64,000 nt of DNA from Halostagnicola kamekurae (GTDB taxonomy: Archaea; Halobacteriota; Halobacteria; Halobacteriales; Natrialbaceae): positions 1,178,001 to 1,242,000 of the forward strand of contig NZ_FOZS01000001.1 in NCBI RefSeq assembly GCF_900116205.1, in the 5' to 3' direction. Positions 1-64,000 of this stretch are shown here, in pieces. The notes beneath the pieces were generated by a model that saw only the letters and a list, made by a program, of their open reading frames with translations, searched no databases and was not told the origin of the DNA. The position numbers and the translations under genes are program-made. The stretch's first letter is position 1; every line of letters begins with the position of its first letter.

Positions 1-74
1 TCCGCCTGAGCGTCACCCTCGATGTCTTCGTCCCGTTCCCCCTGTTCTTCCGAACTGATATATGTCGACTTCAT
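1..74 (-). CDS. N-terminal end of an acidic protein, cut by the window edge
   Basis: An open frame on the minus strand starts with ATG at 74 and runs off the left edge. Only 24 residues are visible, beginning MKSTYISSEEQGERDED. They are rich in Glu and Asp, as expected for a cytoplasmic haloarchaeal protein, and contain no signal peptide or membrane segment. The gene is divergent from the DUF1616 gene at 462. There is too little sequence to name a family. The start is supported by the acidic codon use right after the ATG and by the AT-rich intergenic DNA upstream. Confidence 0.45.
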   Translation of the reverse strand, partial: MKSTYISSEEQGERDEDIEGDAQA

Positions 75-461
75 CGTAGTGATTCCCTCTAATCAGAAGG
101 AGATAATAAAGGATTGGAACCGTACATCTCGTGGGAATTTATTTTCGTTCAGTTCATGAATGCGAATGCGATTTTCATTCATTTTATTCTACAGCTATAT
201 CGGCTCTATCCTGTGATTACCCGGTTGATAGGATTCTCATTTCGAGTCGAATTTCGCCTATTCTGGCGATAATACGGTCGGACCTTCCTCCCGAATTTAC
301 GGTCATTTCCGATTTCGAAACGGTACAGAACCGGCGAAACTCTTATCTGAGAAATTCCCACCATATTCCTTATATGAGATCGAATATCGACCCCCAAATA
401 ACCATGATTTTCCGGGCTTACGAGAGTGATAATAAACCGTGTTCACGCCGTTCAGTCGTGT
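75..461. promoter_or_regulatory. AT-rich divergent intergenic region with probable leaderless promoter
   Basis: This 387-base stretch is much richer in A/T than its flanks and separates two divergent genes. An A/T box (ataataaa) near 429-436 lies about 27 bases before the ATG at 462, a fitting distance for a leaderless archaeal promoter. Near 156-182 is a small inverted repeat (ATGAATG and CATTCAT, 13 bases apart) that could be a regulator site. I see no supported coding sequence here. Confidence 0.45.
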
Positions 462-1463
462 ATGAGTGATACCAACTGGTGGTTCCTCGACCTCGCACTC
501 GTGGTCGCGGGTGCTGGAGCTATCACGATCGGACTGTTCGCGGGGATTTCGGGCTATCTGCGTATTCTACTGGCTATTCCGCTCGTCGTCTTCTTCCCCG
601 GATACGCACTCGTCGCAATCCTGTTCCCGGATACGGTCGGCGACGATCAGCGATCGTTCGACGACGACCGAACGGGGCTCGGACGAGCGGTTCTGCTCAG
701 CGGGGGAATTGAGCCGATTGAGCGTCTCATTCTGTCGATCGCGTTTAGCGTCGCGCTCGTCCCCGTGGTTCCCCTTATTGCGACCGTAACCCCATGGGGT
801 ATTACCTCCAGACCGGTGCTCCTCGGGGTTTCAATACTGACGGTCTGTCTCACGCTCGTGGCGATCGTCTCTCGGTACCGTGTTCCACCCTCGAATCGAT
901 TCGTTCCGTCGAACATGTTAGTCTTACCCGTGCTAACTGGTGGGGATCACTCGTCGCCGTACACGAAAACGAACACCCGGCCGTACAACGTCGCCCTCGC
1001 GCTGGGGCTGGTCCTGCTGGTCGCAAGTGCCGGGTTCGCGGTCGCGAATCCGGTCCAACACGACGGCTTCACCGAGTTTTCCGTCGAAGGATCGGAGCTA
1101 GACGGTGAGATGCAGACGATGTACGATTCGACGGCGACCGCCGGCGAACCGTACACCGTTCCGCTCTCGATCACGAACCAGGAACACAGCGATCAGACCT
1201 ACACCGTAGTCGCGCTCTTCGAACAGGTCGAGTACGGCAACGGGACCGAGAACTCGGCGTCGGTCACGGAGCGGTCGGTCCTCACCAACGAGTCGATCAG
1301 CGTCGCCGACGGCGAAACCCGAAACGAATCGCTCGAGGTCACGCCGCCGTCGGCGGGTGAGGACCGGCGGCTCACCCTCCTGTTGTACACCGGCGACCCG
1401 CCGGCGAACCCGACTCCCGAAAACGCGTACGAATCCCTCCGGCTTCCGATCGAAGTGCAATAA
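462..1463 (+). CDS. DUF1616 family membrane protein
   Basis: This 333-residue membrane protein has four or five hydrophobic segments in its first 210 residues, including FFPGYALVAILFP, the hallmark region of DUF1616. An extracellular-type domain of about 120 residues follows (EPYTVPLSITNQE onward). DUF1616 proteins are common in archaeal surface-glycan loci and some contribute to exopolysaccharide production, but their reaction is unknown. I chose the ATG at 462 (MSDTNWWFLDLAL) because the acidic N-terminus directly precedes the first membrane segment and a TATA-like box lies about 27 bases upstream. An in-frame start at 426 would add 12 atypical residues. The gene faces away from the glycan operon ending at 2351. 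Confidence 0.75.
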   Translation: MSDTNWWFLDLALVVAGAGAITIGLFAGISGYLRILLAIPLVVFFPGYALVAILFPDTVGDDQRSFDDDRTGLGRAVLLSGGIEPIERLILSIAFSVALVPVVPLIATVTPWGITSRPVLLGVSILTVCLTLVAIVSRYRVPPSNRFVPSNMLVLPVLTGGDHSSPYTKTNTRPYNVALALGLVLLVASAGFAVANPVQHDGFTEFSVEGSELDGEMQTMYDSTATAGEPYTVPLSITNQEHSDQTYTVVALFEQVEYGNGTENSASVTERSVLTNESISVADGETRNESLEVTPPSAGEDRRLTLLLYTGDPPANPTPENAYESLRLPIEVQ

Positions 1464-2350
1464 GTATCGCTCGAGACGTACCAGTATTCGACGTTCGACG
1501 GGCCGATTCTATTTCGAGGAGCCAATCCGGTCGGACTCCATCCCGGCGACCGTATCCGTCGTTTATCGGGGTCGGGGTTCGACACGGCTGCTATCGAGCA
1601 TTCGAAGCGTGATTCTCGGTTTTCGAGCGATCGCCGTATCGTAGATCCGGATTCGTGCGAGCCATCGGTCACGAGCCGCGAACGAAGAGCGGTAATCATC
1701 CGTCTGTGAAACCCGGTGCTTTCTCGAGTTCTTCCCGCGAACCGAGCGGCCTCAAGGCGAGTCGTCGCCGACCGCAGGCGACACAATGCAGTCGAACGAG
1801 CGGGCGACTGGCCCGGCTAGCTGCGACAACCGGTACGCTAACAACCGAATAAGCGCAGCTCGGTACCAGTCCACACTATTTGCGAATTCGTCGCTCCGAT
1901 TTCGGGGATCGGAGTCGCGTTCTGCGGCGGACGGCGCTGTCTGACGATCGGACTGTCGTCCTGTAGCGGCTGTAGTTCGAAGGATTCTCAGCGCTCTGGA
2001 ATCTCCGTGAGTCGAGAGACAGCGGGTCGTCCGGTAGCGGCTCGAGGCTGCTCGAGACCGGTACACGATCGATACCGTGGTGCAGCGATCGTGGAGTACT
2101 CGCGAGTTTGAGCCGATCAGACAGTAACTGAGCGCCTCGCCATCGCGAGTCCTTCTTTTACTCGTTCGATTTATCAGCCGCTCAGCCAACCACTGTGGCG
2201 CTAATTCACCATCGTCCGCTCGAGCGTCTCGTGGTCGGCTCGTGAGGAGAGATAGCGAGGCTCGAGTGGAGCGTCTCGCCGATGGGACCGAGACAACCGA
2301 GCGGTCGAACCGGATCGAACTCAGATCGGCTCACTCGAGCGTTCGGTGGC
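1464..2350. other. Long intergenic region without a supportable gene
   Basis: About 890 bases of GC-rich sequence lie between convergent genes. The open frames here translate to Arg/Ser-rich, non-acidic proteins unlike haloarchaeal coding sequence, so I treat them as chance. I found no IS terminal repeats, tRNA or strong hairpins. It may hold the two transcription ends or fully decayed sequence. Confidence 0.4.
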
Positions 2351-4342
2351 TCAGGCAGAGTTCGTCACGGGCGACGGGGTACACAGCGAGACGTCGCCGT
2401 TAGTGTACATGACCGCCTGTCCGGGTCGACAGAGCTGCTGTTCGGAGACGGAGGCCAGTTGCTGGCGACCGTTCTCGTCTACGAAGTACGTCGCGTCGGT
2501 CGATTGGGCCGTTCGATAGACGGTGTACCGGTGCTGGACGGACCCGTTCTGGTGTATCGTCGCCGGCTCCGTCGACGGATACGCCCCGGTTCGACTGAAC
2601 ACCGTCTGGTAGGGGTGATCCGTGTACAACTGCTGATCCGGCCGGATTTCGCTCCCGTCGGGCGAGCCGGTCAGCTCGCCGATCGATTCGACCGCGGTCA
2701 GTTCCGACTCGTCGTAGGCGAGACGTTCGTGCTGGTCCGAGAAGATCGGATTCTCGGCGTTGCTCTCGACGGCGACGATCATCGCGCCCGGATAGATAAG
2801 CGCGAGCACCAGCAGGACGCTGACGACGATCCGCGGCGACAGGTTTCGGTTGAGCGATCGGACTCCGATCGCGCCGAGGATCGCCATCGGCGCGAACAGG
2901 AACGCGAACCACCTGGTCGGGATGAAGTTCCGGATCCCGAACATCGGCAGGACGAGTATGAACACGAGCATGACCGCTGCACCGATCAACAGCGTGAAGA
3001 CCGACTGCTCTGCCCGCCGCCTGTGGACGACGTACAGACACCCGGCGAACGTCACACAGAGCAAGAGCAGAAAGCCGAGGTTTTCGATGTACGGCAGCAC
3101 CTGCTCGAGTAGCGTCGGCGCGGCCTCGGCCCCGCTTGCAGCCCCGCCGGTCGAGCCGCCCGCGATGTTCAGGAAGCCGGCGCTTTCCTCGAGGGTTTCG
3201 GTGAAGAACTGCAACACCGTCCCGAGGAACGAGTTCTCGCCGTAGGGCGTCAGCGACCAGATGAAGATCGTCAGCCCGAAGTTGAAGACGACGAGTCCGA
3301 TCAGGTTGACCGGTTTCTTCGCGCGGAACACGCTGGTATCGAGTCGCGTCAGTCCGACGGGACCGATCACGAAGATGAGCTGCGCGGCGAACGCGGCCAG
3401 CAGCAAGACCAGCATGATGAACGTCGACACCTGGTGGGTGAGGATGATCGCGATGCTAAAGAGGATCAGAAGCGAGAAGTCCCGGCCGGTGTACTCGACG
3501 CGCATCACCCTGATCAGCGCGTACAGCATGCCGAGGAAGAACAACAGCCCGAGACTGGTCGGGATGAGTTGCATTCCCCACATCGAGACGTAGTTGGCGA
3601 ACGCAAAGAGCGCCGTCGCGAGCGTCGCCCACCGCGCGGAGACGAGCAGGTTCGCCGTCGCGTAGACGAGCACCACCGAGAGCGGCATGACGAGTCCCAC
3701 GGAGAGATACAGCGCCCCGCGAAGCGGGACGTCGTAGATGAACGAACTCGCGACGACCAGCAGGTGGTAAAACGGTGAGCCGTAGTGCTTGTCGTGGGAG
3801 ATCGCGCCGAGCATCTCCGCGTCGCGGATCTGTTCGATGAACTCCATGTGCGTCCAGATGTCGATTCCGATGTACCCGGGCGTCACGTACAGGGCGGTAA
3901 AGCGAAAGACGAGCGCGAACAACACGATCTGTAAGAGCACGACGCCCCGATTGAAGTCCCGATCGGCGGTACAGAGGATCTGGACGAGAACGAGCGTCCC
4001 GACGACCGCCGAGAGCGCGAAGAAGGGGATAGTTCGCTCGCCCTGCATAACCGGCAGTACCACCATGGCCGAGAGCCCGACGAGGACGATCGACGGCAGG
4101 CTCATCGCGACGCTCGAGGGCAGCGCCGGCAGGGCGTCCGCGCCGGTCTGTTGGTACAGCGAGACGAGATACAACCCGCAGGCGAGCGCGAGCATTATCG
4201 GCACCGTCTCGAGGTAGACTTCGGAAACGAGCAGCTGTAGGGGTAAAAGCGCCAGCGCGATCAGGAGGCCGGCGATCGCAGCGATCGTATCGAGTCGAAA
4301 CGGCCGGTGTTCCGAGAGCGACCTAAGACCCACGCGCGACAC
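2351..4342 (-). CDS. Polytopic membrane protein, GT-C glycosyltransferase-like
   Basis: This 663-residue protein has roughly 13-15 hydrophobic segments over residues 20-520 and a soluble C-terminal tail of about 130 residues. A short loop after the early segments carries GIDIWTHMEF, an acidic/aromatic motif placed like the catalytic loop of GT-C enzymes (lipid-linked sugar donors). A second loop (HDKHYGSPFYH) is also typical of this superfamily. It is the last gene of the minus-strand glycan operon. The start overlaps the end of the GT4 gene: GTG at 4342, or GTG at 4333. A role in adding a sugar to, or polymerising, a lipid-linked glycan at the membrane is inference. No close family was recognised. 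Confidence 0.6.
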   Translation of the reverse strand: MSRVGLRSLSEHRPFRLDTIAAIAGLLIALALLPLQLLVSEVYLETVPIMLALACGLYLVSLYQQTGADALPALPSSVAMSLPSIVLVGLSAMVVLPVMQGERTIPFFALSAVVGTLVLVQILCTADRDFNRGVVLLQIVLFALVFRFTALYVTPGYIGIDIWTHMEFIEQIRDAEMLGAISHDKHYGSPFYHLLVVASSFIYDVPLRGALYLSVGLVMPLSVVLVYATANLLVSARWATLATALFAFANYVSMWGMQLIPTSLGLLFFLGMLYALIRVMRVEYTGRDFSLLILFSIAIILTHQVSTFIMLVLLLAAFAAQLIFVIGPVGLTRLDTSVFRAKKPVNLIGLVVFNFGLTIFIWSLTPYGENSFLGTVLQFFTETLEESAGFLNIAGGSTGGAASGAEAAPTLLEQVLPYIENLGFLLLLCVTFAGCLYVVHRRRAEQSVFTLLIGAAVMLVFILVLPMFGIRNFIPTRWFAFLFAPMAILGAIGVRSLNRNLSPRIVVSVLLVLALIYPGAMIVAVESNAENPIFSDQHERLAYDESELTAVESIGELTGSPDGSEIRPDQQLYTDHPYQTVFSRTGAYPSTEPATIHQNGSVQHRYTVYRTAQSTDATYFVDENGRQQLASVSEQQLCRPGQAVMYTNGDVSLCTPSPVTNSA

Positions 4343-5285
4343 CTCCGCTCGCCCGCGCCGATCCGTCCGTCTCGAGAACGGCCCGGTAGAGAGAGGCGAT
4401 CGACTCGCCCATCGACTCGAGGCTGAGGCCGTCGATCGCCTCGCGGCCGTCCGAACGCGGACGCTCCTCGGCGATGGTCTCGAGACCGGCGATCAGTGTT
4501 TCGTCGCGATCGCTGACGACGCAGTTCGACACGTCACCGACGGTTTCGGGGACGAACCCGACCGCGGTCGAGACGACCGGCAGGTTACACGCGGCGGCCT
4601 CTTTGACGACCATCGGTCCGCTCTCGCGTTTCGAGGTGACGAGAAGAACGTCGCTTGCGTTCATGTAATCTGGTATTCTGTCGTGGTCGACGCCGTGTAC
4701 CGTCCGCAACTCCAGGTCTGTGTTCGTCTGCTCGACGAGCTCGCGAGCGCGGGAGACGTCCTTGACCGAGCGGTCCTCGTCGTAGGGAAAGAGCGCGATC
4801 GGGCGGTCGGTCTCCCAGCCGACCCGCTCGCGCGCTCGAATCTGCGATACCGGTCTGAACAGGTCGGTGTCGACGCCAAAGGGGATCAGTTCGTGGTCCG
4901 CCTCGAGTCGCCTGGCCATCGCCCGACTTGGGGCGATCACGGCGTCGGATCGGCGGGCGCCGAGCCGACTGATCGCTCGGAGCCAGTCGTGATCGCCCAT
5001 CAGGTCGGTTCCCCACAGGGTGAGCACGACCGGCCGGAGCGGCTGTGCGAGCGCGAACGGGGCGGTGAGGCCGTAGTTCGCGTGGACCAGATCGAAGTCG
5101 GTCGCTCGGACCCGCGAGAGGATCCGCGGGTAGTATCGTGCGTACTCGAGGGGCGTTCGGCCCGCGTCGCCGTCGTACTCGCCCGGGACGCCGAGCACCG
5201 TACACTCGACGCCGCGATCCTCGAGGACCGACACCTGCTGTTCGAAAAACGGTCGCGGGGACGTAACCAACTGTAGTACCTTCAT
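4323..5285 (-). CDS. Glycosyltransferase family 4 (GT-B fold)
   Basis: This 320-residue protein starts with ATG at 5285 (MKVLQLVTSPRPFFEQQV). It has a two-domain GT-B layout: an N-terminal acceptor domain with VLTLWGTDLMG and IAPSRAMARRLE, then a C-terminal nucleotide-sugar domain with IPFGVDTDLF and the E-x7-E region KRESGPMVVKEAA. These are standard GT4 features, with transfer of a sugar from an NDP-sugar, probably to a lipid-linked precursor on the cytoplasmic face. Only 2 bases separate it from the DUF354 gene, and its end overlaps the downstream membrane protein, so the genes are probably co-translated. Donor and acceptor cannot be read from sequence. Confidence 0.85.
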   Translation of the reverse strand: MKVLQLVTSPRPFFEQQVSVLEDRGVECTVLGVPGEYDGDAGRTPLEYARYYPRILSRVRATDFDLVHANYGLTAPFALAQPLRPVVLTLWGTDLMGDHDWLRAISRLGARRSDAVIAPSRAMARRLEADHELIPFGVDTDLFRPVSQIRARERVGWETDRPIALFPYDEDRSVKDVSRARELVEQTNTDLELRTVHGVDHDRIPDYMNASDVLLVTSKRESGPMVVKEAAACNLPVVSTAVGFVPETVGDVSNCVVSDRDETLIAGLETIAEERPRSDGREAIDGLSLESMGESIASLYRAVLETDGSARASGGVARGS

Positions 5286-5287
5286 TG

Positions 5288-6364
5288 CTATCCGAGGTTC
5301 GTGGCGACGGCGGACCGGTCGGCGTCGGTCGCGCGCGCCGCCGATTCGATTTGCTGGACGATCAGAGACGTCACGTCGATGCGTTCCTCGAGCAGCCGTT
5401 CGCGCCGTCGCTCCCACCTGTCGGTCTCCGGCGTCGTCGATTCGAGAATCGAGACTGCCTTCTCGAGGGAGCGAGCGTGGCGATCGTCGCCGTCGAACGC
5501 GAACAGGAGGCCGTACTCGTCCTCGAGCTCGCTCGTGTAGCCGAGCGACTGGGAGTTGACGTACACCGAGGGGGTCCCGAGCACGGCGGCTTCGGCCGCG
5601 GTCGTCGCGCCCTCGCCGACGACCAGGTCGGCGAACGCGAGCAGATCGTGCATCCGCTCCGGCGGGGCGGTGAACTCGTAGGCTTCGAGATCCGGCGGCG
5701 GGTCGCCTTCCGCCGTGAGCAACACGGTCGCACCGGCGTCCTCGAGGCGGGAGACGACCGCTCGCGGGTCTGCGAATCCGCCCTGTCCGACGTCGTGGGA
5801 GGCGTCCCAGCTGCTCAGACGGACGACGGCGAAGGTCTCCTCGCGCTCCAGCCCGACGGCATCGAGAACCGACGGATCGGGGTCGAACCGGTCGGGGTGG
5901 AGGTACGCGAGCTCGTGGTAGCCGGGGTAGGTGACCTGCTTGTCGCCGATCTCCCCGCGGTAGCACTCGGGGGTGCAGATGACGTCGGCGAACGGGTACC
6001 CCAGCCGCTGGATGAGCGTCGCGTGTTCCGTGTCGTAAAACACCAGACTGTTCGTCCGCAGGAGCGTCGCCACGTGAGCCGCCGCGACGCCGCCGATGGC
6101 GGTGATCACGTCGGGTTCGATCCGGCGCGCCCGATGGAGCAACCGCGCCTCGTAGGTCGCCTGGACGGTCGCCAGCGAGAGCATCGAGTCGGATTCGCCC
6201 GCCAGCAGTTCGTACTCGATCCCGTAGGCCTCGAGCAGGTCGGTCGCGACCTCGCTCTCGCGTGCGAACACGAAGACGTCGTGCCCGCGCGAGTCGAGTT
6301 CTGCGACGGCGTTGCGAAAGAAGTGGACGTGACCCGGGTGCTGGATCGTGACGATGACTTTCAC
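5288..6364 (-). CDS. DUF354 family glycosyltransferase
   Basis: This 358-residue protein begins MKVIVTIQHPGHVHFFRNAV. The glycine-rich N-terminus, the central IGGVAAAHVA and YDTEHAT motifs and the C-terminal VVGEGATTAAEAAVLG-T motif match DUF354, an archaeal GT-B family related to MurG and UDP-GlcNAc 2-epimerase folds. The start codon is GTG, overlapping the stop of the small upstream frame by 4 bases (GTGA). It lies between the nucleotide-sugar dehydrogenase and the GT4 gene. That placement suggests sugar transfer from a uronic-acid-type donor, but the sugar is inference. Confidence 0.8.
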   Translation of the reverse strand: MKVIVTIQHPGHVHFFRNAVAELDSRGHDVFVFARESEVATDLLEAYGIEYELLAGESDSMLSLATVQATYEARLLHRARRIEPDVITAIGGVAAAHVATLLRTNSLVFYDTEHATLIQRLGYPFADVICTPECYRGEIGDKQVTYPGYHELAYLHPDRFDPDPSVLDAVGLEREETFAVVRLSSWDASHDVGQGGFADPRAVVSRLEDAGATVLLTAEGDPPPDLEAYEFTAPPERMHDLLAFADLVVGEGATTAAEAAVLGTPSVYVNSQSLGYTSELEDEYGLLFAFDGDDRHARSLEKAVSILESTTPETDRWERRRERLLEERIDVTSLIVQQIESAARATDADRSAVATNLG

Positions 6365-6531
6365 TCGTGGTCTCCCTCGTTGGTGACCGCTTGGCTCTCA
6401 GTGGGGACGGGACCCGCTCGAGCGGCCGACGCACAACGCGAGGCCGTCGGTCGCACCGAGCCGGTACTCCGGACCCGCGGCTCCCCCCGGTCGATTCCCT
6501 CGACGACGGCTGTATCCCCCGAATCGGTCAT
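6361..6531 (-). CDS. Possible 56-residue protein coupled between two glycan genes
   Basis: The frame starts at an ATG that overlaps the dehydrogenase stop (ATGA at 6528-6531) and ends at a TGA that overlaps the GTG of the DUF354 gene. Both junctions are the classic 4-base overlap of translational coupling. The sequence starts MTDSGDTAVVEGIDRGEP and ends TNEGDHE, with an Arg/Ser/Ala-rich middle and no membrane segment or known motif. The overlaps argue for a real gene. The atypical composition argues that it may only be a spacer frame left after a deletion. Confidence 0.35.
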   Translation of the reverse strand: MTDSGDTAVVEGIDRGEPRVRSTGSVRPTASRCASAARAGPVPTESQAVTNEGDHE

Positions 6532-7925
6532 AGCTTCCGATACTCGAAGCCCGCAGCCGTCGCGTCGTCTCTCTCGAGTGCGCCCATCACGTCGACGAGA
6601 GCCGGATCGTCGGCGACCTCGTCGGCGACGGCGGCGAGGTCGATGCGTTCGAACTCCGCGTGTGGCGTCGCGAGCAAAATCGCGTCGAAATCCTCGAACG
6701 ACAGCGACTCCTGAACGTCGATCCCGAAGGCTTCTCGAGCGGTGTCGTTGTCCGCGAACGGGTCGTACCCCTCGATATCGATGTCGTACTCCTCGAGCGA
6801 CTCGATGACGTCGGCGACTTTCGAGCTCCGAATGTCCCCGACGCCGGGTTTGTACGCCAGTCCGAGGACGAGCACGCGACTCGTGCTGAGCGCCTTCTGG
6901 CAGTCGTTGAGCGCTTTGATCGTCAGATCGGCAACGTGGTCGGGCACCGACTCGTTTACCTTCCGACTCGTCTCCATCAGTTCGGGATCGAACCCTTCCT
7001 GGGCCGATCGGTACGTGAAGAAGTACGGATCGACCGGGATGCAGTGGCCGCCGACCAGTCCCGGTCGGTAGCCGTGGAAGTTCCACTTCGTGCTCGCGGC
7101 GTCGAGCACCGCCTGCGTGTCGACGTCCATGTGTTCGAACGCGATCGAGAGCTCGTTGACGAACGCGATGTTGAGATCCCGCTGGGAGTTCTCGACGACT
7201 TTCGACGCCTCGGCGACTTCGATCGACGGCGCGCGGTGCACTCCGGCGTCGACGATCGACTCGTACAGCGTCGCCACGTCCTCGAGGACCTCCTCGTCCT
7301 GTCCGCTGACGACTTTGACGACGTCCTCGAGCCCGTGTTCGGCGTCGCCGGGCGTCGCTCGCTCCGGCGAGTAGCCGACCGAGAAGTCCTCGCCCGCGGT
7401 CATCCCGGAGGCGCGTTCGATCGCCGGGACGAGTACCTCGCGGGTCGTGCCGGGGTAGACGGTCGACTCGAGGATGACCGTCGTTCCCGTATCGATCTTC
7501 GAGCCGACGGTGGTCGCCGCGCTCTCGACGAAGCTGAGGTCCGGTCGGTCGTCGTCTCGAACCGGCGTCGGAACCGCGATGATCACGTACTCCGCCTGAC
7601 TCACCGCCGTCGAATCGCTGGTGTAGGTGAGCTCGTCGTTCTGGACCGCCTCGTCGCTCAGGTCACCGGTCGTGTCGGTGCCATTCCGCAGGGTTTCGAC
7701 GGTCGAGTCGTCAACGTCGAAACCGATCACGCGGTAGTCGGACTCGGCGAATCCCACCGCGAGCGGGAGTCCGACGTAGCCAAGTCCGACCACGCAGACG
7801 GTCGGTTTGTCCGCTGCCGTCTCCCGAACGTGCTCGAGCGACGCGCTGTCCTGGCCGGGGTTGACCGGTCCGTCGGTCTCTTGCTCGCCAGTTCGTTCCT
7901 CGGTATCGCTAATTGTAGGAGTCAT
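6528..7925 (-). CDS. Nucleotide-sugar dehydrogenase (UDP-ManNAc/GalNAc 6-dehydrogenase type)
   Basis: This 465-residue enzyme is expected to oxidise C6 of a UDP-N-acetyl-hexosamine to the uronic acid with two NAD. The Rossmann motif GLGYVGLP is at about 47-54, VPTPV at 119-123, ESTVYPGTT at 153-161 and the catalytic-cysteine motif GGHCIPVDPYF at 292-302 (Cys about 295). The spacing around ENSQRDLNIAFVNE and the GGHCIPVDP motif resemble the WecC/TviB/WbpA group more than UDP-glucose dehydrogenase. I chose the ATG at 7925 (MTPTISDTEE), whose acidic lead is typical; a start further up adds non-acidic residues. It is the first gene of the minus-strand operon and would supply the donor for the two glycosyltransferases after it. 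Confidence 0.88.
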   Translation of the reverse strand: MTPTISDTEERTGEQETDGPVNPGQDSASLEHVRETAADKPTVCVVGLGYVGLPLAVGFAESDYRVIGFDVDDSTVETLRNGTDTTGDLSDEAVQNDELTYTSDSTAVSQAEYVIIAVPTPVRDDDRPDLSFVESAATTVGSKIDTGTTVILESTVYPGTTREVLVPAIERASGMTAGEDFSVGYSPERATPGDAEHGLEDVVKVVSGQDEEVLEDVATLYESIVDAGVHRAPSIEVAEASKVVENSQRDLNIAFVNELSIAFEHMDVDTQAVLDAASTKWNFHGYRPGLVGGHCIPVDPYFFTYRSAQEGFDPELMETSRKVNESVPDHVADLTIKALNDCQKALSTSRVLVLGLAYKPGVGDIRSSKVADVIESLEEYDIDIEGYDPFADNDTAREAFGIDVQESLSFEDFDAILLATPHAEFERIDLAAVADEVADDPALVDVMGALERDDATAAGFEYRKL

Positions 7926-8273
7926 GAATGCTCTCTCGTTGCAGGTCCAGCGCACGCGATCGTGCGACGGAACCACGCTCGTGGTCCCGCGTTCGTGGAA
8001 CCGGCGTCAGACTCGACAAGCAGGCTTGATCGGTTTACTATACCGCAGATAAACAGTTGTCTCGCGCTCACCCGTTTCGAGATCCGACAAGAGAGGGGGC
8101 GAAACGCCATTATCCCCCTCATTCTGCGATTTTCGTCGGCTCTCGCGTTAGCAGCCTGTTAAACGAAGCTGTGTAAACTCATAATGAAGGTGCTATAGGC
8201 CCGCTACATAGTATGATCAGCGTGATGCCGGGACAACACGTTCGGCTCCGCACGATCAGCACATGGCGAAACT
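7926..8273. promoter_or_regulatory. Divergent intergenic region
   Basis: About 350 bases separate the divergent dehydrogenase and winged-helix genes. The stretch around 8165-8215 is more A/T-rich than the flanks and probably holds the forward promoter. The first 120 bases next to 7925 are GC-rich and show no clear box. No coding sequence is supportable. Confidence 0.35.
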
Positions 8274-8924
8274 ATGGTGTCCAGCTTACAGCCCGATAAC
8301 AGCGTTGCTCACGCCGTACTGACTCGACTCGAGGCTGCCGATACCGTCCTGGATTCGGGATCTCACCTCGCCGTTCCGGACGGGTCGACAGCCCGCGTCG
8401 TCGAAATTACCGTCCCGTCCGTCGGAGATATGCCACTGATCCAGCTCGTCCGGTCGATCTCCGTGTTGGAGTCGGTCCTGATCGCGGTCCTGTTCGTCCT
8501 GATCGCCGCACTCGTCGGGGTTCGGGTGACAGACGCCATCTCCGATCGGGAGGTTTCGGTTCCGACCCAGCGCTCGTCCGAAGACGACCGACGCGATCCG
8601 CCACCAGAAGATGAACCGCAAGCCGCGGCGGCACCAGCCTACGAAAGCGTTGTCTCCGCCGAGACACCGCCCGAACTCTTGAGCGACGAGGGGCAAGTCG
8701 TCCGATTGCTCGTCGAGAATCACGGCCGCATCCGACAACACGAGATCGCCGACGAGACCGGCTGGTCGAAATCGAAAGTCAGCCGCACGCTCTCGAAGAT
8801 GCACGACAACGGCACGATCGAGAAGACCTCGCTCGGCCGAGAGAACGTCATCACGTTGGCCGAGGCGGACGCGAACGATCCCAATCAATCCGACTCGGAC
8901 AACGTCGGCAACCCCGTCGCCTGA
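8274..8924 (+). CDS. Membrane-anchored winged-helix regulator
   Basis: This 216-residue protein has one strong membrane segment at about 65-85 (SVLIAVLFVLIAALVGV), a polar linker rich in Pro/Glu/Asp, and a C-terminal winged helix at about 135-200 containing HEIADETGWSKSKVSR and a wing ending RENVIT. This layout is common in Halobacteria; the DNA-binding part resembles the DUF7343 group. It probably senses a surface or membrane state and represses or activates nearby genes. It is divergent from the dehydrogenase operon and followed by a region with three copies of a 9-base motif that could be its site. The target is inference. Confidence 0.7.
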   Translation: MVSSLQPDNSVAHAVLTRLEAADTVLDSGSHLAVPDGSTARVVEITVPSVGDMPLIQLVRSISVLESVLIAVLFVLIAALVGVRVTDAISDREVSVPTQRSSEDDRRDPPPEDEPQAAAAPAYESVVSAETPPELLSDEGQVVRLLVENHGRIRQHEIADETGWSKSKVSRTLSKMHDNGTIEKTSLGRENVITLAEADANDPNQSDSDNVGNPVA

Positions 8925-9038
8925 TCGCTCGAGCGCTTGGACACTCGTTTTGCCATCCTTTCTCGATCGACCGTCGCATCGGCTTATTCGGTTGATAAGG
9001 CCGTCGAGAGGCCTCCTTGAGTGCCATATCGGTACAGT

Positions 9039-9131
9039 GCAACTATTTTCTACCGATAGAACATCGTCTGACGCAAACTCCAACAGAAACTCAACAATAG
9101 TTGCTATTTTCCGGACAAAACAGCAACTATT
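9039..9131. repeat. Three copies of GCAACTATT ahead of glmS
   Basis: The 9-mer GCAACTATT occurs at 9039-9047 and 9123-9131 on the plus strand and at 9096-9104 on the minus strand (AATAGTTGC), all in an unusually AT-rich stretch. The middle copy continues into AATAGTTGCTATT, which is nearly palindromic. The region lies between the membrane winged-helix gene and glmS (intergenic 8925-9448) and has no supportable gene. A regulator-binding cluster is a reasonable reading. The rest of the intergenic stretch is ordinary GC-rich DNA. Confidence 0.45.
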
Positions 9132-9448
9132 TGTTATTTTAATGAGATATACTGGATGGATGCTAGCTTATACAAACGATAGGTGGCGACTTATCCGCGG
9201 TATAGTAATGCCCGAACGGAGAGAGATCCAAGTAGATACCTGAGCCGTCCCGCTGCGGACGCCGTAAACGGGTACGAGACAACCATGATACGAACTACCA
9301 GTCTATTCGAAGCGACGTCGTCGAACCGAACGGTCAGGGCCCCCCTCACCAGCGGGGGCGTCTCCGACTGCCGGTCAGTGGCGCTCCCGACCCGAGGGCC
9401 GCTCCGAGGGACGGCCGGGTCGCCGTCGGTCGAGGGGGTGTCTCGTTG

Positions 9449-11257
9449 ATGTGCGGGATCATCGCCCGGATCGGCCGGGGAAACGCCGCCGAAACGTTGC
9501 TCACAGGTCTCGAGAACCTCGAGTACCGCGGGTACGATTCCGCCGGCATCGCCGTCCAGAACGGCTCCGGCGTCAAGGTACACAAGTGCTCGGGCGAGGT
9601 ATCCGAGCTCAAGTCCCAGCTCGAGGCGCGTCCGAACGGGAACATGGGCATCGGTCACACCCGCTGGAGCACCCACGGGCCGCCGACCGACGAGAACGCA
9701 CACCCCCACACCGATACCGTCGGTGACGTCGCCGTCGTCCACAACGGCGTGATCGACAACTACGACGAACTCAAAGCCGACCTCCGATCGAAGGGCCACG
9801 AGTTCGAAAGCGACACCGACACGGAAGTCATCCCGCACCTGATCGACGAGTATCGACGAGAAACCGGGGACACCGAAACGGCCGTCCGAAAGGCCGTTTC
9901 GACGCTCGAGGGGAGTTACGCGATCGCCGCCATCGTCGACGGGGAGGAGGCGGTCTACGCCGCCCGAAAGGGGTCGCCGCTCGTGCTCGGCCTCGACGAC
10001 GACGAGTGGTTCCTCGCCAGCGACGTCCCGGCCTTCCTCGATTACACCGACGAGGTGATCTACCTGGAGGAAGGCGACCTCGTCGTGCTCGAGCCGGACT
10101 CCTATCGGATCACCGACCTCGAGGGGACGCCCGTCGAACGCTCGAGCGACACCGTCGACTGGGACCCGGAGGACGCGGGGAAAGGCGAGTTCGACCACTA
10201 CATGCTAAAGGAGATCTACAACCAGCCATCCTCCCTGTCGAATACGATCGAGGGCAGAGCGAACGACGGCGAGGTCACTTTCGAGAACCTGACGGAGGGG
10301 ACGTTCAGCGACGTCGACGCCGTCCAGTTCGTCGCCTGCGGAACGTCCTATCACGCCGCGATGTACGGCGGCCAGTTGCTCCGGTCGGCCGGCGTCCGAA
10401 CCGAAGTGCTTCGAGCGAGCGAGTACGAATCGACGACCGGACCGGTCGACGAGAACACGCTCGTCGTCGCCGTCACCCAGAGCGGGGAAACCGCGGACAC
10501 CCTCGAGGCCGTCCGCGAAGCGACCAGCCGAGGGGCCCGCTCGCTCGCGGTGACCAACGTCGTCGGCTCGACCGCTGCTCGAACCGCCGACGACGCGGTC
10601 TACATTCGCGCCGGCCCGGAGGTCGGCGTCGCGGCGACAAAGACGTACTCCTCGCAGGCGGTCACGCTCGCGTTGCTCACCCAGCAGATCGCGAGCGACG
10701 TCCCCGGCGGCGAGCCGGCGGCCGACAAAGCGAAACTCCTCGAGTCGCTTCGGGACCTCCCCGAGCACGTCGAAGAGGTGCTCGAATCGAGCCAGGCCGA
10801 GGCCATCGCCCGGGAACGACTCGACAGCCAATCGTACTTCTTCATCGGGCACGGCCTCGGCCACTCGGTCGCGCTCGAGGGCGCGCTGAAGTTCAAGGAG
10901 ATCACCTACGAACACGCCGAAGGGTTCGCGTCGGGCCAACTCAAACACGGGCCGCTCGCGCTCGTGACCGACGAGACGCCGATCTTCGCCGTCTATTCCG
11001 GCAGGGGCGACGAGAAGACGAAGACGAACGCGATCGAAGCCCGCTCGCGCGGCGCGCCGATCGTCGCGGTCGGCCCCGACGATCACTCGCTGGCCGACGC
11101 GGCAGACACCCACCTCTCGGTTCCGGATACCCATCCCGTCTGGGCAGGCCTGCTCGCCAACGTCCAGTTGCAACTCGTCTCCTACCACGCTGCAAAGCTC
11201 CTCGAGCGACCGATCGACAAGCCGCGCAACCTCGCCAAGAGCGTCACGGTCGAGTAA
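9449..11257 (+). CDS. glmS: Glutamine--fructose-6-phosphate aminotransferase (isomerizing)
   Basis: This 602-residue cytoplasmic enzyme makes glucosamine-6-phosphate from fructose-6-phosphate and glutamine, the first step to UDP-GlcNAc. I chose the ATG at 9449 because it puts the nucleophile at Cys2 (MCGIIARIG); a TTG one codon earlier would bury it. The glutaminase domain shows GHTRWSTHG and HNGVIDNY. Two SIS domains follow with VACGTSYHAA, TQSGETADT and KTYSSQ, and the C-terminus KPRNLAKSVTVE is the GlmS signature. Length matches the family. It stands alone between the winged-helix gene and an ABC transporter and fits the glycan setting by supplying amino sugars. Confidence 0.95.
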   Translation: MCGIIARIGRGNAAETLLTGLENLEYRGYDSAGIAVQNGSGVKVHKCSGEVSELKSQLEARPNGNMGIGHTRWSTHGPPTDENAHPHTDTVGDVAVVHNGVIDNYDELKADLRSKGHEFESDTDTEVIPHLIDEYRRETGDTETAVRKAVSTLEGSYAIAAIVDGEEAVYAARKGSPLVLGLDDDEWFLASDVPAFLDYTDEVIYLEEGDLVVLEPDSYRITDLEGTPVERSSDTVDWDPEDAGKGEFDHYMLKEIYNQPSSLSNTIEGRANDGEVTFENLTEGTFSDVDAVQFVACGTSYHAAMYGGQLLRSAGVRTEVLRASEYESTTGPVDENTLVVAVTQSGETADTLEAVREATSRGARSLAVTNVVGSTAARTADDAVYIRAGPEVGVAATKTYSSQAVTLALLTQQIASDVPGGEPAADKAKLLESLRDLPEHVEEVLESSQAEAIARERLDSQSYFFIGHGLGHSVALEGALKFKEITYEHAEGFASGQLKHGPLALVTDETPIFAVYSGRGDEKTKTNAIEARSRGAPIVAVGPDDHSLADAADTHLSVPDTHPVWAGLLANVQLQLVSYHAAKLLERPIDKPRNLAKSVTVE

Positions 11258-11309
11258 CCGCTTTTTTGCCGATCGACTCGAGCGGATAGAGTCGCTCGTC
11301 GACGCTGCC

Positions 11310-11381
11310 GTAGTCGTCGTCCAGCCGTACTCATCGGTTCAACTGTAGTCGTCGGTTCAGTCGTGATCGTCGTCCAGCCGT
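11310..11381. repeat. Short degenerate direct repeat downstream of glmS
   Basis: The unit GTCGTCCAGCCGT occurs at about 11316-11328 and again at about 11369-11381, with related GTAGTCGTC and CGGTTCA pieces between. This looks like a small imperfect tandem repeat in the 295-base gap between glmS and the ABC transporter. No function is evident. Confidence 0.35.
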
Positions 11382-11552
11382 CGTCGCCGGTCCGACCGTC
11401 GTCGATCTAGACACTCACTCGTCGGACCGAAGCCGTCCGTCTGCGAGATCACATCGAAACGCTACCGCAGGTCCTCCGTCGACCAGTGCATCGCGATCGA
11501 GCTTCTAATAGCGTTCCGCAAAGAATTTGTTGGATACAAAACGTGTGTCGGT

Positions 11553-12503
11553 ATGGTCCCTATCGAAATCGATGGCCTCAGCAAGGAGTTCCCCGGTGAC
11601 GTCCTCGCGGTCGACGACCTCGACCTGCGGATCGAATCGGGCGAGATTTTCGGGTTCCTCGGGCCGAACGGTGCCGGGAAATCGACGACGATCAACGTCC
11701 TCCTCGGGTTCGTCGACCCGACCGCCGGCAGTGTTAGCGTCCTCGGGCAGGACGTACAGGGAAGCGAGTTCGCACAGACCCGGCATCGAATCGGCGTCCT
11801 TCCGGAAGGATACAGTCTGTATGACCGGCTGAGTGCCCGCGAGCATGTCGATTGGGTCGCCCGAACCAAACGCGCAGACGACGATCCCGACGAGATTCTC
11901 GAGCGGGTCGGCATCGGCGACGTGGCGGATCGCCGCGTCGGCGGATTCTCGAAGGGGATGCGCCAACGCCTCGCGTTCGGAATGGCCCTGGTCGGCGATC
12001 CGGATCTCCTCGTTCTCGACGAACCATCGTCGGGCCTTGATCCGACGGGAATGCAAGAGATGCGGGCGATCATCCGGGAGGAAGCCGCCACCGGGACGAC
12101 CGTGTTCTTCTCGAGTCACGTGTTGCCGGAGGTCGAGGCGGTCTGTGACCGCGTCGGGATCATGAACGACGGGCGGCTGGTCGCCGTCGACGAGATCGAG
12201 ACGCTGCGCGACGAGATCACGAGTTCGTCGCGGATCACCCTGGCGGTTCGATCGGTGCCGGACGAGCTCGGCCTCGAGACCCTAGACGGCGTCACGAACG
12301 TTCAGGTCGATGGATCCGAGATTCACGTCGACTGTCGAGCGACGACCGTCAAGCCGCGAGTCGTCAGGTACGTCGACGATCGGGCGACGATAACTGATAT
12401 CGTCTCCGAGGAGCCGTCCCTAGAGGAGCTGTTCAACAGGTATACGGGCGACGCCGACGCCCCCGACGAAGAGGCCCCCTCCCCGGCCGAGGTGACGGCA
12501 TGA
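11553..12503 (+). CDS. ABC transporter ATP-binding protein
   Basis: This 316-residue ATPase starts MVPIEIDGLSKEFPGDVLAV. The Walker A motif GPNGAGKST is near residue 37, the signature FSKGMRQRL near 133, and Walker B with LVLDEPSSGLDP follows. The extended C-terminal part (EPSLEELFNRYTG) is typical of ABC-2 type exporters of the NatA/CcmA kind. Its end overlaps the permease by 4 bases (ATGA), so the two form one unit. The substrate is unknown; export of a lipid, peptide or toxic compound is possible. The start lies about 30 bases after an A/T-rich stretch, consistent with a leaderless transcript. Confidence 0.88.
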   Translation: MVPIEIDGLSKEFPGDVLAVDDLDLRIESGEIFGFLGPNGAGKSTTINVLLGFVDPTAGSVSVLGQDVQGSEFAQTRHRIGVLPEGYSLYDRLSAREHVDWVARTKRADDDPDEILERVGIGDVADRRVGGFSKGMRQRLAFGMALVGDPDLLVLDEPSSGLDPTGMQEMRAIIREEAATGTTVFFSSHVLPEVEAVCDRVGIMNDGRLVAVDEIETLRDEITSSSRITLAVRSVPDELGLETLDGVTNVQVDGSEIHVDCRATTVKPRVVRYVDDRATITDIVSEEPSLEELFNRYTGDADAPDEEAPSPAEVTA

Positions 12504-13339
12504 GCGTCGTCGAAGTCGCCCGGAAGGACTTCCTCGACGTCCGCCGGTCGAAGATGATGTGGCTCGTCGTTACGATTTTGACCGGATTCTCCGGCTTGTT
12601 CGTGTACTTCCAGACCAGCCAGATCCCGTATTTCGAGAGCGCTCGGGCGGGCGTCGTGAGCGTTCTGAACGGCGTCCTCATGCTCGGTTCGTTCCTGGTT
12701 CCGATCGTCGCGTTCGTCGCGGCCTACCTCGCTATCGCGGGCGAACGCGAGACGGGGAGTCTGAAGTTCATGCTCGGCCTGCCGAACACGCGCCGCGATA
12801 TCGTCGTCGGCAAATTTCTCAGTCGGTGTCTCGTGATCGGCCTCGGTCTCGCGAGCGCGGCGCTCGGGGTCACCATCTTGCTCGCGCTGTTCTATCCGCT
12901 CGTCCCGATCGTCCCGTTTTTCGTCATGCTCGGGCTGTTGACGCTTTATGCCGTCGTCTACGTCGCGCTCGCGATCGGTATCTCCGCCGCCGTCGCGAGC
13001 AAAGCCCGCGCGGCGGCCGCCGGATTCGGCCTCTACTTCGTCCTCAACGTCGGCACGTTCCTCGCGTCGCCCGGCGCTCTCGTCCGCACAGTACACGCCG
13101 ACGTCCTCGGGCTCGGCGAATCCCCCCTCCTCTACCAGTTCGTCTCGCTTCTAGTGCCGCCCGAAGCGCTCCTTTACGGTGCCACCGCCGTCGCCGAACC
13201 GAACGGGCCAGTCACCAGTCCACCCGCAGACGCGCCGTTTTTCGTCCAGCCGACGTTCATGCCCGTCGTTCTGTCCGCGTGGATCGTCCTCTCGGTCGCT
13301 ATCGGGTACTACGCGTTCGAGTCCGCGAACGTGAGCTGA
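12500..13339 (+). CDS. ABC-2 type transporter permease
   Basis: This 279-residue membrane protein has about six segments in the ABC-2 permease arrangement. A cytoplasmic N-terminus (VARKDFLDVRRSKMMW) precedes the first segment, the conserved ERETGSLKFMLGLP motif comes after the second, and a final segment lies near the end (VVLSAWIVLSVAIGYY). GERETG...LPNTRRDIVVGKF is the coupling region for the ATPase. It is co-translated with the ATPase upstream. The substrate is unknown. The transporter sits between glmS and a surface protein, but no neighbour defines its cargo. Confidence 0.85.
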   Translation: MSVVEVARKDFLDVRRSKMMWLVVTILTGFSGLFVYFQTSQIPYFESARAGVVSVLNGVLMLGSFLVPIVAFVAAYLAIAGERETGSLKFMLGLPNTRRDIVVGKFLSRCLVIGLGLASAALGVTILLALFYPLVPIVPFFVMLGLLTLYAVVYVALAIGISAAVASKARAAAAGFGLYFVLNVGTFLASPGALVRTVHADVLGLGESPLLYQFVSLLVPPEALLYGATAVAEPNGPVTSPPADAPFFVQPTFMPVVLSAWIVLSVAIGYYAFESANVS

Positions 13340-13465
13340 CTCTCGTCTCGAAGTGTGTTCGACTCGAGCACCGTTTCGCGGCCAGAAAGGACATCTCCGA
13401 GCCGAGATAGATACGTCACCGGCCGAATATCAGTAATAGAAGGCGTCACCGAGTCTGGCGTCCAG

Positions 13466-14500
13466 TCAGTTCTCTTCTTCGAGTTCGAGGGTGATTTCCT
13501 CGTCGCCGCCGTCGATCTCGACGTCGGTGGTCGCCTCCTCGTAGCCGTCCGCGTTCGCCGTCACCGTGTACTCGCCGTTCTCGCGTTCGAACTCGGCTTC
13601 GCCGTCGTCGTCGACGTTCTGCTGGTCCGTGTCGAAGGAACTGAAGATGCCGCCGTCGGCGTCCTCGACTTCGACCGACGCGTTTTCGAGCGCCTCTCCG
13701 TCCCCGTCCTCGACGACGGTCGTCAGCGTGTAGGGCCCACCGCTCGAGTCGTCGCTCTGGCCCCCGTCGTCGTTCTGGTTTCCATCATCGTTCTCGTCGT
13801 CACCGGTCGCTGAGAGTTCGAGGGTGACTTCTTCGTCGTCGCCGTCGATCTCGACATCGGTGGTCGCCTCCTCGTAGTCGTCCGCGTTCGCCGTCACCGT
13901 GTACTCGCCGCCGTCATCGACGGCGAAGACCGCCGATCCGTCGGCACCGGTCGTCGTTTTGCCGCTTCCGCCGGACGCCGACTCGACCGTGACCGTGGCG
14001 TCTGTCAGTTCGTCGCCGTCCTCGGACTCGATATCCGTGGTGAGCGTGTACGATTCGTCCGAATCGCCGCCGTCACCGCCGTTCGAACCGTCGTCTCCGC
14101 TCGAGTCGTTATCGCCGCTCGAGTCCCCACCCCCGTCCTGGCCATCGGAGTCGTCGCCCGACTGGTCACCCGTTTCGGAGTCGCCGTCGGTTTCGTCCTC
14201 GTTTCCGCCGTCACCACCCCCGCCGTCGGCGTCGCTCTCGGAACTGTCCGAGCCGTCTTCGGGCTGCGGTTCGACCGCGCCGCCGTCGTCACCCCCGCCG
14301 CCGTCCGTTCCCTCGTCGGTCGGCTGGGAATCACCGAGCCGGTCGGCGGCGGTCTCGACCGCGTCGTCGATCGAGACGCCGCTGGCCGTGAGCGCGACCC
14401 CTGCGACTAACAGGGCGACGCCAGCGACAACCAGCAGTATCTGGACGCCACTTTGCATCGAGCGAGTCCGCGAATTCGTCTGGCGACCGCTGGAAGACAT
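13466..14500 (-). CDS. Membrane-anchored acidic surface protein with two carboxypeptidase-regulatory-like repeats
   Basis: This 344-residue protein has one N-terminal membrane segment at about 18-43 (VQILLVVAGVALLVAGVAL), then a linker of about 100 residues made almost only of Gly, Asp, Ser, Glu and Thr. Two copies of a domain of about 80 residues follow, each ending with EYTVTANADxYEEATTDVEI and an ITLEL/VTLEL strand. The repeats resemble carboxypeptidase-regulatory-like or PEGA-type beta domains. It probably stands outside the cell on a flexible acidic stalk. No enzymatic motif is present. Repeat 2 carries an extra piece near GIFSSFDTD. The gene is convergent with the ABC permease. Confidence 0.65.
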   Translation of the reverse strand: MSSSGRQTNSRTRSMQSGVQILLVVAGVALLVAGVALTASGVSIDDAVETAADRLGDSQPTDEGTDGGGGDDGGAVEPQPEDGSDSSESDADGGGGDGGNEDETDGDSETGDQSGDDSDGQDGGGDSSGDNDSSGDDGSNGGDGGDSDESYTLTTDIESEDGDELTDATVTVESASGGSGKTTTGADGSAVFAVDDGGEYTVTANADDYEEATTDVEIDGDDEEVTLELSATGDDENDDGNQNDDGGQSDDSSGGPYTLTTVVEDGDGEALENASVEVEDADGGIFSSFDTDQQNVDDDGEAEFERENGEYTVTANADGYEEATTDVEIDGGDEEITLELEEEN

Positions 14501-14991
14501 CTTCTACCTCCTTATCGGCTCGCGATTGCCAGAGCGTTTGGTGCGTCCCCCCTCACTCGCGGCGAAAGCGCACGCGCCGATTCGGCGCTCGTCGGTCCGT
14601 CTCTGCGAGTCGTGCTCGGACTCGAGGGACCAACGGGCCACCCCGCGGGAGACTCGAGTGCGATCGGTGACGACATCGTTTCGTACATTCGTTCGACGGT
14701 TTCTTCCCTGGGTGGTTCACTATGCGGCCGATAAGACGATTTCAGCTCGCGAACGGATCTCAGTTTCCGAGCGGAACCGCCGATGGAAATCACTCTGGGA
14801 AGGGTCTCCGGTCCTGATCGTGGCGTCCTCGCAGCTGTCGACTCGCGTGGCGATTAGGTCTCCCCCAAACGTCCCGTTTCGACCCGGACAGCGATCCCGA
14901 CCGTTCGGCTCGGCCGATTTCGACCTCGAGGACGCCTCACCGATCGTTTAACACGTCCATATTATCGGTGATAGATAGATTCCGTGTGATC
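14501..14991. other. Divergent intergenic region, no gene seen
   Basis: About 490 bases lie between the surface-protein gene and the carbamoyltransferase. The open frames here are Arg/Ser-rich and unlike haloarchaeal proteins. An A/T-rich stretch near 14958-14985 probably contains the promoter of the gene at 14992. I saw nothing else. Confidence 0.35.
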
Positions 14992-16806
14992 ATGAACGGC
15001 TACACGCTAGCGTTCAAACCTGCAATTGGTCTGTACGGACAGCACGACCCCAGTGCCGTCCTCTTCGACGACGGAACGCCCGTCTTCGGCATCGAGGAGG
15101 AGCGACTCACCCGCGAGAAACACGCCCCCGACACGTTCCCGACGAACGCGATCAACGCCTGTCTCGACTATCGAGACCTCGAGCTCGGCGACGTCGACGA
15201 GATCCTCCTCCCGTACGACCCCAGCCTCCGCTCGCGTATCCGTTCGCACTACCTCAGCGACGCCGTCCGCGCGCCGACCCTCCCGCGAAAGCTCTCCGCG
15301 CTCGAGCAGACGCTCGTGACGGAGATCCAGAGCCAGTTCTTTCCGACGCGACAGGTCGAGTCCCGCCTCGAGTCGATCGGCTCTTTGGTGCCGCCGATCG
15401 AGCGCCTCTCACACCACCGCTGTCACGCCGCCAGCGCGTTTCACCCCTCCGGATTCGACGACGCGCTCGTCCTCACGATCGACGCGAAAGGCGAGTACGA
15501 CTCGACCGTCGTCTGGCGGGGCGATCGACACGGCCTCGAGCGGGTCAAAACCTACGAGCACCCCAACAGCCTCGGACTGTTCTTTGCGATCGTCACCGAG
15601 TACCTCGGCTACCGGATGTTCAACGGCGAGGGGAAGGTCATGGGCCTGGCCCCCTACGGCGAGGAAAACCCGGAGATCGAACGACGGCTGCGGAACCTGA
15701 TCGACGTGGGAACGTCCTACGACGTCACCGAACTCACCAAGCGCTGGGGAACCGGCCACGGCCTCGAGTTGCTCTCGGAGGTATTCGGCCGTCCGCCCAA
15801 AGCAGATACCGACGAGTTCGATCAGTGGGAGAAAGACTTCGCCCACACCGCCCAGAAGCTGCTCGAGGAAATCGTCCTCGACATCGTCGAGGCCCACACC
15901 GACACCGTCGGCTCGCACAACGTCGCGCTCGCCGGCGGCGTCGTGCTCAACTGCAAACTCAACAAGCGCGTTCGAGAGGCGGCCTGCGTCGGCGACCTCT
16001 TCGTCCAGCCGGTCGCCAACGATGCGGGGCTGGCGCTAGGTGCGGGCTGGGTCGGGCGGCCGCCCGAGACCGTCGACGACCTGTCGACGGTGTACTTCGG
16101 TTCGTCCTACGAGAAGGAGACTATCGAGGAGACCCTCGACACGTCGAAACTCAGCTACGCGGAGCCCGCGAACGTCGAGCAGTACGTCGCCGACCGCCTC
16201 GCCGACGGCGCGCTCGTCGGCTGGTTCCAGGGCCGGTCCGAACTCGGCCCGCGGGCGCTCGGCTCTCGCAGCATCCTGGCGGACCCGCGCACGGCCGACT
16301 CGCGCGACCGGGTCAACCGGTTCGTCAAGCACCGCGAGGGGTGGCGTCCGTTCGCGCCGTCGATGCTCGAGGACGTCGCCGAGGAGTACCTGATCGACGG
16401 TCGCCCGTCGCCGTTCATGATCGAGGCCTACGACGTCGACCCCGAGAAAGCGAGCGAGCTCGAGGCGGTCGTCCACCCCGCCGACGACTCCACCCGCCCC
16501 CAGACGGTTCGCGAGGACCAACACGAGCGCTACTACCGGCTGATCGAGGCGTTCGGCGAGCGCACCGGCGTTCCCGTCCTGCTGAACACCTCCTTCAACG
16601 ACAACGGCGAGCCGATCGTCGACAAACCGATCGAGGCGATCAAGGACTTCTACGGGATGGGACTCGACCTGCTCGTCGTCGACGACTTCGTTCTCGAGAA
16701 AGACGCTACCCGACAGCCGTCCACCCGCGAGGTCGGCGAGCTGGTCGGGAGCGCCGATCCGGAACCGGCGACTCGAGAGCGAACGACAGCGATCGGAAAC
16801 GGGTAG
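14992..16806 (+). CDS. NodU/CmcH-type O-carbamoyltransferase
   Basis: This 604-residue protein has the two-domain layout of the family. The N-terminal kinase-like domain shows HHRCHAASAF (residues about 142-151), TIDAKGEYDST and EGKVMGLAPYGE, and then LAGGVVLNCKLN. The C-terminal YrdC-like region shows GRSELGPRALGSRSI and REGWRPFAPSML. Family members transfer a carbamoyl group from carbamoyl phosphate, through carbamoyl-AMP, to a sugar hydroxyl of a glycan or antibiotic. I chose the ATG at 14992 (MNGYTLAFKP); an upstream in-frame start adds 8 residues. It stands alone, but lies between two glycan gene groups and probably decorates a surface sugar. Confidence 0.85.
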   Translation: MNGYTLAFKPAIGLYGQHDPSAVLFDDGTPVFGIEEERLTREKHAPDTFPTNAINACLDYRDLELGDVDEILLPYDPSLRSRIRSHYLSDAVRAPTLPRKLSALEQTLVTEIQSQFFPTRQVESRLESIGSLVPPIERLSHHRCHAASAFHPSGFDDALVLTIDAKGEYDSTVVWRGDRHGLERVKTYEHPNSLGLFFAIVTEYLGYRMFNGEGKVMGLAPYGEENPEIERRLRNLIDVGTSYDVTELTKRWGTGHGLELLSEVFGRPPKADTDEFDQWEKDFAHTAQKLLEEIVLDIVEAHTDTVGSHNVALAGGVVLNCKLNKRVREAACVGDLFVQPVANDAGLALGAGWVGRPPETVDDLSTVYFGSSYEKETIEETLDTSKLSYAEPANVEQYVADRLADGALVGWFQGRSELGPRALGSRSILADPRTADSRDRVNRFVKHREGWRPFAPSMLEDVAEEYLIDGRPSPFMIEAYDVDPEKASELEAVVHPADDSTRPQTVREDQHERYYRLIEAFGERTGVPVLLNTSFNDNGEPIVDKPIEAIKDFYGMGLDLLVVDDFVLEKDATRQPSTREVGELVGSADPEPATRERTTAIGNG

Positions 16807-16975
16807 TCGTCCCTGTCGATCCCGGGTGTCGAATTCGTTGTCGTTTCGTCTCGAGGGATCGTCTCCGTTCGTTCGCACTCTAACCGTTCGGCGGGCGATC
16901 GGGTCAGCTTACACGGTTCTGAGCGAACGAGAGACGTTCGGGAGTGGGGTCTGTCCTCGGCGGGTCACAATGCGA

Positions 16976-17746
16976 TCACCCGTCGGCTTCTGCGTCGAAT
17001 CGCGGGAGCACCACTCGAGCGTAGTACACGAGATACGTGGCTGTGACGACGCCGTAGAGCCCGGCAGTGAAAACCGGCGACCAGTCCAGAACGAAAATCA
17101 AAAACGCGACCCAGAACCCGCCTCCGACGACGCCGCCGAGCGTAACGAGATGGAGTCCACCCCTGGTTCGAATCTGCATGTCGCTGTCAGTAGCGAGTCG
17201 AATGCCGATCAGTCCGGCCGTGAGCGACCCCCACGTGAGGACGGGCAGTCCGAGAACCGTCCAGACGTTTGCGGGCAACTGCTCGGAGGAGGTGACGAGT
17301 AGTGCCCAGCCGACCAGCCCGAACGCGGCCCACGCGATGCTCCGCAGGAGTTCTTCGCGCAGGATCAGGCGGACCTGCGGGCGCTTTAGGAACTCGAAGA
17401 GCGGGTTCTGGGTCCCGGTTGACTCTCGTTTTAATGCTTGCTCTCCTTCCGGTGACAGCGGCCACTCCGACTCCGGATGGTTGATATAGTACAGCGTCAG
17501 TGAGTCCGAATACGCCTCCGTCGCGACGACACCCTGCTCTTCTAGGTCGTCCAACCGGTTACGGACGGTGACCTTCGAGACGTCCGGCTTGATACGTCGC
17601 TGGATCTGTTGGAGCGAGAAGAACGGACGCTCGGCGTCGTACATCGTCTCGACGACGTGGCGGTGAGTGAGTTTCGTGTTCACCGTCCTGTCCCGTTCTA
17701 CTTTCTCTGCGATCCACGGCGGAAGCGTCATACGTTGCTCGAGCAT
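16976..17746 (-). CDS. Winged-helix protein with four C-terminal membrane segments
   Basis: This protein has about 256 residues from ATG at 17746 (MLEQRMTLPPW; the ATG at 17731 is also possible). The N-terminal 110 residues form a winged helix (FSLQQIQRRIKPDVSKVTVRN, then LEEQGVVATE). The C-terminal half has the block LREELLRSIAW, then four membrane segments and a conserved GLPVLTW plus LIGIRLAT motif. The membrane half is clearly paralogous to the gene at 17856-18266, which is transcribed in the same direction just upstream. A membrane-bound regulator is the likely role. Its ligand and targets are unknown. Confidence 0.65.
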   Translation of the reverse strand: MLEQRMTLPPWIAEKVERDRTVNTKLTHRHVVETMYDAERPFFSLQQIQRRIKPDVSKVTVRNRLDDLEEQGVVATEAYSDSLTLYYINHPESEWPLSPEGEQALKRESTGTQNPLFEFLKRPQVRLILREELLRSIAWAAFGLVGWALLVTSSEQLPANVWTVLGLPVLTWGSLTAGLIGIRLATDSDMQIRTRGGLHLVTLGGVVGGGFWVAFLIFVLDWSPVFTAGLYGVVTATYLVYYARVVLPRFDAEADG

Positions 17747-17855
17747 CGGTGACAAATTATCGGTTTCGCATAGGGTTCGGACGGTGGACAGCGAGACTGC
17801 CACACCGCCGGTCGAGCGCAGGCGTTGTTCGTCAGACAGCAGGGGCGATTCGGGA

Positions 17856-18266
17856 CTAGACGGCCATTTCAGAGACCCGGTCGGGCACACGCCTGTACCA
17901 GTACCAGAGGACGACACCCACCGTCGTGACGACGTACGCGGCCGTCACCCAGAGGACGGGATAGCCGCCCGCCGTGACGAGGTACACCGCGCCGACGCCG
18001 CCGAGGGCGATTCCGAGGCCCAGGCTTATCCACACCCCAGTCGATGTCCGCACCTGTAACTCGCTGGACGTCGCAGTTCGAATCCCGATCAAGACCGTCG
18101 TCAATAGCGCCCACGTGAGTACGGGCAGTCCGAAGACCGTCAGCGCGGTCGCGTCCAACCACGCCACCTCCGAAATCACGATCGGCCACCCGACGAGTCC
18201 GAGCCCGATCCACACGATACTTCGCAGCAGTTCCTCGCGGACGATCCGCCGCTGTCGTTGATTCAT
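17856..18266 (-). CDS. Four-segment membrane protein, paralogue of the membrane half of the downstream gene
   Basis: This 136-residue protein starts MNQRQRRIVREELLRSIVW. It shares with its downstream neighbour REELLRSI-W, GLVGW, GLPVLTW, LIGIR-AT-S and RT in the same order and spacing, but has no DNA-binding domain. It has four membrane segments and a basic, aromatic C-terminus (WYWYRRVPDRVSE). A partner that binds or titrates the membrane half of the regulator is a plausible idea. About 110 bases separate the two genes. A palindromic site lies 70-100 bases upstream of the start. Confidence 0.6.
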   Translation of the reverse strand: MNQRQRRIVREELLRSIVWIGLGLVGWPIVISEVAWLDATALTVFGLPVLTWALLTTVLIGIRTATSSELQVRTSTGVWISLGLGIALGGVGAVYLVTAGGYPVLWVTAAYVVTTVGVVLWYWYRRVPDRVSEMAV

Positions 18267-18335
18267 AGCTACAGGTCAGTCACGAATCGCGACCGATAAA
18301 TCACCGCGGAGAATTTTGCGGCCGGATAGCGGGGG

Positions 18336-18369
18336 TTTGCGCCCGCAAAGCCCGCTTTGTGGGTGCAAA
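18336..18369. promoter_or_regulatory. Candidate operator: 16-base inverted repeat
   Basis: Two arms of 16 bases, TTTGCGCCCGCAAAGC at 18336 and GCTTTGTGGGTGCAAA at 18354, are inverted copies with two mismatches and 2 bases between them. The left arm is itself the palindrome TTTGCG-CC-CGCAAA. It lies in the 370-base divergent gap between the membrane-protein gene (start 18266) and the glycosyltransferase (start 18637). It is a good binding site for the winged-helix protein encoded next door; that link is inference. The rest of 18267-18636 shows no gene. Confidence 0.5.
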
Positions 18370-18636
18370 GGTGGCAGACGAGTCGCCTTTTCGCTCGTCA
18401 CTCGAGGCCGCGTGTCAATTGGTGTCTTCGTCCCACGCGGCCTCGTCGCTCGTCCTCGAGCGGACTGGTGACCCGTTCGTATGCCACCGTGGCTCCGTCG
18501 GCATCGCTCACCGCGCGCCCCGGGTCGATGCTTCGTTTGACTCGAGCCGACGTCCGTCTGGGCGCGTCGAGCGGTGGCGTTCGAGCATCGTTTCGAACCG
18601 AATAACATAACCGGTGACTCGAGAACCGAACGCACG

Positions 18637-19728
18637 ATGCGGATCCTCCGAGTCGCACAAAAGGTCTACCCCGACGTGAACGGCGGCGGGGCGTACCACG
18701 TCCACGCGATGAGTCGCGATCAGGCCGCGATGGGTCACGACGTGACCATTCTCACCGTGAGCGATAACGATGATCTCCCGCGAGAGGAGCGACGCGACGG
18801 GTATAGGGTCGTCCGCCGGTCGCCGACCGTTAATCTACTGGGAAACGATATCTCGACCGGTGTGGCGCGGTTCCTTCGGCAGGCGAATGAGTTCGACGTC
18901 ATCCATGCGCACTCGCATTTGTATTTCTCGACGAATCTCGCCGCGCTGAAACGTCGTCTCGGTGAGATCCCCTTGGCGATCACAAATCATGGACTTTACA
19001 GCCAGAATGCCCCCGAGTGGACGCTCGATTTGTACCTGCGATCTGTGGGCCAGTGGACATTCAATCAAGCGGATGTTATCTTCTGTTACACCGACGAGGA
19101 CTGTAATCGCGTCCGCGAGTTCGGAGTTGACTCATGTATTGAGGTGGTGGCGAACGGCGTGGACACGGAGCGGTTTACACCAGAAGGAGAAGTCAGTAGC
19201 CGGATTGATCACGACGGGTCAGTAGTGCTGTTTGTGGGCAGGTTGGTTGAGGGAAAACGGCCACTGGACGTGGTGCAGGCGGTGTCACGGCTACCTGATG
19301 ACGTGAAGCTATACATGGTTGGAGATGGGCCGATGCGCTCTGAACTAGAGGAAATGGCTAGCGACCAAGTAAAGTTCATTGGACAGGTCTCCTACGAGGA
19401 GATGCCGGAGATTTACCGGGCAGGAGACGCATTAATATTGCCAAGCCGTGCCGAAGGATTGCCGCGGACGATACTGGAGGCGATGGCGTCAGGTCTACCG
19501 GTTGTGTCAAGTCATCTAAAGCACATTGCACCTGTCGTTCAAAAGGCCGGAAAAACGGTTCCAATAGCGGATATTTTTGGATATACGACCGCACTAAGAG
19601 ACGTCCTTGATTGGGACGAGGGAATTAGCTTAGATAGTCGCCGAGTAGTCCTCAATGAATTTCGTTGGCAGAATACGGTCGAAGAAACGACACAAGTATT
19701 AGAAGATATTACTACCAAGATTGAGTAG
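18637..19728 (+). CDS. Glycosyltransferase family 4, mosaic in base composition
   Basis: This 363-residue GT-B enzyme starts MRILRVAQKVYPDVNGGGAY (ATG at 18637). GT4 signs are the Gly-rich N-terminal loop, AITNHGLYSQ, VANGVDTERF, FVGRLVEGKRP and PSRAEGLPRTILEAMASG with the E-x7-E pair. It transfers a sugar from an NDP-sugar to a growing glycan. The first 300 bases have the high third-position GC of the region to the left. The last third is AT-rich like the genes to the right. The frame is intact across the change. This is the left boundary of the AT-rich glycan island. Confidence 0.85.
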   Translation: MRILRVAQKVYPDVNGGGAYHVHAMSRDQAAMGHDVTILTVSDNDDLPREERRDGYRVVRRSPTVNLLGNDISTGVARFLRQANEFDVIHAHSHLYFSTNLAALKRRLGEIPLAITNHGLYSQNAPEWTLDLYLRSVGQWTFNQADVIFCYTDEDCNRVREFGVDSCIEVVANGVDTERFTPEGEVSSRIDHDGSVVLFVGRLVEGKRPLDVVQAVSRLPDDVKLYMVGDGPMRSELEEMASDQVKFIGQVSYEEMPEIYRAGDALILPSRAEGLPRTILEAMASGLPVVSSHLKHIAPVVQKAGKTVPIADIFGYTTALRDVLDWDEGISLDSRRVVLNEFRWQNTVEETTQVLEDITTKIE

Positions 19729-19847
19729 CAGTTCTATAGCGACTCTGAACAACAAGTAGACATTCTCAAAGGAGTGAGAAACGGTAGTAATACAATAACT
19801 GAAGACATAAGGTCAAGTACCGACAAATATTTGAGTTGAGACCAGAT

Positions 19848-20576
19848 ATGACCGATTACAATAATTCACAAAAGGACGTTGCTGATTTCTATGAGGAGGA
19901 GGCAAGTACCTATGACGAACGGTTTGAGTCGATTGCAGGGGAATATATTCACAATCGACAAGTTTCAATCATATTAGAACAGTTAGGAGACATTAGTGGA
20001 GATACAGTTTTAGAGATTGCAGCAGGAACGGGAAGATTCACTCACGTATTAGCCGCTCAAGACGCAAAAGTAATCGTTATCGATATCGCTCGGGAGATGC
20101 TAGAGGAGAACCGGCAACGGACTCCAGAGGCAGAGTTTGTCCATGGAACTGCCTCGGAATTACCATTCGAACCTTCCTCAATAGATCATTGTGTGACCGT
20201 TAATGCACTCAATCATATTCCAGGTCATTGGGACGTAGTTGCGGACGTGAAGCGTGTTTTAAAGCCTGGCGGGAAGTTCCTCGCAAATTACCCAAATATC
20301 CTAAGCAACCGATTCCCGATTGGGATGTACGTAAACAACCAGAACCGAAATGTCGGAAAGGGAGTGTATACGAAATGGTTTAATATATTCGAAGTAAAGC
20401 GAACACTCAAAAGCATGGGATACAATATTGAAGCCTGCATTGGCGACCGGTTTTTACCAGTGAAAATATTACCAAAAATAACGGTTCCCGCATCACGAAT
20501 GACTGAGGAAATATCTGGCAACCCGATTATGTCAAATATCTGTGTGTCTCCATTCGTTCTCGCTCGTAAAGAATGA
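19848..20576 (+). CDS. SAM-dependent methyltransferase (class I)
   Basis: This 242-residue enzyme starts MTDYNNSQKDVADFYEEEA (ATG at 19848; a TTG start would add 4 residues). SAM motif I is VLEIAAGTGRFTHVLA at about 50-65, the acidic residue after strand 2 is in VIVIDIARE, and the post-motif VNALNHIPGHW and LKPGGKFLANYPN are also present. This is the UbiE/type-11 methyltransferase form. It is followed by a glycosyltransferase overlapping by 4 bases, so a glycan or lipid carrier substrate is likely. The gene is AT-rich like its neighbours. Confidence 0.8.
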   Translation: MTDYNNSQKDVADFYEEEASTYDERFESIAGEYIHNRQVSIILEQLGDISGDTVLEIAAGTGRFTHVLAAQDAKVIVIDIAREMLEENRQRTPEAEFVHGTASELPFEPSSIDHCVTVNALNHIPGHWDVVADVKRVLKPGGKFLANYPNILSNRFPIGMYVNNQNRNVGKGVYTKWFNIFEVKRTLKSMGYNIEACIGDRFLPVKILPKITVPASRMTEEISGNPIMSNICVSPFVLARKE

Positions 20577-21724
20577 AAATCGGATTCATCGCTACTGAAA
20601 TTGGACTGCAAAAAGGGGGTGCATATATGGGCGGGAATGTGAACAACGTGATCACGGTCTCACAAGCGCTTGCGGAACGAGGGCACGACATAATAATCAT
20701 AACAACTACCCCCCGCGATACTGCGCCAAACCCGACCGCAAATATAGATTGGGCAACAGTCTACGAATATTCTCCTCGATTTGATCACGGGACACCAGGG
20801 TATTTTGCATCATTCAGCGCCTATGCAACTCGAACAGTAGCTAAACTCCGACAGCAGAACAAACTTAATGTGCTTACTGTCCATGCTGGATTCCCGCTAT
20901 GGGGCCTCGTCGGAACAGCGGCAAATATTTTAACAGACTGTCCAGTTATACACGTTCAATATTGTCCAGTTGATCAAATATCTGGGGAATCCATATATGA
21001 TTATCTTAACCACCCATGGTTTATACGACGCTATCTGTCAGGTGCAGATGAACTAGTCGGAATCTCACCTATAGTGAGTGATTCGTTACGTAATCTAACG
21101 AATCAGGATAATATACAGACGATACTACCAGCTATTAATACAGATATATATACTCCAGTCCCAGAATTAGGAAAGGCGGAAGTTCCGACGATCTCGTATC
21201 TGGGTAGCCTTAATGAGCAGAAGGGACTTGACCTCCTTGTGGACGCGTTTGTGGATATTCAAGAAGAATTTGACTGTCAGCTACGACTAGGCTTGGAGGT
21301 CCGATCTAAAGAGTCAGGAAGTGAGTTAGCTAAACGAATTGAAGAAAATCCAGATATAGACGTAAATGGAATAGTAGATGATGTCCCGAAGTTCTTAGCA
21401 GAAAGTCATATTTTTGTGGCTCCATTTCGTACGACTATGGGACCTGCGGATTATCCGCTTGCCGCGTTAGAAGCAATGTCCTGTGGAATTCCAATTGTCG
21501 TTACTGATGTTGGTGGATTAAAGCAGTTAGTTATGGACAGTAACGGTGGTGTGTGTATTGGTGAACCCAGCGCCAAAGGGATTTCATCTACAGTATCGGA
21601 TCTTCTCAAAAACCCAAACAAACGTTCAACTATTGGCTTACGCGCACGAGAGTACATTCTCCAGCATTGCTCGGAATCAAGTGTAGCAGACCAACTAGAA
21701 GAACTCCTCGAGGAAAAATTATAG
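20573..21724 (+). CDS. Glycosyltransferase family 4
   Basis: This 383-residue GT-B enzyme starts MKIGFIATEIGLQKGGAYMG at an ATG overlapping the methyltransferase stop. The N-terminal domain has the Gly-rich acceptor loop and VLTVHAGFPLW. The C-terminal domain has ISYLGSLNEQKGLDLLVDAF and EAMSCGIPIVVTDVGG. AT-rich codon use marks it as part of the transferred island. Its stop is followed within 10 bases by the terminal repeat of an IS remnant, so downstream genes of the original operon may have been lost. The sugar is unknown. Confidence 0.83.
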   Translation: MKIGFIATEIGLQKGGAYMGGNVNNVITVSQALAERGHDIIIITTTPRDTAPNPTANIDWATVYEYSPRFDHGTPGYFASFSAYATRTVAKLRQQNKLNVLTVHAGFPLWGLVGTAANILTDCPVIHVQYCPVDQISGESIYDYLNHPWFIRRYLSGADELVGISPIVSDSLRNLTNQDNIQTILPAINTDIYTPVPELGKAEVPTISYLGSLNEQKGLDLLVDAFVDIQEEFDCQLRLGLEVRSKESGSELAKRIEENPDIDVNGIVDDVPKFLAESHIFVAPFRTTMGPADYPLAALEAMSCGIPIVVTDVGGLKQLVMDSNGGVCIGEPSAKGISSTVSDLLKNPNKRSTIGLRAREYILQHCSESSVADQLEELLEEKL

Positions 21725-21732
21725 CTTAGTAT

Positions 21733-22290
21733 CAGTACCTCACAAAGCATCGTTGGTTAGCCCGGCCTGAGTTATCTGTTCTGTTGTGATGAGTCGTCGG
21801 TAACGGTTAAGCAACACTAATCGAAGCGGAAGCTGTCGCTGGCGGTCAGCCGCCGACGCGACAGCGTAGCCACTCACGAAGTGGCGTCCTCGGATTGTGA
21901 TTACCAGTGGAACCGGTCGTCGGGTGGCCGGTTCGCGGGGCGGCCCTCGCGGTACGTTGGGCTGACCCCACAACCCGTCGAACTATATTGACGAATTCCT
22001 TGTACGGCCACCACCAGAGGCGATGCCTGTCTTGGTGAGCCGTCGCTGCGTATTCGTAGTGGAGATACCGCCACGCGTTCTGCAACAACAGGCTCACCAC
22101 GACGTACAGCAGTCTCACGGTGCGTCTCGCATTGTTGTCGTCACTATCGCTTGCTCGGATAAGCGATAGCTCAACTCTAAACACGTACGATTTCCGCATT
22201 AGCGTTGAGGTCAATACCAATTTCACCGCTGAGCGTGTTGACGAGAAAGTTAAAGAACTGGTCTTCGTGGATTTCACTGTCTTCTTACTT
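21733..22290 (-). mobile_element. Degenerate IS remnant (ISH3/IS4-like transposase C-terminus)
   Basis: On the minus strand, frames around 21770-22150 encode RLLYVVVSLLLQNAWRYLHY and WWWPYKEFVNIVRR, then degenerate copies of the AVRRAVPANRPPDDR tail. The same blocks occur in the element at 43621-44075. Its outer end is CAGTACCTCACAAAGC at 21733-21748, which is the same terminal sequence that closes the 44-kb copy. The gene is broken by frame changes and lacks the catalytic N-terminal half. The family call rests on resemblance to haloarchaeal DDE transposases and is not certain. Confidence 0.6.
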
Positions 22291-22322
22291 GGTCTTGAAC
22301 ACACCATCAGTAAGCAGACGTT

Positions 22323-23513
22323 CTAACTAACCGACTTTGTGTGGTGCTGGGTATAGATATCCTGAAGTATATTCGAACCAGATTCTAAAGAGAGCTGATT
22401 GATGGCCACATTCCGGCATCTTTGATTACTATAGGGATCATCAATGATTTCAAGGAGTTCTGTAATTGCCTCTCTTTTTTCCTTCTCAGAAAATTCAGAG
22501 ATTGCAACCCCGACCTGATTTTGCTCTAGGATATCTTCAACATCACCGACTCCGCTATTTCCAATACAAGGTGTTCCAGTAGATAGAAATTCCCCCATCT
22601 TAGTCGGACAAGTAGCTTTTTTCGAATATGTGTCTTTATAAAAGAATATGCCGGCATCTAATTCGGAATACTTTTTTGGCATCTCCGAGTGCGAAACAGA
22701 CTTGATTTCAATATTATCCATATTCTTGGGATATTTTTCAATCTCCCGTTGGATTTTATTTCTATCTCCTTTATTATAAATTTTAAAACAAGACTCATCA
22801 ACTTGCTCTGAAAGAAGGTGATAACAGTCAAGCACTTCATCAAAATGATGCCACTCATTCACAGTACCAACATATCCGAGCAGAAATGGCCCATCTGGAG
22901 AATTATCAGACATTTCAAATTTTTCTGTATCTACACAAGTTGGGATTATATATATATTATCTGGCTTGACAGAATACTTCTGTGTGATAATATCTCTGCT
23001 TGCCTTAGTTAGTGCTATAACTACATCTGCTTGCTGAAAAAGCAGGTGTTCAATCCTTTTCAAATACGTGTATAATCTGCCATCTGGGTCTATGGAATTC
23101 CTATCAACTCGTTCATCTATCCAAAAGCCTCGTATATCAAATATAATATTCGTCGTACTGAATACTGCTAACGGAAGAGAAATCATCATTGGAATATAAC
23201 TCCGAGCATGGACGAGATCAAATCCATTTTTAGCATAGATATACAATGACAAAAGAAACCCAACGAAAATATCCATAAACGTAGACAATAGTGTTGGTCC
23301 CCTACATCTCTCTATATGATGCCATTCGATGTTCTGGTCTTGAATCCTCGACTCAACTTTCTGTAAATCTGTTCTCTCTGGACTTTTTTCAAAAGATAGA
23401 ATGTGTATATCCAAATCCGTATCTATCTGTTCAAGATATCCGAGGATCTGAGACTTCCCTAATGGTTCGGTCAAACCAGTGTAGGAGATATAAAGGCACT
23501 TCTTATCAGTCAT
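22323..23513 (-). CDS. Glycosyltransferase family 4
   Basis: This 396-residue protein starts at ATG 23513 (MTDKKCLYISYTGLTEPLGK), overlapping the stop of the upstream gene by 4 bases. The TEPLGKSQIL loop, VHARSYIPM, FDIRGFWIDERVDR and IPTCVDTEKF motifs match a GT4 subgroup found in bacterial and archaeal surface-polysaccharide clusters. The C-terminal nucleotide site is less canonical (KMGEFLSTGTPCIGN), but the fold pattern is clear. Codon use is strongly AT-rich. It forms an operon with the gene at 23510-24559 and is oriented against the genes on its left. Confidence 0.8.
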   Translation of the reverse strand: MTDKKCLYISYTGLTEPLGKSQILGYLEQIDTDLDIHILSFEKSPERTDLQKVESRIQDQNIEWHHIERCRGPTLLSTFMDIFVGFLLSLYIYAKNGFDLVHARSYIPMMISLPLAVFSTTNIIFDIRGFWIDERVDRNSIDPDGRLYTYLKRIEHLLFQQADVVIALTKASRDIITQKYSVKPDNIYIIPTCVDTEKFEMSDNSPDGPFLLGYVGTVNEWHHFDEVLDCYHLLSEQVDESCFKIYNKGDRNKIQREIEKYPKNMDNIEIKSVSHSEMPKKYSELDAGIFFYKDTYSKKATCPTKMGEFLSTGTPCIGNSGVGDVEDILEQNQVGVAISEFSEKEKREAITELLEIIDDPYSNQRCRNVAINQLSLESGSNILQDIYTQHHTKSVS

Positions 23514-24559
23514 TGTGTGTGCAAACATTCCAATATCTCCTGTATTTCACGGGCGTAATCTTCTGTCCAAAGTCCTTGAGTGTCTACCTCATGTCTAGCT
23601 TTTAGTCCTGATTGCTTTCGGAAATCGTCATCGCAGATTAAGCGCTCTAAAGCATCGTACCACTCGTTAGGAGTTTCAGAGAAAAGAATTGACTTACCAG
23701 GACTGGTGATCTCGCTTAAGGGTTCAATTGGTGAAGCAACCACTGGCACACCCAGAGACATACACCTAATCACAGAAGTATACCCACCCTTTCCGTTTAT
23801 CCATTCGGTATCCGGCATAGGGCGGATCATTATATCAAAACTCTTAATCAACTCCTGTTCATCCTGCAATGACCAAGTGGCGTATCTAACCTTCTGGTGA
23901 TTCTTTAGTGGGGTAACTGGTGGCTCTTCCCCAGTAACGATTTTCAATTCACAATCAAAATCCTCCAAAATAGATTCCAATGGCTCCTTTATTAACTCCA
24001 AATACCGTAAGTTTCCTGGGCCACCAATCCATCCAATTGTGACTTGAGTGGAACTATTTTGAACTGCAACTTGTTCTTCCTTTGGTACTGATGTCGGAAT
24101 TGTATATACGTGGTCGTTATATTGACGTGCGAAATTAGAGAGATTTGGATTTCCTGTTATCACGATGCTTGACGCATCTATGGATTGCTTTAATCGTGAA
24201 CGTCGGCTTGGCCGGTCGTCTTCCCACTCAGGAGAGGTATATAATGCATCATCGAAATCAAACACTATTTCTCCACAAACTAGACTAAGCGTTTTAACTA
24301 GATACCCTGGCAGTGGTATTTTCTGCACATATATGATGTCTTTATTGAATGAAAACAGCACCATTTTAATTGAAAATATAATATTGGATAAGGACCGGCC
24401 AAGGAAATCAGAACGGTGGGCCCTAAATGAGAGAAATTCTATTTCAAATTTGTCTCCAAAGTATTTAGTTGGTTCTAAGATTCTATGGCGGGTGCTTGCG
24501 GTTGTTTCATCTCCTACTAATATAAAACCTATGGAGATGTTGTCTATGTCCTTAGACAT
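23510..24559 (-). CDS. Glycosyltransferase, GT-B fold
   Basis: The likely start is ATG 24559 (MSKDIDNISIGFILVGDETT), giving 349 residues; an ATG at 24580 would add 7. The N-terminal domain has STRHRILEPTKYF and the central FDFDDALY motif, which is typical of a GT4-like group. The C-terminal domain has TIGWIGGPGNLRYL and MSLGVPVVASPIEPLSEI. The long, AT-rich gene has an intact frame and is co-translated with the next glycosyltransferase. The acceptor sugar is unknown. Confidence 0.78.
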   Translation of the reverse strand: MSKDIDNISIGFILVGDETTASTRHRILEPTKYFGDKFEIEFLSFRAHRSDFLGRSLSNIIFSIKMVLFSFNKDIIYVQKIPLPGYLVKTLSLVCGEIVFDFDDALYTSPEWEDDRPSRRSRLKQSIDASSIVITGNPNLSNFARQYNDHVYTIPTSVPKEEQVAVQNSSTQVTIGWIGGPGNLRYLELIKEPLESILEDFDCELKIVTGEEPPVTPLKNHQKVRYATWSLQDEQELIKSFDIMIRPMPDTEWINGKGGYTSVIRCMSLGVPVVASPIEPLSEITSPGKSILFSETPNEWYDALERLICDDDFRKQSGLKARHEVDTQGLWTEDYAREIQEILECLHTQ

Positions 24560-24670
24560 TGATACAGATTCCCATAACATTCATTGATGTCTATTAAATT
24601 AATAGTTTCTATTTGGGCACTGTCTAGATGAGAGTTTGAGGAATGAGCAGGTGGTAGCGAGAAGTGTTCA

Positions 24671-25247
24671 ATGCAACTCGCCAACCTGCTCAGAGAGGCC
24701 TTAGACGTGGATTGTGATGAGGTTTGGAGAATGAGCACACCCCGACACCCGTCAGGGCGTTCGGGGTGCAACTGCATTCGATGGGATTGTCGGTTCGAGA
24801 GGTCGTCTCAATCCTCGAATTACTGGGTATTGACCGATCTCACGGCGCAATCTGGAACTGAACGCACAAACTGTCGGAGGCCCAGAGCGACCCGCCGACG
24901 GCGCAGCCGTCACGGGTCGCGGTTGATGAGAAACAGATCGAGGTAGACGGCGAGAAAAAGTGGTTGTACGCCGCAATCGATACAGAATCGAAGTTACTGC
25001 TTGAAATCGGCGTGTTCAGCCGCCGCGGGACTGACCCGCGGCGGCATTTTTGCACCGTCTCACCGAGAAACACGAAATCGATGAGACAGAGTTTCTCGTC
25101 GATGCTGGCGGCTATCTGACTGCCCTCGCGCGCCACGAATTGAGCGGCAGCTCAACTACAGCGACCGAAACCACGTCGAAAAGTGGTTTCAGACCGTCTC
25201 AATGCGGATTGACCGCTTTCACCCCTTCTGGTGGAGCAGTCTAGCCT
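24671..25247 (+). mobile_element. IS6-family transposase pseudogene
   Basis: The sequence begins MQLANLLREALDVDCDEVW and, over several frames, continues with VQLHSMGLSVREVVSILEL-like and KQIEVDGEKKWLYAAID. RRGTDP, FLVDAGGYLTALARHEL and KWFQTVSMRIDRF follow. This is the haloarchaeal IS6-type transposase. At least three frame breaks and a premature stop show that it is inactive, and it ends before the usual C-terminus. It is GC-rich inside an AT-rich island, so it arrived separately and probably helped rearrange the cluster. Confidence 0.75.
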
Positions 25248-25278
25248 GCGCACGCAGCTGGCTCAAACGCTTCAGCTC

Positions 25279-25377
25279 TCAACTTCAGATTCAGAATCGT
25301 ATGTCTCTCCCGAATGGAAGCGGGAGGAAACTGGTCGGGTCGCATCTCGATTGACCGATCTAGGATATATGGAATAG
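25279..25377 (+). pseudogene. C-terminal remnant, perhaps of a sulfatase
   Basis: A 32-residue open tail in front of a TAG reads STSDSESYVSPEWKREE and ends RLTDLGYME. Many haloarchaeal sulfatases end with a very similar 'RLxDLGYxE' tail. The fragment lies directly behind the IS6 remnant, as if the element or a later deletion removed the rest of the gene. The family call rests on a few residues only. Confidence 0.3.
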
Positions 25378-25400
25378 GTGCCACTACCAGCCATATATAA

Positions 25401-26921
25401 TTATGATCCAAATGAAACTAATCTCTTAATAATACCCGTGTTTAGCCTCTTGTCAGCTCTTTCTGCCATTTTTAAATCATCTTTGGTAAACCCGTTTATT
25501 AAAACCAATATTAGAAAATAGCATAGCGTTATAGCTGACGGAACTATGACAAACAATAGAATATCATTGGTATTAAATGAACTCATATATGCGCCAACAA
25601 GAGTGGCAGGTACAATACCAACAGTGACCTTTACCCAATCAACAGAGTATGGGTGAATTCGATATAGTAGGTAGATTTCTATCATTCCTGCTGCCCCAGT
25701 TATTGATAGTCCGGTGGCAGTAGCCATACCTGCACCAAGAATACCAAATTTTGGAATGAAAACATAGTTAAGAATTCCGTTAATTACAATTAATATAATT
25801 GTGTTGAATAGAGTTAGGCGTGTATGGCCTAGGCCCTCAAGCATCATTCCCTCTAGGCCGAAAGAAACTGTGAATAAATATCCAATAAGAAGAGCGAGAA
25901 ATGCGCCACTTGCTACAGCATACTCAGCAGAGAATAACGTAGATATATACAAGTCTGGTGCCACGGCTAGTGTTGCGATGATAGGAAGTGTGAACATTGT
26001 CACCCATCGGGTTGAATTCTTAAATACTACCGAAAGTTCAATCATGTCATTTTGTAAGCCTGCAACAGTCGGTTTGAACACTGGTGCTACTGATTTCAGG
26101 ATAATTAATGTGTTTGCTGCTAAAGTAAAAACTACTTGATAATATGCGACTTCAGAGGAGGTCAGAAAATACCCGATAAAAAAATAATCCACATATCCAA
26201 CAACGGCATAGATAACCCCAGCAAAGACTAGTGGAAAAGTATACGAAAGAATCGGCCGGATTTGTCCTCCTCTAAATGATCCTGACCCGAACCAATTGGA
26301 ATCTCGGATAAACAGGAAACTCCCGAAGGTGATCGCAACGGCTAATCCCGCAATGTGACCAATGATTAAGCCATAAATCCCGGCACCTAATAAAAGGAGG
26401 AAAGTGGTTATTGAAAGCCGAGTAATGGGTTTTATAAAATCCTTAATATATGATCTATGTTTAAGTATCCTCATCCCTTTAAAGATTGATTCAAGGAATT
26501 TCAATAAAGTTGCTAACGGAATGACGATTGCAAGGAACGGTAGGACTGTAGAAAGCATTGGATCATCAAATATATGGCTGAACTGAAAGGAAGTAACAAC
26601 AACTAAAATCGCGGTTGCCCCTGTAGTAGATAGTGTTAGTAAGATTCCTATCCTTAGAGTATTATCCGCTTTTTGTTCCTTCCCGTTTTGAAGATATTGG
26701 GGGAGAAAGTAATCAATTGCGCGATGTATACTCAAATCTGATATACCACGGAGTAACATAACAATAGAAAGTGCAAGTGTGAACGTGCCGTACACTCCTG
26801 GGGACACCAGACGTGTTACTACTGCAATATATAGAAAGCCAAGAGTCCGACCAACTATGCTACCAGCAAATGTTATTCCGCTTTCTTTTACGATCTTTGA
26901 AAAGCTATCTTCACTCGGCAT
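25401..26921 (-). CDS. Wzx-type polysaccharide flippase (MOP superfamily)
   Basis: This 506-residue protein starts MPSEDSFSKIVKESGITFAG. It has 12-14 hydrophobic segments spread over the whole length and no large soluble domain. The N-terminal AGSIVGRTLGFLYIAVVTR motif, PGVYGTFTLAL in the second segment and PKFGILGAGMATATGLS near segment 10 are characteristic of MOP flippases. It would move a lipid-linked oligosaccharide across the membrane for polymerisation or transfer. It works naturally with the Wzy-type polymerase at 27948. The gene is AT-rich, like the neighbouring transferases. Confidence 0.85.
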   Translation of the reverse strand: MPSEDSFSKIVKESGITFAGSIVGRTLGFLYIAVVTRLVSPGVYGTFTLALSIVMLLRGISDLSIHRAIDYFLPQYLQNGKEQKADNTLRIGILLTLSTTGATAILVVVTSFQFSHIFDDPMLSTVLPFLAIVIPLATLLKFLESIFKGMRILKHRSYIKDFIKPITRLSITTFLLLLGAGIYGLIIGHIAGLAVAITFGSFLFIRDSNWFGSGSFRGGQIRPILSYTFPLVFAGVIYAVVGYVDYFFIGYFLTSSEVAYYQVVFTLAANTLIILKSVAPVFKPTVAGLQNDMIELSVVFKNSTRWVTMFTLPIIATLAVAPDLYISTLFSAEYAVASGAFLALLIGYLFTVSFGLEGMMLEGLGHTRLTLFNTIILIVINGILNYVFIPKFGILGAGMATATGLSITGAAGMIEIYLLYRIHPYSVDWVKVTVGIVPATLVGAYMSSFNTNDILLFVIVPSAITLCYFLILVLINGFTKDDLKMAERADKRLNTGIIKRLVSFGS

Positions 26922-27072
26922 TCTAAGTTAGCACTGTTATATCCATCTCCGAGTAATATTGTAAAATATTCTTCGGTGTCTGTACATCACTAACAGTTAT
27001 ATTAAAAATACCTGTATATAGGCACAGTTAGGTAAATTCACAAGGCGGATGCCTATTACTTTTCGGGGGTAG

Positions 27073-27546
27073 TACAGCAACCCTTGCGCATTTGCGGAGG
27101 CGATTATCAACCTCCTGATGTTGCTAGGGGCCCTCCCATCGATCGTACCACCCGGGCTGGTTGACTTCGACAGCCGGGCAATAATCTGGTCGCATGCTAT
27201 CGAATTAATTCAATCAAAGCCACTATTCGAGTATGGGCCAGGCAATGCAACTGCGAAACTGCGGGAATCCTTTCCGTCAGGGTGGAGGAACGTCTCATTT
27301 GATAACTCTTTCTTCAGGGTTTTTGCGATGCTTGGCGTTGGCGGTGCTCTCGCGTATGTGGGGTTGTTTGTAGCAGCTTTGAGGTGGGCACAGTTGTTGC
27401 CAGTGATGCTTGGATTATTAAGTACCGTGATCATTCTACAACTCTTCCAAAATAATACGATCTTCGGCGTTGAAGGCCGGAGCATAGTCACTGCGATTCT
27501 CGCCGGCTACGCCTTCACTGCAAACTCGGAAAAATCAGCTACTTGA
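27073..27546 (+). pseudogene. C-terminal part of an O-antigen ligase/polymerase-like membrane protein
   Basis: The open frame runs from 27073 and its first ATG is at 27118. The visible 142 residues hold DSRAIIWSHAIELIQSKPLF and YGPGNA, then SFFRVFAMLGVGGALAYVG and two more membrane segments. This is the C-terminal third of the WaaL/O-antigen ligase domain, including the usual loop motif. The N-terminal eight or so segments are missing and no close start or promoter is seen, so I read it as a remnant. A short expressed fragment cannot be excluded. Confidence 0.5.
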
Positions 27547-27925
27547 ACGTCCCGCTGAGTTGGAGCCAATCGTCCGCCCATCCCTGCGGAAGTCTACGGT
27601 ATAACTCCTCGTTTTCCGTGTCATGAATAGCCACCCCCGCTTGGTACGCAAGCTCGCTTTGGCCGTTCCACTGGCCTGTTGACGAGGGATCGCCCGCGTT
27701 CACCCCCTCGCTGTTAATAACCGTTCGCGACTCAGAGTCGCCAAGGAAACTATCGAGCGCGCCTTCGCGGGCGGTCGGCCACTCAACAACCACGTCCTCT
27801 GCCCCCTCCCCGACCGTGATATATGGCGCGTCAGACTGAACGGTAAGAGCAAAGCCCTCGCGGGTTTGAGTCTCGACCAGGCGTGTTCTTTTGTTGTGTT
27901 CATGGACGGAATGAATTCGTAACAA
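27539..27925 (-). CDS. Hypothetical 128-residue protein
   Basis: The frame starts MLRIHSVHEHNKRTRLVETQ. It is acidic overall and contains the block AEDVVVEWPTAREGALDSF. It has no membrane segment, signal peptide or recognised motif. It overlaps the end of the O-antigen-ligase remnant by 8 bases tail-to-tail and is divergent from the polymerase gene. The frame at 29268-29558 on the other side of the polymerase shares the local VQSDA motif and a similar composition. I do not recognise the family, and the gene could be a fragment. Confidence 0.4.
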   Translation of the reverse strand: MLRIHSVHEHNKRTRLVETQTREGFALTVQSDAPYITVGEGAEDVVVEWPTAREGALDSFLGDSESRTVINSEGVNAGDPSSTGQWNGQSELAYQAGVAIHDTENEELYRRLPQGWADDWLQLSGTFK

Positions 27926-27947
27926 ATATGAGATCTCACGTCAAAAA

Positions 27948-29192
27948 TTGAATGTGGACCCGGACACCGCATTCATTGACCTATTACTACTGGTTACGCT
28001 AGTCGCGTATGCGGTCGTCTTTTCCCATTCGGTTATCCGTGATAATATACTGAATCCAGCAAACGTGCTTGCGGGGGCGATGATTGCGCCATTGGTGACC
28101 GCGGTTGGAACATCTGCCGGGGTGAGACCTGAGACGGAGGTGATATGGTTGCTTTTTACATTCCTGTTTCTCCTTGGGTACACTCTCACGAAGCACACCA
28201 GCAACGTCATCAAGTTCCACGGTGAAAATACTCACCGTGCGTGGTTCGACCCGCGAATAATCGCCGTATTTTTGTCGCTCGGACTCCTCGGATTCGTGCT
28301 TGGCGCAATCAATACATACGAGATCGCTCAATCCGGCCCTAGAGGAGTCCTCTATAATATCCGGGCTGGCCGGACGAAGCAGCACGTGGACCTAGGGACG
28401 GCGAGCTATCTACTACCGTTCTTGCATGTTGGTGTCCTGATGATGATTGTGCGCGGGTTTAGAGCTCGCCAGTACGCTGTCTTTGCCGGATTCTGGCTAA
28501 TGAGCGTTGGATTCACGCTTGCACGGACGAAGTTGTTGCTTTGTTTGCTCGCTCTTACAACTGCAATTTATTACCGGAAGACAATCCTCGACGGTTATCG
28601 GGTTGGTGTGAAACCAGTCGTCTCTCTCGTCGCGATCTTCGGCGGGGGTTTCGTATTAATGGGGTCAGTGCTGAACAAATTAGATGGTGGGCCTCTCTCA
28701 GGGATACTGTTCTATTTCACCATCCCAATAACGACGTTTGATAAGTCTATTCGACCACTTGGACGGTGCACGGATTCTGTGTTCGACGCAACAGCTCTTT
28801 ATCCGTTTAATAGAATCCTGCAAAAGCTCGGATTGTCGAACACGCTTGAATACCAATGTGGCGTCCCGAAGGGGGTTGCGAAAAGTATGCTAGCAATCCC
28901 GTATCTTGATTTTGGCCCGCTCGGACTGGTTGTGGTCCCTGTTGTGATCGGGCTCGTGTATGGGCTTGTCTTCGCACAGGTGAAGCGGGGGAATCCGTAT
29001 ATGATTGCGTTCTATAGTCTGTTTGTGTTCCCGCTCGCAATTTCGTTCTATGGGTATGACTTTAATCGCGTGATCTGGCCGTATTACCTATTAATATTTG
29101 CTGGAGTATATGTTATCGGGGGACCACTTCAGGCAATCCGTAATCAGGTGGTTGATAGCGAAGTTGAGAACGAGGAGAAGAGCGTGGAGTAG
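27948..29192 (+). CDS. Wzy-type oligosaccharide repeat-unit polymerase
   Basis: This 414-residue protein has about 11-12 membrane segments and one larger outer loop near residues 260-310 (GRCTDSVFDATALYPFNRI). SGPRGVLYNIRAG and IPYLDFGPLGLVVVPVVIG resemble the O-antigen polymerase family of oligosaccharide repeat-unit polymerases. The start is TTG at 27948 or GTG at 27954, as no ATG fits. With the flippase at 25401 it completes a Wzx/Wzy-type route for exporting a repeat-unit polysaccharide. It is flanked by small minus-strand frames and IS remnants, so it was probably acquired as a unit. Confidence 0.75.
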   Translation: MNVDPDTAFIDLLLLVTLVAYAVVFSHSVIRDNILNPANVLAGAMIAPLVTAVGTSAGVRPETEVIWLLFTFLFLLGYTLTKHTSNVIKFHGENTHRAWFDPRIIAVFLSLGLLGFVLGAINTYEIAQSGPRGVLYNIRAGRTKQHVDLGTASYLLPFLHVGVLMMIVRGFRARQYAVFAGFWLMSVGFTLARTKLLLCLLALTTAIYYRKTILDGYRVGVKPVVSLVAIFGGGFVLMGSVLNKLDGGPLSGILFYFTIPITTFDKSIRPLGRCTDSVFDATALYPFNRILQKLGLSNTLEYQCGVPKGVAKSMLAIPYLDFGPLGLVVVPVVIGLVYGLVFAQVKRGNPYMIAFYSLFVFPLAISFYGYDFNRVIWPYYLLIFAGVYVIGGPLQAIRNQVVDSEVENEEKSVE

Positions 29193-29267
29193 CATGGTTG
29201 TGGCTGTGACTGGCATTGATTGTTTTCGGCCTGCATAGCGAGAAAACGGCTTCGTAAACGCTGGTCA

Positions 29268-29558
29268 CTAAAGACCAGTCCAAGAGCCCTCGCCATCGGT
29301 AGTGATGTACCATCCCGCCGAGTTCGACCCGCTCCCGTCATCAGGATATACAGCCTCCTCGATACTCTCTAATAGCGTTGGCTGGGCATCGCGAAGGCCG
29401 TGGAACCGTTGCACGTGGTCGTTCTGTACCGTCGAGTTAGTGGCGGCGTCGCAGAAGACACCGCCCCACACTTCAATCGGGTCGCCATCTCGGGCCGTCA
29501 CTTCTGAAGCGTCGGACTGAACGGCTCTTGTGAATCGCCATATAGCGGTTGATTTCAT
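29268..29558 (-). CDS. Hypothetical 96-residue protein
   Basis: The frame starts MKSTAIWRFTRAVQSDASEV and continues with an acidic, Gly/Asn-rich sequence ending DGEGSWTGL. No motif, signal peptide or membrane segment is visible. It lies just upstream of an IS5 transposase remnant in opposite orientation. It shares the VQSDA block with the small protein at 27539, which hints at a common origin. It may be real or a leftover of a larger gene. I do not recognise it. Confidence 0.35.
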   Translation of the reverse strand: MKSTAIWRFTRAVQSDASEVTARDGDPIEVWGGVFCDAATNSTVQNDHVQRFHGLRDAQPTLLESIEEAVYPDDGSGSNSAGWYITTDGEGSWTGL

Positions 29559-29653
29559 GGTGTCTCAGCTCGCTTGATGTTGTGAACGACATATTTTAGG
29601 ACGATTTCTCGGAACTCACGAAACCACGCTCGCGTACGCACGGCATCGCCGAG

Positions 29654-30350
29654 TGGGCCATGCTCACACTCCAAGCTCTCCGAATCGAGTTCGGAAAGTC
29701 CTACCGCCAGACGACCGATCTCCTGAGCGAAATGCCCGGCATCCTCGACGATCTCGGTTTGACGCGGCTGCCTCACTTCACCGTGCTTCGTGACTGGTTC
29801 GAGATCATCTCGATGAAGACCTATCGTGCATTTCTCGGCGAATCTGCCGAGAAACGCACTGGCCACGCTGCAATCGACTCGACTGGATTCGACCGCGACG
29901 AGTACTCACGTCATTATGCCCAGCGAGCACACTACCGCGTTCGTTCAAAGTCACGGCTCGCGTGGACGTGAAGACGTTGTACCTCTTCGACGTCCACTGT
30001 ACAACTACGAAGAAACACGACGCGAAGATCGGCCCGCAGGTCCTCGGCGTTGCGCCGAGCGACCTGCGGTCCCTGGCTCCTGATCGAGGCTACGATGGGA
30101 AACCGTTCCATGACGATCTTCGCGTCCATCGCATCCGTCACCTGACTAAGCATCGTATCTACTCATCACTGGACCGTGCTCACAACGCTCGAATGAGTAG
30201 CCACTGGTACAACCGTCGCTGGATGGTTGAAACCGTCTCTCGTTGATCAAGCGCACGCACGGCGGAGCCGAGCATGCGCGAAGTTGGCACCTCGAATTCC
30301 GAGAGATGATCTCAAATGTGCCGTCTACAATCTTCGTCGAACGGTAAGAT
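29654..30350 (+). mobile_element. IS5-family transposase pseudogene
   Basis: The first frame reads LRIEFGKSYRQTTDLLSEMP, LPHFTVLRDWFEI and HAAIDSTGFDRDEYSRHYAQ, with the first catalytic Asp in AIDSTGF. After a one-base frame change near 29950 it continues with DVHCTTTKKHDAKIG, APDRGYDGKPF (second Asp), LTKHRIYSSLD and RRWMVETVS, then stops. A further shifted piece (LEFREMISN) follows. This is a haloarchaeal IS5-type transposase with at least two frame breaks. Related copies lie at 52095 and 57740. Confidence 0.75.
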
Positions 30351-30450
30351 ATTCGTAGAATCGACCGCAGTCTATCAATTTCTGATTATCGGTCGAATGA
30401 GTGAAAACGCCGGAATCCAGCTCCGTCTAGCGGTCCTACGAAGCAAATAC

Positions 30451-30457
30451 TTTTTAA
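30451..30457 (+). promoter_or_regulatory. Probable TATA box of the rmlC-rmlA operon
   Basis: The sequence tttttaa lies 24-30 bases before the ATG at 30481 and is preceded by the purine-rich aagcaaatac, as expected for a BRE/TATA pair of a leaderless haloarchaeal transcript. It would drive the rmlC-like, rmlA and zinc-ribbon genes, which are only 2 bases apart. Confidence 0.5.
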
Positions 30458-30480
30458 CTACTTCGGAGTATCTGTTATTC

Positions 30481-30948
30481 ATGGCGTCGATTCAAGGTGT
30501 TAAATCCCGAAACCTACAGGTGAATGCAGACGAACGCGGTCATCTCGTCGAAATTTTCCGTGAGGACTGGGGAAAATACGATCCGAAGCCGGCGATGTCC
30601 TACTACTCTCTGTCCTATCCTGGCGTAATCCGGGCGTGGCATCGGCATACGCGCGGTCAGATAGACCACTTCGTTTGTCCGATGGGGCGTATTAAAGTCG
30701 GAATCTACGACGACCGGGAGGACTCACCCACGCAGGGAGAAGTCAATAAATTCGTCATCGGCGAGCATAACCAGAAGGTTGTCCGGATTCCGGGTGACTG
30801 CTGGCACGGGTTCAAAGTCGTCGGAAACGAGCAGGCAATCCTCATTAATTTCCCGACGAACCTCTACGACTACGAGGATCCCGACGAGGAGCGCCTTCCA
30901 CCGGACACGGACAAAATCCCTATAAATTGGGACGAACAGCCTCACTAA
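30481..30948 (+). CDS. dTDP-4-dehydrorhamnose 3,5-epimerase-like protein
   Basis: This 155-residue cupin starts MASIQGVKSRNLQVNADERG (ATG at 30481, about 27 bases after a TATA box). It has the RmlC order of motifs: ERGHLVEIFREDW, YPGVIRAWHRH in place of GVLRGLH, then the beta-strand GRIKVGIYD and IPGDCWHGFKVV. It is shorter than bacterial RmlC (about 180) and the active-site loops differ, so the exact epimerase reaction may differ. It is the first gene of an operon with rmlA and lies beside rmlD and rmlB, so it belongs to a dTDP-deoxysugar route. Confidence 0.78.
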   Translation: MASIQGVKSRNLQVNADERGHLVEIFREDWGKYDPKPAMSYYSLSYPGVIRAWHRHTRGQIDHFVCPMGRIKVGIYDDREDSPTQGEVNKFVIGEHNQKVVRIPGDCWHGFKVVGNEQAILINFPTNLYDYEDPDEERLPPDTDKIPINWDEQPH

Positions 30949-30950
30949 CA

Positions 30951-32024
30951 ATGAAAGGCGTTCTTCTCTCAGGAGGTACTGGATCACGACTACGCCCGAT
31001 CACACATACCGGCCCAAAGCAGCTCGTTCCAGTTGCAAATAAACCTGTTCTAGAGTATGCGATCGAGGATCTCAAAGAAGCAGGAATTACCGAAATTGGC
31101 GTCGTACTCGGTAACAAAGGACGAGACGAGATACAGGAACTCCTCGGTGATGGCTCCGAATACGGTGTTGACATCACGTACATCATTCAAGGAAACCCAC
31201 TCGGACTTGCACACGCGGCAGGGTGCGCCAGAGAATTCGTGGGCGAAGACGACTTCGTGATGTACCTCGGGGACAACATCCTCAAGTCCGGTATCACTGA
31301 GCTCGTCGAGAGCTTCGAGGCCGGTAACTACGGTGCGGGGATCGCATTGCAAGAAGTAGGGAACCCCCAGGCGTTCGGCATCGCCGACGTCGATGAACAA
31401 GGAAGCGTCACCGAACTCATTGAGAAGCCCGATAACCCGCCGACGAATCTTGCGCTCATCGGGATGTACGTATTCTCGCCTGCTGTCTTCGACGCTATCG
31501 AAGACTTAGAACCGTCGTGGCGTGGTGAACTCGAAATCACTGACGCCATCCAATCCCTCCTAGGTGCTGGCTCCGAAATCGACTCCCATATCGTTACGGG
31601 CTGGTGGAAAGACACCGGAAAACCTGAGGACCTTCTGGAAGCGAACCGTCTCGTCCTCGAAGATCTCGAATTGAATACAGCAGGCGTCGTCGAGGACGGT
31701 GCGGAGACCGACGGCCGCATCGAACTTGCAGACTCTTCGGTCATCGAAGGAGGTGCTGTCGTTCGTGGTCCGGTGTCCATCGCGGAGCACACCACGATCA
31801 AGAGCGGAACATATGTCGGCCCGTACACGTCGATTGGTGCGAACTCCACGCTGGAGGATGTTCACATCGAGAACAGCGTTGTCATCGGCGATTCTGAAAT
31901 TACCGCCAACGTTCGTATTGTCGATAGTCTACTCGGGCGCAACGCCAATATCGAGAGCGCGGATGGTCTCCTTCCAGAAGGGCACCGCCTCGTCGTCGGT
32001 GAGAATTCCCAAGTTAAACTCTAA
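30951..32024 (+). CDS. rmlA: Glucose-1-phosphate thymidylyltransferase, long form
   Basis: This 357-residue enzyme starts MKGVLLSGGTGSRLRPITHT, 2 bases after the rmlC-like gene. The pyrophosphorylase motif GGTGSRLRP, KQLVPVANKP, VMYLGDNIL and FGIADVDEQG with IEKP are all in place. The C-terminal 110 residues form hexapeptide repeats (DSSVIEGGAVVRGPVSI), giving the long form with a left-handed beta-helix. It makes dTDP-glucose from dTTP and glucose-1-phosphate. Related haloarchaeal proteins (AglF type) feed protein N-glycosylation. Base composition is near that of the host, unlike the AT-rich transferases. Confidence 0.9.
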   Translation: MKGVLLSGGTGSRLRPITHTGPKQLVPVANKPVLEYAIEDLKEAGITEIGVVLGNKGRDEIQELLGDGSEYGVDITYIIQGNPLGLAHAAGCAREFVGEDDFVMYLGDNILKSGITELVESFEAGNYGAGIALQEVGNPQAFGIADVDEQGSVTELIEKPDNPPTNLALIGMYVFSPAVFDAIEDLEPSWRGELEITDAIQSLLGAGSEIDSHIVTGWWKDTGKPEDLLEANRLVLEDLELNTAGVVEDGAETDGRIELADSSVIEGGAVVRGPVSIAEHTTIKSGTYVGPYTSIGANSTLEDVHIENSVVIGDSEITANVRIVDSLLGRNANIESADGLLPEGHRLVVGENSQVKL

Positions 32025-32026
32025 CA

Positions 32027-32206
32027 ATGCGCATCATCACGATTACCTGTCCGGCCTGTGGCACCGTCGTTGCAGCGAACGAACTTGAAGATGACCGTGT
32101 AATGAAGTGTCCAGGACTCGGTTGTCAGGAAGTTCTTCGATTCGAGGATCTTCCTGAGGATGAACGCGAATACTTCCTCAGAAACAGAGAACGCTACCAG
32201 ATCTAA
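32027..32206 (+). CDS. Small zinc-ribbon protein (59 residues)
   Basis: A short gene starts 2 bases after the rmlA stop (ATG at 32027) with MRIITITCPACGTVVAANEL and ends RYQI. It carries one CPxCG knuckle (CPACG, residues 8-12) and a second Cys pair in KCPGLGCQE (residues about 32-40), so it probably binds one zinc. The rest is acidic and helical (FEDLPEDEREYFLRN). It is co-transcribed with the rmlC-like and rmlA genes, and its stop overlaps the convergent rmlD stop. The role is unknown; small CPxCG proteins in Halobacteria are often regulators or adaptor proteins. Confidence 0.65.
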   Translation: MRIITITCPACGTVVAANELEDDRVMKCPGLGCQEVLRFEDLPEDEREYFLRNRERYQI

Positions 32207-33093
32207 TGTAACAAATCCCGGACAGTTTCGATATTCTCGCGTAACGTCGGTTGTGGACGGTCAAGCTCTGACTCCACATTTCCGACATCGAGACAACTGT
32301 ACGTAGGTCGTGTCGCGGTTCGTTCGACATCGTCTATCGACCCCTCACTGATCAATTCCTCGCTATTACTGACGAGATTGGCAATCACCTCCCCGAACTT
32401 GTAGGGGGTAACACAAGACGAACATACGATATGGAAGAGACCAGTGGCGTCCTCCTCGATCAGATCAAGCAGCGTTTCGGCTGCCTGGCCGGCACGCGTC
32501 GGCGTCACCCACTGATCCGTAAACAATGGAATATCCTCGCCCGACCGGAGTCGTTCACGAACCCATACCGGAAACCCCGTGAGATTCCCACTACTTCGAT
32601 GAATGCCCCAAACGAATGAGAGTCGGGCCACGAGCGCGTCCGTCGTTTCCTCGGTAACTGCTTGTTCCCCCGCTAACTTCGACTCGCCGTACACCTGTAC
32701 CGGATTCGTCTCCGCCAACTCACTGTACGGTTCACTTCTCGTCCCATCGAAGACGTAGTCCGTTGAGATGTGTACGATTTCAACACCGTGTGCATTGCAG
32801 TGAGCGGCTAGCCCACACGGTGCGTCGCCGTTGAGTATATGGGCTTGTTCCGGGTTTATTTCACAGCCATCGACATCCGTCATCGCGGCACAGTTGACGA
32901 CCACGTCTGGATCATGTTCGGTGAGGATGTCGTCAAACGAGTCGTATTCTCGGAGATCGAACTGCGTGAGTGGAATGTCGAACGCCGGTCGCGTTGAGTG
33001 GTAGGTTCCACGGACGTTCCACCCGCGTTGCTGACCTTCACGTACGACGTTACTGCCAAGGAGACCGTTCGAACCGACGACGAGGAGTTGCAT
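32203..33093 (-). CDS. rmlD: dTDP-4-dehydrorhamnose reductase
   Basis: This 296-residue short-chain reductase starts MQLLVVGSNGLLGSNVVREG. It has the NAD(P)-binding GSNGLLGSN, CAAMTDVDGCE, the STDYVFDG segment and the YGESK catalytic pair (Tyr-x3-Lys), followed by ARLSFVWGIHR. It catalyses the last step to dTDP-L-rhamnose or a related deoxysugar. It is divergent from rmlB (52 bases between the starts) and convergent with the zinc-ribbon gene. Confidence 0.88.
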   Translation of the reverse strand: MQLLVVGSNGLLGSNVVREGQQRGWNVRGTYHSTRPAFDIPLTQFDLREYDSFDDILTEHDPDVVVNCAAMTDVDGCEINPEQAHILNGDAPCGLAAHCNAHGVEIVHISTDYVFDGTRSEPYSELAETNPVQVYGESKLAGEQAVTEETTDALVARLSFVWGIHRSSGNLTGFPVWVRERLRSGEDIPLFTDQWVTPTRAGQAAETLLDLIEEDATGLFHIVCSSCVTPYKFGEVIANLVSNSEELISEGSIDDVERTATRPTYSCLDVGNVESELDRPQPTLRENIETVRDLLH

Positions 33094-33145
33094 ACTGTAG
33101 TGTTCCGACAGTAATGTAAATAGGTACTTCGAATATGGTTATAAC

Positions 33146-34072
33146 ATGCGAATTCTCGTCACTGGCGGTGCTGGGTTCATCGGGTCAAACTTCGTCCATT
33201 ATCTTCTCAACCAACACGAGGATGACGAAGTGATCACACTAGACGCGTTGACGTACGCGGGCTCGAAGGACAACCTTGCTAGTGTTCTCGACGACTCACG
33301 CCACAAGTTCGTCGAAGGTGACATCTGTGACCGCGATCTCGTCACGGAGCTTGTTTCTGACGTCGATGCAATCGTCAACTTCGCGGCGGAGTCACACGTA
33401 GACCGGTCAATCGAAGGCGCGAAACCCTTCGTCACGACGAACGTCCAGGGAACCCAGACCCTCCTCGATGCCGCCAACGAAGCAGATATCCAGCGCTTCC
33501 TCCAGATCTCAACTGACGAGGTGTACGGGCAAATTCTTGACGGGAAGTTCTCCGAGGACGACCCACTCAATCCCCGAAATCCTTACTCAGCAACGAAAGC
33601 GGGTGCGGACCTCCTAGCACAGAGCTTCCAGACGACACACGACCTCCCTGTCATCATCACACGGACGTGCAACAACTTCGGTCCCCGTCAGCATCCCGAG
33701 AAACTTATCCCGAAATTCATCCAGAACGCCGCCACCGGTGAGAACCTTCCCGTATACGGCGACGGATCGAACGTCCGTGAATGGATCTACGTCGAGGATA
33801 ACTGCCGAGCACTCGATCTGGTCCTCAGGAAGGGTAAAGTTGGAGAGATCTATAATATCGGGAGTCATGCGGAAAAGACGAATCTCAAAGTCACCGAGGC
33901 GATTCTGGACACCGTCGGCGCGGACGATGATTTGATTGAATTCGTGAACGACCGCGCCGGCCATGACCAACGCTATGCACTTGAAACTAAGAAGATCGAA
34001 ACACTCGGCTGGGAACCGGAATACTCGTTCGAAGAGGGCCTCGAACGAACCGTCAATTACTATTTGGATTGA
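33146..34072 (+). CDS. rmlB: dTDP-glucose 4,6-dehydratase
   Basis: This 308-residue SDR enzyme starts MRILVTGGAGFIGSNFVHYL. It shows NAD-binding TGGAGFIGSN, NFAAESHVDRSI, STDEVYGQ, the YSATKAG catalytic Tyr/Lys, and TRTCNNFGPRQHPEKLIPKF, which is diagnostic for RmlB. It dehydrates dTDP-glucose, the committed step to dTDP-6-deoxysugars. The start ATG follows an A/T-rich stretch in the 52-base gap shared with rmlD. It ends immediately before an IS remnant. Confidence 0.92.
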   Translation: MRILVTGGAGFIGSNFVHYLLNQHEDDEVITLDALTYAGSKDNLASVLDDSRHKFVEGDICDRDLVTELVSDVDAIVNFAAESHVDRSIEGAKPFVTTNVQGTQTLLDAANEADIQRFLQISTDEVYGQILDGKFSEDDPLNPRNPYSATKAGADLLAQSFQTTHDLPVIITRTCNNFGPRQHPEKLIPKFIQNAATGENLPVYGDGSNVREWIYVEDNCRALDLVLRKGKVGEIYNIGSHAEKTNLKVTEAILDTVGADDDLIEFVNDRAGHDQRYALETKKIETLGWEPEYSFEEGLERTVNYYLD

Positions 34073-35119
34073 GATTCCTACCAGGGAGAAACCAATCCCG
34101 CCGTCCGAGTTGTATACAATAGTGGAAAACATTCCGCTCGTCTCCGTTAAACACGCTGAGGGTGTTATAGAACTCTTCTCGCACCGTGATGATCGTACTT
34201 CCCGGATTGTCTCCTCGTTCGTAGTTGGTGATAGCGACGACGAGGCGAAGGCAAAGAGCGAGGAACACCTGCGCTCGTGCGTGGACGCGGCCTCGAGCGT
34301 GCGTTCTCCCGAGGCCGCAGTCCTTGACTGATTCGTTGGTTCGTTCGACTCCTGTGCGGTGATTATACGTCTCATCCAGCGTCGATTGCTTCAGCTGCCG
34401 TCCTCGCTGTGTTCGGTGGTACGGTCTTCGAACCTGTACTCGATGTCTTTCGAGTCGTCGGTGTTTCGCGCGTTGTACGGAGCGACTCGCACGACCACTG
34501 CGGTCAACAGGTGGTCGTGCGAGTCGAGCGCGTCGTAGGCGCTGCCACCAACCATCCAGATTGGCTTTGCGACGGCGAGCGTGTCACGTGTGACGCGCAT
34601 CGCCGTCTCCTTTGGCGCTTGCTTACTCTCGGAGAACTCCGCTGTGATCGGGATCTTTTGCCCGGTCGAGACGATAATGCAGCGTAGCCGTAGTAGTACT
34701 CGTCGTTGGTTGGATCATAACACTTCGATGCATCTAGATCAGCGGGCATCGCCCTCACATCGGTTGAATCAATGCAGTATGTCAAGTCGAGCAGGCCGCC
34801 CGCCGTACCTGCTCGACGAACCGGTCGAAGACTTCGTCGACGACGTGTTCGAGGTCAGTGATAAAGCGATCGATCGCGTCTCTCGACGGCGGTCGATCGA
34901 ACCTCCAGCTCAGCCAAACGACCGTGTTCTGAAGCTCTCGTTCAACGAGACGATCCCGTAGATGTCGTGGTAGTAGCAATGAAGGTACCCAGGCATCAAC
35001 TCTGATGGTTCGTGGTCTCGTGTTCGCCCCGGCCCAGACAGGGTGAACACGTCGAACTTTTCGAGAAACTCGAAGAAAAGGTACTCAAACAACGCTAAGC
35101 GTTTCTGTCTCCGCGACAC
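34073..35119 (-). mobile_element. Degenerate DDE transposase (IS4/IS5 superfamily)
   Basis: Minus-strand frames in order give RLALFEYLFFEFLEKFDVF, RTRDHEPSELMPGYLHCYY, VVWLSWRFDRPPSRDAIDRF and LTYCIDSTDVRAMPADLDAS. The series continues with CYDPTNDEYYYGY, DTLAVAKPIWMVGGSAYDAL, VAPYNARNTDDSKDIEYR and FLALCLRLVVAITNYERGD. This is a single transposase of about 330 residues, broken by at least four frame changes. The catalytic Asp in DSTDVRAMP and GxSAYD are still visible. It sits between rmlB and the provirus-like genes. A tgacaccctctc block just outside its 5' end, near 35213, may be part of a terminal repeat. Confidence 0.7.
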
Positions 35120-35270
35120 TGAAGAACGACTCTACCGAGGGGTCATCTTACAGGGTCGCTGAACACATACCACCTCAGCGTTCACCCTGCTCTTTGGTGT
35201 GCTGCTCGTTCTATGACACCCTCTCTAATGTAGTCAAAAATCTTGACTGCATGTATGTTTGCTCGAACCC

Positions 35271-35414
35271 CTACTCGAGCAGATTCCCACCAACCCGACA
35301 GCCACAGGGACTGGCGGTGTGTTCGGTTGGCCCGCGACTAGTGACCATCACGACGGGCTCACCGCAGTAGGGACACGGTGGGAACGGGCATTCAGATTCA
35401 CTGTCATCACTCAT
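35271..35414 (-). CDS. 47-residue zinc-finger protein
   Basis: The ATG at 35414 overlaps the HalOD1 gene stop by 8 bases. The protein begins MSDDSESECPFPPCPYCGEP and ends GGNLLE. Its cysteines (CPFPPCPYCG, then CGC) fit a small zinc finger, with a His (EHTASPCGC) as a possible fourth ligand. Haloarchaeal viruses and integrated elements often carry such proteins directly behind HalOD1 genes. Co-translation with the HalOD1 gene suggests joint function, perhaps in gene control. The exact role is unknown. Confidence 0.6.
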   Translation of the reverse strand: MSDDSESECPFPPCPYCGEPVVMVTSRGPTEHTASPCGCRVGGNLLE

Positions 35415-35628
35415 CACCGACCACCCGAGTTTCCGTAGGCGTCACCAGTAGCGGAATCCCTTGAACCTCGAGCCGAACCGCAACTTCACTACTAGCAGAC
35501 TCGAGCAGCCGCTCGAGCGCTTCGGGATCGAATTCAGTCCCGAGCTGATAGGCGTCTCGAGCAAGGCCGTGTTCCTCGAGCGTGTCCACGATCTCCATGA
35601 CGAGCGGTTCAGCCGCTGCACTGGTCAT
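35407..35628 (-). CDS. HalOD1 output-domain protein
   Basis: This 73-residue protein starts MTSAAAEPLVMEIVDTLEEH. The pattern VMEIVDTLEEHGLARDAYQL, then FDPEALERLLES and VRLEVQGIPLLVT, matches the halobacterial output domain HalOD1. In larger proteins this domain follows signalling receiver domains; alone it is a frequent small gene in Halobacteria. It forms a two-gene operon with the zinc-finger gene. A stand-alone signalling or regulatory part is likely. Confidence 0.65.
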   Translation of the reverse strand: MTSAAAEPLVMEIVDTLEEHGLARDAYQLGTEFDPEALERLLESASSEVAVRLEVQGIPLLVTPTETRVVGDE

Positions 35629-35925
35629 AGAGAGTCACCTCTCTCCACCGAAAAGCAAACACGATTCGTTCGAATTCGATTCATCTGTCGGACGGGATGT
35701 TTAAGCCCGCGGAGAAGATATCCAATCATGGCAACCAATCCATTTCCGGGTTGGAAGCCACGTCTCGGGTGCGCACACACCCGGGGCATTTCAACGGAAA
35801 CGCCCACCTCTGCTATTCTGGCTTCCGTTCGGGCCAACGTGCTGTAGTGTCATATAATTACTGTTTCGGCGTGAAAATTATCTCTCGAGCAGAGACACTC
35901 GAGACTGGCCCACCGACAACAGAAG

Positions 35926-36222
35926 CTAATCCTGTGACTCGAGTTCCGAAACGTCGAGATCGCCCGCTAGGTAGTCCGCTCCGCTCGAGCTGATCGCATA
36001 GTAGCCGCCCTCGTCGACTTTCTCGATCAGGCCGTGTTCCTCGAGGATTCCCAACCGCTGGCGAACCGTCGAGTAGCCGATCTCGTGACCGTGGCGGTTG
36101 AGGTTTCGATAAAGTGGCTTCGCTGGAAGCTCGAGGTCGTGTTCCGCGAGGAACTCGAGGATGAGCCCGTCTTTCAACGACATCCACTCTGGCCGGGGGC
36201 GCATTCGAAGCAGTTGTCCCAC
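35926..36222 (-). CDS. PhiH1-repressor-like winged-helix protein
   Basis: This 98-residue protein starts MGQLLRMRPRPEWMSLKDGL. The block ILEFLAEHDLELPAKPLYRN, then YSTVRQRLGILEEHGLIEKV and YYAISSSGADYLAGDL, is the winged helix of the haloarchaeal PhiH1 phage repressor group. It probably represses a promoter in the 210-base gap to the divergent gene at 36433, which contains a strong hairpin. Together with the HalOD1/zinc-finger pair and the coiled-coil gene it suggests a degenerate integrated virus or plasmid. Confidence 0.75.
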   Translation of the reverse strand: MGQLLRMRPRPEWMSLKDGLILEFLAEHDLELPAKPLYRNLNRHGHEIGYSTVRQRLGILEEHGLIEKVDEGGYYAISSSGADYLAGDLDVSELESQD

Positions 36223-36373
36223 CGACGCGCATTAACTTGGTTTGGTTTTGTGATATCATAGTCCATATTGTATCCAAAAATAGCGTAAATCCGCTAGTCT
36301 ATAAGTGGATGGAATCTGTTGGGTAACTGTACGGAAGCTACTATTCGAACCCATCGCTCACCAGTTCGGAATA

Positions 36374-36401
36374 GCGGACCGGTGTTGCCGCACCGGTCCG
36401 C
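36374..36401. promoter_or_regulatory. Perfect 11-base-pair hairpin upstream of the coiled-coil operon
   Basis: GCGGACCGGTG at 36374-36384 pairs perfectly with CACCGGTCCGC at 36391-36401 across a 6-base loop. It lies 32 bases before the ATG at 36433 and 152 bases from the divergent PhiH1-repressor-like gene. It could be an operator dyad for that repressor, an RNA leader hairpin, or part of a replication origin. Confidence 0.5.
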
Positions 36402-36432
36402 GAAAAGCTCCCGTAACCACACTACGGAAGCC

Positions 36433-36750
36433 ATGTCAAACGACGATCCACGGGGTAATGAAAGCCCCGACCGGCAGGACGCATCGACCCACGCGACGCG
36501 ATTGTTTCGCGAGCGCCTCGAGACCGTCGACCACCTCGCGACGATCCTCCTCCGCGAGACCACGCGCTCACAGGCCCTCGAGCATCTCGAGCCGGCCGAA
36601 CGACGAACAGTCCGCAGGCGGCTCCGCGAGATCCGCGCGGAGACCAACCGAACCCTGCTGCTGGTCGCTGGCCCCGAGGCGACGATCCCGAGCCCCGAGA
36701 ACGACCCAGAGCCCGACGCCGACGACGCGGAAGGTGAGCCCGATGAGTGA
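36433..36750 (+). CDS. 105-residue acidic helical protein
   Basis: The frame starts MSNDDPRGNESPDRQDASTH. Residues about 25-75 are strongly helical and charged (ERLETVDHLATILLRETTRS, RRRLREIRAETNRTLLLVAG), followed by an acidic tail. It overlaps the next gene by 8 bases, so the two are co-translated. It is typical of plasmid- or virus-borne haloarchaeal genes placed before the coiled-coil protein. I recognise no family or activity. Confidence 0.55.
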   Translation: MSNDDPRGNESPDRQDASTHATRLFRERLETVDHLATILLRETTRSQALEHLEPAERRTVRRRLREIRAETNRTLLLVAGPEATIPSPENDPEPDADDAEGEPDE

Positions 36751-37683
36751 CGACCGCGTGGCCGCCCTCACGGAGCGCGTCGACACCCTCGCGTCGGCGC
36801 TTGAGGCCGCCACCGATCGGGTCGACGATCTCGAGCGCGAACGCGACCGACTGACGGAGCGAGTCCAGTCCCTCGAAGGCCGACTCGAGACCTGCGAAGG
36901 CCGACTCGAGGAGTGTGATGATCGACTCGAGGACTACGATGATCGGCTCGAGAGCTACGACAACCGCCTCGAGACCTGCGCGGACCACCACGAGGCCTGC
37001 GCCCCGCACACTACGAGAGTGCCGTCGACGCAGCGCTGAACAAGGCCGGGGCCAACAAAGAACGCATCGCAGAGCTCCAGGCCCGCGAACTCGAGAAGGG
37101 CGCACACCTCCGGGCCGAGACCGTCGACGTCCACGAACTCGAGGTCCCCGGCGACCGACTCGAGCGGGTCACCAAAGACGACGACGCGGCCTACTATCGC
37201 CTCCCCGAGCACGCCGACCCGCTCGCGGACGGCCACGTCTCGCTGGCCTACGCCGACCTGCTCCCGATCCAGCAACTCGCCAGGATGGACGAAGACATGC
37301 GTCGGTCGACGACGAGTTCGCTCCCCTCGAGACTCGCCGCGAAGCTCTGGCGGGCGCGCACCGACGACGCCGTCGGCGACGACCCTTGGGAGCGCGGCTG
37401 TAAGTCCGTCGCCGAGTACATCACGGCCAGCGATCTCAGACACTGGATCCGAAGACGGGAGCCCGGCACGAGCGAGGCCTACGCGAAGAAACTCGTCTCC
37501 CGGACGATCGACGCGATACTCGAGCTCTCGAAACACCGCCTCGCAGTGCACAGGAAAACCGAGCGAAAGAACGGCCTCGAGTACACCGAACGGCGGCTGG
37601 TGCTCCCCGCCGACGCCGACGTTCCCGGTGAGACTCGAGACGACGAGACGACCCCACCGGGGACACCCGGCGTCCACGGCTAG
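36743..37683 (+). pseudogene. Coiled-coil protein with conserved C-terminal domain, frameshifted
   Basis: The first frame starts MSDDRVAALTERVDTLASAL (ATG at 36743) and runs as heptads rich in RL/ED (SLEGRLETCEGRLEECDDRL) to about 37010. From about 36960 a second frame continues HYESAVDAALNKAGANKERI, AYADLLPIQQLARMDEDM and DLRHWIRRREPGTSEAYAKK, then RLAVHRKTERKNGL, ending GVHG at 37683. In other Halobacteria these two parts form one protein, common on plasmids and proviruses, perhaps DNA-binding. A one-base-scale frame change between 36960 and 37030 splits it here. It could be a real mutation or an assembly error. Confidence 0.65.
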
Positions 37684-37732
37684 GCCTGTCCACGCCGAGA
37701 CCGAACCCCTCGAGAGAGACCCAGATCTCAGG
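37627..37732 (+). repeat. 106-base repeat, copy 1 (gene end plus downstream)
   Basis: This stretch covers the last codons of the coiled-coil gene, its TAG and about 50 bases beyond. It aligns without gaps to 43488-43593; by hand I count about 82 of 106 matches. The core GACACCCGGCGTCCAC is identical in both copies. Conservation continues past the stop codon, so it is not only a protein signal. It may mark an element end, a terminator or an integration site. Confidence 0.55.
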
Positions 37733-38273
37733 TCCCAATCCAGAACGCGGCTGCGGGCGGGTGTTCGCGTGGGTTCGCTAGTCGTGGGTCCGTTCCTCGA
37801 GCGGTCGTCGGCGGTTAGACTGAGAGACGCACTCGAGTGCTGTCTCCGTGGACAACAGCTGTCCACTGATGCTTTCGCTCGAGATGAGCCGGTGGACGTT
37901 GAGTCAGGGACCAGTACAACGAACGGTTTGCACACTACAGGTGTGCACAAATCGATTCGTTGTTCCGCTGAATAAGGTCTGCGCTGAACCCAGAACGATT
38001 CACGACGCTCGATGGTGATTGTGGGAGAACTCGAGACAGTCCTCATCTCTGCCGCCGTATGACTGGCTGTCAAACGGGCTGTAGGATTCAAAGAGTGAGG
38101 TTCAGGAGGTCATATGAAACGCAAACTCCTGAGACGAACAGAGGTTGCCGGGCGCGTGTGGCCGGCGCGCAACGAGGGGAACCTGCGTCGAGTGGTGGCA
38201 ATCACCCCACTAGGAGAACCCATACTCTTAAAGATCAACTTCTAGCTCAGGATCTTTCTGAACAATCTTGGAG
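37733..38273. other. Intergenic region, mostly unassigned
   Basis: About 540 bases lie between the frameshifted coiled-coil gene and convergent remnants. It has AT-richer and GC-rich patches and no acidic open frame. The piece near 38085-38215 looks like decayed coding or element-end sequence, but I cannot name it. Confidence 0.3.
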
Positions 38274-38612
38274 TTAGCTTTTGGACCAGTATTTCACAGC
38301 AAAAGAGATGATCCCGAGAATACCAGCGAGGGTGCAGCCGGCGTAGACGGGGATGAATTTTACCCCATCCACCAAAAGCGGGTTCCGGGCGAGTGGAAAG
38401 AGTGAATGGGCGTCAGTATACAGTATCGAGTCGAGAATTATGTGTGAGTAAACGCCAAGTACACTTCCAGCGAAAATCGTACGATGGGAAACGCTATCAG
38501 TCAGTCACCCCCACTCAAGCCACCAGTTGATCGAGTCAGGTAGTGAGGGGACAACAGCAGTAAGTAGGATCACGATGAGGGTTTCGCCAGTAAATGTTGT
38601 GGTTAGGATCCC
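38274..38612 (-). pseudogene. DUF457-like membrane protein remnant
   Basis: Two minus-strand pieces belong together. ILLTAVVPSLPDSINWWLEW runs to a stop near 38505, and a frame-shifted continuation reads VSHRTIFAGSVLGVYSHIIL, DSILYTDAHSLFPLARNPLL and GCTLAGILGIISFAVKYW to a TAA at 38274. HxxLDxxxYTDxxxxxPLxxNP is the pattern of DUF457 membrane metal-dependent hydrolases (YdjM-like). The N-terminus is fused in frame to the end of a TnpB remnant, which shows deletion by or next to an IS element. Confidence 0.5.
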
Positions 38613-39216
38613 GTGTTGCAGAACGTTCATCGCCGCATTCGCATCCCGGTCTGCTTCAAACCCACACGACGCGCACTCTTTTCTCGTATCTTCTGGTTCG
38701 ACTTTCCCGACATGAGGTCCGTACAACGCTCTTGTGTAGCGCGTTGTTGATGCGGAGCAGTCCTGCGATTCTGCGGCGAGTACAATAGATCGAGAGCTTA
38801 CATCTCGTGGCTCTGCCGGACAGATTTTGACTCGAGCCGACGACGGGAAGCTGTATCAACAGTCTCCGCCACAAGAGCGTCCGTACAATTCACCTTTATA
38901 CTCGAAGAGAGTGAGGAACTGTCGCCACGTCGCGTACTGCTTGTTACGAGCGTTGTGTGACTGCTCCAACATCCCCTTCACGTCTAATTGATGGTTTGGT
39001 GCGGCGATTCATCCCTCCCTACTCGCTCGCGTTACTCAATCCTTGAGGAAAGGGCATCCTCGCCTCAATTCTGGTAATCCACACAGGGACTTGCTCGTCG
39101 TTTTCGTCGAAGATACAAGAACCTCGTATGGAACACCGAGCACTGGCTTCGTGGACGGGTTGCATTGTTTCAATTCTGTAGTGGGTTTTTCCCTTCTGCG
39201 ACACTAGCAGCGGCAA
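38611..39216 (-). mobile_element. IS200/IS605 TnpB (OrfB) remnants
   Basis: The minus strand holds KVEPEDTRKECASCGFEADR followed by DANAAMNVLQHG, the zinc-knuckle and RuvC III end of TnpB. Upstream, broken frames give SHNARNKQYATWRQFLTLFE and YKGELYGRS, earlier TnpB blocks. The piece at 39019-39216 (HEASARCSIRGSC ... PFPQGLSNASE), followed by cggcgattcatccc on the plus strand, resembles the 3' end of another such element. Nothing here could be active. It shows at least one lost IS200/IS605 insertion. Confidence 0.55.
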
Positions 39217-39253
39217 CTACAGGTCAGTATGGGGTATGGAGGATCTGGCGGAA

Positions 39254-40963
39254 CTATTCTGGTGACACCCTATTCAGATCAGTATCCTTCTCTATATCGA
39301 GTTTCCCATCATAGTATAGATATAATGACGCGAAAGTCTCCGGGCTTGCCCGGCGTAGCTTGAAGTCGTCGAATCTCTGTTCGGAAACAAGGCCGTAGCG
39401 TGGGTCTGTCTCATACAGGTCATATATCCCAGATGTCCTTACGCCATGGTACATCTCCCGGATCGCAGTCTTTGCTGTCTCCGGAAGGTATCCCATCCCG
39501 CTTGCCAGCGATGACAGAATGATTGATGCAAATGATGGTTCGTTTGCGAGTGACGAGGCAGAATTGAAGTCTGGATAGTCTTTCCCGAGTATGTCTGCGC
39601 TCAGTCTGGAGACATATCTCTTGTGAATACGCTTGTCAATCAATTCGCTCAACTCTACATCTTTTAGGAGGTCAAGATACTCGCGGTCCCACAGTGGGAA
39701 CCAGCGATCAAAACCGAGATAGTCGTACTCGTGATCGAATACCAGATATTTCGCCGTCCTCTCTTGTGAGTACCATGCCGAGAGTGCTTCTGCCACAACC
39801 TCGCCCGGCTCTTCGCGTGTATCCTTGTAGGCGGCTGTTGGGATAGCATCGATGATTCGATTTTCGAGGTGGTCCGTCATGCTCTCGCTGATAGCGTTGT
39901 CACTCCACATTCCGTAATGTGACTCCCAAATTTCTGTTTGGAATTGCGATTTGGACATCGTGCCTGAATTTGTGAGATGCGGGGGGAAAGAAGGGCCGCC
40001 GTGCGGGATCGGCAAGTGACCACGAACGTCCACCGCATCGTCTGGCACGATGGAATGCGACTGTAATATCTGAAGGACAACCGTCTCATGAATATTAGGA
40101 ATACTTGATAAATAATCCACCTCCGTGCAAAATTCCTCCCACTCATCCGATGTGGCAAAGTCTCGGAAGTCGTTGTGAGTTGGCGATATCGTGATATGGT
40201 CGTAGTTGAGTTTGTCTACGATCTCCTGAGCTATTTGGACGTCGGTTGGCGACCCTGACGGCAGGTCATGGGTATAAAGGATAACATTATCATATTCGAG
40301 CCTCGAGAGCATCAGCGCAATCAAGCGCGAGTCGTAACCGCCAGAGAGCGAGACAAGTGCCGTTCGGCCATCAAGGGCCCGTACGAACCGTCGGAAGGCC
40401 GAAATCAGGACACCATCAATTTCCTCGAATGTTGGATTCCGACCCCCATCTCCAAGAGTCAGCGTATGGTATTTCTCTTGGCGGTTGATAGTCGGCGTGC
40501 CAGTGTTATCGAAGACGACCCATTCACCCGCCCTTAGTTGATTAACACCTGTACTTAGTGTATCTTGGCCAGTTACATATCCTGTGAAAAGATACTCTGT
40601 CACTGCAGTCGCGTCATATCCGCATGACAGTTGTGTATGAATCCACTGCGCTGAATCGCTGAGGTAGACTTTGCCATCGTGGAGAGCATAAAACAGTGGA
40701 GTACTGGAGAGGTGATCGACTGCTGCGATGATCTCCCCTTCCATCTCATGGACGAACGCGAAATGACCATTGAGCTGGTCGAGCACGGAGCGTAGGTCAG
40801 CGGTTGATGTGGTGTCTGAGAGTAATTTTGCTATCTCCTCTGAGGACTTGTATTGCCCATCGTAAAACGCAGATCCACGAACATATGTCGCCTTTATGGA
40901 GTCCCATGTATCATCATGAACGAACTTGACCGCTGTAACCTGACTGTTGTCTGTGAAAGTCAT
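39254..40963 (-). CDS. Asparagine-synthetase-like protein without the N-terminal cysteine
   Basis: This 569-residue protein starts MTFTDNSQVTAVKFVHDDTW. The N-terminal half follows the glutaminase fold of AsnB (LNGHFAFVHEMEGEIIAAVD, STPLFYALHDGKVYLSDSA) but lacks Cys2, so it cannot take ammonia from glutamine in the normal way. The C-terminal half has the ATP pyrophosphatase loop SLSGGYDSRLIALML (SGGYDS at about 207-212). Such proteins occur in surface-polysaccharide clusters and may amidate sugars, but this is inference. A β-helix fragment lies upstream. Third-position GC is low, as in the island. Confidence 0.75.
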   Translation of the reverse strand: MTFTDNSQVTAVKFVHDDTWDSIKATYVRGSAFYDGQYKSSEEIAKLLSDTTSTADLRSVLDQLNGHFAFVHEMEGEIIAAVDHLSSTPLFYALHDGKVYLSDSAQWIHTQLSCGYDATAVTEYLFTGYVTGQDTLSTGVNQLRAGEWVVFDNTGTPTINRQEKYHTLTLGDGGRNPTFEEIDGVLISAFRRFVRALDGRTALVSLSGGYDSRLIALMLSRLEYDNVILYTHDLPSGSPTDVQIAQEIVDKLNYDHITISPTHNDFRDFATSDEWEEFCTEVDYLSSIPNIHETVVLQILQSHSIVPDDAVDVRGHLPIPHGGPSFPPHLTNSGTMSKSQFQTEIWESHYGMWSDNAISESMTDHLENRIIDAIPTAAYKDTREEPGEVVAEALSAWYSQERTAKYLVFDHEYDYLGFDRWFPLWDREYLDLLKDVELSELIDKRIHKRYVSRLSADILGKDYPDFNSASSLANEPSFASIILSSLASGMGYLPETAKTAIREMYHGVRTSGIYDLYETDPRYGLVSEQRFDDFKLRRASPETFASLYLYYDGKLDIEKDTDLNRVSPE

Positions 40964-41032
40964 ATCTGCATGTATCGTTTCCGTAATGTAAAACCAGTTG
41001 GTGTAATATATGGTAGGTCAGCAGTGAGCGAT

Positions 41033-41365
41033 TCACGACGTGTTGTCTTTGACGATCGTGTTAGTTTCAGTCCCAGTCGCGTTGACACCACTGGTATTCT
41101 CGAAGTGGTTGTTTTTGATTTTGGAGCCGTTCGGGGCCTCTACGGTGAGTCCGCTTCCCACATTTGAGCCGATAAAAGTGACACGACAATCGGACACATC
41201 GCCACCATAGGCCGATGTCGAGATCGAAATCAGGTCAGCGCCGCCCGCGTCCCCCTCATGCCGTCCGACGATCTCGCTAATTCGGTAGCCGTGAACGCTG
41301 TTATCGGACGGGATTGACAGGATCTGGTCGCCGTTCGAGATCTCATACAGCAGGTCATCTCTCAC
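41033..41365 (-). pseudogene. Fragment of a right-handed beta-helix protein
   Basis: The 110 residues start MRDDLLYEISNGDQILSIPS and hold beta-helix-like coils (DCRVTFIGSNVGSGLTVEAP, then GSKIKNNHFENTSGVNATGT). This is the C-terminal part of a pectate-lyase-like or NosD-like beta-helix protein; such proteins are usually several hundred residues and secreted. No signal peptide is present and the upstream DNA does not continue the frame, so it is probably a truncated leftover. It may once have acted on the polysaccharide made by the neighbouring island. Confidence 0.4.
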
Positions 41366-41548
41366 GTACGACTATCACGAGGGGACCGGTTTCTTCTCGA
41401 CCGTTCAGTCGAGATACGTGCCCTGTATCTCGCACGCGGCGCTGAACAGTAACCGTTTCTGACAGAGCCGCCAACGGTCAGGACGCAAACCTACTGAGTA
41501 GGTATTTCGCTTGGAATTGCTCGAAACCAACACCGTGAGAAGGGGTCT

Positions 41549-42022
41549 ATGACACCCTCGGTCCCAACGTATACCTACCCGAAAATGAACTCGACGCCCG
41601 CTTCGAGTCGTCCAGTGAGAGGGTGTCAAGCAGGTTGTCGAGGGTATCCAGTCGAATTTGCTGTTCTCTTCGGATCCTCTGCAAGAGGGATAGAGACACC
41701 GGAAAGTGATATCGACGTTGCAGTGGCTTTCGATGGTGATCGATCTCCACAGGAACGACTCGAGTTGCGAATCGACCTCGTCGTCGAATTAACCAAAGCA
41801 CTCGAAATGGATGCGGTGGACGTCGCAGATTTCGAGTCGATTCGACCCGATATTGGACTCTCTGCGCTTCAGACCGGAACCGTCCTCGTCGGTGAGAAAG
41901 ACCAGATTGAACAGCTCTTCGACGAACTCGAGCAGGAAGTGACCACTGATGAGGAAACACACGAAGATCGAATGCGACGGTTCGACTCGATACTCGAGCA
42001 ACTCGAGGCAAACGTAGCGTGA
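41549..42022 (+). CDS. MNT-type nucleotidyltransferase (antitoxin of a HEPN-MNT pair)
   Basis: The conserved domain begins near VEFAVLFGSSARGIETPESD and contains the minimal nucleotidyltransferase signature GS-x9-DxD (SDIDVAVAF). The rest follows the family (LELRIDLVVELTKALEMDAV, ADFESIRPDIGLSALQTGTV, LVGEKDQIEQLFDELEQE). MNT proteins add AMP to a tyrosine of the HEPN partner and so silence it. The N-terminal 40 residues (Pro/Ser/Cys-rich) do not look native; a frame change may lie upstream, so the start is uncertain. It overlaps the HEPN gene by 4 bases (GTGA). Confidence 0.7.
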   Translation: MTPSVPTYTYPKMNSTPASSRPVRGCQAGCRGYPVEFAVLFGSSARGIETPESDIDVAVAFDGDRSPQERLELRIDLVVELTKALEMDAVDVADFESIRPDIGLSALQTGTVLVGEKDQIEQLFDELEQEVTTDEETHEDRMRRFDSILEQLEANVA

Positions 42023-42457
42023 CGGTCTCAGACGAAGACGAGGCGCGTATTTTACAGAAAACAGAGTACGTTCAAGAGTCGATGACAGTCTTAGCAAGAA
42101 AGCAATCTCTCGACGAAAGGACGTATCGACACAGTCGAGAACAGCGAGCGATCGTCGAACGAGAGTTCCAGACGGCAATCGAAGCGTGCCTCGATATCGC
42201 AGCTATTCTGATTACGTCCATCGACGAACCCATGGCCGAGACAAACGCGGGACGATTCAGCCAACTCGAAGCAAGCGGCATGTTGTCACAGCGAACCAGT
42301 GAGCAAATGCAGAAAGCAGCTGGGTTTCGAAATATTCTCGCACACAACTACGGTGAGGATATCGATGACGCCGTCTATACCACCACCTCCAGAACGAACT
42401 CAAGTGGTTCGTACAATATCTCCGTGAAGTCCGAGAGTATCTAGAAAATGGACGGTA
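42019..42457 (+). pseudogene. HEPN-domain (DUF86-like) toxin, C-terminus frameshifted
   Basis: GTG at 42019 starts VSDEDEARILQKTEYVQESM. The HEPN helices are well kept (IVEREFQTAIEACLDIAAIL, GMLSQRTSEQMQKAAGF) and the RNase motif R-x4-6-H is present as RNILAHNY. After VY at about 42380 the frame turns into TTTSRTNSSG and ends at 42444. The correct ending (LQNELKWFVQYLREVREYLE) is found in another frame to about 42457. The toxin core may still fold, but the last helix is lost. It is co-translated with the MNT gene. Confidence 0.65.
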
Positions 42458-42602
42458 AATGCCGGTCTGGATCAGGTGGGTAGTACCTATTGCAATTCCA
42501 ACTTTCGGAGAACCACCAGACCAAATTGAGAGGTGCAGTCGAAGCTGTCGCTCCTCGAGCGGCGGCTGATACTATAAGTTAATCCACCGTGTATCTGAAA
42601 CT

Positions 42603-42953
42603 ATGCGAGACGACGCTCGCGTCTCAACTGCGACATTTCCTGATAGCATCGACCTCGAAGGAATGCGGTCGGTGCTCGCGGAGACCGATGTTCGATACGC
42701 CGTGGCGTTCGGTTCATATACAACCGGATCGGAAACTGCGTCGTCGGATTTCGACGTGTGCGTGTGATTCGCCGACGAGTGCTCGAGACGCGAGCGATTT
42801 CGACAGCGGAATCGAATCGATAGTACGCTCCAGTCGTACGCCGAGCCGTTCGTGGATGTCAGTGATCCCGAGACGATCCCGGACACTGTTGCACTGAATG
42901 CACTCCGGGAAGGGGTCCTCCTGTACGGCGACGGTGCAATGAAAGGTGGATGA
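42603..42953 (+). pseudogene. Second MNT nucleotidyltransferase, with internal stop
   Basis: ATG at 42603 starts MRDDARVSTATFPDSIDLEG. The signature VAFGSYTTGSETASSDFDV is intact, but a TGA follows at VCV. Reading through the stop gives FADECSRRERFRQRNRIDST, FVDVSDPETIPDTVALNALR and EGVLLYGDGAMKGG to the natural stop at 42953. So a single nonsense mutation inactivates this gene after the catalytic motif. It is the antitoxin of a second, tandem HEPN-MNT module. Confidence 0.65.
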
Positions 42954-43469
42954 ACGACGACTCGAACGCCAAGTCGATGCTGAGAGCGAGCAACGCGATC
43001 GACAGTGCCGCGAATTCATCGATCGACTTGCCGAGGGCAACGTCTGCTGGTCGACGAAAACGTCGTCGTCGATCGACTCGAGTTGATCAACCAGTACACG
43101 AACGAATGCAAGGAGATGCGAGATGTATCCAAATCTGCGTATCTCGACGATATCGTGCTCCAGTGTGCTGTTGAGCGGTCACTTATGAACGCGATGCAGT
43201 CCTGTATCGATCTGGCGAGCCACATCCGACCGACAGAGGACCTCGGCACTACCGAGACCTCTCGCGAAGAAACCGAAGCGCTGGTCGACGTCGAGATCAT
43301 TTCCACTGAAACCGGCTCGAAGCTCGCGGAGGCAGTCGGATTTCGAACCCATCTCGCGCCCCGATACGGTGATGTCGATCACGATCTGGTGTACGATGTC
43401 GTGCAGGACGATCTCGAGTGGATCGATCGATTTCAGCAGGAAATCGCAGTGTGGTTTCGAAATCGATGA
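42946..43469 (+). pseudogene. Second HEPN-domain protein, frameshifted and lacking catalytic residues
   Basis: GTG at 42946 overlaps the MNT stop. The first piece reads VDERRLERQVDAESEQRDRQ to near 43035, then the frame shifts to LLVDENVVVDRLELINQYTN, AVERSLMNAMQSCIDLASHI and GTTETSREETEALVDVE, ending WFRNR. In the RNase motif position it has RTHLAP instead of RNxLAH, so the Asn and the His are both replaced. The decay of motif and frame together suggests that selection for toxin function is gone. Confidence 0.6.
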
Positions 43470-43487
43470 TCCGACGTCGATGTCTCC

Positions 43488-43593
43488 GGGGAGACTCAAG
43501 ACAACGAGATACCTCCAGTGGAGACACCCGGCGTCCACAGTCAGGCTTGTCCTCGTTGAGTCCCGCTCCCTCGAGAGAGGCCCAGATTTCAGG
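43488..43593 (+). repeat. 106-base repeat, copy 2
   Basis: This is the partner of 37627-37732, gapless with about 82 of 106 matches. Here it lies between a decayed HEPN gene and an IS remnant, with no coiled-coil gene in front. Read in the first copy's frame, it would code for the same ending (TPGVH) without the stop at the same place. It marks where a similar element once sat, or a conserved end sequence that was left behind. Confidence 0.5.
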
Positions 43594-43620
43594 CCGTGAA
43601 CTACAATACGAAATGCTTCG

Positions 43621-44075
43621 GTATCGAGGCGACGTACCGGCTCTCCGAGCAAAGCATTGCAACGACAACAATGCAAATCCGGTGGTTCGGCTGTTGTACG
43701 TCGTTGTGAGTTTGCTGGTACAGAACGCTCGGCGGTATCTGCAGTGGGAATACGTGGCGACGCCCCGCCGTGGTGGGCGTCACCTCTGGTCGTGGTCGTT
43801 CAAGGAGTTCATCAAGATGCTGTGCCAGGCAGCATGGACTGCCCTCGCGGTACGTCGGGCCGTCCCTGCAAATCGGCCACCGGACGATCGGTTCCACCGC
43901 TAATGACCGATTGGGCCATCCTTCCTGCGAGTGGCAACGCTGTCGCGGCGGCGGCTGACCGCCGCCGACAGCGACGGCTCTGTCCGATCTTTGGTCAGAA
44001 CTACCGTCAATCACTACCGGTCAGGATGAAACTGTGGCTTCAGTCCAAGTGGCATAGACGCTTTGTGAGGTACTG
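43621..44075 (+). mobile_element. Degenerate IS remnant, second copy (ISH3/IS4-like)
   Basis: Frames here give RLLYVVVSLLVQNARRYLQW, FKEFIKMLCQAAWTALAVRR and AVPANRPPDDRFHR, the C-terminal end of a transposase, preceded by a broken FGIEATYRLSEQS-like piece. The end GCTTTGTGAGGTACTG at 44060-44075 is the reverse complement of the end at 21733-21748, so both remnants come from one IS type. The catalytic N-terminal part is absent in both. The unit probably inserted long ago and was trimmed by later deletions. Confidence 0.6.
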
Positions 44076-44130
44076 AGAGTTCCTAGTGGGATAAGAAAAC
44101 GAACGGATATCAGGGGGGATTGGCTTTGCC

Positions 44131-44838
44131 TTACTCTTCGTTAGAGAACCCCTCCTTGATGGTCTCCGACGACACCTCTTGAGAGTTCATCTCATCCTCT
44201 GAGACAAACGTGATGTCCTCTCCGTTTTCAAGTACGGTCATGTTCTCTGTGGAGATCTGTGTACTACTAAGCTCTCCAGAGGACACGAACGTGGCCGACT
44301 CCCCGCTTTCCGTTTCTGTCGTGTTTTCTGCGAAGTACTGCGTCTTGTTGAACTCTCCGGAGGAGATGAACTCTGACGGTCCGTCAGAGATCACCAAGTC
44401 GCCTGATGACGGTTTTGCCGTTCGCACGTCGTCAGCTGTTTTGACGTTCTGGAGTTGTTCGACAGTGACTACCGACTGCGAGTCCATCTCAATGACAGCC
44501 ATGACTCGTGGTGCTGCAGTCTCTTGTGGTGCGACATACACCTGAAGTTCATCTCCAAGTGCCTCAACTTGGAAGTGAACCGAAGCGCTGTCCTCAAAGT
44601 AGCTGGTCACGTTCTCATTCGCCCATGCGAGTTGCTGAGCATCCTTCACTTCTTGTTCGCTCAGTCTGTCATGGGGGTCGATAACTTCACTTGTGTGATT
44701 TTCAGGCAATACCTCGTCCACGGACGAAGGATTGGCATCCATCATCTGCGGACCTGGGGAAACCGACGCAGCGACGACACCGCTTGCACCGAAAGCAAGT
44801 AGTCCCGCCACCACGAGCGTGAGTATGTTATTTCGCAT
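44131..44838 (-). CDS. Secreted acidic protein with three C-terminal repeats
   Basis: This 235-residue protein starts MRNNILTLVVAGLLAFGASG, a Sec-type signal peptide likely cut near VVAAS. The middle (SVHFQVEALGDELQVYVAPQ, RVMAVIEMDSQSVVTVEQL) looks beta-rich. The C-terminal 85 residues hold three imperfect repeats of about 27 residues: FISSGEFNKTQYFAENTTE, FVSSGELSSTQISTENMTV and FVSEDEMNSQEVSSET. No cysteine or enzyme motif is seen. Its upstream region carries a motif shared with the neighbouring regulator/secreted pair. The function is unknown; a cell-surface or extracellular role is likely. Confidence 0.6.
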   Translation of the reverse strand: MRNNILTLVVAGLLAFGASGVVAASVSPGPQMMDANPSSVDEVLPENHTSEVIDPHDRLSEQEVKDAQQLAWANENVTSYFEDSASVHFQVEALGDELQVYVAPQETAAPRVMAVIEMDSQSVVTVEQLQNVKTADDVRTAKPSSGDLVISDGPSEFISSGEFNKTQYFAENTTETESGESATFVSSGELSSTQISTENMTVLENGEDITFVSEDEMNSQEVSSETIKEGFSNEE

Positions 44839-44983
44839 GGTTTTGATTTGTGCGTGGCGAACCGAGACGGGAGGGCCGATATCTACTGGTCAGGAGGACC
44901 CACGGCCATGGCGCCCCGATTCGCCTTGCTCACACCTTGTCTGAAAGACCATATATTCATTAATTGTAATAGGTTCGAAAGTA

Positions 44984-45002
44984 GTTTGCAACGGGTTTGA
45001 AA
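44984..45002 (-). promoter_or_regulatory. Candidate operator upstream of the secreted repeat protein
   Basis: On the minus strand this reads TTTCAAACCCGTTGCAAAC. A very similar TTTCAAACGCGTTCCA occurs at 45695-45710 in the divergent region of the winged-helix regulator. It lies about 150 bases before the start of the gene at 44838 and behind the end of the regulator gene. It is a good candidate for the binding site of that regulator. Confidence 0.45.
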
Positions 45003-45033
45003 GCCATTTCCGCCAGTTTCTGGGTAGAGTTAG

Positions 45034-45603
45034 TCACTGCAAATGAATCGTATTCCCCATGCCGCTCCGCTTTCGCTCTACGAGCTCCCGGTGTTCTAGT
45101 TTGTCAAGAGTGCGACTGACAGTTGCCTTCGAGAGATCAGTCTCCTCTACGAGGTTCCGTTGTGCCAACTCCCCGTCAGCCTCGATCAGTAATTCGTAGA
45201 TGATCTCTTGATTATTTGAAAGTGTTTCGAGTGTCTTTTCCCACCGCTCTTCGTCTGCTGGTGGATTAACCGTATGGTTGGATTGCTCTGTTGGGGCTGC
45301 GACGCCGCTAGTTATCTCGACGGGTGAGTGTGTTTGATCCTGATTCTGCTGGGTAAGCACGTGTGCTTGGTTATGAATGATAAGATACGTGCCACTGCTA
45401 CCACAGGCGAAAGCGGCGGTCGCGATGACGGCCACTTCACGGTAGGTGAAGTACTCGCCGACAGTCGTCGTCTGTGTACCATCTCCTCCAAGTGAGACCA
45501 TGACCGGAGATGGAGTGATCAGTTGAATGGCTAAAACAAGGATGGCAGCAAGAAACAAAACCGCTGCCAGCAGATGGGTATGTTGGAGGGCTCGGAAATT
45601 CAT
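45034..45603 (-). CDS. Membrane-anchored winged-helix regulator
   Basis: The likely start is ATG 45603 (MNFRALQHTHLLAAVLFLAA), giving 189 residues. Two membrane segments lie at about 9-30 and 55-78, then a polar linker and a C-terminal winged helix (ELLIEADGELAQRNLVEETD, LSKATVSRTLDKLEHRELVE). This matches the same general design as the protein at 8274 but has two segments. It is divergent from a secreted protein gene at 45750, and the gap between contains an inverted-repeat-like motif. It probably controls the two neighbouring secreted proteins. Confidence 0.68.
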   Translation of the reverse strand: MNFRALQHTHLLAAVLFLAAILVLAIQLITPSPVMVSLGGDGTQTTTVGEYFTYREVAVIATAAFACGSSGTYLIIHNQAHVLTQQNQDQTHSPVEITSGVAAPTEQSNHTVNPPADEERWEKTLETLSNNQEIIYELLIEADGELAQRNLVEETDLSKATVSRTLDKLEHRELVERKRSGMGNTIHLQ

Positions 45604-45674
45604 AGGGAAATCATGCGCCACCGGGATTTTATGTCCATCGATCTACACGGCCGTATTTGGCCTTAAAACTGCCG

Positions 45675-45710
45675 TGAAACGCGTTTCCAACTAGTTTCAA
45701 ACGCGTTCCA
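45675..45710. promoter_or_regulatory. Candidate operator pair in the divergent promoter region
   Basis: TGAAACGCGTTTCCAA at 45675-45690 and TTTCAAACGCGTTCCA at 45695-45710 are two copies of an AAACGCGTT-centred motif separated by 4 bases. They lie 72-107 bases upstream of the regulator start and 40-75 bases before the ATG at 45750. A third related copy is at 44984. The position suits autoregulation plus control of the secreted proteins. Confidence 0.5.
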
Positions 45711-45749
45711 CCCCAGTGTTGATGAGATGTTTCACCTAAATAGTACACC

Positions 45750-46418
45750 ATGAATGAAGTCATCCGCTCGCGCATGCTCGTTCTGGTCGGGCTTGCCGTG
45801 ATTGGTGTCGGATTAGCAGGGATCGGGACCACACTCGGTATGACCGGACCACTCTCGAGCACTGGCACGCCTGCTGAATTTGTCGTATCCGATGACAACA
45901 TCACATTCACATCAGATGACATACAAGAAACCGTCGTGGATGACCTCTCGAACGTGAGTAAGATAACGGTCGAAGAGACTGATTCCGGCCAGTACACAAT
46001 CCAAACGAAAGAAGATCAACCGCTGGATGAAAAAGAGCGCAAGCGGGCACGGACGATTGCGATGACCAATGAAACAGTGAACGAAGCACTCGAGGAAATG
46101 GATCGGTATGAACTCTCAGTCGAGCCAGTTCAGAAACTGAACCTTTCTGCTTCCAGTGTCCAGTCTTACGATACCGTCATTGGAGTCAACGAGACAAAGG
46201 ATACCACCGCAAGCAGTAATATGACTATTGTGAACACCACCGACGACCACAGCGACGAGTCAGTAATCATTGGTCGTAGCCCCAGCTACGTTGAGGATCG
46301 TGCTGTCGTGCGCATTCGACACCCTGGAGAAGATTCGCCACACGATCTGAAATACACTGTCGATATCGACCTCGCGGATAGGACGGTCACAGATATCACG
46401 GATTGGAATGATGTTTGA
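45750..46418 (+). CDS. Membrane-anchored or secreted acidic protein
   Basis: This 222-residue protein starts MNEVIRSRMLVLVGLAVIGV with one N-terminal hydrophobic segment (signal peptide or anchor). The rest is acidic and beta-rich, with several possible glycosylation sequons (NITF, NVSK, NLSA, NMTI, NTTD). It has no Cys and no recognised catalytic motif. The composition resembles the secreted protein at 44131, and the two share the candidate operator sequence and a common regulator between them. I do not recognise a family; an extracellular role is likely. Confidence 0.6.
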   Translation: MNEVIRSRMLVLVGLAVIGVGLAGIGTTLGMTGPLSSTGTPAEFVVSDDNITFTSDDIQETVVDDLSNVSKITVEETDSGQYTIQTKEDQPLDEKERKRARTIAMTNETVNEALEEMDRYELSVEPVQKLNLSASSVQSYDTVIGVNETKDTTASSNMTIVNTTDDHSDESVIIGRSPSYVEDRAVVRIRHPGEDSPHDLKYTVDIDLADRTVTDITDWNDV

Positions 46419-46995
46419 TGGGAATCGACATCAGTTAATGTAATTCGTGAACCGAATACAAACGAGACTGTTAGTCGGCCTTAATATCTGATATTCACTG
46501 GGCCATCGCCCCGTTTTGGTCTGTATTGGGCTTACGCGATTCACGCCCCCCTTCTCAGGCCTCGGTCCGATAGAGTGGTGACGATCCGACGTTCTGTCAG
46601 TGAGTTTTCTCGCCGGCACTGCCAAATCGAGAAAAACCGGAGGAGGAAGGCAGTGTATTTTCGATGGGTGCGTTGAATCAGGTGAAGCACCTCGGGGCTT
46701 GTCCCCCGAGGCTTCACTTCTTGGTGAGTTCCGCGGCGAATGCCATCGCCAGTTTTCAGATACCCGCGATCGCGAGAACGCCGGTTGTGAAGGGAACCGT
46801 CGACGGCGAAGTCGATGTACTGCCGCTCGAGCCCATCCGTAGGCGTTTGCTAATTATAGTGGTCGATCTCGTTTCACGCCCTATGTGCCCGCTCACCCGC
46901 TCCAGCGGAGACGATCTCCAGTCTCAAAACGAACGATTCGCGCGGTCCAGTCGGTCGGCGAGACGGCCTCGAACGAACGGTCGCTCGAGTAACAG
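46419..46995. other. Intergenic region with a strong hairpin
   Basis: The 577-base gap has no acidic open frame. At 46682-46717 the bases GTGAAG and CCTCGGGG pair with CCCCGAGG and CTTCAC around a 6-base loop, interrupted by a two-base bulge. Such a hairpin resembles the ends seen next to IS200/IS605 elements, but no tnpB is near, and it could also be a terminator. The open frame from about 46715 to 46850 looks like a degenerate membrane-protein piece that I cannot name. Confidence 0.4.
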
Positions 46996-47850
46996 ATGCC
47001 ACTGATCGACGACGACGGCGATCTCTTCGGCGTCGTCAACGTCGTCGACGCGCTCGTCGCTCTCGTGTTGCTCGCCGTGCTCGTCGCGGGGGTCGCGCTC
47101 GTCGTAAATGGCAGCGGATCGGCAAATGTATCGGCGGATCTCGACGAACCGGAAACGAGATACGCGACCGTCGAACTCGGTGACCAACCGGACTACGTCG
47201 TCGAGCACCTCAGCGAGGGCGATACCGCCCTCGCCCGGGGCTGGGACTCCGAGGGGGCAGCGGCGAACGTGACGGTGACGGACGTCTCCGTTATCCCCCC
47301 AACCGGAGACCAAACGAACGCCTCGGCGGACGTGACGGTTCGCGTCGTACTCGAGGGGGTGGCCCCCGAAGATGACGGCGAACGAACTGCGTTTCTTGTC
47401 GACGGTACCCCGCTCACGCTCGGGAGCGAACTCCGACTCGATCTGGGCACGTACGCCACGAGCGGGACGGTAACTGCCCTCGACTCGGACGAAGACGCGC
47501 TCGCGCCCGAAGAAACCACGACCGACGCCGAAGTCGAACTCCGAAACGTTACTCCCGCGGTTGCAGACGGACTCGAGGAGGGGATGTCCGAAACCGTTCG
47601 CGGCGAGACGGTCGCGACGCTCCAGTCGGTCGAGAGCGAACCGGCGACCGTCGTCCTCGAGAGCGACGGCGGCAATATTTACGAGCGAGAGCATCCCCGA
47701 AATATGGACGTGACGCTGACGGTCGAATTGGCGACGACGGAAACCGAGACCGGGACGAGCTTTCGGGGGAGACAACTCGCGATCGGAACGCCCATCGTCC
47801 TCGATTTCGACACGGTGACCGTCGACGGCGAGATAACCGCCCTCAAGTGA
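46996..47850 (+). CDS. DUF4330 family membrane-anchored protein
   Basis: This 284-residue protein starts MPLIDDDGDLFGVVNVVDAL, the DUF4330 N-terminal signature (short acidic lead, LFG-VN-VD, then one membrane segment LVLLAVLVAGVALVVNG). The outer part of about 240 residues is acidic and beta-rich, without Cys. DUF4330 proteins are usually single-span and of unknown function, often in bacteria and archaea next to surface or stress genes. The frame is intact and GC-rich like the core genome. It is convergent with the assembly-factor/amidohydrolase pair. Confidence 0.75.
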   Translation: MPLIDDDGDLFGVVNVVDALVALVLLAVLVAGVALVVNGSGSANVSADLDEPETRYATVELGDQPDYVVEHLSEGDTALARGWDSEGAAANVTVTDVSVIPPTGDQTNASADVTVRVVLEGVAPEDDGERTAFLVDGTPLTLGSELRLDLGTYATSGTVTALDSDEDALAPEETTTDAEVELRNVTPAVADGLEEGMSETVRGETVATLQSVESEPATVVLESDGGNIYEREHPRNMDVTLTVELATTETETGTSFRGRQLAIGTPIVLDFDTVTVDGEITALK

Positions 47851-47892
47851 GTACGCGCGGCTGAATCCGATTAAAGTGACCTCTCGAGACGG

Positions 47893-48264
47893 CTAGTCGT
47901 CACTCTTCACTGCAAGCTGTTCCTTTCGATATCGCGCTTCCTGCTCGTCTAGCACCGCCTGTCGCTTCCGTTTCGCCGTTTCGGAGAGCATTTCCTCGGA
48001 CCACTCGAACCCGCCGTCGGTCTCGAGTTCGACCGATTCGACCCCGGGAAGCCCACCGACCCGGCCCTCGACCTCCTCGAAAAAGTACGGGACCATGTGA
48101 CAGGCCGGCGTCGTCAGCCGCATCGAAACCTGCACGCGACTCCCGGACACGTCGATGGACTTCACCAGTCCCATCTCGACGATATCGAGATTCGATCCGG
48201 TCGCGGCGCTGCACGGGTCGACGATCTCCCGAAGCGATTCCCGTACCGCACGAACCGTCGTCAT
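47893..48264 (-). CDS. MIP18/DUF59-type metal-sulfur cluster assembly protein
   Basis: This 123-residue protein starts MTTVRAVRESLREIVDPCSA (ATG 48264, overlapping the amidohydrolase stop by 4 bases). Typical features are the IVDPCS start helix, VEMGLVKSIDVSGSRVQVSM, and the conserved cysteine in TPACHMVPYF. Family members such as PaaD/SufT assist Fe-S cluster assembly or maturation of metalloenzymes. The C-terminus adds a charged helix (SETAKRKRQAVLDEQEARYR). Coupling to a metal-dependent amidohydrolase suggests that it matures or supports a shared pathway enzyme, but that is inference. Confidence 0.8.
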   Translation of the reverse strand: MTTVRAVRESLREIVDPCSAATGSNLDIVEMGLVKSIDVSGSRVQVSMRLTTPACHMVPYFFEEVEGRVGGLPGVESVELETDGGFEWSEEMLSETAKRKRQAVLDEQEARYRKEQLAVKSDD

Positions 48265-49337
48265 GGCGACGCCACCTCGAATCCGGTGGTCGACCACGGC
48301 TCCTCGACCAACGCCGCGTCGCTGTACTCGTCGTCGGTCGTCCGCGCCTCGAGTTCGTCGAGATCGAACCCGTGCGCGTCAGCGAAGTTCTCGCCGAGGA
48401 TCTTTCGTTTGTCCGCCTGCGTGATGGTGAAACTCCCGCTGAGGCTCTCCATCTCCGGGAAGTCGAATTCCCAGAATCGCTCGAGCAACAGCTGTGGATG
48501 AAAGTGCGGCGCGCCGGTTCCCCAGATGATCTTGTCGATCGCGCGTTTGCCGCCGGCGTAGAGGAGATCCTGCATCGTCTCCGCGAACGTCTTCGGCGTC
48601 GTCACCGCCTCCGCGAGGGTCAACTCGAGATTGACGTAGACGTTCGGGAACCGCGCGATCTGCCAGCCGGTCTCTCGAGCGAACGTCAGGCCGCCGTGGA
48701 CGATTTCGAAGGTGAGATCGGGAAAGCTCGCTGCGGCCTCCTCGACGTCGCCGACCTCGTAGGAGTCCATCGGAACCGCGCCGAAGGGCATCGCCTTGTG
48801 GACGGCGACGACGTCGAGCCCGAGATCGGCGACGTGTTCCCACAGCGGAAACGCCACCTCCGGGTCGTCCATCGTGAACTTGTGGTGGGTCCCACTTTCC
48901 TCCCAGTAGGAGGGGTAGACTTTCACGCCGTGGGGGTCGAACGCTTCGACCTGTCGTGTCAGTTCGGCTTGTGGGTCGTCGAGTCCCACCGCGTCGATGC
49001 TTCCCAGGGCAGCGCCCCGCGTCGGGTTGCGCTCGACGAACGCTTGTGCTTTCTCGAGGGCCGTCAACCCGTCGTGAAAGACCGTAATCGATTGCGGATG
49101 AAACACCGAGAAATCCGTCTGGCTCTCCCGGAACAGCACGTCCTCGGTGTATTCGACCGGCCAATCGCTCAGAAACGTCTCCGGCGTCCGTTTGTATTGT
49201 TCGGGCATCGCGTCCTCGAGTCCGATCCCGATGTCTGCGACTTGCTCCGCATACCTCGGAACGCGGAAGTTCGATTCGGCCTGGTTGTACGCGTGGGAAA
49301 CGGCGTCGACAACGAACACATCGTCAAGAGTCCCCAT
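48261..49337 (-). CDS. Amidohydrolase family 2 (metal-dependent hydrolase)
   Basis: The likely start is ATG 49337 (MGTLDDVFVVDAVSHAYNQA), giving 358 residues. It has the TIM-barrel amidohydrolase-2 pattern: an early aspartate and histidine (VVDAVSHAY), FDPHGVKVYPSYWEE, VVAVHKAMPFGA, the FEIVHGGLTF strand with the metal-binding His, and IIWGTGAPHFHPQ with an acidic loop. Many such enzymes are decarboxylases or hydrolases of aromatic or cyclic compounds. The partner is a MIP18-type protein. The substrate is unknown. Confidence 0.8.
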   Translation of the reverse strand: MGTLDDVFVVDAVSHAYNQAESNFRVPRYAEQVADIGIGLEDAMPEQYKRTPETFLSDWPVEYTEDVLFRESQTDFSVFHPQSITVFHDGLTALEKAQAFVERNPTRGAALGSIDAVGLDDPQAELTRQVEAFDPHGVKVYPSYWEESGTHHKFTMDDPEVAFPLWEHVADLGLDVVAVHKAMPFGAVPMDSYEVGDVEEAAASFPDLTFEIVHGGLTFARETGWQIARFPNVYVNLELTLAEAVTTPKTFAETMQDLLYAGGKRAIDKIIWGTGAPHFHPQLLLERFWEFDFPEMESLSGSFTITQADKRKILGENFADAHGFDLDELEARTTDDEYSDAALVEEPWSTTGFEVASP

Positions 49338-49518
49338 ACAGTGGCAAGAGTGAGCATACAACATAAACTTCAGGACTGAGTGCTATCGCCAGTAGAAGAT
49401 ACCTCACGGATTCGACTGTGACCCGACCGACTCACTCTCGTCTTCGAAAGTACTGGCCACGAGCGATACCCCACGTCATCGAGGAGCAATCGAAACGTCC
49501 TCCGTTGCTGTCCATCAG

Positions 49519-49763
49519 GTGACTACCTATCGTCGTCTCGACGGCACCGAACTCGTTGTCGCAGACGAGGGCCCGAGAATCCCGGGTCGCAAGCGAGCAA
49601 TACTCGACTCCGGAGCGGAAACGCAACTCGAACACGGAACCGGTATCGGACTCTGGTTTGTTAATTGGGCCGTCACGCAACTGGGCGGCGAACTCATGTC
49701 CAGTTGACAAGGACCCGACGGGAAGCGTTGTGACGATCCATCTGTACGGGCAGACCAACCGAA
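49519..49763 (+). pseudogene. Histidine-kinase ATPase-domain remnant
   Basis: The plus strand encodes VVADEGPRIPGRKRAILDSG followed by HGTGIGLWFVNWAVTQLGGE, the G1 and G2 boxes of a HATPase_c domain. It reaches LMSS and a stop, while a shifted frame continues DPTGSVVTIHLYG. The N-terminal sensor and the phospho-acceptor His region are not visible. So it is the end of a former two-component or bacteriophytochrome-type kinase, now broken. Confidence 0.5.
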
Positions 49764-49889
49764 CGCCTCGGATCGCGACCTCGGAGAACCGCAGGCCGCC
49801 GCATCTGATTCATACCCGACCGATAACGGGGAATGAGACTGGCGGTTTTCGGATAGTGTTAGTCTGATGTGGATGCCACGGTGGGTATA

Positions 49890-50150
49890 CTAAAGGCTCG
49901 AGCCAGCGGGCTTTCCACCCTCCCGGCTCCGTGCGCCGGAAATGATCTTGTAGACGTGAATCGGGACGAGTAGGAGCCCCAACATCAGATAGTTGAGCGT
50001 GAAGAAGTTAATCACGGCCAGTTTTGTCCGGCCAACGTAGTAGTACGCGACCGGCGAAAGTATGATTCCGAGTACGATTGCGACTGGCAGAGACTTATCT
50101 GCAATCGCCAGATAGTGGCTTTCGTCGTCGGAGGTCGCATTCGTGGCCAT
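49890..50150 (-). CDS. Small membrane protein with two segments
   Basis: This 86-residue protein starts MATNATSDDESHYLAIADKS. Two hydrophobic segments at about 22-40 and 44-66 (AIVLGIILSPVAYYYVGRTK, then NFFTLNYLMLGLLLVPIHVY) and a polar tail GARSREGGKPAG fit a small membrane protein of unknown function. The acidic lead and the ATG at 50148-50150 fit a haloarchaeal start. A 30-residue single-span frame lies 5 bases upstream in the same direction, so the two may form an operon. Confidence 0.6.
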   Translation of the reverse strand: MATNATSDDESHYLAIADKSLPVAIVLGIILSPVAYYYVGRTKLAVINFFTLNYLMLGLLLVPIHVYKIISGARSREGGKPAGSSL

Positions 50151-50155
50151 TGGTA

Positions 50156-50248
50156 TCAGCGGGAGGTTGATCGAAGCCGGTAGAGCGCGTATCCGATTAC
50201 GGTTGCGGCGACGACGATGCTCGCGATTTTCGTCTTGGCTTTCTCCAT
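50156..50248 (-). CDS. Possible 30-residue single-span miniprotein
   Basis: ATG at 50248 encodes MEKAKTKIASIVVAATVIGY then ALYRLRSTSR and a TGA at 50156. One hydrophobic helix of about 15 residues is flanked by Lys/Arg at both ends. It lies 5 bases upstream of the next membrane-protein gene, so it could be translated with it. Too short to rule out chance, but the composition fits a small membrane protein. Confidence 0.4.
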   Translation of the reverse strand: MEKAKTKIASIVVAATVIGYALYRLRSTSR

Positions 50249-50430
50249 ACTCGGTCGAACGGAGGCTAATGAAATAGATCCGAAGCCGGGATCTCAGCCA
50301 TGGAAACACCCACCCAGAAGAATACGATTCTGGAGGGATATTCCCCTCTGTATCGTGGTGAGAACGATGCTGTTTCGGGAACAGAGACATCGCCATCGAA
50401 TTTTTCCTGCCATGTTCGTATTAGTCGTTT

Positions 50431-51015
50431 ATGCCATGTGGAGAGTACGATATCGGCGGGCTCGATCTATCTGACGACCACTACACTGTCGAACAAAATC
50501 TGGTTCGAAACAAGTACCGTGCGTTCGACGACGATGGGAACACCGTTCTCAAGGGAAAGCAAAAGACGTTCGCGCTCAAAGACGAGTTCCCATTCGTCAA
50601 TGCGGATGGAATGGAGGTCTTCACCGTCAAAGCACAACAGATTCGTGACTACGAGGGTGAGTACGTCCTCACGGACGCCCAGAGTGGGGACGACATCGTC
50701 GTCCTCAAGCACGAGTACTCAATACTCGAGCAGATAACGGGAGCGACTTGGAAAATCTGCGACGTGGACATCGACACCAAGCTGGCGGAGATCACGTCCC
50801 GAAAGTTCGTCGGGCTATTCCGGACTGGACTATTAGGTAATTTGATCCCACACCACTACGAGATCACTGATGCAACTGGCGACCACGTTGGAACGATATC
50901 GGGGCAGCTTTCGATGAAGGATCGTTACGACGTGGACATCGATGATGCAAGCTCGGTCCCTCGAGAGCCAGTCGTGGTTGCTGCAATGGTTATCGACGCT
51001 ATCGAAGGGAACTAG
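50431..51015 (+). CDS. LURP-one-related (Tubby-fold) protein
   Basis: This 194-residue protein starts MPCGEYDIGGLDLSDDHYTV. The motifs VEQNLVRNKYRAFDDDGNTV, FPFVNADGMEVFTVKAQQ, ATWKICD, HHYEITDATGDHVGTISGQL and the C-terminal AAMVIDAIE match the LURP-one family, whose members have a Tubby-like beta-barrel with a central helix. Its biochemical role in archaea is unknown; plant members act in defence and others in lipid-related signalling. The gene is single and acidic, without a signal peptide. Confidence 0.75.
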   Translation: MPCGEYDIGGLDLSDDHYTVEQNLVRNKYRAFDDDGNTVLKGKQKTFALKDEFPFVNADGMEVFTVKAQQIRDYEGEYVLTDAQSGDDIVVLKHEYSILEQITGATWKICDVDIDTKLAEITSRKFVGLFRTGLLGNLIPHHYEITDATGDHVGTISGQLSMKDRYDVDIDDASSVPREPVVVAAMVIDAIEGN

Positions 51016-51119
51016 AGTCAGTCTGTACAACGCTCTCTCGGTTGGGTATCGGCGTTTCTCACCGAGAGAACTGCCACGAACGTTTACTATTTTCGCTCCA
51101 GGATTTCAGATAGCTTTCC

Positions 51120-51617
51120 ATGACTACGCAGAATCCGGGCGATGGGTCCCGATCGAGACGAACGTTTCTCGCTACAAGCGGTGCCACGGTGCTGGCTGCG
51201 ACAGCGGGTTGCACGACTGTCGTGGACTTTATCGGGGATCAACTGCTCGAGGAGGTCAACGTGTTCAACGAAACGAATCGGAAAATCGCCGGTTCGATTA
51301 CGATCGAGAGCCCTGCTGGTGAGACTGTACTCGATGGCACGTTCGATCTCATTTCCTCAGAGAATGATGACGGAACTAGCTCCGAGGACGATGGACAGTC
51401 GGTCGCAACGTACGACGATGTGTGGGATGGGGCGGGAGACTACGAGGCGACTGTCAGGGTAGACGGCACTGAGATTGACGGGCAAGCACAGGCCAGCGAG
51501 ACGGTGACCATCGATGACCCCGACGAACTAATGCTCGCAGCTGCACTCGGTTCTGGAGAAGTCGACGAGCCGATCGGCTTTCGCGTCGGCGAGAGTCTTT
51601 CGGATTTTGGACGGTGA
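51120..51617 (+). CDS. Tat-exported lipoprotein
   Basis: This 165-residue protein starts MTTQNPGDGSRSRRTFLATS. The twin-arginine motif SRRTFLATSG is followed by a hydrophobic stretch and the lipobox ATAGC (Cys about 31), so it should be exported folded and lipid-anchored. The mature part is acidic and contains beta-like stretches (GSITIESPAGETVLDGTFDL, YEATVRVDG). No catalytic motif is seen. The function is unknown. An A/T-rich stretch about 30 bases upstream of ATG 51120 is a likely promoter. Confidence 0.75.
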   Translation: MTTQNPGDGSRSRRTFLATSGATVLAATAGCTTVVDFIGDQLLEEVNVFNETNRKIAGSITIESPAGETVLDGTFDLISSENDDGTSSEDDGQSVATYDDVWDGAGDYEATVRVDGTEIDGQAQASETVTIDDPDELMLAAALGSGEVDEPIGFRVGESLSDFGR

Positions 51618-51729
51618 ACGACCGGCTACCAGCAGCAACTTCAGTTCAGTTTTCTCGACCTGCGCATCGACGCGGCAAAAAAGAATTGAGGGAAACAGGG
51701 GAACGTGTACTCGTTCCGTAACTGGCTCG

Positions 51730-51999
51730 CTAGAATTCGCTCTCGCTTGCCACCGATATCGTATACTCAGTCTCGTTCAGATTCGTTACCGACAATTCAT
51801 CGCTGGCAATTTCTATCGGGTCATCGGTTCCGGTATCTGCTGTTTTATTGCCAGACTCGAAGTCGATCTCGGAGTCATCCTCATCGACCGTGACCGAGGT
51901 TGCGTTGAGATCGATTTTCTGTACCGTATCGGCAGTGAGGACCTCTTCAACCAACACAACGGAACCTTCGTCGAGATCAACGTTTACGACCAGTTCCAT
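51730..51999 (-). CDS. Hypothetical 89-residue acidic protein
   Basis: The frame starts MELVVNVDLDEGSVVLVEEV. It is highly acidic and beta-prone (VTVDEDDSEIDFES, IASDELSVTNLNETEYTISV), as a secreted or surface domain would be, but no signal peptide is visible from this start; a longer N-terminus may exist or may be lost. It is convergent with the Tat lipoprotein. I do not recognise a family. Confidence 0.45.
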   Translation of the reverse strand: MELVVNVDLDEGSVVLVEEVLTADTVQKIDLNATSVTVDEDDSEIDFESGNKTADTGTDDPIEIASDELSVTNLNETEYTISVASESEF

Positions 52000-52094
52000 C
52001 GATGTCGTCTCGCTTTCCGTAATCTACACTGACACATCATCTCGCTATTTTCCGGTGCCCGAACTCCGAGATATGCCGGTTTGTCTTCCTCAAA

Positions 52095-52857
52095 ATGATC
52101 GTTGAATGCTGTTGGTGGTCGAGGCGAAGTCGCCGACTACGCCGTCGTATCGCTGCATTGTCTGCGGGTTTACTTGAGAAGTCCTACCGAGAAGCGTTAG
52201 ATTTGCTGAACGAGAAGCCACATATTCTCGGGGAGATCGGCCGCTTCAAGGCCGAACTCCCCGACCACTCCACGCTAGTCAAGTGGTTTGACAGAATCAA
52301 GGCAGCACTCTGGCGAGTGCTGCTGTGCTTGTCGGCGCAGTTGCACGAACCGAGCGGTCACGCCGCCATCGACGCGACGTTCTTCGACCGCGAAAACGCG
52401 AGCAAACACTACTGCCGTCGAACGAATTACCGGGTTCAGACGCTCAAAGCAACAGCTCTCGTCGGTACAGAAACCCAAGCCATTCTGGACGTTCACTGTA
52501 CGACAGAGAAACGCCACGACACACAGCTCGGCTGGCATGTCGCCCGCCGCAACGCGGGCGATCTCGGCAGCCTCGCTGCGGACAAAGGCTACGATTGGAT
52601 GGAGTTACGCGACAAACTCCGTGAAGATGGCGTGAGACTGCTGATCAAGCATCGAGAGTTCCGGCCCATAGATCCGCGCGTTGTGCGCGTGATCGATGGG
52701 CCTCGCTACCACCAACGAGCGATGTGTGAGACCGTCTTCTCGACTATTAAGCGCACGCTCGGCAACGCCGTGCGTGCGCGATCCTGATACGGTGAATTTC
52801 ATTCTGATGTGTATCATCCACAACATCAAGCAGTCTCTGAACCCGTCAAATCAAGCT
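52095..52857 (+). mobile_element. IS5-family transposase pseudogene
   Basis: The frame to 52787 encodes EKSYREALDLLNEKPHILGE, AAIDATFFDRENASKHYCRR, ALVGTETQAILDVHCTTEKR, ADKGYDWMELRDKLREDGVR and ETVFSTIKRTLGNAVRA. A TGA then sits where a Trp codon is expected and, after a further frame change, the ending FILMCIIHNIKQSL appears. The catalytic Asp pair (AIDATF, ADKGYDW) is intact, but the N-terminal residues and the C-terminus are damaged. It belongs to the same IS5 group as the remnants at 29654 and 57740. Confidence 0.75.
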
Positions 52858-52993
52858 ACGTCTGGCGATTCACCACGGCCCTATATTGAAATGATATTCA
52901 TTAACAGTAGTTGATAATGTGGTTTCTTTATTCAGAGTCAGCCATTAAATTCACGATAAGTACATGTCAAGTAGTTACTGGTGCAGCGGTGAA

Positions 52994-53221
52994 TTAGCTG
53001 GTTCGTCTCTCGTGGCTTCTTCGGAGTTTTGGATACATCAAAAACCAGATGACTATCAGTAACACACAGTTGAATAGCCAGATAGGGTCAGTGAATAAAT
53101 TACGAAGAAACACGGAGGGAGTGCGTTCGAACAAAACTGCTCCAAGAGCGCCGACAGCTATGAGGCCTGTTACATATGTAATAATAAAAATGAGTGAGTC
53201 GCGTCTAAATGATGGCTCCAT
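52994..53221 (-). CDS. 75-residue membrane protein
   Basis: It starts MEPSFRRDSLIFIITYVTGL. Two segments lie at about 10-29 and 47-63 (LFNCVLLIVIWFLMYPKL), followed by a basic tail (RRSHERRTS). It is the last member of a minus-strand group with a DUF6159 protein (start 54147) and the protein at 54154-54894. The function is unknown; its position suggests a small membrane subunit or accessory of that group. Confidence 0.55.
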   Translation of the reverse strand: MEPSFRRDSLIFIITYVTGLIAVGALGAVLFERTPSVFLRNLFTDPIWLFNCVLLIVIWFLMYPKLRRSHERRTS

Positions 53222-53253
53222 ATCGTCTCAAATAATTTCTGAAAAGTGCATGC

Positions 53254-54147
53254 CTACAGTTGATCAGATTTCAAATCCGTTTCGAAGTTCGAAGTCGGCG
53301 ACTGATTGGTTTCCGTGACCAATTCGTCAGGATTTATCCCCGCAAATTCACCAGGCAACTCACCTTCGTTGGCGTGCAGATACAGGGCAGTCTTGACGAT
53401 CCCGCCAACAGTTGATCCAAGGAGAAGCATCATAATCATCGTTATAGCTCCTATTGTCAGAACTAGCTGGCTGTTTCCAGTCGTAACCGAGACGCTCACC
53501 GCGACAAGTCCGCCGATCAGGACAATTACTCCCTGAACCATCCCGATTCCGGTTGCGCCGACCGCACTTTCGCCCCAGGCATCTTTGAAGGCCGCTCCAC
53601 TTCGTGTAAGCATTCCTCTTATCGAGGGTTGTTCGAGGGCGATTACCGGGACGATGAAGAATGTCATTGCTGCCCATGCCATCGAAAAGAGCAGCGACGT
53701 GATTTGAATTCGACGGCCAACCAGTTGGAGAACGACGCCAATCGTTGCGGACACTACTGACCAGACAAAAATCGAACCGACTGATTCTTTCGCTAATATT
53801 AGACTTCGATATGTGTCCGGTTGTCTTCCAGCGAATGCGTCATGGCTTGCGTGAACTAACGCTGTCGAGAAGAATGTGGAGATGAACGTGAGGACGAGAT
53901 AAAACATAAATAGTCCAGCTATCAACAGAGCGTTAACAAGCCGATCAGATTGATCTAGGTTGACAATCCCGTGCTCAACACCGAAACCAAGGCTCGCCAC
54001 TAGGGCATAGAATAGTGCTGCTGTGGCAACGGCAACTGTGATGAGCATTAGTAATGGATACACGGCAAGTGTCGGATTATGTCGTGTAACCGAGAAGCTG
54101 CGGCGAGTGAGTGTAAAACCCGTTCGAACTCGGGAAAGAAGTCCCAT
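53254..54147 (-). CDS. DUF6159 family membrane protein, copy A
   Basis: This 297-residue protein starts MGLLSRVRTGFTLTRRSFSV, the basic lead of DUF6159. It has six hydrophobic segments in pairs and the conserved blocks STFFSTALVHASHDAFAG, MAWAAMTFFIVPVIALEQPS, AAFKDAWGESAVGATGIG and VGGIVKTALYLHANEGELP. Its function is unknown. It lies 6 bases after a protein with two C-terminal segments and is more divergent from copies B and C than they are from each other. Confidence 0.75.
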   Translation of the reverse strand: MGLLSRVRTGFTLTRRSFSVTRHNPTLAVYPLLMLITVAVATAALFYALVASLGFGVEHGIVNLDQSDRLVNALLIAGLFMFYLVLTFISTFFSTALVHASHDAFAGRQPDTYRSLILAKESVGSIFVWSVVSATIGVVLQLVGRRIQITSLLFSMAWAAMTFFIVPVIALEQPSIRGMLTRSGAAFKDAWGESAVGATGIGMVQGVIVLIGGLVAVSVSVTTGNSQLVLTIGAITMIMMLLLGSTVGGIVKTALYLHANEGELPGEFAGINPDELVTETNQSPTSNFETDLKSDQL

Positions 54148-54153
54148 TAGCGT

Positions 54154-54894
54154 TCACCCCGACTCCTCATGATCAGTGGCTGTAGTTGGCGCTGAACCAG
54201 CTACTTTTTGAAACCAGCCACCGGCTGGCCATACAAATGAGAACAGGACGAAAGTGAACACAACGAAACCGCCAAGAATAATCGCTGGGAGTGGGATTGT
54301 AAGCGTCGTTGCAAGGACAAGATACCCAAGTCCGATCATCGTACTCAGGAACTGCAACCGCGTGATTGGCTCTCCAACAGCATGTGGAGGCTGGTCATCA
54401 GCACCAGCAGATTGGCTGCCTGACTGGTCCTCAATGTCTTGCTGGGAATTGTTCTCTTCGTGATTATCAGGACCATTCCCTTCAAGGCGGCTACCCGGTG
54501 AGCCAGAGGATAAGTGAGGAGAGTGGTCGTAACCCAGAGGCGATCGTTCCTGGTGTGGTTGATCAGCTATAGATGTTTTAGCATCGGCCTGCTTCATGAC
54601 TGCATCGTAATCCAGATGAGAACGGTAGACTGCACGTCGGTGAAATACGGCCATATCAATCAATCCCTGTGCCAGATTATCGTCAGCACGCACCTCCCCA
54701 AAAACCAGTTTGAGTTCCTTGTCACTATATCCAGCCTCTTGTAATCGCTGAAAATCAATTACACCCCGTGCGATGCGATCTCGAATTTGTTGGCGGTCGC
54801 GCGACCGTTTGGCGTCATCGTCGTATCCGTCGAATCCACGCTGGACCCGTTCGCGTTGTTTTTCAGTTAAGAGTGAAGCACCTGAGGTTGGCAT
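54154..54894 (-). CDS. Protein with an N-terminal helical domain and two C-terminal membrane segments
   Basis: This 246-residue protein starts MPTSGASLLTEKQRERVQRG. Residues 8-90 form a charged helical domain (DDAKRSRDRQQIRDRIARGV, FQRLQEAGYSDKELKLVFGE) that recurs in Halobacteria. A disordered, acidic linker of about 70 residues follows, then two membrane segments (LGYLVLATTLTIPLPAIILG, FVVFTFVLFSFVWPAGGWF). It directly precedes DUF6159 copy A (6 bases) and is probably co-transcribed with it. I do not recognise a named family or activity. Confidence 0.6.
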   Translation of the reverse strand: MPTSGASLLTEKQRERVQRGFDGYDDDAKRSRDRQQIRDRIARGVIDFQRLQEAGYSDKELKLVFGEVRADDNLAQGLIDMAVFHRRAVYRSHLDYDAVMKQADAKTSIADQPHQERSPLGYDHSPHLSSGSPGSRLEGNGPDNHEENNSQQDIEDQSGSQSAGADDQPPHAVGEPITRLQFLSTMIGLGYLVLATTLTIPLPAIILGGFVVFTFVLFSFVWPAGGWFQKVAGSAPTTATDHEESG

Positions 54895-55018
54895 CTGTAT
54901 ATCGATATAGTATTCTCCAACCCATAAAACTGCCGTCTACAGGAAATACAGGTTCCTGGTGTATGGATATAGTATGATCAAAGCCATTAATATCATCCGC
55001 TCGGAATGCTGTTGTACA

Positions 55019-55903
55019 ATGGGAGTATTCAGTCGTCTCAAAATTGGGTTCGGCATGGCACGCCGGAGCGGCCGCGTGCTCAGATCCCATCCAAAACTAT
55101 TGGTGTTCCCGCTCATCGGCGGACTCTCCGGTATCGCGTTCATCGCAACGCTATTCGGAAGTCTGTACCTCACGGAGTCCGTCCAGGAGCCCGGGATGAT
55201 ACTATACGGTGCATTGTTCGTCGCCTACTTCGTCGAAACGTTCGTCGCGTCGTTCTTCACGGCGGCGCTCGTCTCGGCGACGCGCACCGTCTTCCATGGT
55301 GAGGAGCCGTCGATCCGTAAGGCGCTAGGCACCGCGTGGCAGCGAAAACTTCCGCTGGTGATCTGGTCGCTCGTAGCCGCAACCGTCGGCGTTATCATCC
55401 GACTCATCCAGTCCGAAGAGGGAATCGGGGCCCAAATCGCCGCGGCCATCTTCGCGGCCGCGTGGAGCGTGATGACCTACTTCGTCGTCCCCGTCATCGT
55501 TTTCCGCGACCCCTCGGCCACGGAGATGCTGAAAGAGAGTGCAACCACGTTCAAAGACACGTGGGGGGAGTCAGTTGGCGCGATGGCAACGATCGATATC
55601 TTCTCGCTCCTTCTGGCACTCGTCGGCCTTGGGCTCGGCATCCTCACGTTCGTCCTGACCGGCGGCACGGGCATCCAGCTGCTGGCGACCGTGCTGATCG
55701 GTGGCTCTGCCTTTGTCTTCGGGCTTCTGATCGGGAAAGCTCTCAGCGGCGTCGCCAAGACCGCGCTGTACGTCTACGCGACCGAAAGCACCGCGCCGGA
55801 GTACTTCGACGACATGAATTTCAGTGAGATTGCCGGTGAGAACTCGGAATCCGCGCGGACTCTCGGGGATCGGTTGGGTGACTCGGGTGGCGGCCAGATC
55901 TGA
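55019..55903 (+). CDS. DUF6159 family membrane protein, copy B
   Basis: This 294-residue protein starts MGVFSRLKIGFGMARRSGRV (ATG 55019). It shows the typical order: HPKLLVFPLIGGLSGIAFIA, FVASFFTAALVSATRTVFHG, AWQRKLPLVIWSLVAATVGV, AWSVMTYFVVPVIVFRDPSA, TFKDTWGESVGAMATIDIF and GKALSGVAKTALYVYATEST. The tail ends GDSGGGQI. Copy C at 61159 is very similar throughout. It is followed 12 bases later by a lipoprotein, which suggests an operon. The function is unknown. Confidence 0.78.
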   Translation: MGVFSRLKIGFGMARRSGRVLRSHPKLLVFPLIGGLSGIAFIATLFGSLYLTESVQEPGMILYGALFVAYFVETFVASFFTAALVSATRTVFHGEEPSIRKALGTAWQRKLPLVIWSLVAATVGVIIRLIQSEEGIGAQIAAAIFAAAWSVMTYFVVPVIVFRDPSATEMLKESATTFKDTWGESVGAMATIDIFSLLLALVGLGLGILTFVLTGGTGIQLLATVLIGGSAFVFGLLIGKALSGVAKTALYVYATESTAPEYFDDMNFSEIAGENSESARTLGDRLGDSGGGQI

Positions 55904-55915
55904 CTCAGGTTTGTT

Positions 55916-57283
55916 ATGGTCCGTCGCCCTCCAATCGCAGTTGTCGTCCTAGCAGTCGCGGTGGTACTCGCTGGCTGTTCCGCCCCATCTGGGCCGTCAA
56001 CCCCGACTGGCGACCCGACTACTGACGATCCCAGCACGGAATCGTCGACGCCAGCAGGAAAAACGCCCCACGACGATGGAATTGGCGAGAGCAGACAGGT
56101 GACCGTCAACGGGTCTCTATCCGTCGACGCTACGCAGATCTACCAGCGTGTCGAGCGACTGATGGACACGAATGCGTCGGCACCCGACGTTAGGGTTGAG
56201 CGCATGAACCGATCGAGTTCGGTTGGCCTATCGCCGTCGCCAGTCCGGCAGGCACTCGGGTTCGCTAACACGACGCGGTCGGTCCAGGCGTGTGGCGCCA
56301 TTACCAGCGCCTATGCCACCGATGGAGCGGTGACAATCTCGCCAGTCAATCCGGTGACGGGCGAGAATCTCTCGGCGTCGACGGTCGAACTCGTTCTGGC
56401 CCACGAGTACGCTCACACCCTCCAGAACCGTGTCGAGGGATTCCAGAACGCGACGGCCGTCGACAACCTGCACATCAGCCAGGCAATGAGCGAGGGGAGC
56501 GCCGTGTTTGTCGCCGACACCTATGCCCAGCGTCACGACGTGCGTTGGAGCGGCAATCGACCGGTTGAGTTTCGCAAGTGCGTCTACGAGCAGACGCGGG
56601 GGATGCGAAAGCTCGTCAACGGCGACTACTACTACGGCGGACAATACTTCGGTCAGCGAATCGACGGGCCGTCGGCGCTCTCCATGGCCTTGAAGACAGC
56701 ACCGAACACGACCGAACAACTCGTCCACGGCATGACGCCGGCGGCCGAACCGGTCGCGCCGTTGTCGGTGACTGTCGACGAGTCGAAGGCCTTCAACCAC
56801 CGGGAGTCGCCCGCGTTGGTCGGCTTTCCGACCGGGGAATTGTCGCTTCGGACCTGGCTGGCCGAGGGGCTGTCCCCTGGGCGCGTCGACGCCGCCGCGA
56901 CTGGGTGGGGCAATGCTCGCGTCGCCACGTTCGAGGGCGGAACCGGGAACGTCTCGCTCGCGTGGACAGTGCGCTGGGACGCGCCGGGCGAGGCCGACGA
57001 ATTTGACGCAGCCCTTTCGGATCTGGAGCCGACGCTGGAGAACCGAACCGGTACGCACCTTCGACATGCTCGCGTGGCTCCGGAGACTGTCGTCGTGTTC
57101 GGCGGCAACCAGTCGTTCGTCGCCGGCGCAACTGCCATGGGAACGAACGGGAACGTTACGGTCACGGTTCCAGGTCTCGAACCCGACGACGGGACTAACG
57201 TGCCTCCAGACGGTGACGATGCGAGAGCCCCGTCAGTCGGTGGTAGGGAGACAACCACGCCGTCAGCTGATGCCGACGAGTAG
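55916..57283 (+). CDS. Lipoprotein with a HEYAH metallopeptidase-like motif
   Basis: This 455-residue protein starts MVRRPPIAVVVLAVAVVLAG and has the lipobox LAGC (Cys about 21), then a Thr/Ser/Pro-rich linker. A catalytic-type helix follows with VELVLAHEYAHTLQNRVEG (HExxH at about 162-166) and SQAMSEGSAVFVADTYAQ, a second conserved Glu 30-40 residues downstream, as in zinc metallopeptidases. The last 180 residues include NRTGTHLRHARVAPETVVVF. It should sit on the cell surface as a membrane-anchored peptidase or a relative. It is 12 bases behind DUF6159 copy B. Substrate unknown. Confidence 0.7.
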   Translation: MVRRPPIAVVVLAVAVVLAGCSAPSGPSTPTGDPTTDDPSTESSTPAGKTPHDDGIGESRQVTVNGSLSVDATQIYQRVERLMDTNASAPDVRVERMNRSSSVGLSPSPVRQALGFANTTRSVQACGAITSAYATDGAVTISPVNPVTGENLSASTVELVLAHEYAHTLQNRVEGFQNATAVDNLHISQAMSEGSAVFVADTYAQRHDVRWSGNRPVEFRKCVYEQTRGMRKLVNGDYYYGGQYFGQRIDGPSALSMALKTAPNTTEQLVHGMTPAAEPVAPLSVTVDESKAFNHRESPALVGFPTGELSLRTWLAEGLSPGRVDAAATGWGNARVATFEGGTGNVSLAWTVRWDAPGEADEFDAALSDLEPTLENRTGTHLRHARVAPETVVVFGGNQSFVAGATAMGTNGNVTVTVPGLEPDDGTNVPPDGDDARAPSVGGRETTTPSADADE

Positions 57284-57468
57284 TGTGTCGGTGCCGTCCC
57301 GCCCATCAGATTCTTTTCGAGCGTCCGTCAGCGCGTGTTATACAACGACAGTAAACCAATCGTCTCGCCAGCTCAGGAGAGCGACCGTGACGGGTGGTCG
57401 TCGGTCGGCAGCGGCGGATGCGTAACCGCCGCTTTCAGATCCCCTCCGGCATAGACGAGTCCGTCACT

Positions 57469-57664
57469 ACGATGTTCATTTCACGTTTGACGGCGACGAG
57501 CTCTTTGAGGCCGAAGAATGCCGGCGGATTGCGCTCACGGACCAACTCGTGGATCAGTACGCGACTGAGCCGGGTTCGGGATTACCGCCCTCCGCGACGC
57601 GGTCGAGGCGAAGGACGATATCGACGACGAAATCGTGTCGGTCGCGTGGAGTGGGTCGTGTTAA
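57469..57664 (+). pseudogene. Remnant of a small acidic protein
   Basis: In the 57284-57740 gap, one frame gives FTFDGDELFEAEECRRIALT followed by DQLVDQYATEPGS. A shifted frame continues ITALRDAVEAKDDIDDEIVS then VAWSGSC to a TAA. Together they read as the C-terminal half of one acidic protein, split by a frame change near 57585. No start is visible and no family is recognised. It is part of the decayed zone before the IS5 remnant. Confidence 0.35.
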
Positions 57665-57739
57665 GTTAAGCGCTGATCATGGTGCACTACGGCGATTAGT
57701 GAGTTCGGACTCTCATCGATCGGAGTCCCCGTCGATCCA

Positions 57740-58602
57740 CTGAACTGCCGCGACTCAGCAACTTGAACGGACAGTGCTCGACTCCGACACAGATAGACAC
57801 AAAAACAGCCAATTCGAATTCTCCCGTCAGTCACCCTCAGTCTGGCGATCCTGCACCAGCGGTCAAGAAAGGTGATGGTGGCTACGCTGACTGGGTAATC
57901 GTTGTGATCCATGGACTCCGCGAATACCCTGACCCTCCATATCGACGGCTCCTCGACGTTCTCCACGAGATGCATGGGGTCGTAGAGAAACTGAATCTTG
58001 AACCGAGCGAATTACCGGACTTCACGACCGTCTGCACACGGAAACAGCAGCTCAAGATGGCGGTCTGGCGAACTTTCCTGCGACTCTCTGCTGATCTTCA
58101 TGATGCCGAAAACGTGTAGGCTATCGGTGCTACTGGCTTCGACCACCACTCGGTTAGCCGTCACTACGCAAACCGGACAGACTACACCTTGAGATCGGTC
58201 AAGACGACAGCGTTGGTAGACTGCGAAACCAGTATTGTCTTGGATATACACTGTTCAATGAAGCAGCGGCATGATACCCACGTCGGGCGACAGGTATTCA
58301 CACGAAACTCGACCAACTACAGACCATTACCGGTGACAAAGGGTATGACTGGGTCGATCTGCGAGAAGAACTCCGGGAGATTGACGTTCGGCCATTAATC
58401 AAACATCGAGAGTTCTTCCCGCTAGATATGGCGCACAACGCCCGCCAAAATGGCGATACCTATCACCAACGGTCAAACATTGAGGCAGTATTTTTTGCAC
58501 TCAAGCAGCGATTCGGCGACACGCTCCGAGCACGGACGTGGTTCGGGCAATTCCGTGATCTCGTACTGAAAGCGGCTGTGAGAAATGTCGAACTTGCTTC
58601 TT
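57740..58602 (+). mobile_element. IS5-family transposase pseudogene
   Basis: Frames give VKKGDGGYADWVIVVIHGLR, PSELPDFTTVCTRKQQLKMA and LRLSADLHDAENV, a TAG at 58117, then GATGFDHHSVSRHYANRTDY and ALVDCETSIVLDIHCSMKQR. A frame change near 58320 leads to ITGDKGYDWVDLREELREID, IKHREFFPLDMAHNARQNGD, YHQRSNIEAVFFALKQRFG and FRDLVLKAAVRNVELAS. It is close to a full-length IS5 transposase with one stop and one frame change. Confidence 0.75.
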
Positions 58603-58697
58603 GAGTTCGGTTGGTATAGAGGCTGTAGGTAGTTCCCGTGTGGTCTGATAGCACATATTCACAACGTTCTTTGTTCCGACAAGATAGTTGCTAACAC

Positions 58698-59456
58698 ATG
58701 CCTTCTGGTGAAGCAGTATGCCTTGAGGAGATGGTATGGCCGGAGGTCAAATCTGCCATCGAAAACGGAACACGGACAGCAATCGTGGCCGTCGGGTCGA
58801 TTGAACAGCATGGTCCACATTTGCCGTTGAATATGGATACGCTGGACGGGGACGAGCTTGCACGCCGCATTGCGACAGAGCTGGGCGATGCCGTCGCCGC
58901 CCCTACAATTCGCCCCGGATGTTCAGGCCATCACATGGAGTTCCCCGGCACGATCACTGTTCCACCCGAGACGCTGATGGACGTGATCCGGTCGTATTGC
59001 CGTTCCCTTGACAAACATGACTTCAAGCATATCGTCTTGGTCCCGACCCACGGTGGGAACTTCGGGCCGGTCAAGACTGTGGTTCCTGACATCGCCCGTG
59101 AACTCGACGCCACGGTGATTGCACTTGCCAATCTTGACGAACATATGCAATTACTGAACGAGGGGCTTAGCGAAGCGGGCATTGAGTACAATCAGGATGT
59201 AATCCACGCCGGAGCTGCCGAGACGGCAATGGTATTAGCCATCGACGAAGGCCTCGTCAGGACGGAAAACATTGAGTCCGGCCCCGAAGGAGAGATCTCG
59301 GCAGCTAGGCTACTGAGCGAGGGATTCAAGACGATTACCGAAAACGGTGTTCTTGGCGATCCGACGAAGGCAACTACCGATGCAGGAGAAGTCATCATCC
59401 AGAACGTCGTAGAGACGTATGTCGAGCATATCAAAATCGAACGCGATGCAGTCTAA
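58698..59456 (+). CDS. Creatininase/creatinine amidohydrolase family protein
   Basis: This 252-residue enzyme starts MPSGEAVCLEEMVWPEVKSA. Characteristic blocks are AIVAVGSIEQHGPHLPLNMD (metal-binding Glu, His and a nearby Asp), CSGHHMEFPGTITVPPETLM, VLVPTHGGNFGPVKTVVPDI and AGAAETAMVLAIDEGLV (Glu ligand). Family members use two metal ions to hydrolyse cyclic or linear amides such as creatinine or formamides of cofactor intermediates. The true substrate is unknown. It is intact among decayed genes, which suggests it is useful or recently arrived. Confidence 0.82.
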   Translation: MPSGEAVCLEEMVWPEVKSAIENGTRTAIVAVGSIEQHGPHLPLNMDTLDGDELARRIATELGDAVAAPTIRPGCSGHHMEFPGTITVPPETLMDVIRSYCRSLDKHDFKHIVLVPTHGGNFGPVKTVVPDIARELDATVIALANLDEHMQLLNEGLSEAGIEYNQDVIHAGAAETAMVLAIDEGLVRTENIESGPEGEISAARLLSEGFKTITENGVLGDPTKATTDAGEVIIQNVVETYVEHIKIERDAV

Positions 59457-59476
59457 TTGGGCGACCTCTTGACCGC

Positions 59477-59739
59477 TACGTAGATCTGCTGAATGCTGGG
59501 TTCGGAACATTGCCAACGCAAACAATTTGGTGGCTTACTTCGTCTAAACAAGGCCACGCATTCTGGTTAATGGTACTTATACTGTCACTGTATGCCGCGT
59601 TCGCCATGTTCCTCCCCGAAGTCATCACCGATTAAATTACACAATGGGGAGGACTCGAGCTTGCGTGGCCAGTTACCCTCATCTGCGGTTTTGTAGTTTA
59701 TCTCGTATTATTAGCGTACTATCACTTCTATGGGTTGTA
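59477..59739 (+). pseudogene. Small membrane protein broken by an in-frame stop
   Basis: One reading frame gives GFGTLPTQTIWWLTSSKQGH, AFWLMVLILSLYAAFAMFLP and EVITD, a TAA, then in the same frame ITQWGGLELAWPVTLICGFV and VYLVLLAYYHFYGL to a TAG. Two to three membrane segments are visible. The stop lies in the loop between segments. It directly precedes an XRE regulator, so the unit mirrors the intact DUF2178-XRE pair at 60244-60867. Confidence 0.45.
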
Positions 59740-59740
59740 G

Positions 59741-59944
59741 ATGTCAGTCAAAAATGAACTGAAGGTCTACCGTGCGAAGCACGATCTCACGCAAGAGGAG
59801 CTAGCAATTGAGATGGGTGTTTCCTGTCAGACAATTAACTCTATTGGGACAGGTAAGTATAATCCGAGTTTAGAATTGGCTCTGAAACTCGCTGATCACT
59901 TTGGTGTTTCAATTGAAGAAATATTTTGGCTGACCGACCGTTGA
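59741..59944 (+). CDS. XRE/Cro-type helix-turn-helix regulator
   Basis: This 67-residue protein starts MSVKNELKVYRAKHDLTQEE. It is one compact HTH_3 domain: DLTQEELAIEMGVSCQTINS and the turn into YNPSLELALKLADHFGVSIE, ending DIFWLTDR-like (EEIFWLTDR). The ATG follows the broken membrane-protein frame's TAG directly. It is related to the regulator at 60667 (identical SLELA-KLA-HF and SIE-IF). Such short XRE proteins are common partners of DUF2178 membrane proteins and probably repress the pair's own promoter. Confidence 0.75.
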   Translation: MSVKNELKVYRAKHDLTQEELAIEMGVSCQTINSIGTGKYNPSLELALKLADHFGVSIEEIFWLTDR

Positions 59945-60243
59945 GAACGCGTAGCTGTAGGGCGGCTGATTTGATGTCCCCTCTGAATGTTGTCGCTCAA
60001 ATAGATTTCAACAGAGCCAAAGGGACGGAATCAGCCTGATACTGCTTTCATGTAAGCTACCCACTCTTCTTTGGTTTATAATATGAACTAGTTTTAAAAT
60101 TGAGTGTTCGATCATAAAGTGTTTTGACGGCCGATCAGCCGCACAAACCGCCGATTTGCTCCAGAGATAGTCTCACAAGGGAATGATCGCCAGTTTTAAT
60201 ACTTAGTGTAAAACATACTTTACCACCTGGCGAGAGTTACGCT

Positions 60244-60663
60244 ATGACGGCCACCAACACAAACTCAAAACTCACTCGCCAACGGTATCGGGGGCTCGTA
60301 TACGGAATTGGCGGGGTAGCGATCCTCGGCTTACTCGCCGGGATTGTACTCAATCAACACTTTGCTGGGGCTCTCGTTTACATGCTTGGGGCATGGGCTG
60401 CCGGCGGAATTGCCGTTCTTGCACCAATGTGGAGTGAGGCGACACTCCAAGATGAGCGGGACTGGGAGTTACACAACCGTGCCAGTGGTATCTTGATTGG
60501 AATCACGATGGTTCTTGGACTAAGTATTCTACCAGCCCTATATGTCCTCGAAGCTGGGAATCATCTAGAAATCACTGGTGTCGTCTCAGGTGTGATCCTC
60601 ACATTCTCCGCGCTCTTCCTGTCGTACGGTGTGTGCTTCGGAATTGCTAAACGGCGTATCTAA
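60244..60663 (+). CDS. DUF2178 family membrane protein
   Basis: This 139-residue protein starts MTATNTNSKLTRQRYRGLVY. Four membrane segments (YGIGGVAILGLLAGIVLNQH, GALVYMLGAWAAGGIAVLAP, GILIGITMVLGLSILPALYV, VSGVILTFSALFLSYGVCFG) and the cytoplasmic DERDWELHNRASG block after segment 2 are diagnostic of DUF2178. The function is unknown. It lies 3 bases before an XRE regulator gene. The AT-rich stretch near 60195-60225 upstream probably holds the promoter. Confidence 0.75.
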   Translation: MTATNTNSKLTRQRYRGLVYGIGGVAILGLLAGIVLNQHFAGALVYMLGAWAAGGIAVLAPMWSEATLQDERDWELHNRASGILIGITMVLGLSILPALYVLEAGNHLEITGVVSGVILTFSALFLSYGVCFGIAKRRI

Positions 60664-60666
60664 CCT

Positions 60667-60867
60667 ATGCAGAACAACCTTACCAACCGGCGCGAGGATG
60701 AAGGGCTCAGCCAAGGCGAACTCGCCGAAGCTGTCGATGTCACCCGTCAGACGATCAATGCGATCGAGCGAAACCGATACGACCCGTCACTGGAACTCGC
60801 ATTCAAGTTGGCTGGCCACTTCGACTGCAGTATTGAAGACATATTCGAACCAGAGTCGGACCATTAA
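60667..60867 (+). CDS. XRE-type helix-turn-helix regulator
   Basis: This 66-residue protein starts MQNNLTNRREDEGLSQGELA. The HTH_3 domain covers LSQGELAEAVDVTRQTINAI and RYDPSLELAFKLAGHFDCSI, ending EDIFEPESDH. Co-transcription with DUF2178 is clear from the 3-base gap. It is the intact counterpart of the protein at 59741. In related pairs, the small regulator is thought to control its own operon; the signal is unknown. Confidence 0.8.
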   Translation: MQNNLTNRREDEGLSQGELAEAVDVTRQTINAIERNRYDPSLELAFKLAGHFDCSIEDIFEPESDH

Positions 60868-61158
60868 ACCACAGGACTCGAAAGAGAGTAATGGGCATGA
60901 ACAGCGGGGAAATGGCTTCATCGACAGTTTTAACACAGGATATAAAAGGGATGTATACACCCAGATGCCTGATTCCCCGGATGTCCGATATGCCCAATAA
61001 ATCCGCTATAGTGTCAATAGAGACGTTACAACCAATGATCCTCCACAACTCTGTTGAGAGTGAAATAGTTATGATGACGACCACAACCACTGCCGACGAA
61101 CTCACGAATCAGGACAGTGAGGAGTATCCTACTAACTACCTGTCGGTAACAACTCACT

Positions 61159-62052
61159 ATGGGATTGTTTAGTCGCCTCAAAACCGGATTCGGTATGGTA
61201 CGCCGAAGTAGCCACGCACTCAGAGTTCATCCAAAACTGTTGATATTCCCGCTCGTCGGCGGACTCTCGGGGATCGCGTTCCTCGTAACGCTGTTCGGGA
61301 GTCTGTACGTTACGGACTCGTTCTTCCAGGAACCCGGAGTGGTAGTGTACGGTGCGTTGTTCGTTGCCTATCTCGTGGAAACGTTCATCGCGTCGTTTTT
61401 CACCGCGGCATTGGTCGCCGCGACACGAACTGTCTTCGAGGGCGAGGAACCATCAATTCGCAGAGCGCTTGCCGTCGCGTGGCAACGAAAACTGCCACTC
61501 ATAATCTGGTCGCTCATCGCCGCGATCATCGGCGTCTTCATCCGAATGATCGAATCGGAAGGAAATCTTGTTGCGCAAATCATTGCAGGCGTTTTCGCCG
61601 TGGCGTGGAGCGTGATGACCTACTTCGTCGTTCCAGTGATCGTCTTCCGCAATCCCTCGCTTCGGGGAATGCTCTCAGAGAGTGCAAGCACGTTCAAAGA
61701 TACATGGGGCGAGTCGCTCGGAGCAATGGACACGATCGACATGTTCTCGTTCCTCTTGGCACTTCTCGGCCTTGTTCTCGGCGTCCTCACATTTGTCGTG
61801 CCTGCTGGCATGGGAGCAATCCAACTGCCAGCAACTGTTCTGATCGGTGGCACCGCGTTCATCTTCGGCCTGTTGATCGGCAAAGCACTCAGCGGTGTCG
61901 CAAAAACAGCACTGGATGTCTATGCGACCGAGAGTACGGCACCAGAGTTCTTCGACGATATGGACTTCAGTGGTGTTAGCGGTGACAAACCACCGTCCAC
62001 GGGAGGCTTCGGCAACCGTTTCGGAGGTTCCGGTGGTGGCAGTCAGATCTAA
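61159..62052 (+). CDS. DUF6159 family membrane protein, copy C
   Basis: This 297-residue protein starts MGLFSRLKTGFGMVRRSSHA and is a close paralogue of copy B (GGLSGIAFLVTLFGSLYV, AWSVMTYFVVPVIVFRNPSL, TFKDTWGESLGAMDTIDMFS, GLLIGKALSGVAKTAL). Its tail ends GGSGGGSQI, in a Gly-rich stretch. It is followed 39 bases later by an ABC-transporter ATPase. It has no enzyme motif. A link to transport is suggested by position only. Confidence 0.8.
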   Translation: MGLFSRLKTGFGMVRRSSHALRVHPKLLIFPLVGGLSGIAFLVTLFGSLYVTDSFFQEPGVVVYGALFVAYLVETFIASFFTAALVAATRTVFEGEEPSIRRALAVAWQRKLPLIIWSLIAAIIGVFIRMIESEGNLVAQIIAGVFAVAWSVMTYFVVPVIVFRNPSLRGMLSESASTFKDTWGESLGAMDTIDMFSFLLALLGLVLGVLTFVVPAGMGAIQLPATVLIGGTAFIFGLLIGKALSGVAKTALDVYATESTAPEFFDDMDFSGVSGDKPPSTGGFGNRFGGSGGGSQI

Positions 62053-62091
62053 TAACCACGATACTCCTCAAGCATTCAAAAATAACAACCA

Positions 62092-62853
62092 ATGGTTGGA
62101 ATTGAAACGAATGAGTTGACGAAACGGTATAGTGAGACACTCGCAGTCGATCGCTTAGACCTCTCGATTCCAGAGGGCATCGTCTACGGGTTTCTTGGGC
62201 CGAACGGCGCAGGAAAAACGACGACAATGCGACTGCTCACCGGTCTCACTCAACCAACGAGTGGTACCGGATCTGTCACTGACGTTCCGATCACAGATCG
62301 GGACGGACTGAGATCTCACATCGGATACCTCCCTGAGGAACCACCACTATACGAACATGCCACCGCATACGAACAACTCGAATACGTCGCTGGACTCCGT
62401 GATTTACCCGCAGAGACGACCCGAGAGCGCATCGATACATTACTTGATGAGCTCGATCTCACGGCTGATGCCGGGACACGAATCGCGGATTACTCGAAAG
62501 GGATGCGGCAGAAAACCGCGTATATCCAGGCCGTCCTTCACGAACCAGATGTCGTTTTCTTAGACGAACCGACGTCCGGACTGGATCCACGCGCGGCTCG
62601 CACGATTCGAGAACTGATTACGGATCTCGCTGATTCGGGAACGACTGTGTTTCTCTCAACGCACATTCTCCCTGTCGTTGAAGAAGTCGCAGATACAGTC
62701 GGCATCCTCTACGACGGACAACTCGTTGCTGAAGACGCTCCAGAGACACTCACACAACGCGCAGAAACCGGCGAGACACAAACACTTGAAGACGTGTTTT
62801 TGGAACTGACGAGTACTGATCCCGCCGCCGATGAGAGGGCAACCGATGGCTGA
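62092..62853 (+). CDS. ABC transporter ATP-binding protein
   Basis: This 253-residue ATPase starts MVGIETNELTKRYSETLAVD. Walker A GPNGAGKTT is near residue 38, the signature DYSKGMRQK near 134, and Walker B with VVFLDEPTSGLDP follows. The C-terminal QTLEDVFLELTST fits ABC-2 exporters. It overlaps the permease gene by 8 bases, and lies 39 bases after DUF6159 copy C, so the three are probably one transcript. The substrate is unknown. Confidence 0.88.
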   Translation: MVGIETNELTKRYSETLAVDRLDLSIPEGIVYGFLGPNGAGKTTTMRLLTGLTQPTSGTGSVTDVPITDRDGLRSHIGYLPEEPPLYEHATAYEQLEYVAGLRDLPAETTRERIDTLLDELDLTADAGTRIADYSKGMRQKTAYIQAVLHEPDVVFLDEPTSGLDPRAARTIRELITDLADSGTTVFLSTHILPVVEEVADTVGILYDGQLVAEDAPETLTQRAETGETQTLEDVFLELTSTDPAADERATDG

Positions 62854-64000
62854 ATCAAACTGGCCACGACATGCGCTGCGTATCGGCGTGTTCGAATTCC
62901 GCCGGTCTGTACGCGCACTGTGGCATGATAAAGTTCGGTTTGCGTTGATGGCACTCGGAACGATAGTTCCGTCACTCATCACGCTGGCAGTTGTCTACCT
63001 GTTCGCCGATGCGATACGCGAGATCAGTGGGGTTGCCGTTCCAGATATGGCTCGCGGTATGATCGCGCTGTTCTGGTTGTTCGGTGTCTATCTCATCGCT
63101 CAGCGTGTCGTTTCAGCACGACCACGCATTGACGCGGAACCGCTGATGCTGACGACAGTCTCAGCACGAACTGCTGCCTTCGGATTGCTCATCGCAGAGA
63201 TGCTGCGACTTCTCGCCCACACTGCCATTTCCATCCTTGTACTCACTGGCGTGAGTGTGGCTCTACTGGGATCTCCCGTAAGTGTCCTTCTGCTCCCGGT
63301 CGTGGCTGTTCTCTTCGCTGCGACCGTTGTCGTCACAGGGTCGTTGGTGGGATACGCGATTGCGTTGCTCGTTGCGACGTCGCCGTTCGTCGCCCGGCAT
63401 AAAACGATACTTGGAACGGCCGCGACACTGCTTGCAATGGGCGGGTACTTCCTCTTTCTCTACCCACAGGTTGGTGGTCTGAGCCAAGCCGCGCTCGCGT
63501 GGTTCCCACTCGGATGGCTCGCTGATCTTGCGGTCGTGGGAACGCCGTTTGTCGGCTCGACTATTCGAGCCGTCGGTGTCCTCGCCGGAAGCGCAGCACT
63601 ACTTGTCAGTGGTGGCCTTCTCATCGAACGCGCAACGGTCGCGTTCTGGTTTATTGAACCGGTGGATCCGCAGACAGCAGGTGACCAACCCCTCCCTGAC
63701 CAGACTACTGGGAACAAAACCACCCGGCCACGAACCCGTGATACACTTGCAGATGCTGTCGCGCCGCTCACTATTCCGCAATTTGTTTCGACACCAGTTC
63801 GCCGCGTCGCAGAATGGGCGATCATGCGGACGCGCCGTGACCCGAACCGGTTGATGTTTCTCTTTATCCCCGTATTCGCAATCGGAAGTCCGCTTGTCAA
63901 TACAGCCGTACAATCCGGCTCAATTGGCACGATAGCTGCCCCGCTGAGCGCTGTTGCCCTCCCTTGGATTGCTGGTTCGCTCTTTGCAATGAACCCGCTT
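62846..64000 (+). CDS. ABC-2 type transporter permease, cut by the window edge
   Basis: ATG at 62846 (MAESNWPRHALRIGVFEFRR) overlaps the ATPase stop; 385 codons are visible and the frame is open at 64000. It has at least seven membrane segments (FALMALGTIVPSLITLAVVY, ALFWLFGVYLIAQRVVS, LLPVVAVLFAATVVVTGSLV) and a loop with RRVAEWAIMRTRRDPNRLMF in the second half. It is a two-part, large permease such as those paired with a single ATPase. It completes the exporter that starts at 62092. Confidence 0.8.
   Translation, partial: MAESNWPRHALRIGVFEFRRSVRALWHDKVRFALMALGTIVPSLITLAVVYLFADAIREISGVAVPDMARGMIALFWLFGVYLIAQRVVSARPRIDAEPLMLTTVSARTAAFGLLIAEMLRLLAHTAISILVLTGVSVALLGSPVSVLLLPVVAVLFAATVVVTGSLVGYAIALLVATSPFVARHKTILGTAATLLAMGGYFLFLYPQVGGLSQAALAWFPLGWLADLAVVGTPFVGSTIRAVGVLAGSAALLVSGGLLIERATVAFWFIEPVDPQTAGDQPLPDQTTGNKTTRPRTRDTLADAVAPLTIPQFVSTPVRRVAEWAIMRTRRDPNRLMFLFIPVFAIGSPLVNTAVQSGSIGTIAAPLSAVALPWIAGSLFAMNPL

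Follow-up and report, generated by a model that had tools for sequence, protein, structure and literature searches.

Transmembrane transcription regulators (TTRs), in which a DNA-binding domain and transmembrane helices are combined in one chain, are widespread in archaea according to the available text of a survey (PMC10269533). The ArnR and ArnR1 proteins of Sulfolobus acidocaldarius are membrane-bound HTH activators with an N-terminal DNA-binding domain and C-terminal membrane helices, and their target promoter carries inverted-repeat boxes, two of which are needed for binding (PMC6396743). In the LytTR regulatory systems (HdrRM/BrsRM), as presented in the accessible portion of the source, a regulator adjoins a membrane protein, repeats lie immediately upstream of the promoter and the systems are autoregulated, while LRS-like operons of Bacteroides encode membrane-spanning regulators (PMC6193735). 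In haloarchaea, the sites of the activator GvpE are adjacent to the BRE, with closeness to this element being required, and the product of the neighbouring gene, GvpD, antagonises the activator (PMC4390858).

The window, the 64,000-nucleotide stretch of the Halostagnicola kamekurae genome that was analysed, encodes a putative membrane-tethered regulator (R) and a stand-alone four-helix membrane protein (S), with 124 bases separating S from the downstream R on the minus strand. The features of this locus are given in Table 1.

Table 1. Features of the R-S locus (window coordinates; negative positions are relative to the start codon of the gene named)
Feature	Position	Strand	Description
Regulator R (wHTH and membrane half)	17731..16976	-	ORF, 251 aa
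R N-terminal wHTH	17731-17420	-	residues about 1-104
R C-terminal four-helix membrane half	17404-16979	-	residues about 110-251
Stand-alone four-helix membrane protein S	18266..17856	-	ORF, 136 aa
Site O1	18356..18369	-	TTTGCACCCACAAA; -103..-90 of S; same position in 12/12 pair loci
Site O2	18336..18349	-	TTTGCGGGCGCAAA; -83..-70 of S; the only perfect TTTGYGNNCRCAAA of the genome
Site O3	18315..18328	-	TATCCGGCCGCAAA; -62..-49 of S
S core promoter	18296..18308	-	TATA box TTTAT at -34..-30, BRE region just upstream
Likely own promoter of R	17755..17768	-	CGAAACC (BRE-like), then GATAATT (TATA-like); -37..-24 of R, without operator site

The regulator and its stand-alone paralogue

Orthologues of R are encoded in 11 other genomes, with 61-70% identity to the window protein and open reading frames in all cases, while no second close wHTH relative was found in the window genome and a pattern scan of viral contigs yielded no relatives of R. 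A longer, 313-aa version starting at a GTG codon at 17917 was rejected, as the orthologues all start at M(S/T)LPPW or similar. In the AlphaFold2 model, which is of modest confidence (mean pLDDT 59; mostly about 65-78 in the wHTH), three helices and a beta-hairpin wing (H-H-H + wing) are found at residues 23-83, and the wHTH is followed by four hydrophobic helices, with no sensor domain between. Three of these four helices were flagged by a hydropathy script in the window protein, and all four in two orthologues. The top matches in the fold search are wHTH proteins (Fur, MecI and Hop2), all of them weak, and the Pfam HTH matches are weak and below the cut-off, with no significant Pfam or NCBIfam assignment. 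Neither the TrmB DNA-binding domain (PF01978; Pfam up to E = 1) nor a LytTR domain (Pfam and NCBIfam up to E = 1) was found in R. With a predicted DNA-binding domain and membrane helices in one chain, the modelled R fits the definition of transmembrane transcription regulators used in PMC10269533.

The S protein could not be assigned to a significant Pfam or NCBIfam family, including DUF4870, and its fold search gave no significant match. Its model, likewise of modest confidence (mean pLDDT 66), has four helices, the second and third of which are separated by a short beta-hairpin. S aligns with residues 119-240 of R at about 41% identity (E 7e-21 to 1e-21). The helices are arranged alike in the membrane parts of the two proteins, both of which contain the invariant juxtamembrane sequence I.REELLRSI.W......GW. 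Outside the membrane the two proteins have almost nothing besides the wHTH, with very small loops. Relatives of S are also encoded in about 20/392 Halobacteriales genomes without R, and the fold must therefore have functions independent of R. At one such locus (L100, 4519-5343) two stand-alone four-helix relatives are convergent, without a wHTH partner.

The S gene adjoins R in 12/12 genomes with R, and R was never seen without S. These twelve pair loci (the window; L039, L040, L055-L058, L089, L091-L093 and L125) include nine tandem arrangements, in which S is followed by R after 94-164 bases on a single strand, and three divergent ones (L056, L091 and L092). The first-pass annotation had recognised that the membrane segments of R are repeated without a DNA-binding domain in the gene at 17856, and had named adjacency of both forms in other genomes beforehand as a supporting test; both points are borne out, by the paralogy (41%, E about 1e-20) and by the 12/12 adjacency, respectively. 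The pair was found in 8/392 Halobacteriales genomes, and several copies are carried on plasmids or megaplasmids; together, these two observations suggest horizontal movement of the pair. In a tree of the membrane parts, the R halves and the S proteins fall on separate branches. Some of the orphan stand-alone genes are nested within the group of paired S proteins, whereas another, deeper set of stand-alone relatives falls outside. The simplest reading of this topology, the root of which is not fixed, would be an older stand-alone family, one copy of which was fused to a wHTH, with R lost later in some lineages.

Other genes recur beside these loci. An ABC transporter ATPase and an ABC-2-like permease are encoded within a few kb of R-S in three pair loci (window 11553-13339; L090 1680-3619; L091 8522-10420), which may reflect chance or the remnant of a shared island. 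Genes for bacterial-PH-domain membrane proteins (PF03703 in L057) flank the pair in Halorubrum (L057 4849-6043; L127 5849-7043), and a PH-type membrane protein gene also lies beside an orphan stand-alone gene (L094 7520-8977). These neighbours provide a hint of an envelope-related role.

A three-site array upstream of S

An inverted repeat with arms of 16 nt (18336-18351 and 18354-18369; 88% complementary) lies upstream of S, and each arm is itself palindromic (TTTGCGCCCGCAAA; TTTGCACCCACAAA on the minus strand). The TATA box and BRE of S were identified on the basis of the known archaeal promoter layout (PMC4158304), with the -34 element reading TTTAT or TTTAC in the pair loci and CTTAT in one, and being present in 12/12. 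In all twelve pair loci, the three sites have identical start positions relative to the S start codon (exactly -103, -83 and -62), and the TATA box is at -34. Strong conservation in O3 is limited to its TATA-proximal half (CGCAAA, then ATTCTC). After two near duplicates were dropped from the twelve loci, the mean information content amounts to 1.54 bits per base for O1, 1.39 for O2 and 1.71 and 1.05, respectively, for the right half and left part of O3, with 0.82 bits in both spacers and 0.36 bits in the upstream flank. Sequence identity among the paired S proteins is limited (46-95%, median 58%), yet the spacing of the array is invariant and the surrounding DNA is unconserved. The sites follow one another in steps of 20 and 21 bases, or two helical turns, and would therefore be on the same face of the DNA. 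All three are upstream of the BRE/TATA, with about 14 bases from the end of O3 to the TATA box, and none overlaps the TATA box or the start site.

The pattern TTTG-N6-CAAA-N5-8-TTTG-N6-CAAA has a single match in the 4.1-Mb window genome, at the S promoter. Given this single occurrence and the conservation of the array positions in twelve genomes, the repeat is far beyond chance. When the 61-base array pattern was searched in the 392 Halobacteriales genomes with two mismatches allowed, eight matches were obtained, one per genome, and the eight genomes are exactly those with the R-S pair in the same set (hypergeometric P about 8e-17), while the reversed control pattern gave 0 matches in the 392 genomes. 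The array is absent from the orphan stand-alone genes without R (L094-L108). The perfect palindrome TTTGYGNNCGCAAA occurs at the S promoter only, both in the window genome and in six of seven further pair genomes, and is absent from the seventh, in which O1 is one base off. A wider regulon of single sites was not evident in the window genome, where 15 sites per strand were found with one mismatch, versus 21 in the reversed control. Considering the confinement of the array to the S promoter, R appears to have one target, the adjacent gene S.

The first-pass annotation had placed the inverted repeat just upstream of R and suggested the nearby glycan genes as target. The repeat is real and its conservation upstream at orthologous loci held in 12/12, but it lies before S rather than R and forms part of the three-site array. 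The glycan genes were considered as targets of R and rejected; such neighbours are not conserved at the other pair loci, with no glycan cluster among the shared neighbourhoods, and the genome contains no further array.

A different element is found upstream of R. An element of the CCGAAAC..CATA type (GCGAAACCGATAATT in the window) recurs before R at both tandem and divergent loci, although this putative promoter is weakly conserved in several of them. The 75 bases preceding it contain no TTTG..CAAA site. At the three divergent loci the array still precedes S and the R-type element precedes R. R thus appears to be expressed from its own, site-free promoter, as judged from these elements. With S preceding R in the same orientation at 9/12 loci, transcripts running on from the S promoter could increase R as well.

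A proposed two-gene circuit and its alternatives

The perfect co-occurrence of the array with R makes binding of the array by R, and thereby control of S, very probable. R is envisaged as a membrane-tethered one-component regulator, made from its own promoter, the wHTH dimers of which would occupy both palindromes (O1 and O2) as well as the half-site O3, stacked on one DNA face. Bound R would then activate S from directly upstream of the S BRE/TATA. Activation is the likely sign of regulation, and is favoured by position alone, as the sites lie just upstream of the BRE/TATA. Repressors that bind near the BRE exist too. S, which carries the same four-helix module, would then probably act on R through the homologous membrane halves, by pairing or competing with it. 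The sole promoter controlled by R would in this way yield a protein that feeds back on R, probably damping it. A self-contained circuit of this kind, in which R activates S via the array and S feeds back on R, is favoured with some reserve. A physical R-S heteromer in which S inhibits R, as suggested in the first-pass annotation, is proposed tentatively, at somewhat below even chances. That a free copy of the sensing membrane half of R is both sole target and antagonist, with heteromers closing a negative feedback loop around one promoter, is conceivable but rather doubtful. Considering that R and S are almost without extra-membrane parts besides the wHTH, the signal would probably come from some property of the membrane itself, or from an ion or small molecule located there.

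The alternative that retains most weight, although it too is more doubtful than probable, is that S is a plain effector (for instance a channel, a transporter or an envelope-stress protein), with the homologous half of R sensing the same ligand and no heteromer being formed. The fold evidently works alone in the stand-alone relatives noted above, and the partner in the related units described below is an unrelated DUF4870 membrane protein, so homology between partners is not needed. However, R was never found without S, and the two halves retain both the same helix layout and the REELLRS..W....GW juxtamembrane motif, which weighs against this alternative.

It is unlikely that R instead represses S, with the array blocking the promoter until a membrane signal frees R and S acting as an induced effector or signal-clearing protein. 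One-target regulators often repress a neighbour gene, and with O3 ending so close to the TATA box bulky membrane-tethered dimers could hinder TFB. Against this, no site overlaps the TATA box or start site, and a position of all sites upstream of the BRE/TATA is the layout linked to activation in archaea, as for TrmBL1, Tgr, VNG1451C and Ptr2 (PMC4158304) and for GvpE (PMC4390858). A positive loop across the whole operon, in which transcription of S-R depends on activation by R, with S as inhibitor in the resting state, is similarly improbable. The tandem order of S and R at 9/12 loci would suit such a loop and the LytTR systems, in the part of their description available, offer a precedent (PMC6193735), but three loci are divergent and R apparently has its own site-free promoter, and positive autoregulation of R can thus not be general. 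Although we infer the binding of R to the array, it is highly improbable that a different regulator binds there and R acts elsewhere, given the perfect agreement between the occurrence of the array and that of R over 392 genomes, across differing replicons and contexts, the absence of the array from orphan S genes, and the lack of any further close wHTH relative in the window genome.

Related units and comparison with described systems

Many haloarchaea encode a wHTH with 55-65% identity to that of R (about 100 residues) which is joined to a two-helix C-terminus. These wHTH-2TM regulators have no Pfam name, and a DUF4870 membrane gene is directly downstream in 14/15 of the loci compared (L041-L054 and L128, the last on Haloferax mediterranei plasmid pHME132). 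Their promoters carry related palindromes, of the TTTGGCGNNCGCCAAA or TTTCAC....GTGAAA types, in one to three copies just before the TATA box. These units thus resemble R-S in having a homologous wHTH, a membrane tether, an adjoining membrane partner and a palindrome directly upstream of the TATA box. In contrast, R has four helices rather than two, S shows no detectable relation to DUF4870, and the array precedes S, whereas in the wHTH-2TM/DUF4870 units the regulator gene itself is directly behind the operator. Shared ancestry of the three membrane parts (two-helix C-terminus, four-helix module and DUF4870) was considered and is unsupported, with hhalign detecting no mutual relation (probability under 1%). 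Since the cousin wHTHs have related palindromes at the same place before the TATA box, the site would thus follow the DNA-binding domain, with membrane module and partner having changed together. The cousins suggest a general haloarchaeal design, in which one DNA-binding domain is combined with varied membrane modules and matching partners.

In one genus of Natrialbaceae, a tandem upstream copy of the cousin regulator is split by one extra base in 10/10 species (L140-L149). The extra base is found at the invariant TTY-TTT-CTC-GG of codons 36-39 in all ten species (e.g. L041 6016-6684), and a +1-shifted reading gives a complete protein of 187-196 aa in 10/10, while the unshifted reading ends at scattered stops. 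Purifying selection is evident on both sides of the shift (pN/pS 0.39 before and about 0.5 after). This copy looks like a candidate for programmed +1 ribosomal frameshifting. According to a 2021 review, a single case, of the -1 type, had been reported from an archaeon itself, and for a haloarchaeal virus a +1 event had been suggested (PMC8211752); archaeal chromosomal +1 frameshifting seems hardly documented.

Among the described systems, R shares with the TTRs the presence of a wHTH and membrane helices in one chain, while the available text of the TTR survey describes neither a stand-alone paralogue of the membrane half nor a dedicated array at a single promoter (PMC10269533). No description was found in the open-access literature of a regulator that has its own membrane half, as a free copy, for a partner, combined with a three-site array at a single promoter. 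The control logic was regarded as uncommon in the first-pass annotation. This is too broad, as an activator with an adjacent antagonist is already known from GvpE/GvpD (PMC4390858) and, in the text available, from the LytTR systems (PMC6193735).

As in ArnR, an archaeal membrane-bound HTH protein is combined with paired inverted repeats as predicted sites. However, ArnR has a HAMP-like and a sensor domain and two membrane helices, whereas in R four helices follow straight after the wHTH, and the ArnR boxes are TCGAC-N5-GTCGA, whereas the R-S sites are TTTGYGNNCGCAAA-like; R therefore does not group with ArnR on either count. Furthermore, ArnR targets archaellum and pilus genes, and its paralogue ArnR1 retains the HTH, unlike S (PMC6396743). 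The LytTR systems, as far as their description is available, share a membrane protein gene adjoining the regulator (12/12 loci for R-S) and repeats abutting the promoter. They differ in having a LytTR domain and direct repeats, where R-S has a wHTH and, in the corresponding place, palindromes at 20-21-base steps, and no paralogy between their membrane inhibitor and the membrane half of the regulator is described there (PMC6193735). Since both the DNA-binding domain and the type of repeat differ, the R-S circuit is not a member of the LytTR regulatory systems. GvpE/GvpD likewise combine a haloarchaeal regulator, a site by the BRE and a neighbour gene, with antagonism by S being only proposed. 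GvpE is leucine-zipper-like and not membrane-tethered, unlike R, while GvpD, unlike S, is a P-loop protein which lowers the level of GvpE, and the targets are gas vesicle operons (PMC4390858). Archaeal membrane-bound regulators are common, but few have a known target, site or partner; for R, comparison of twelve genomes fixes which promoter is targeted, where exactly the sites lie and which protein is the probable partner, and the R-S pair makes it directly testable how a membrane-held protein reads DNA and is switched.
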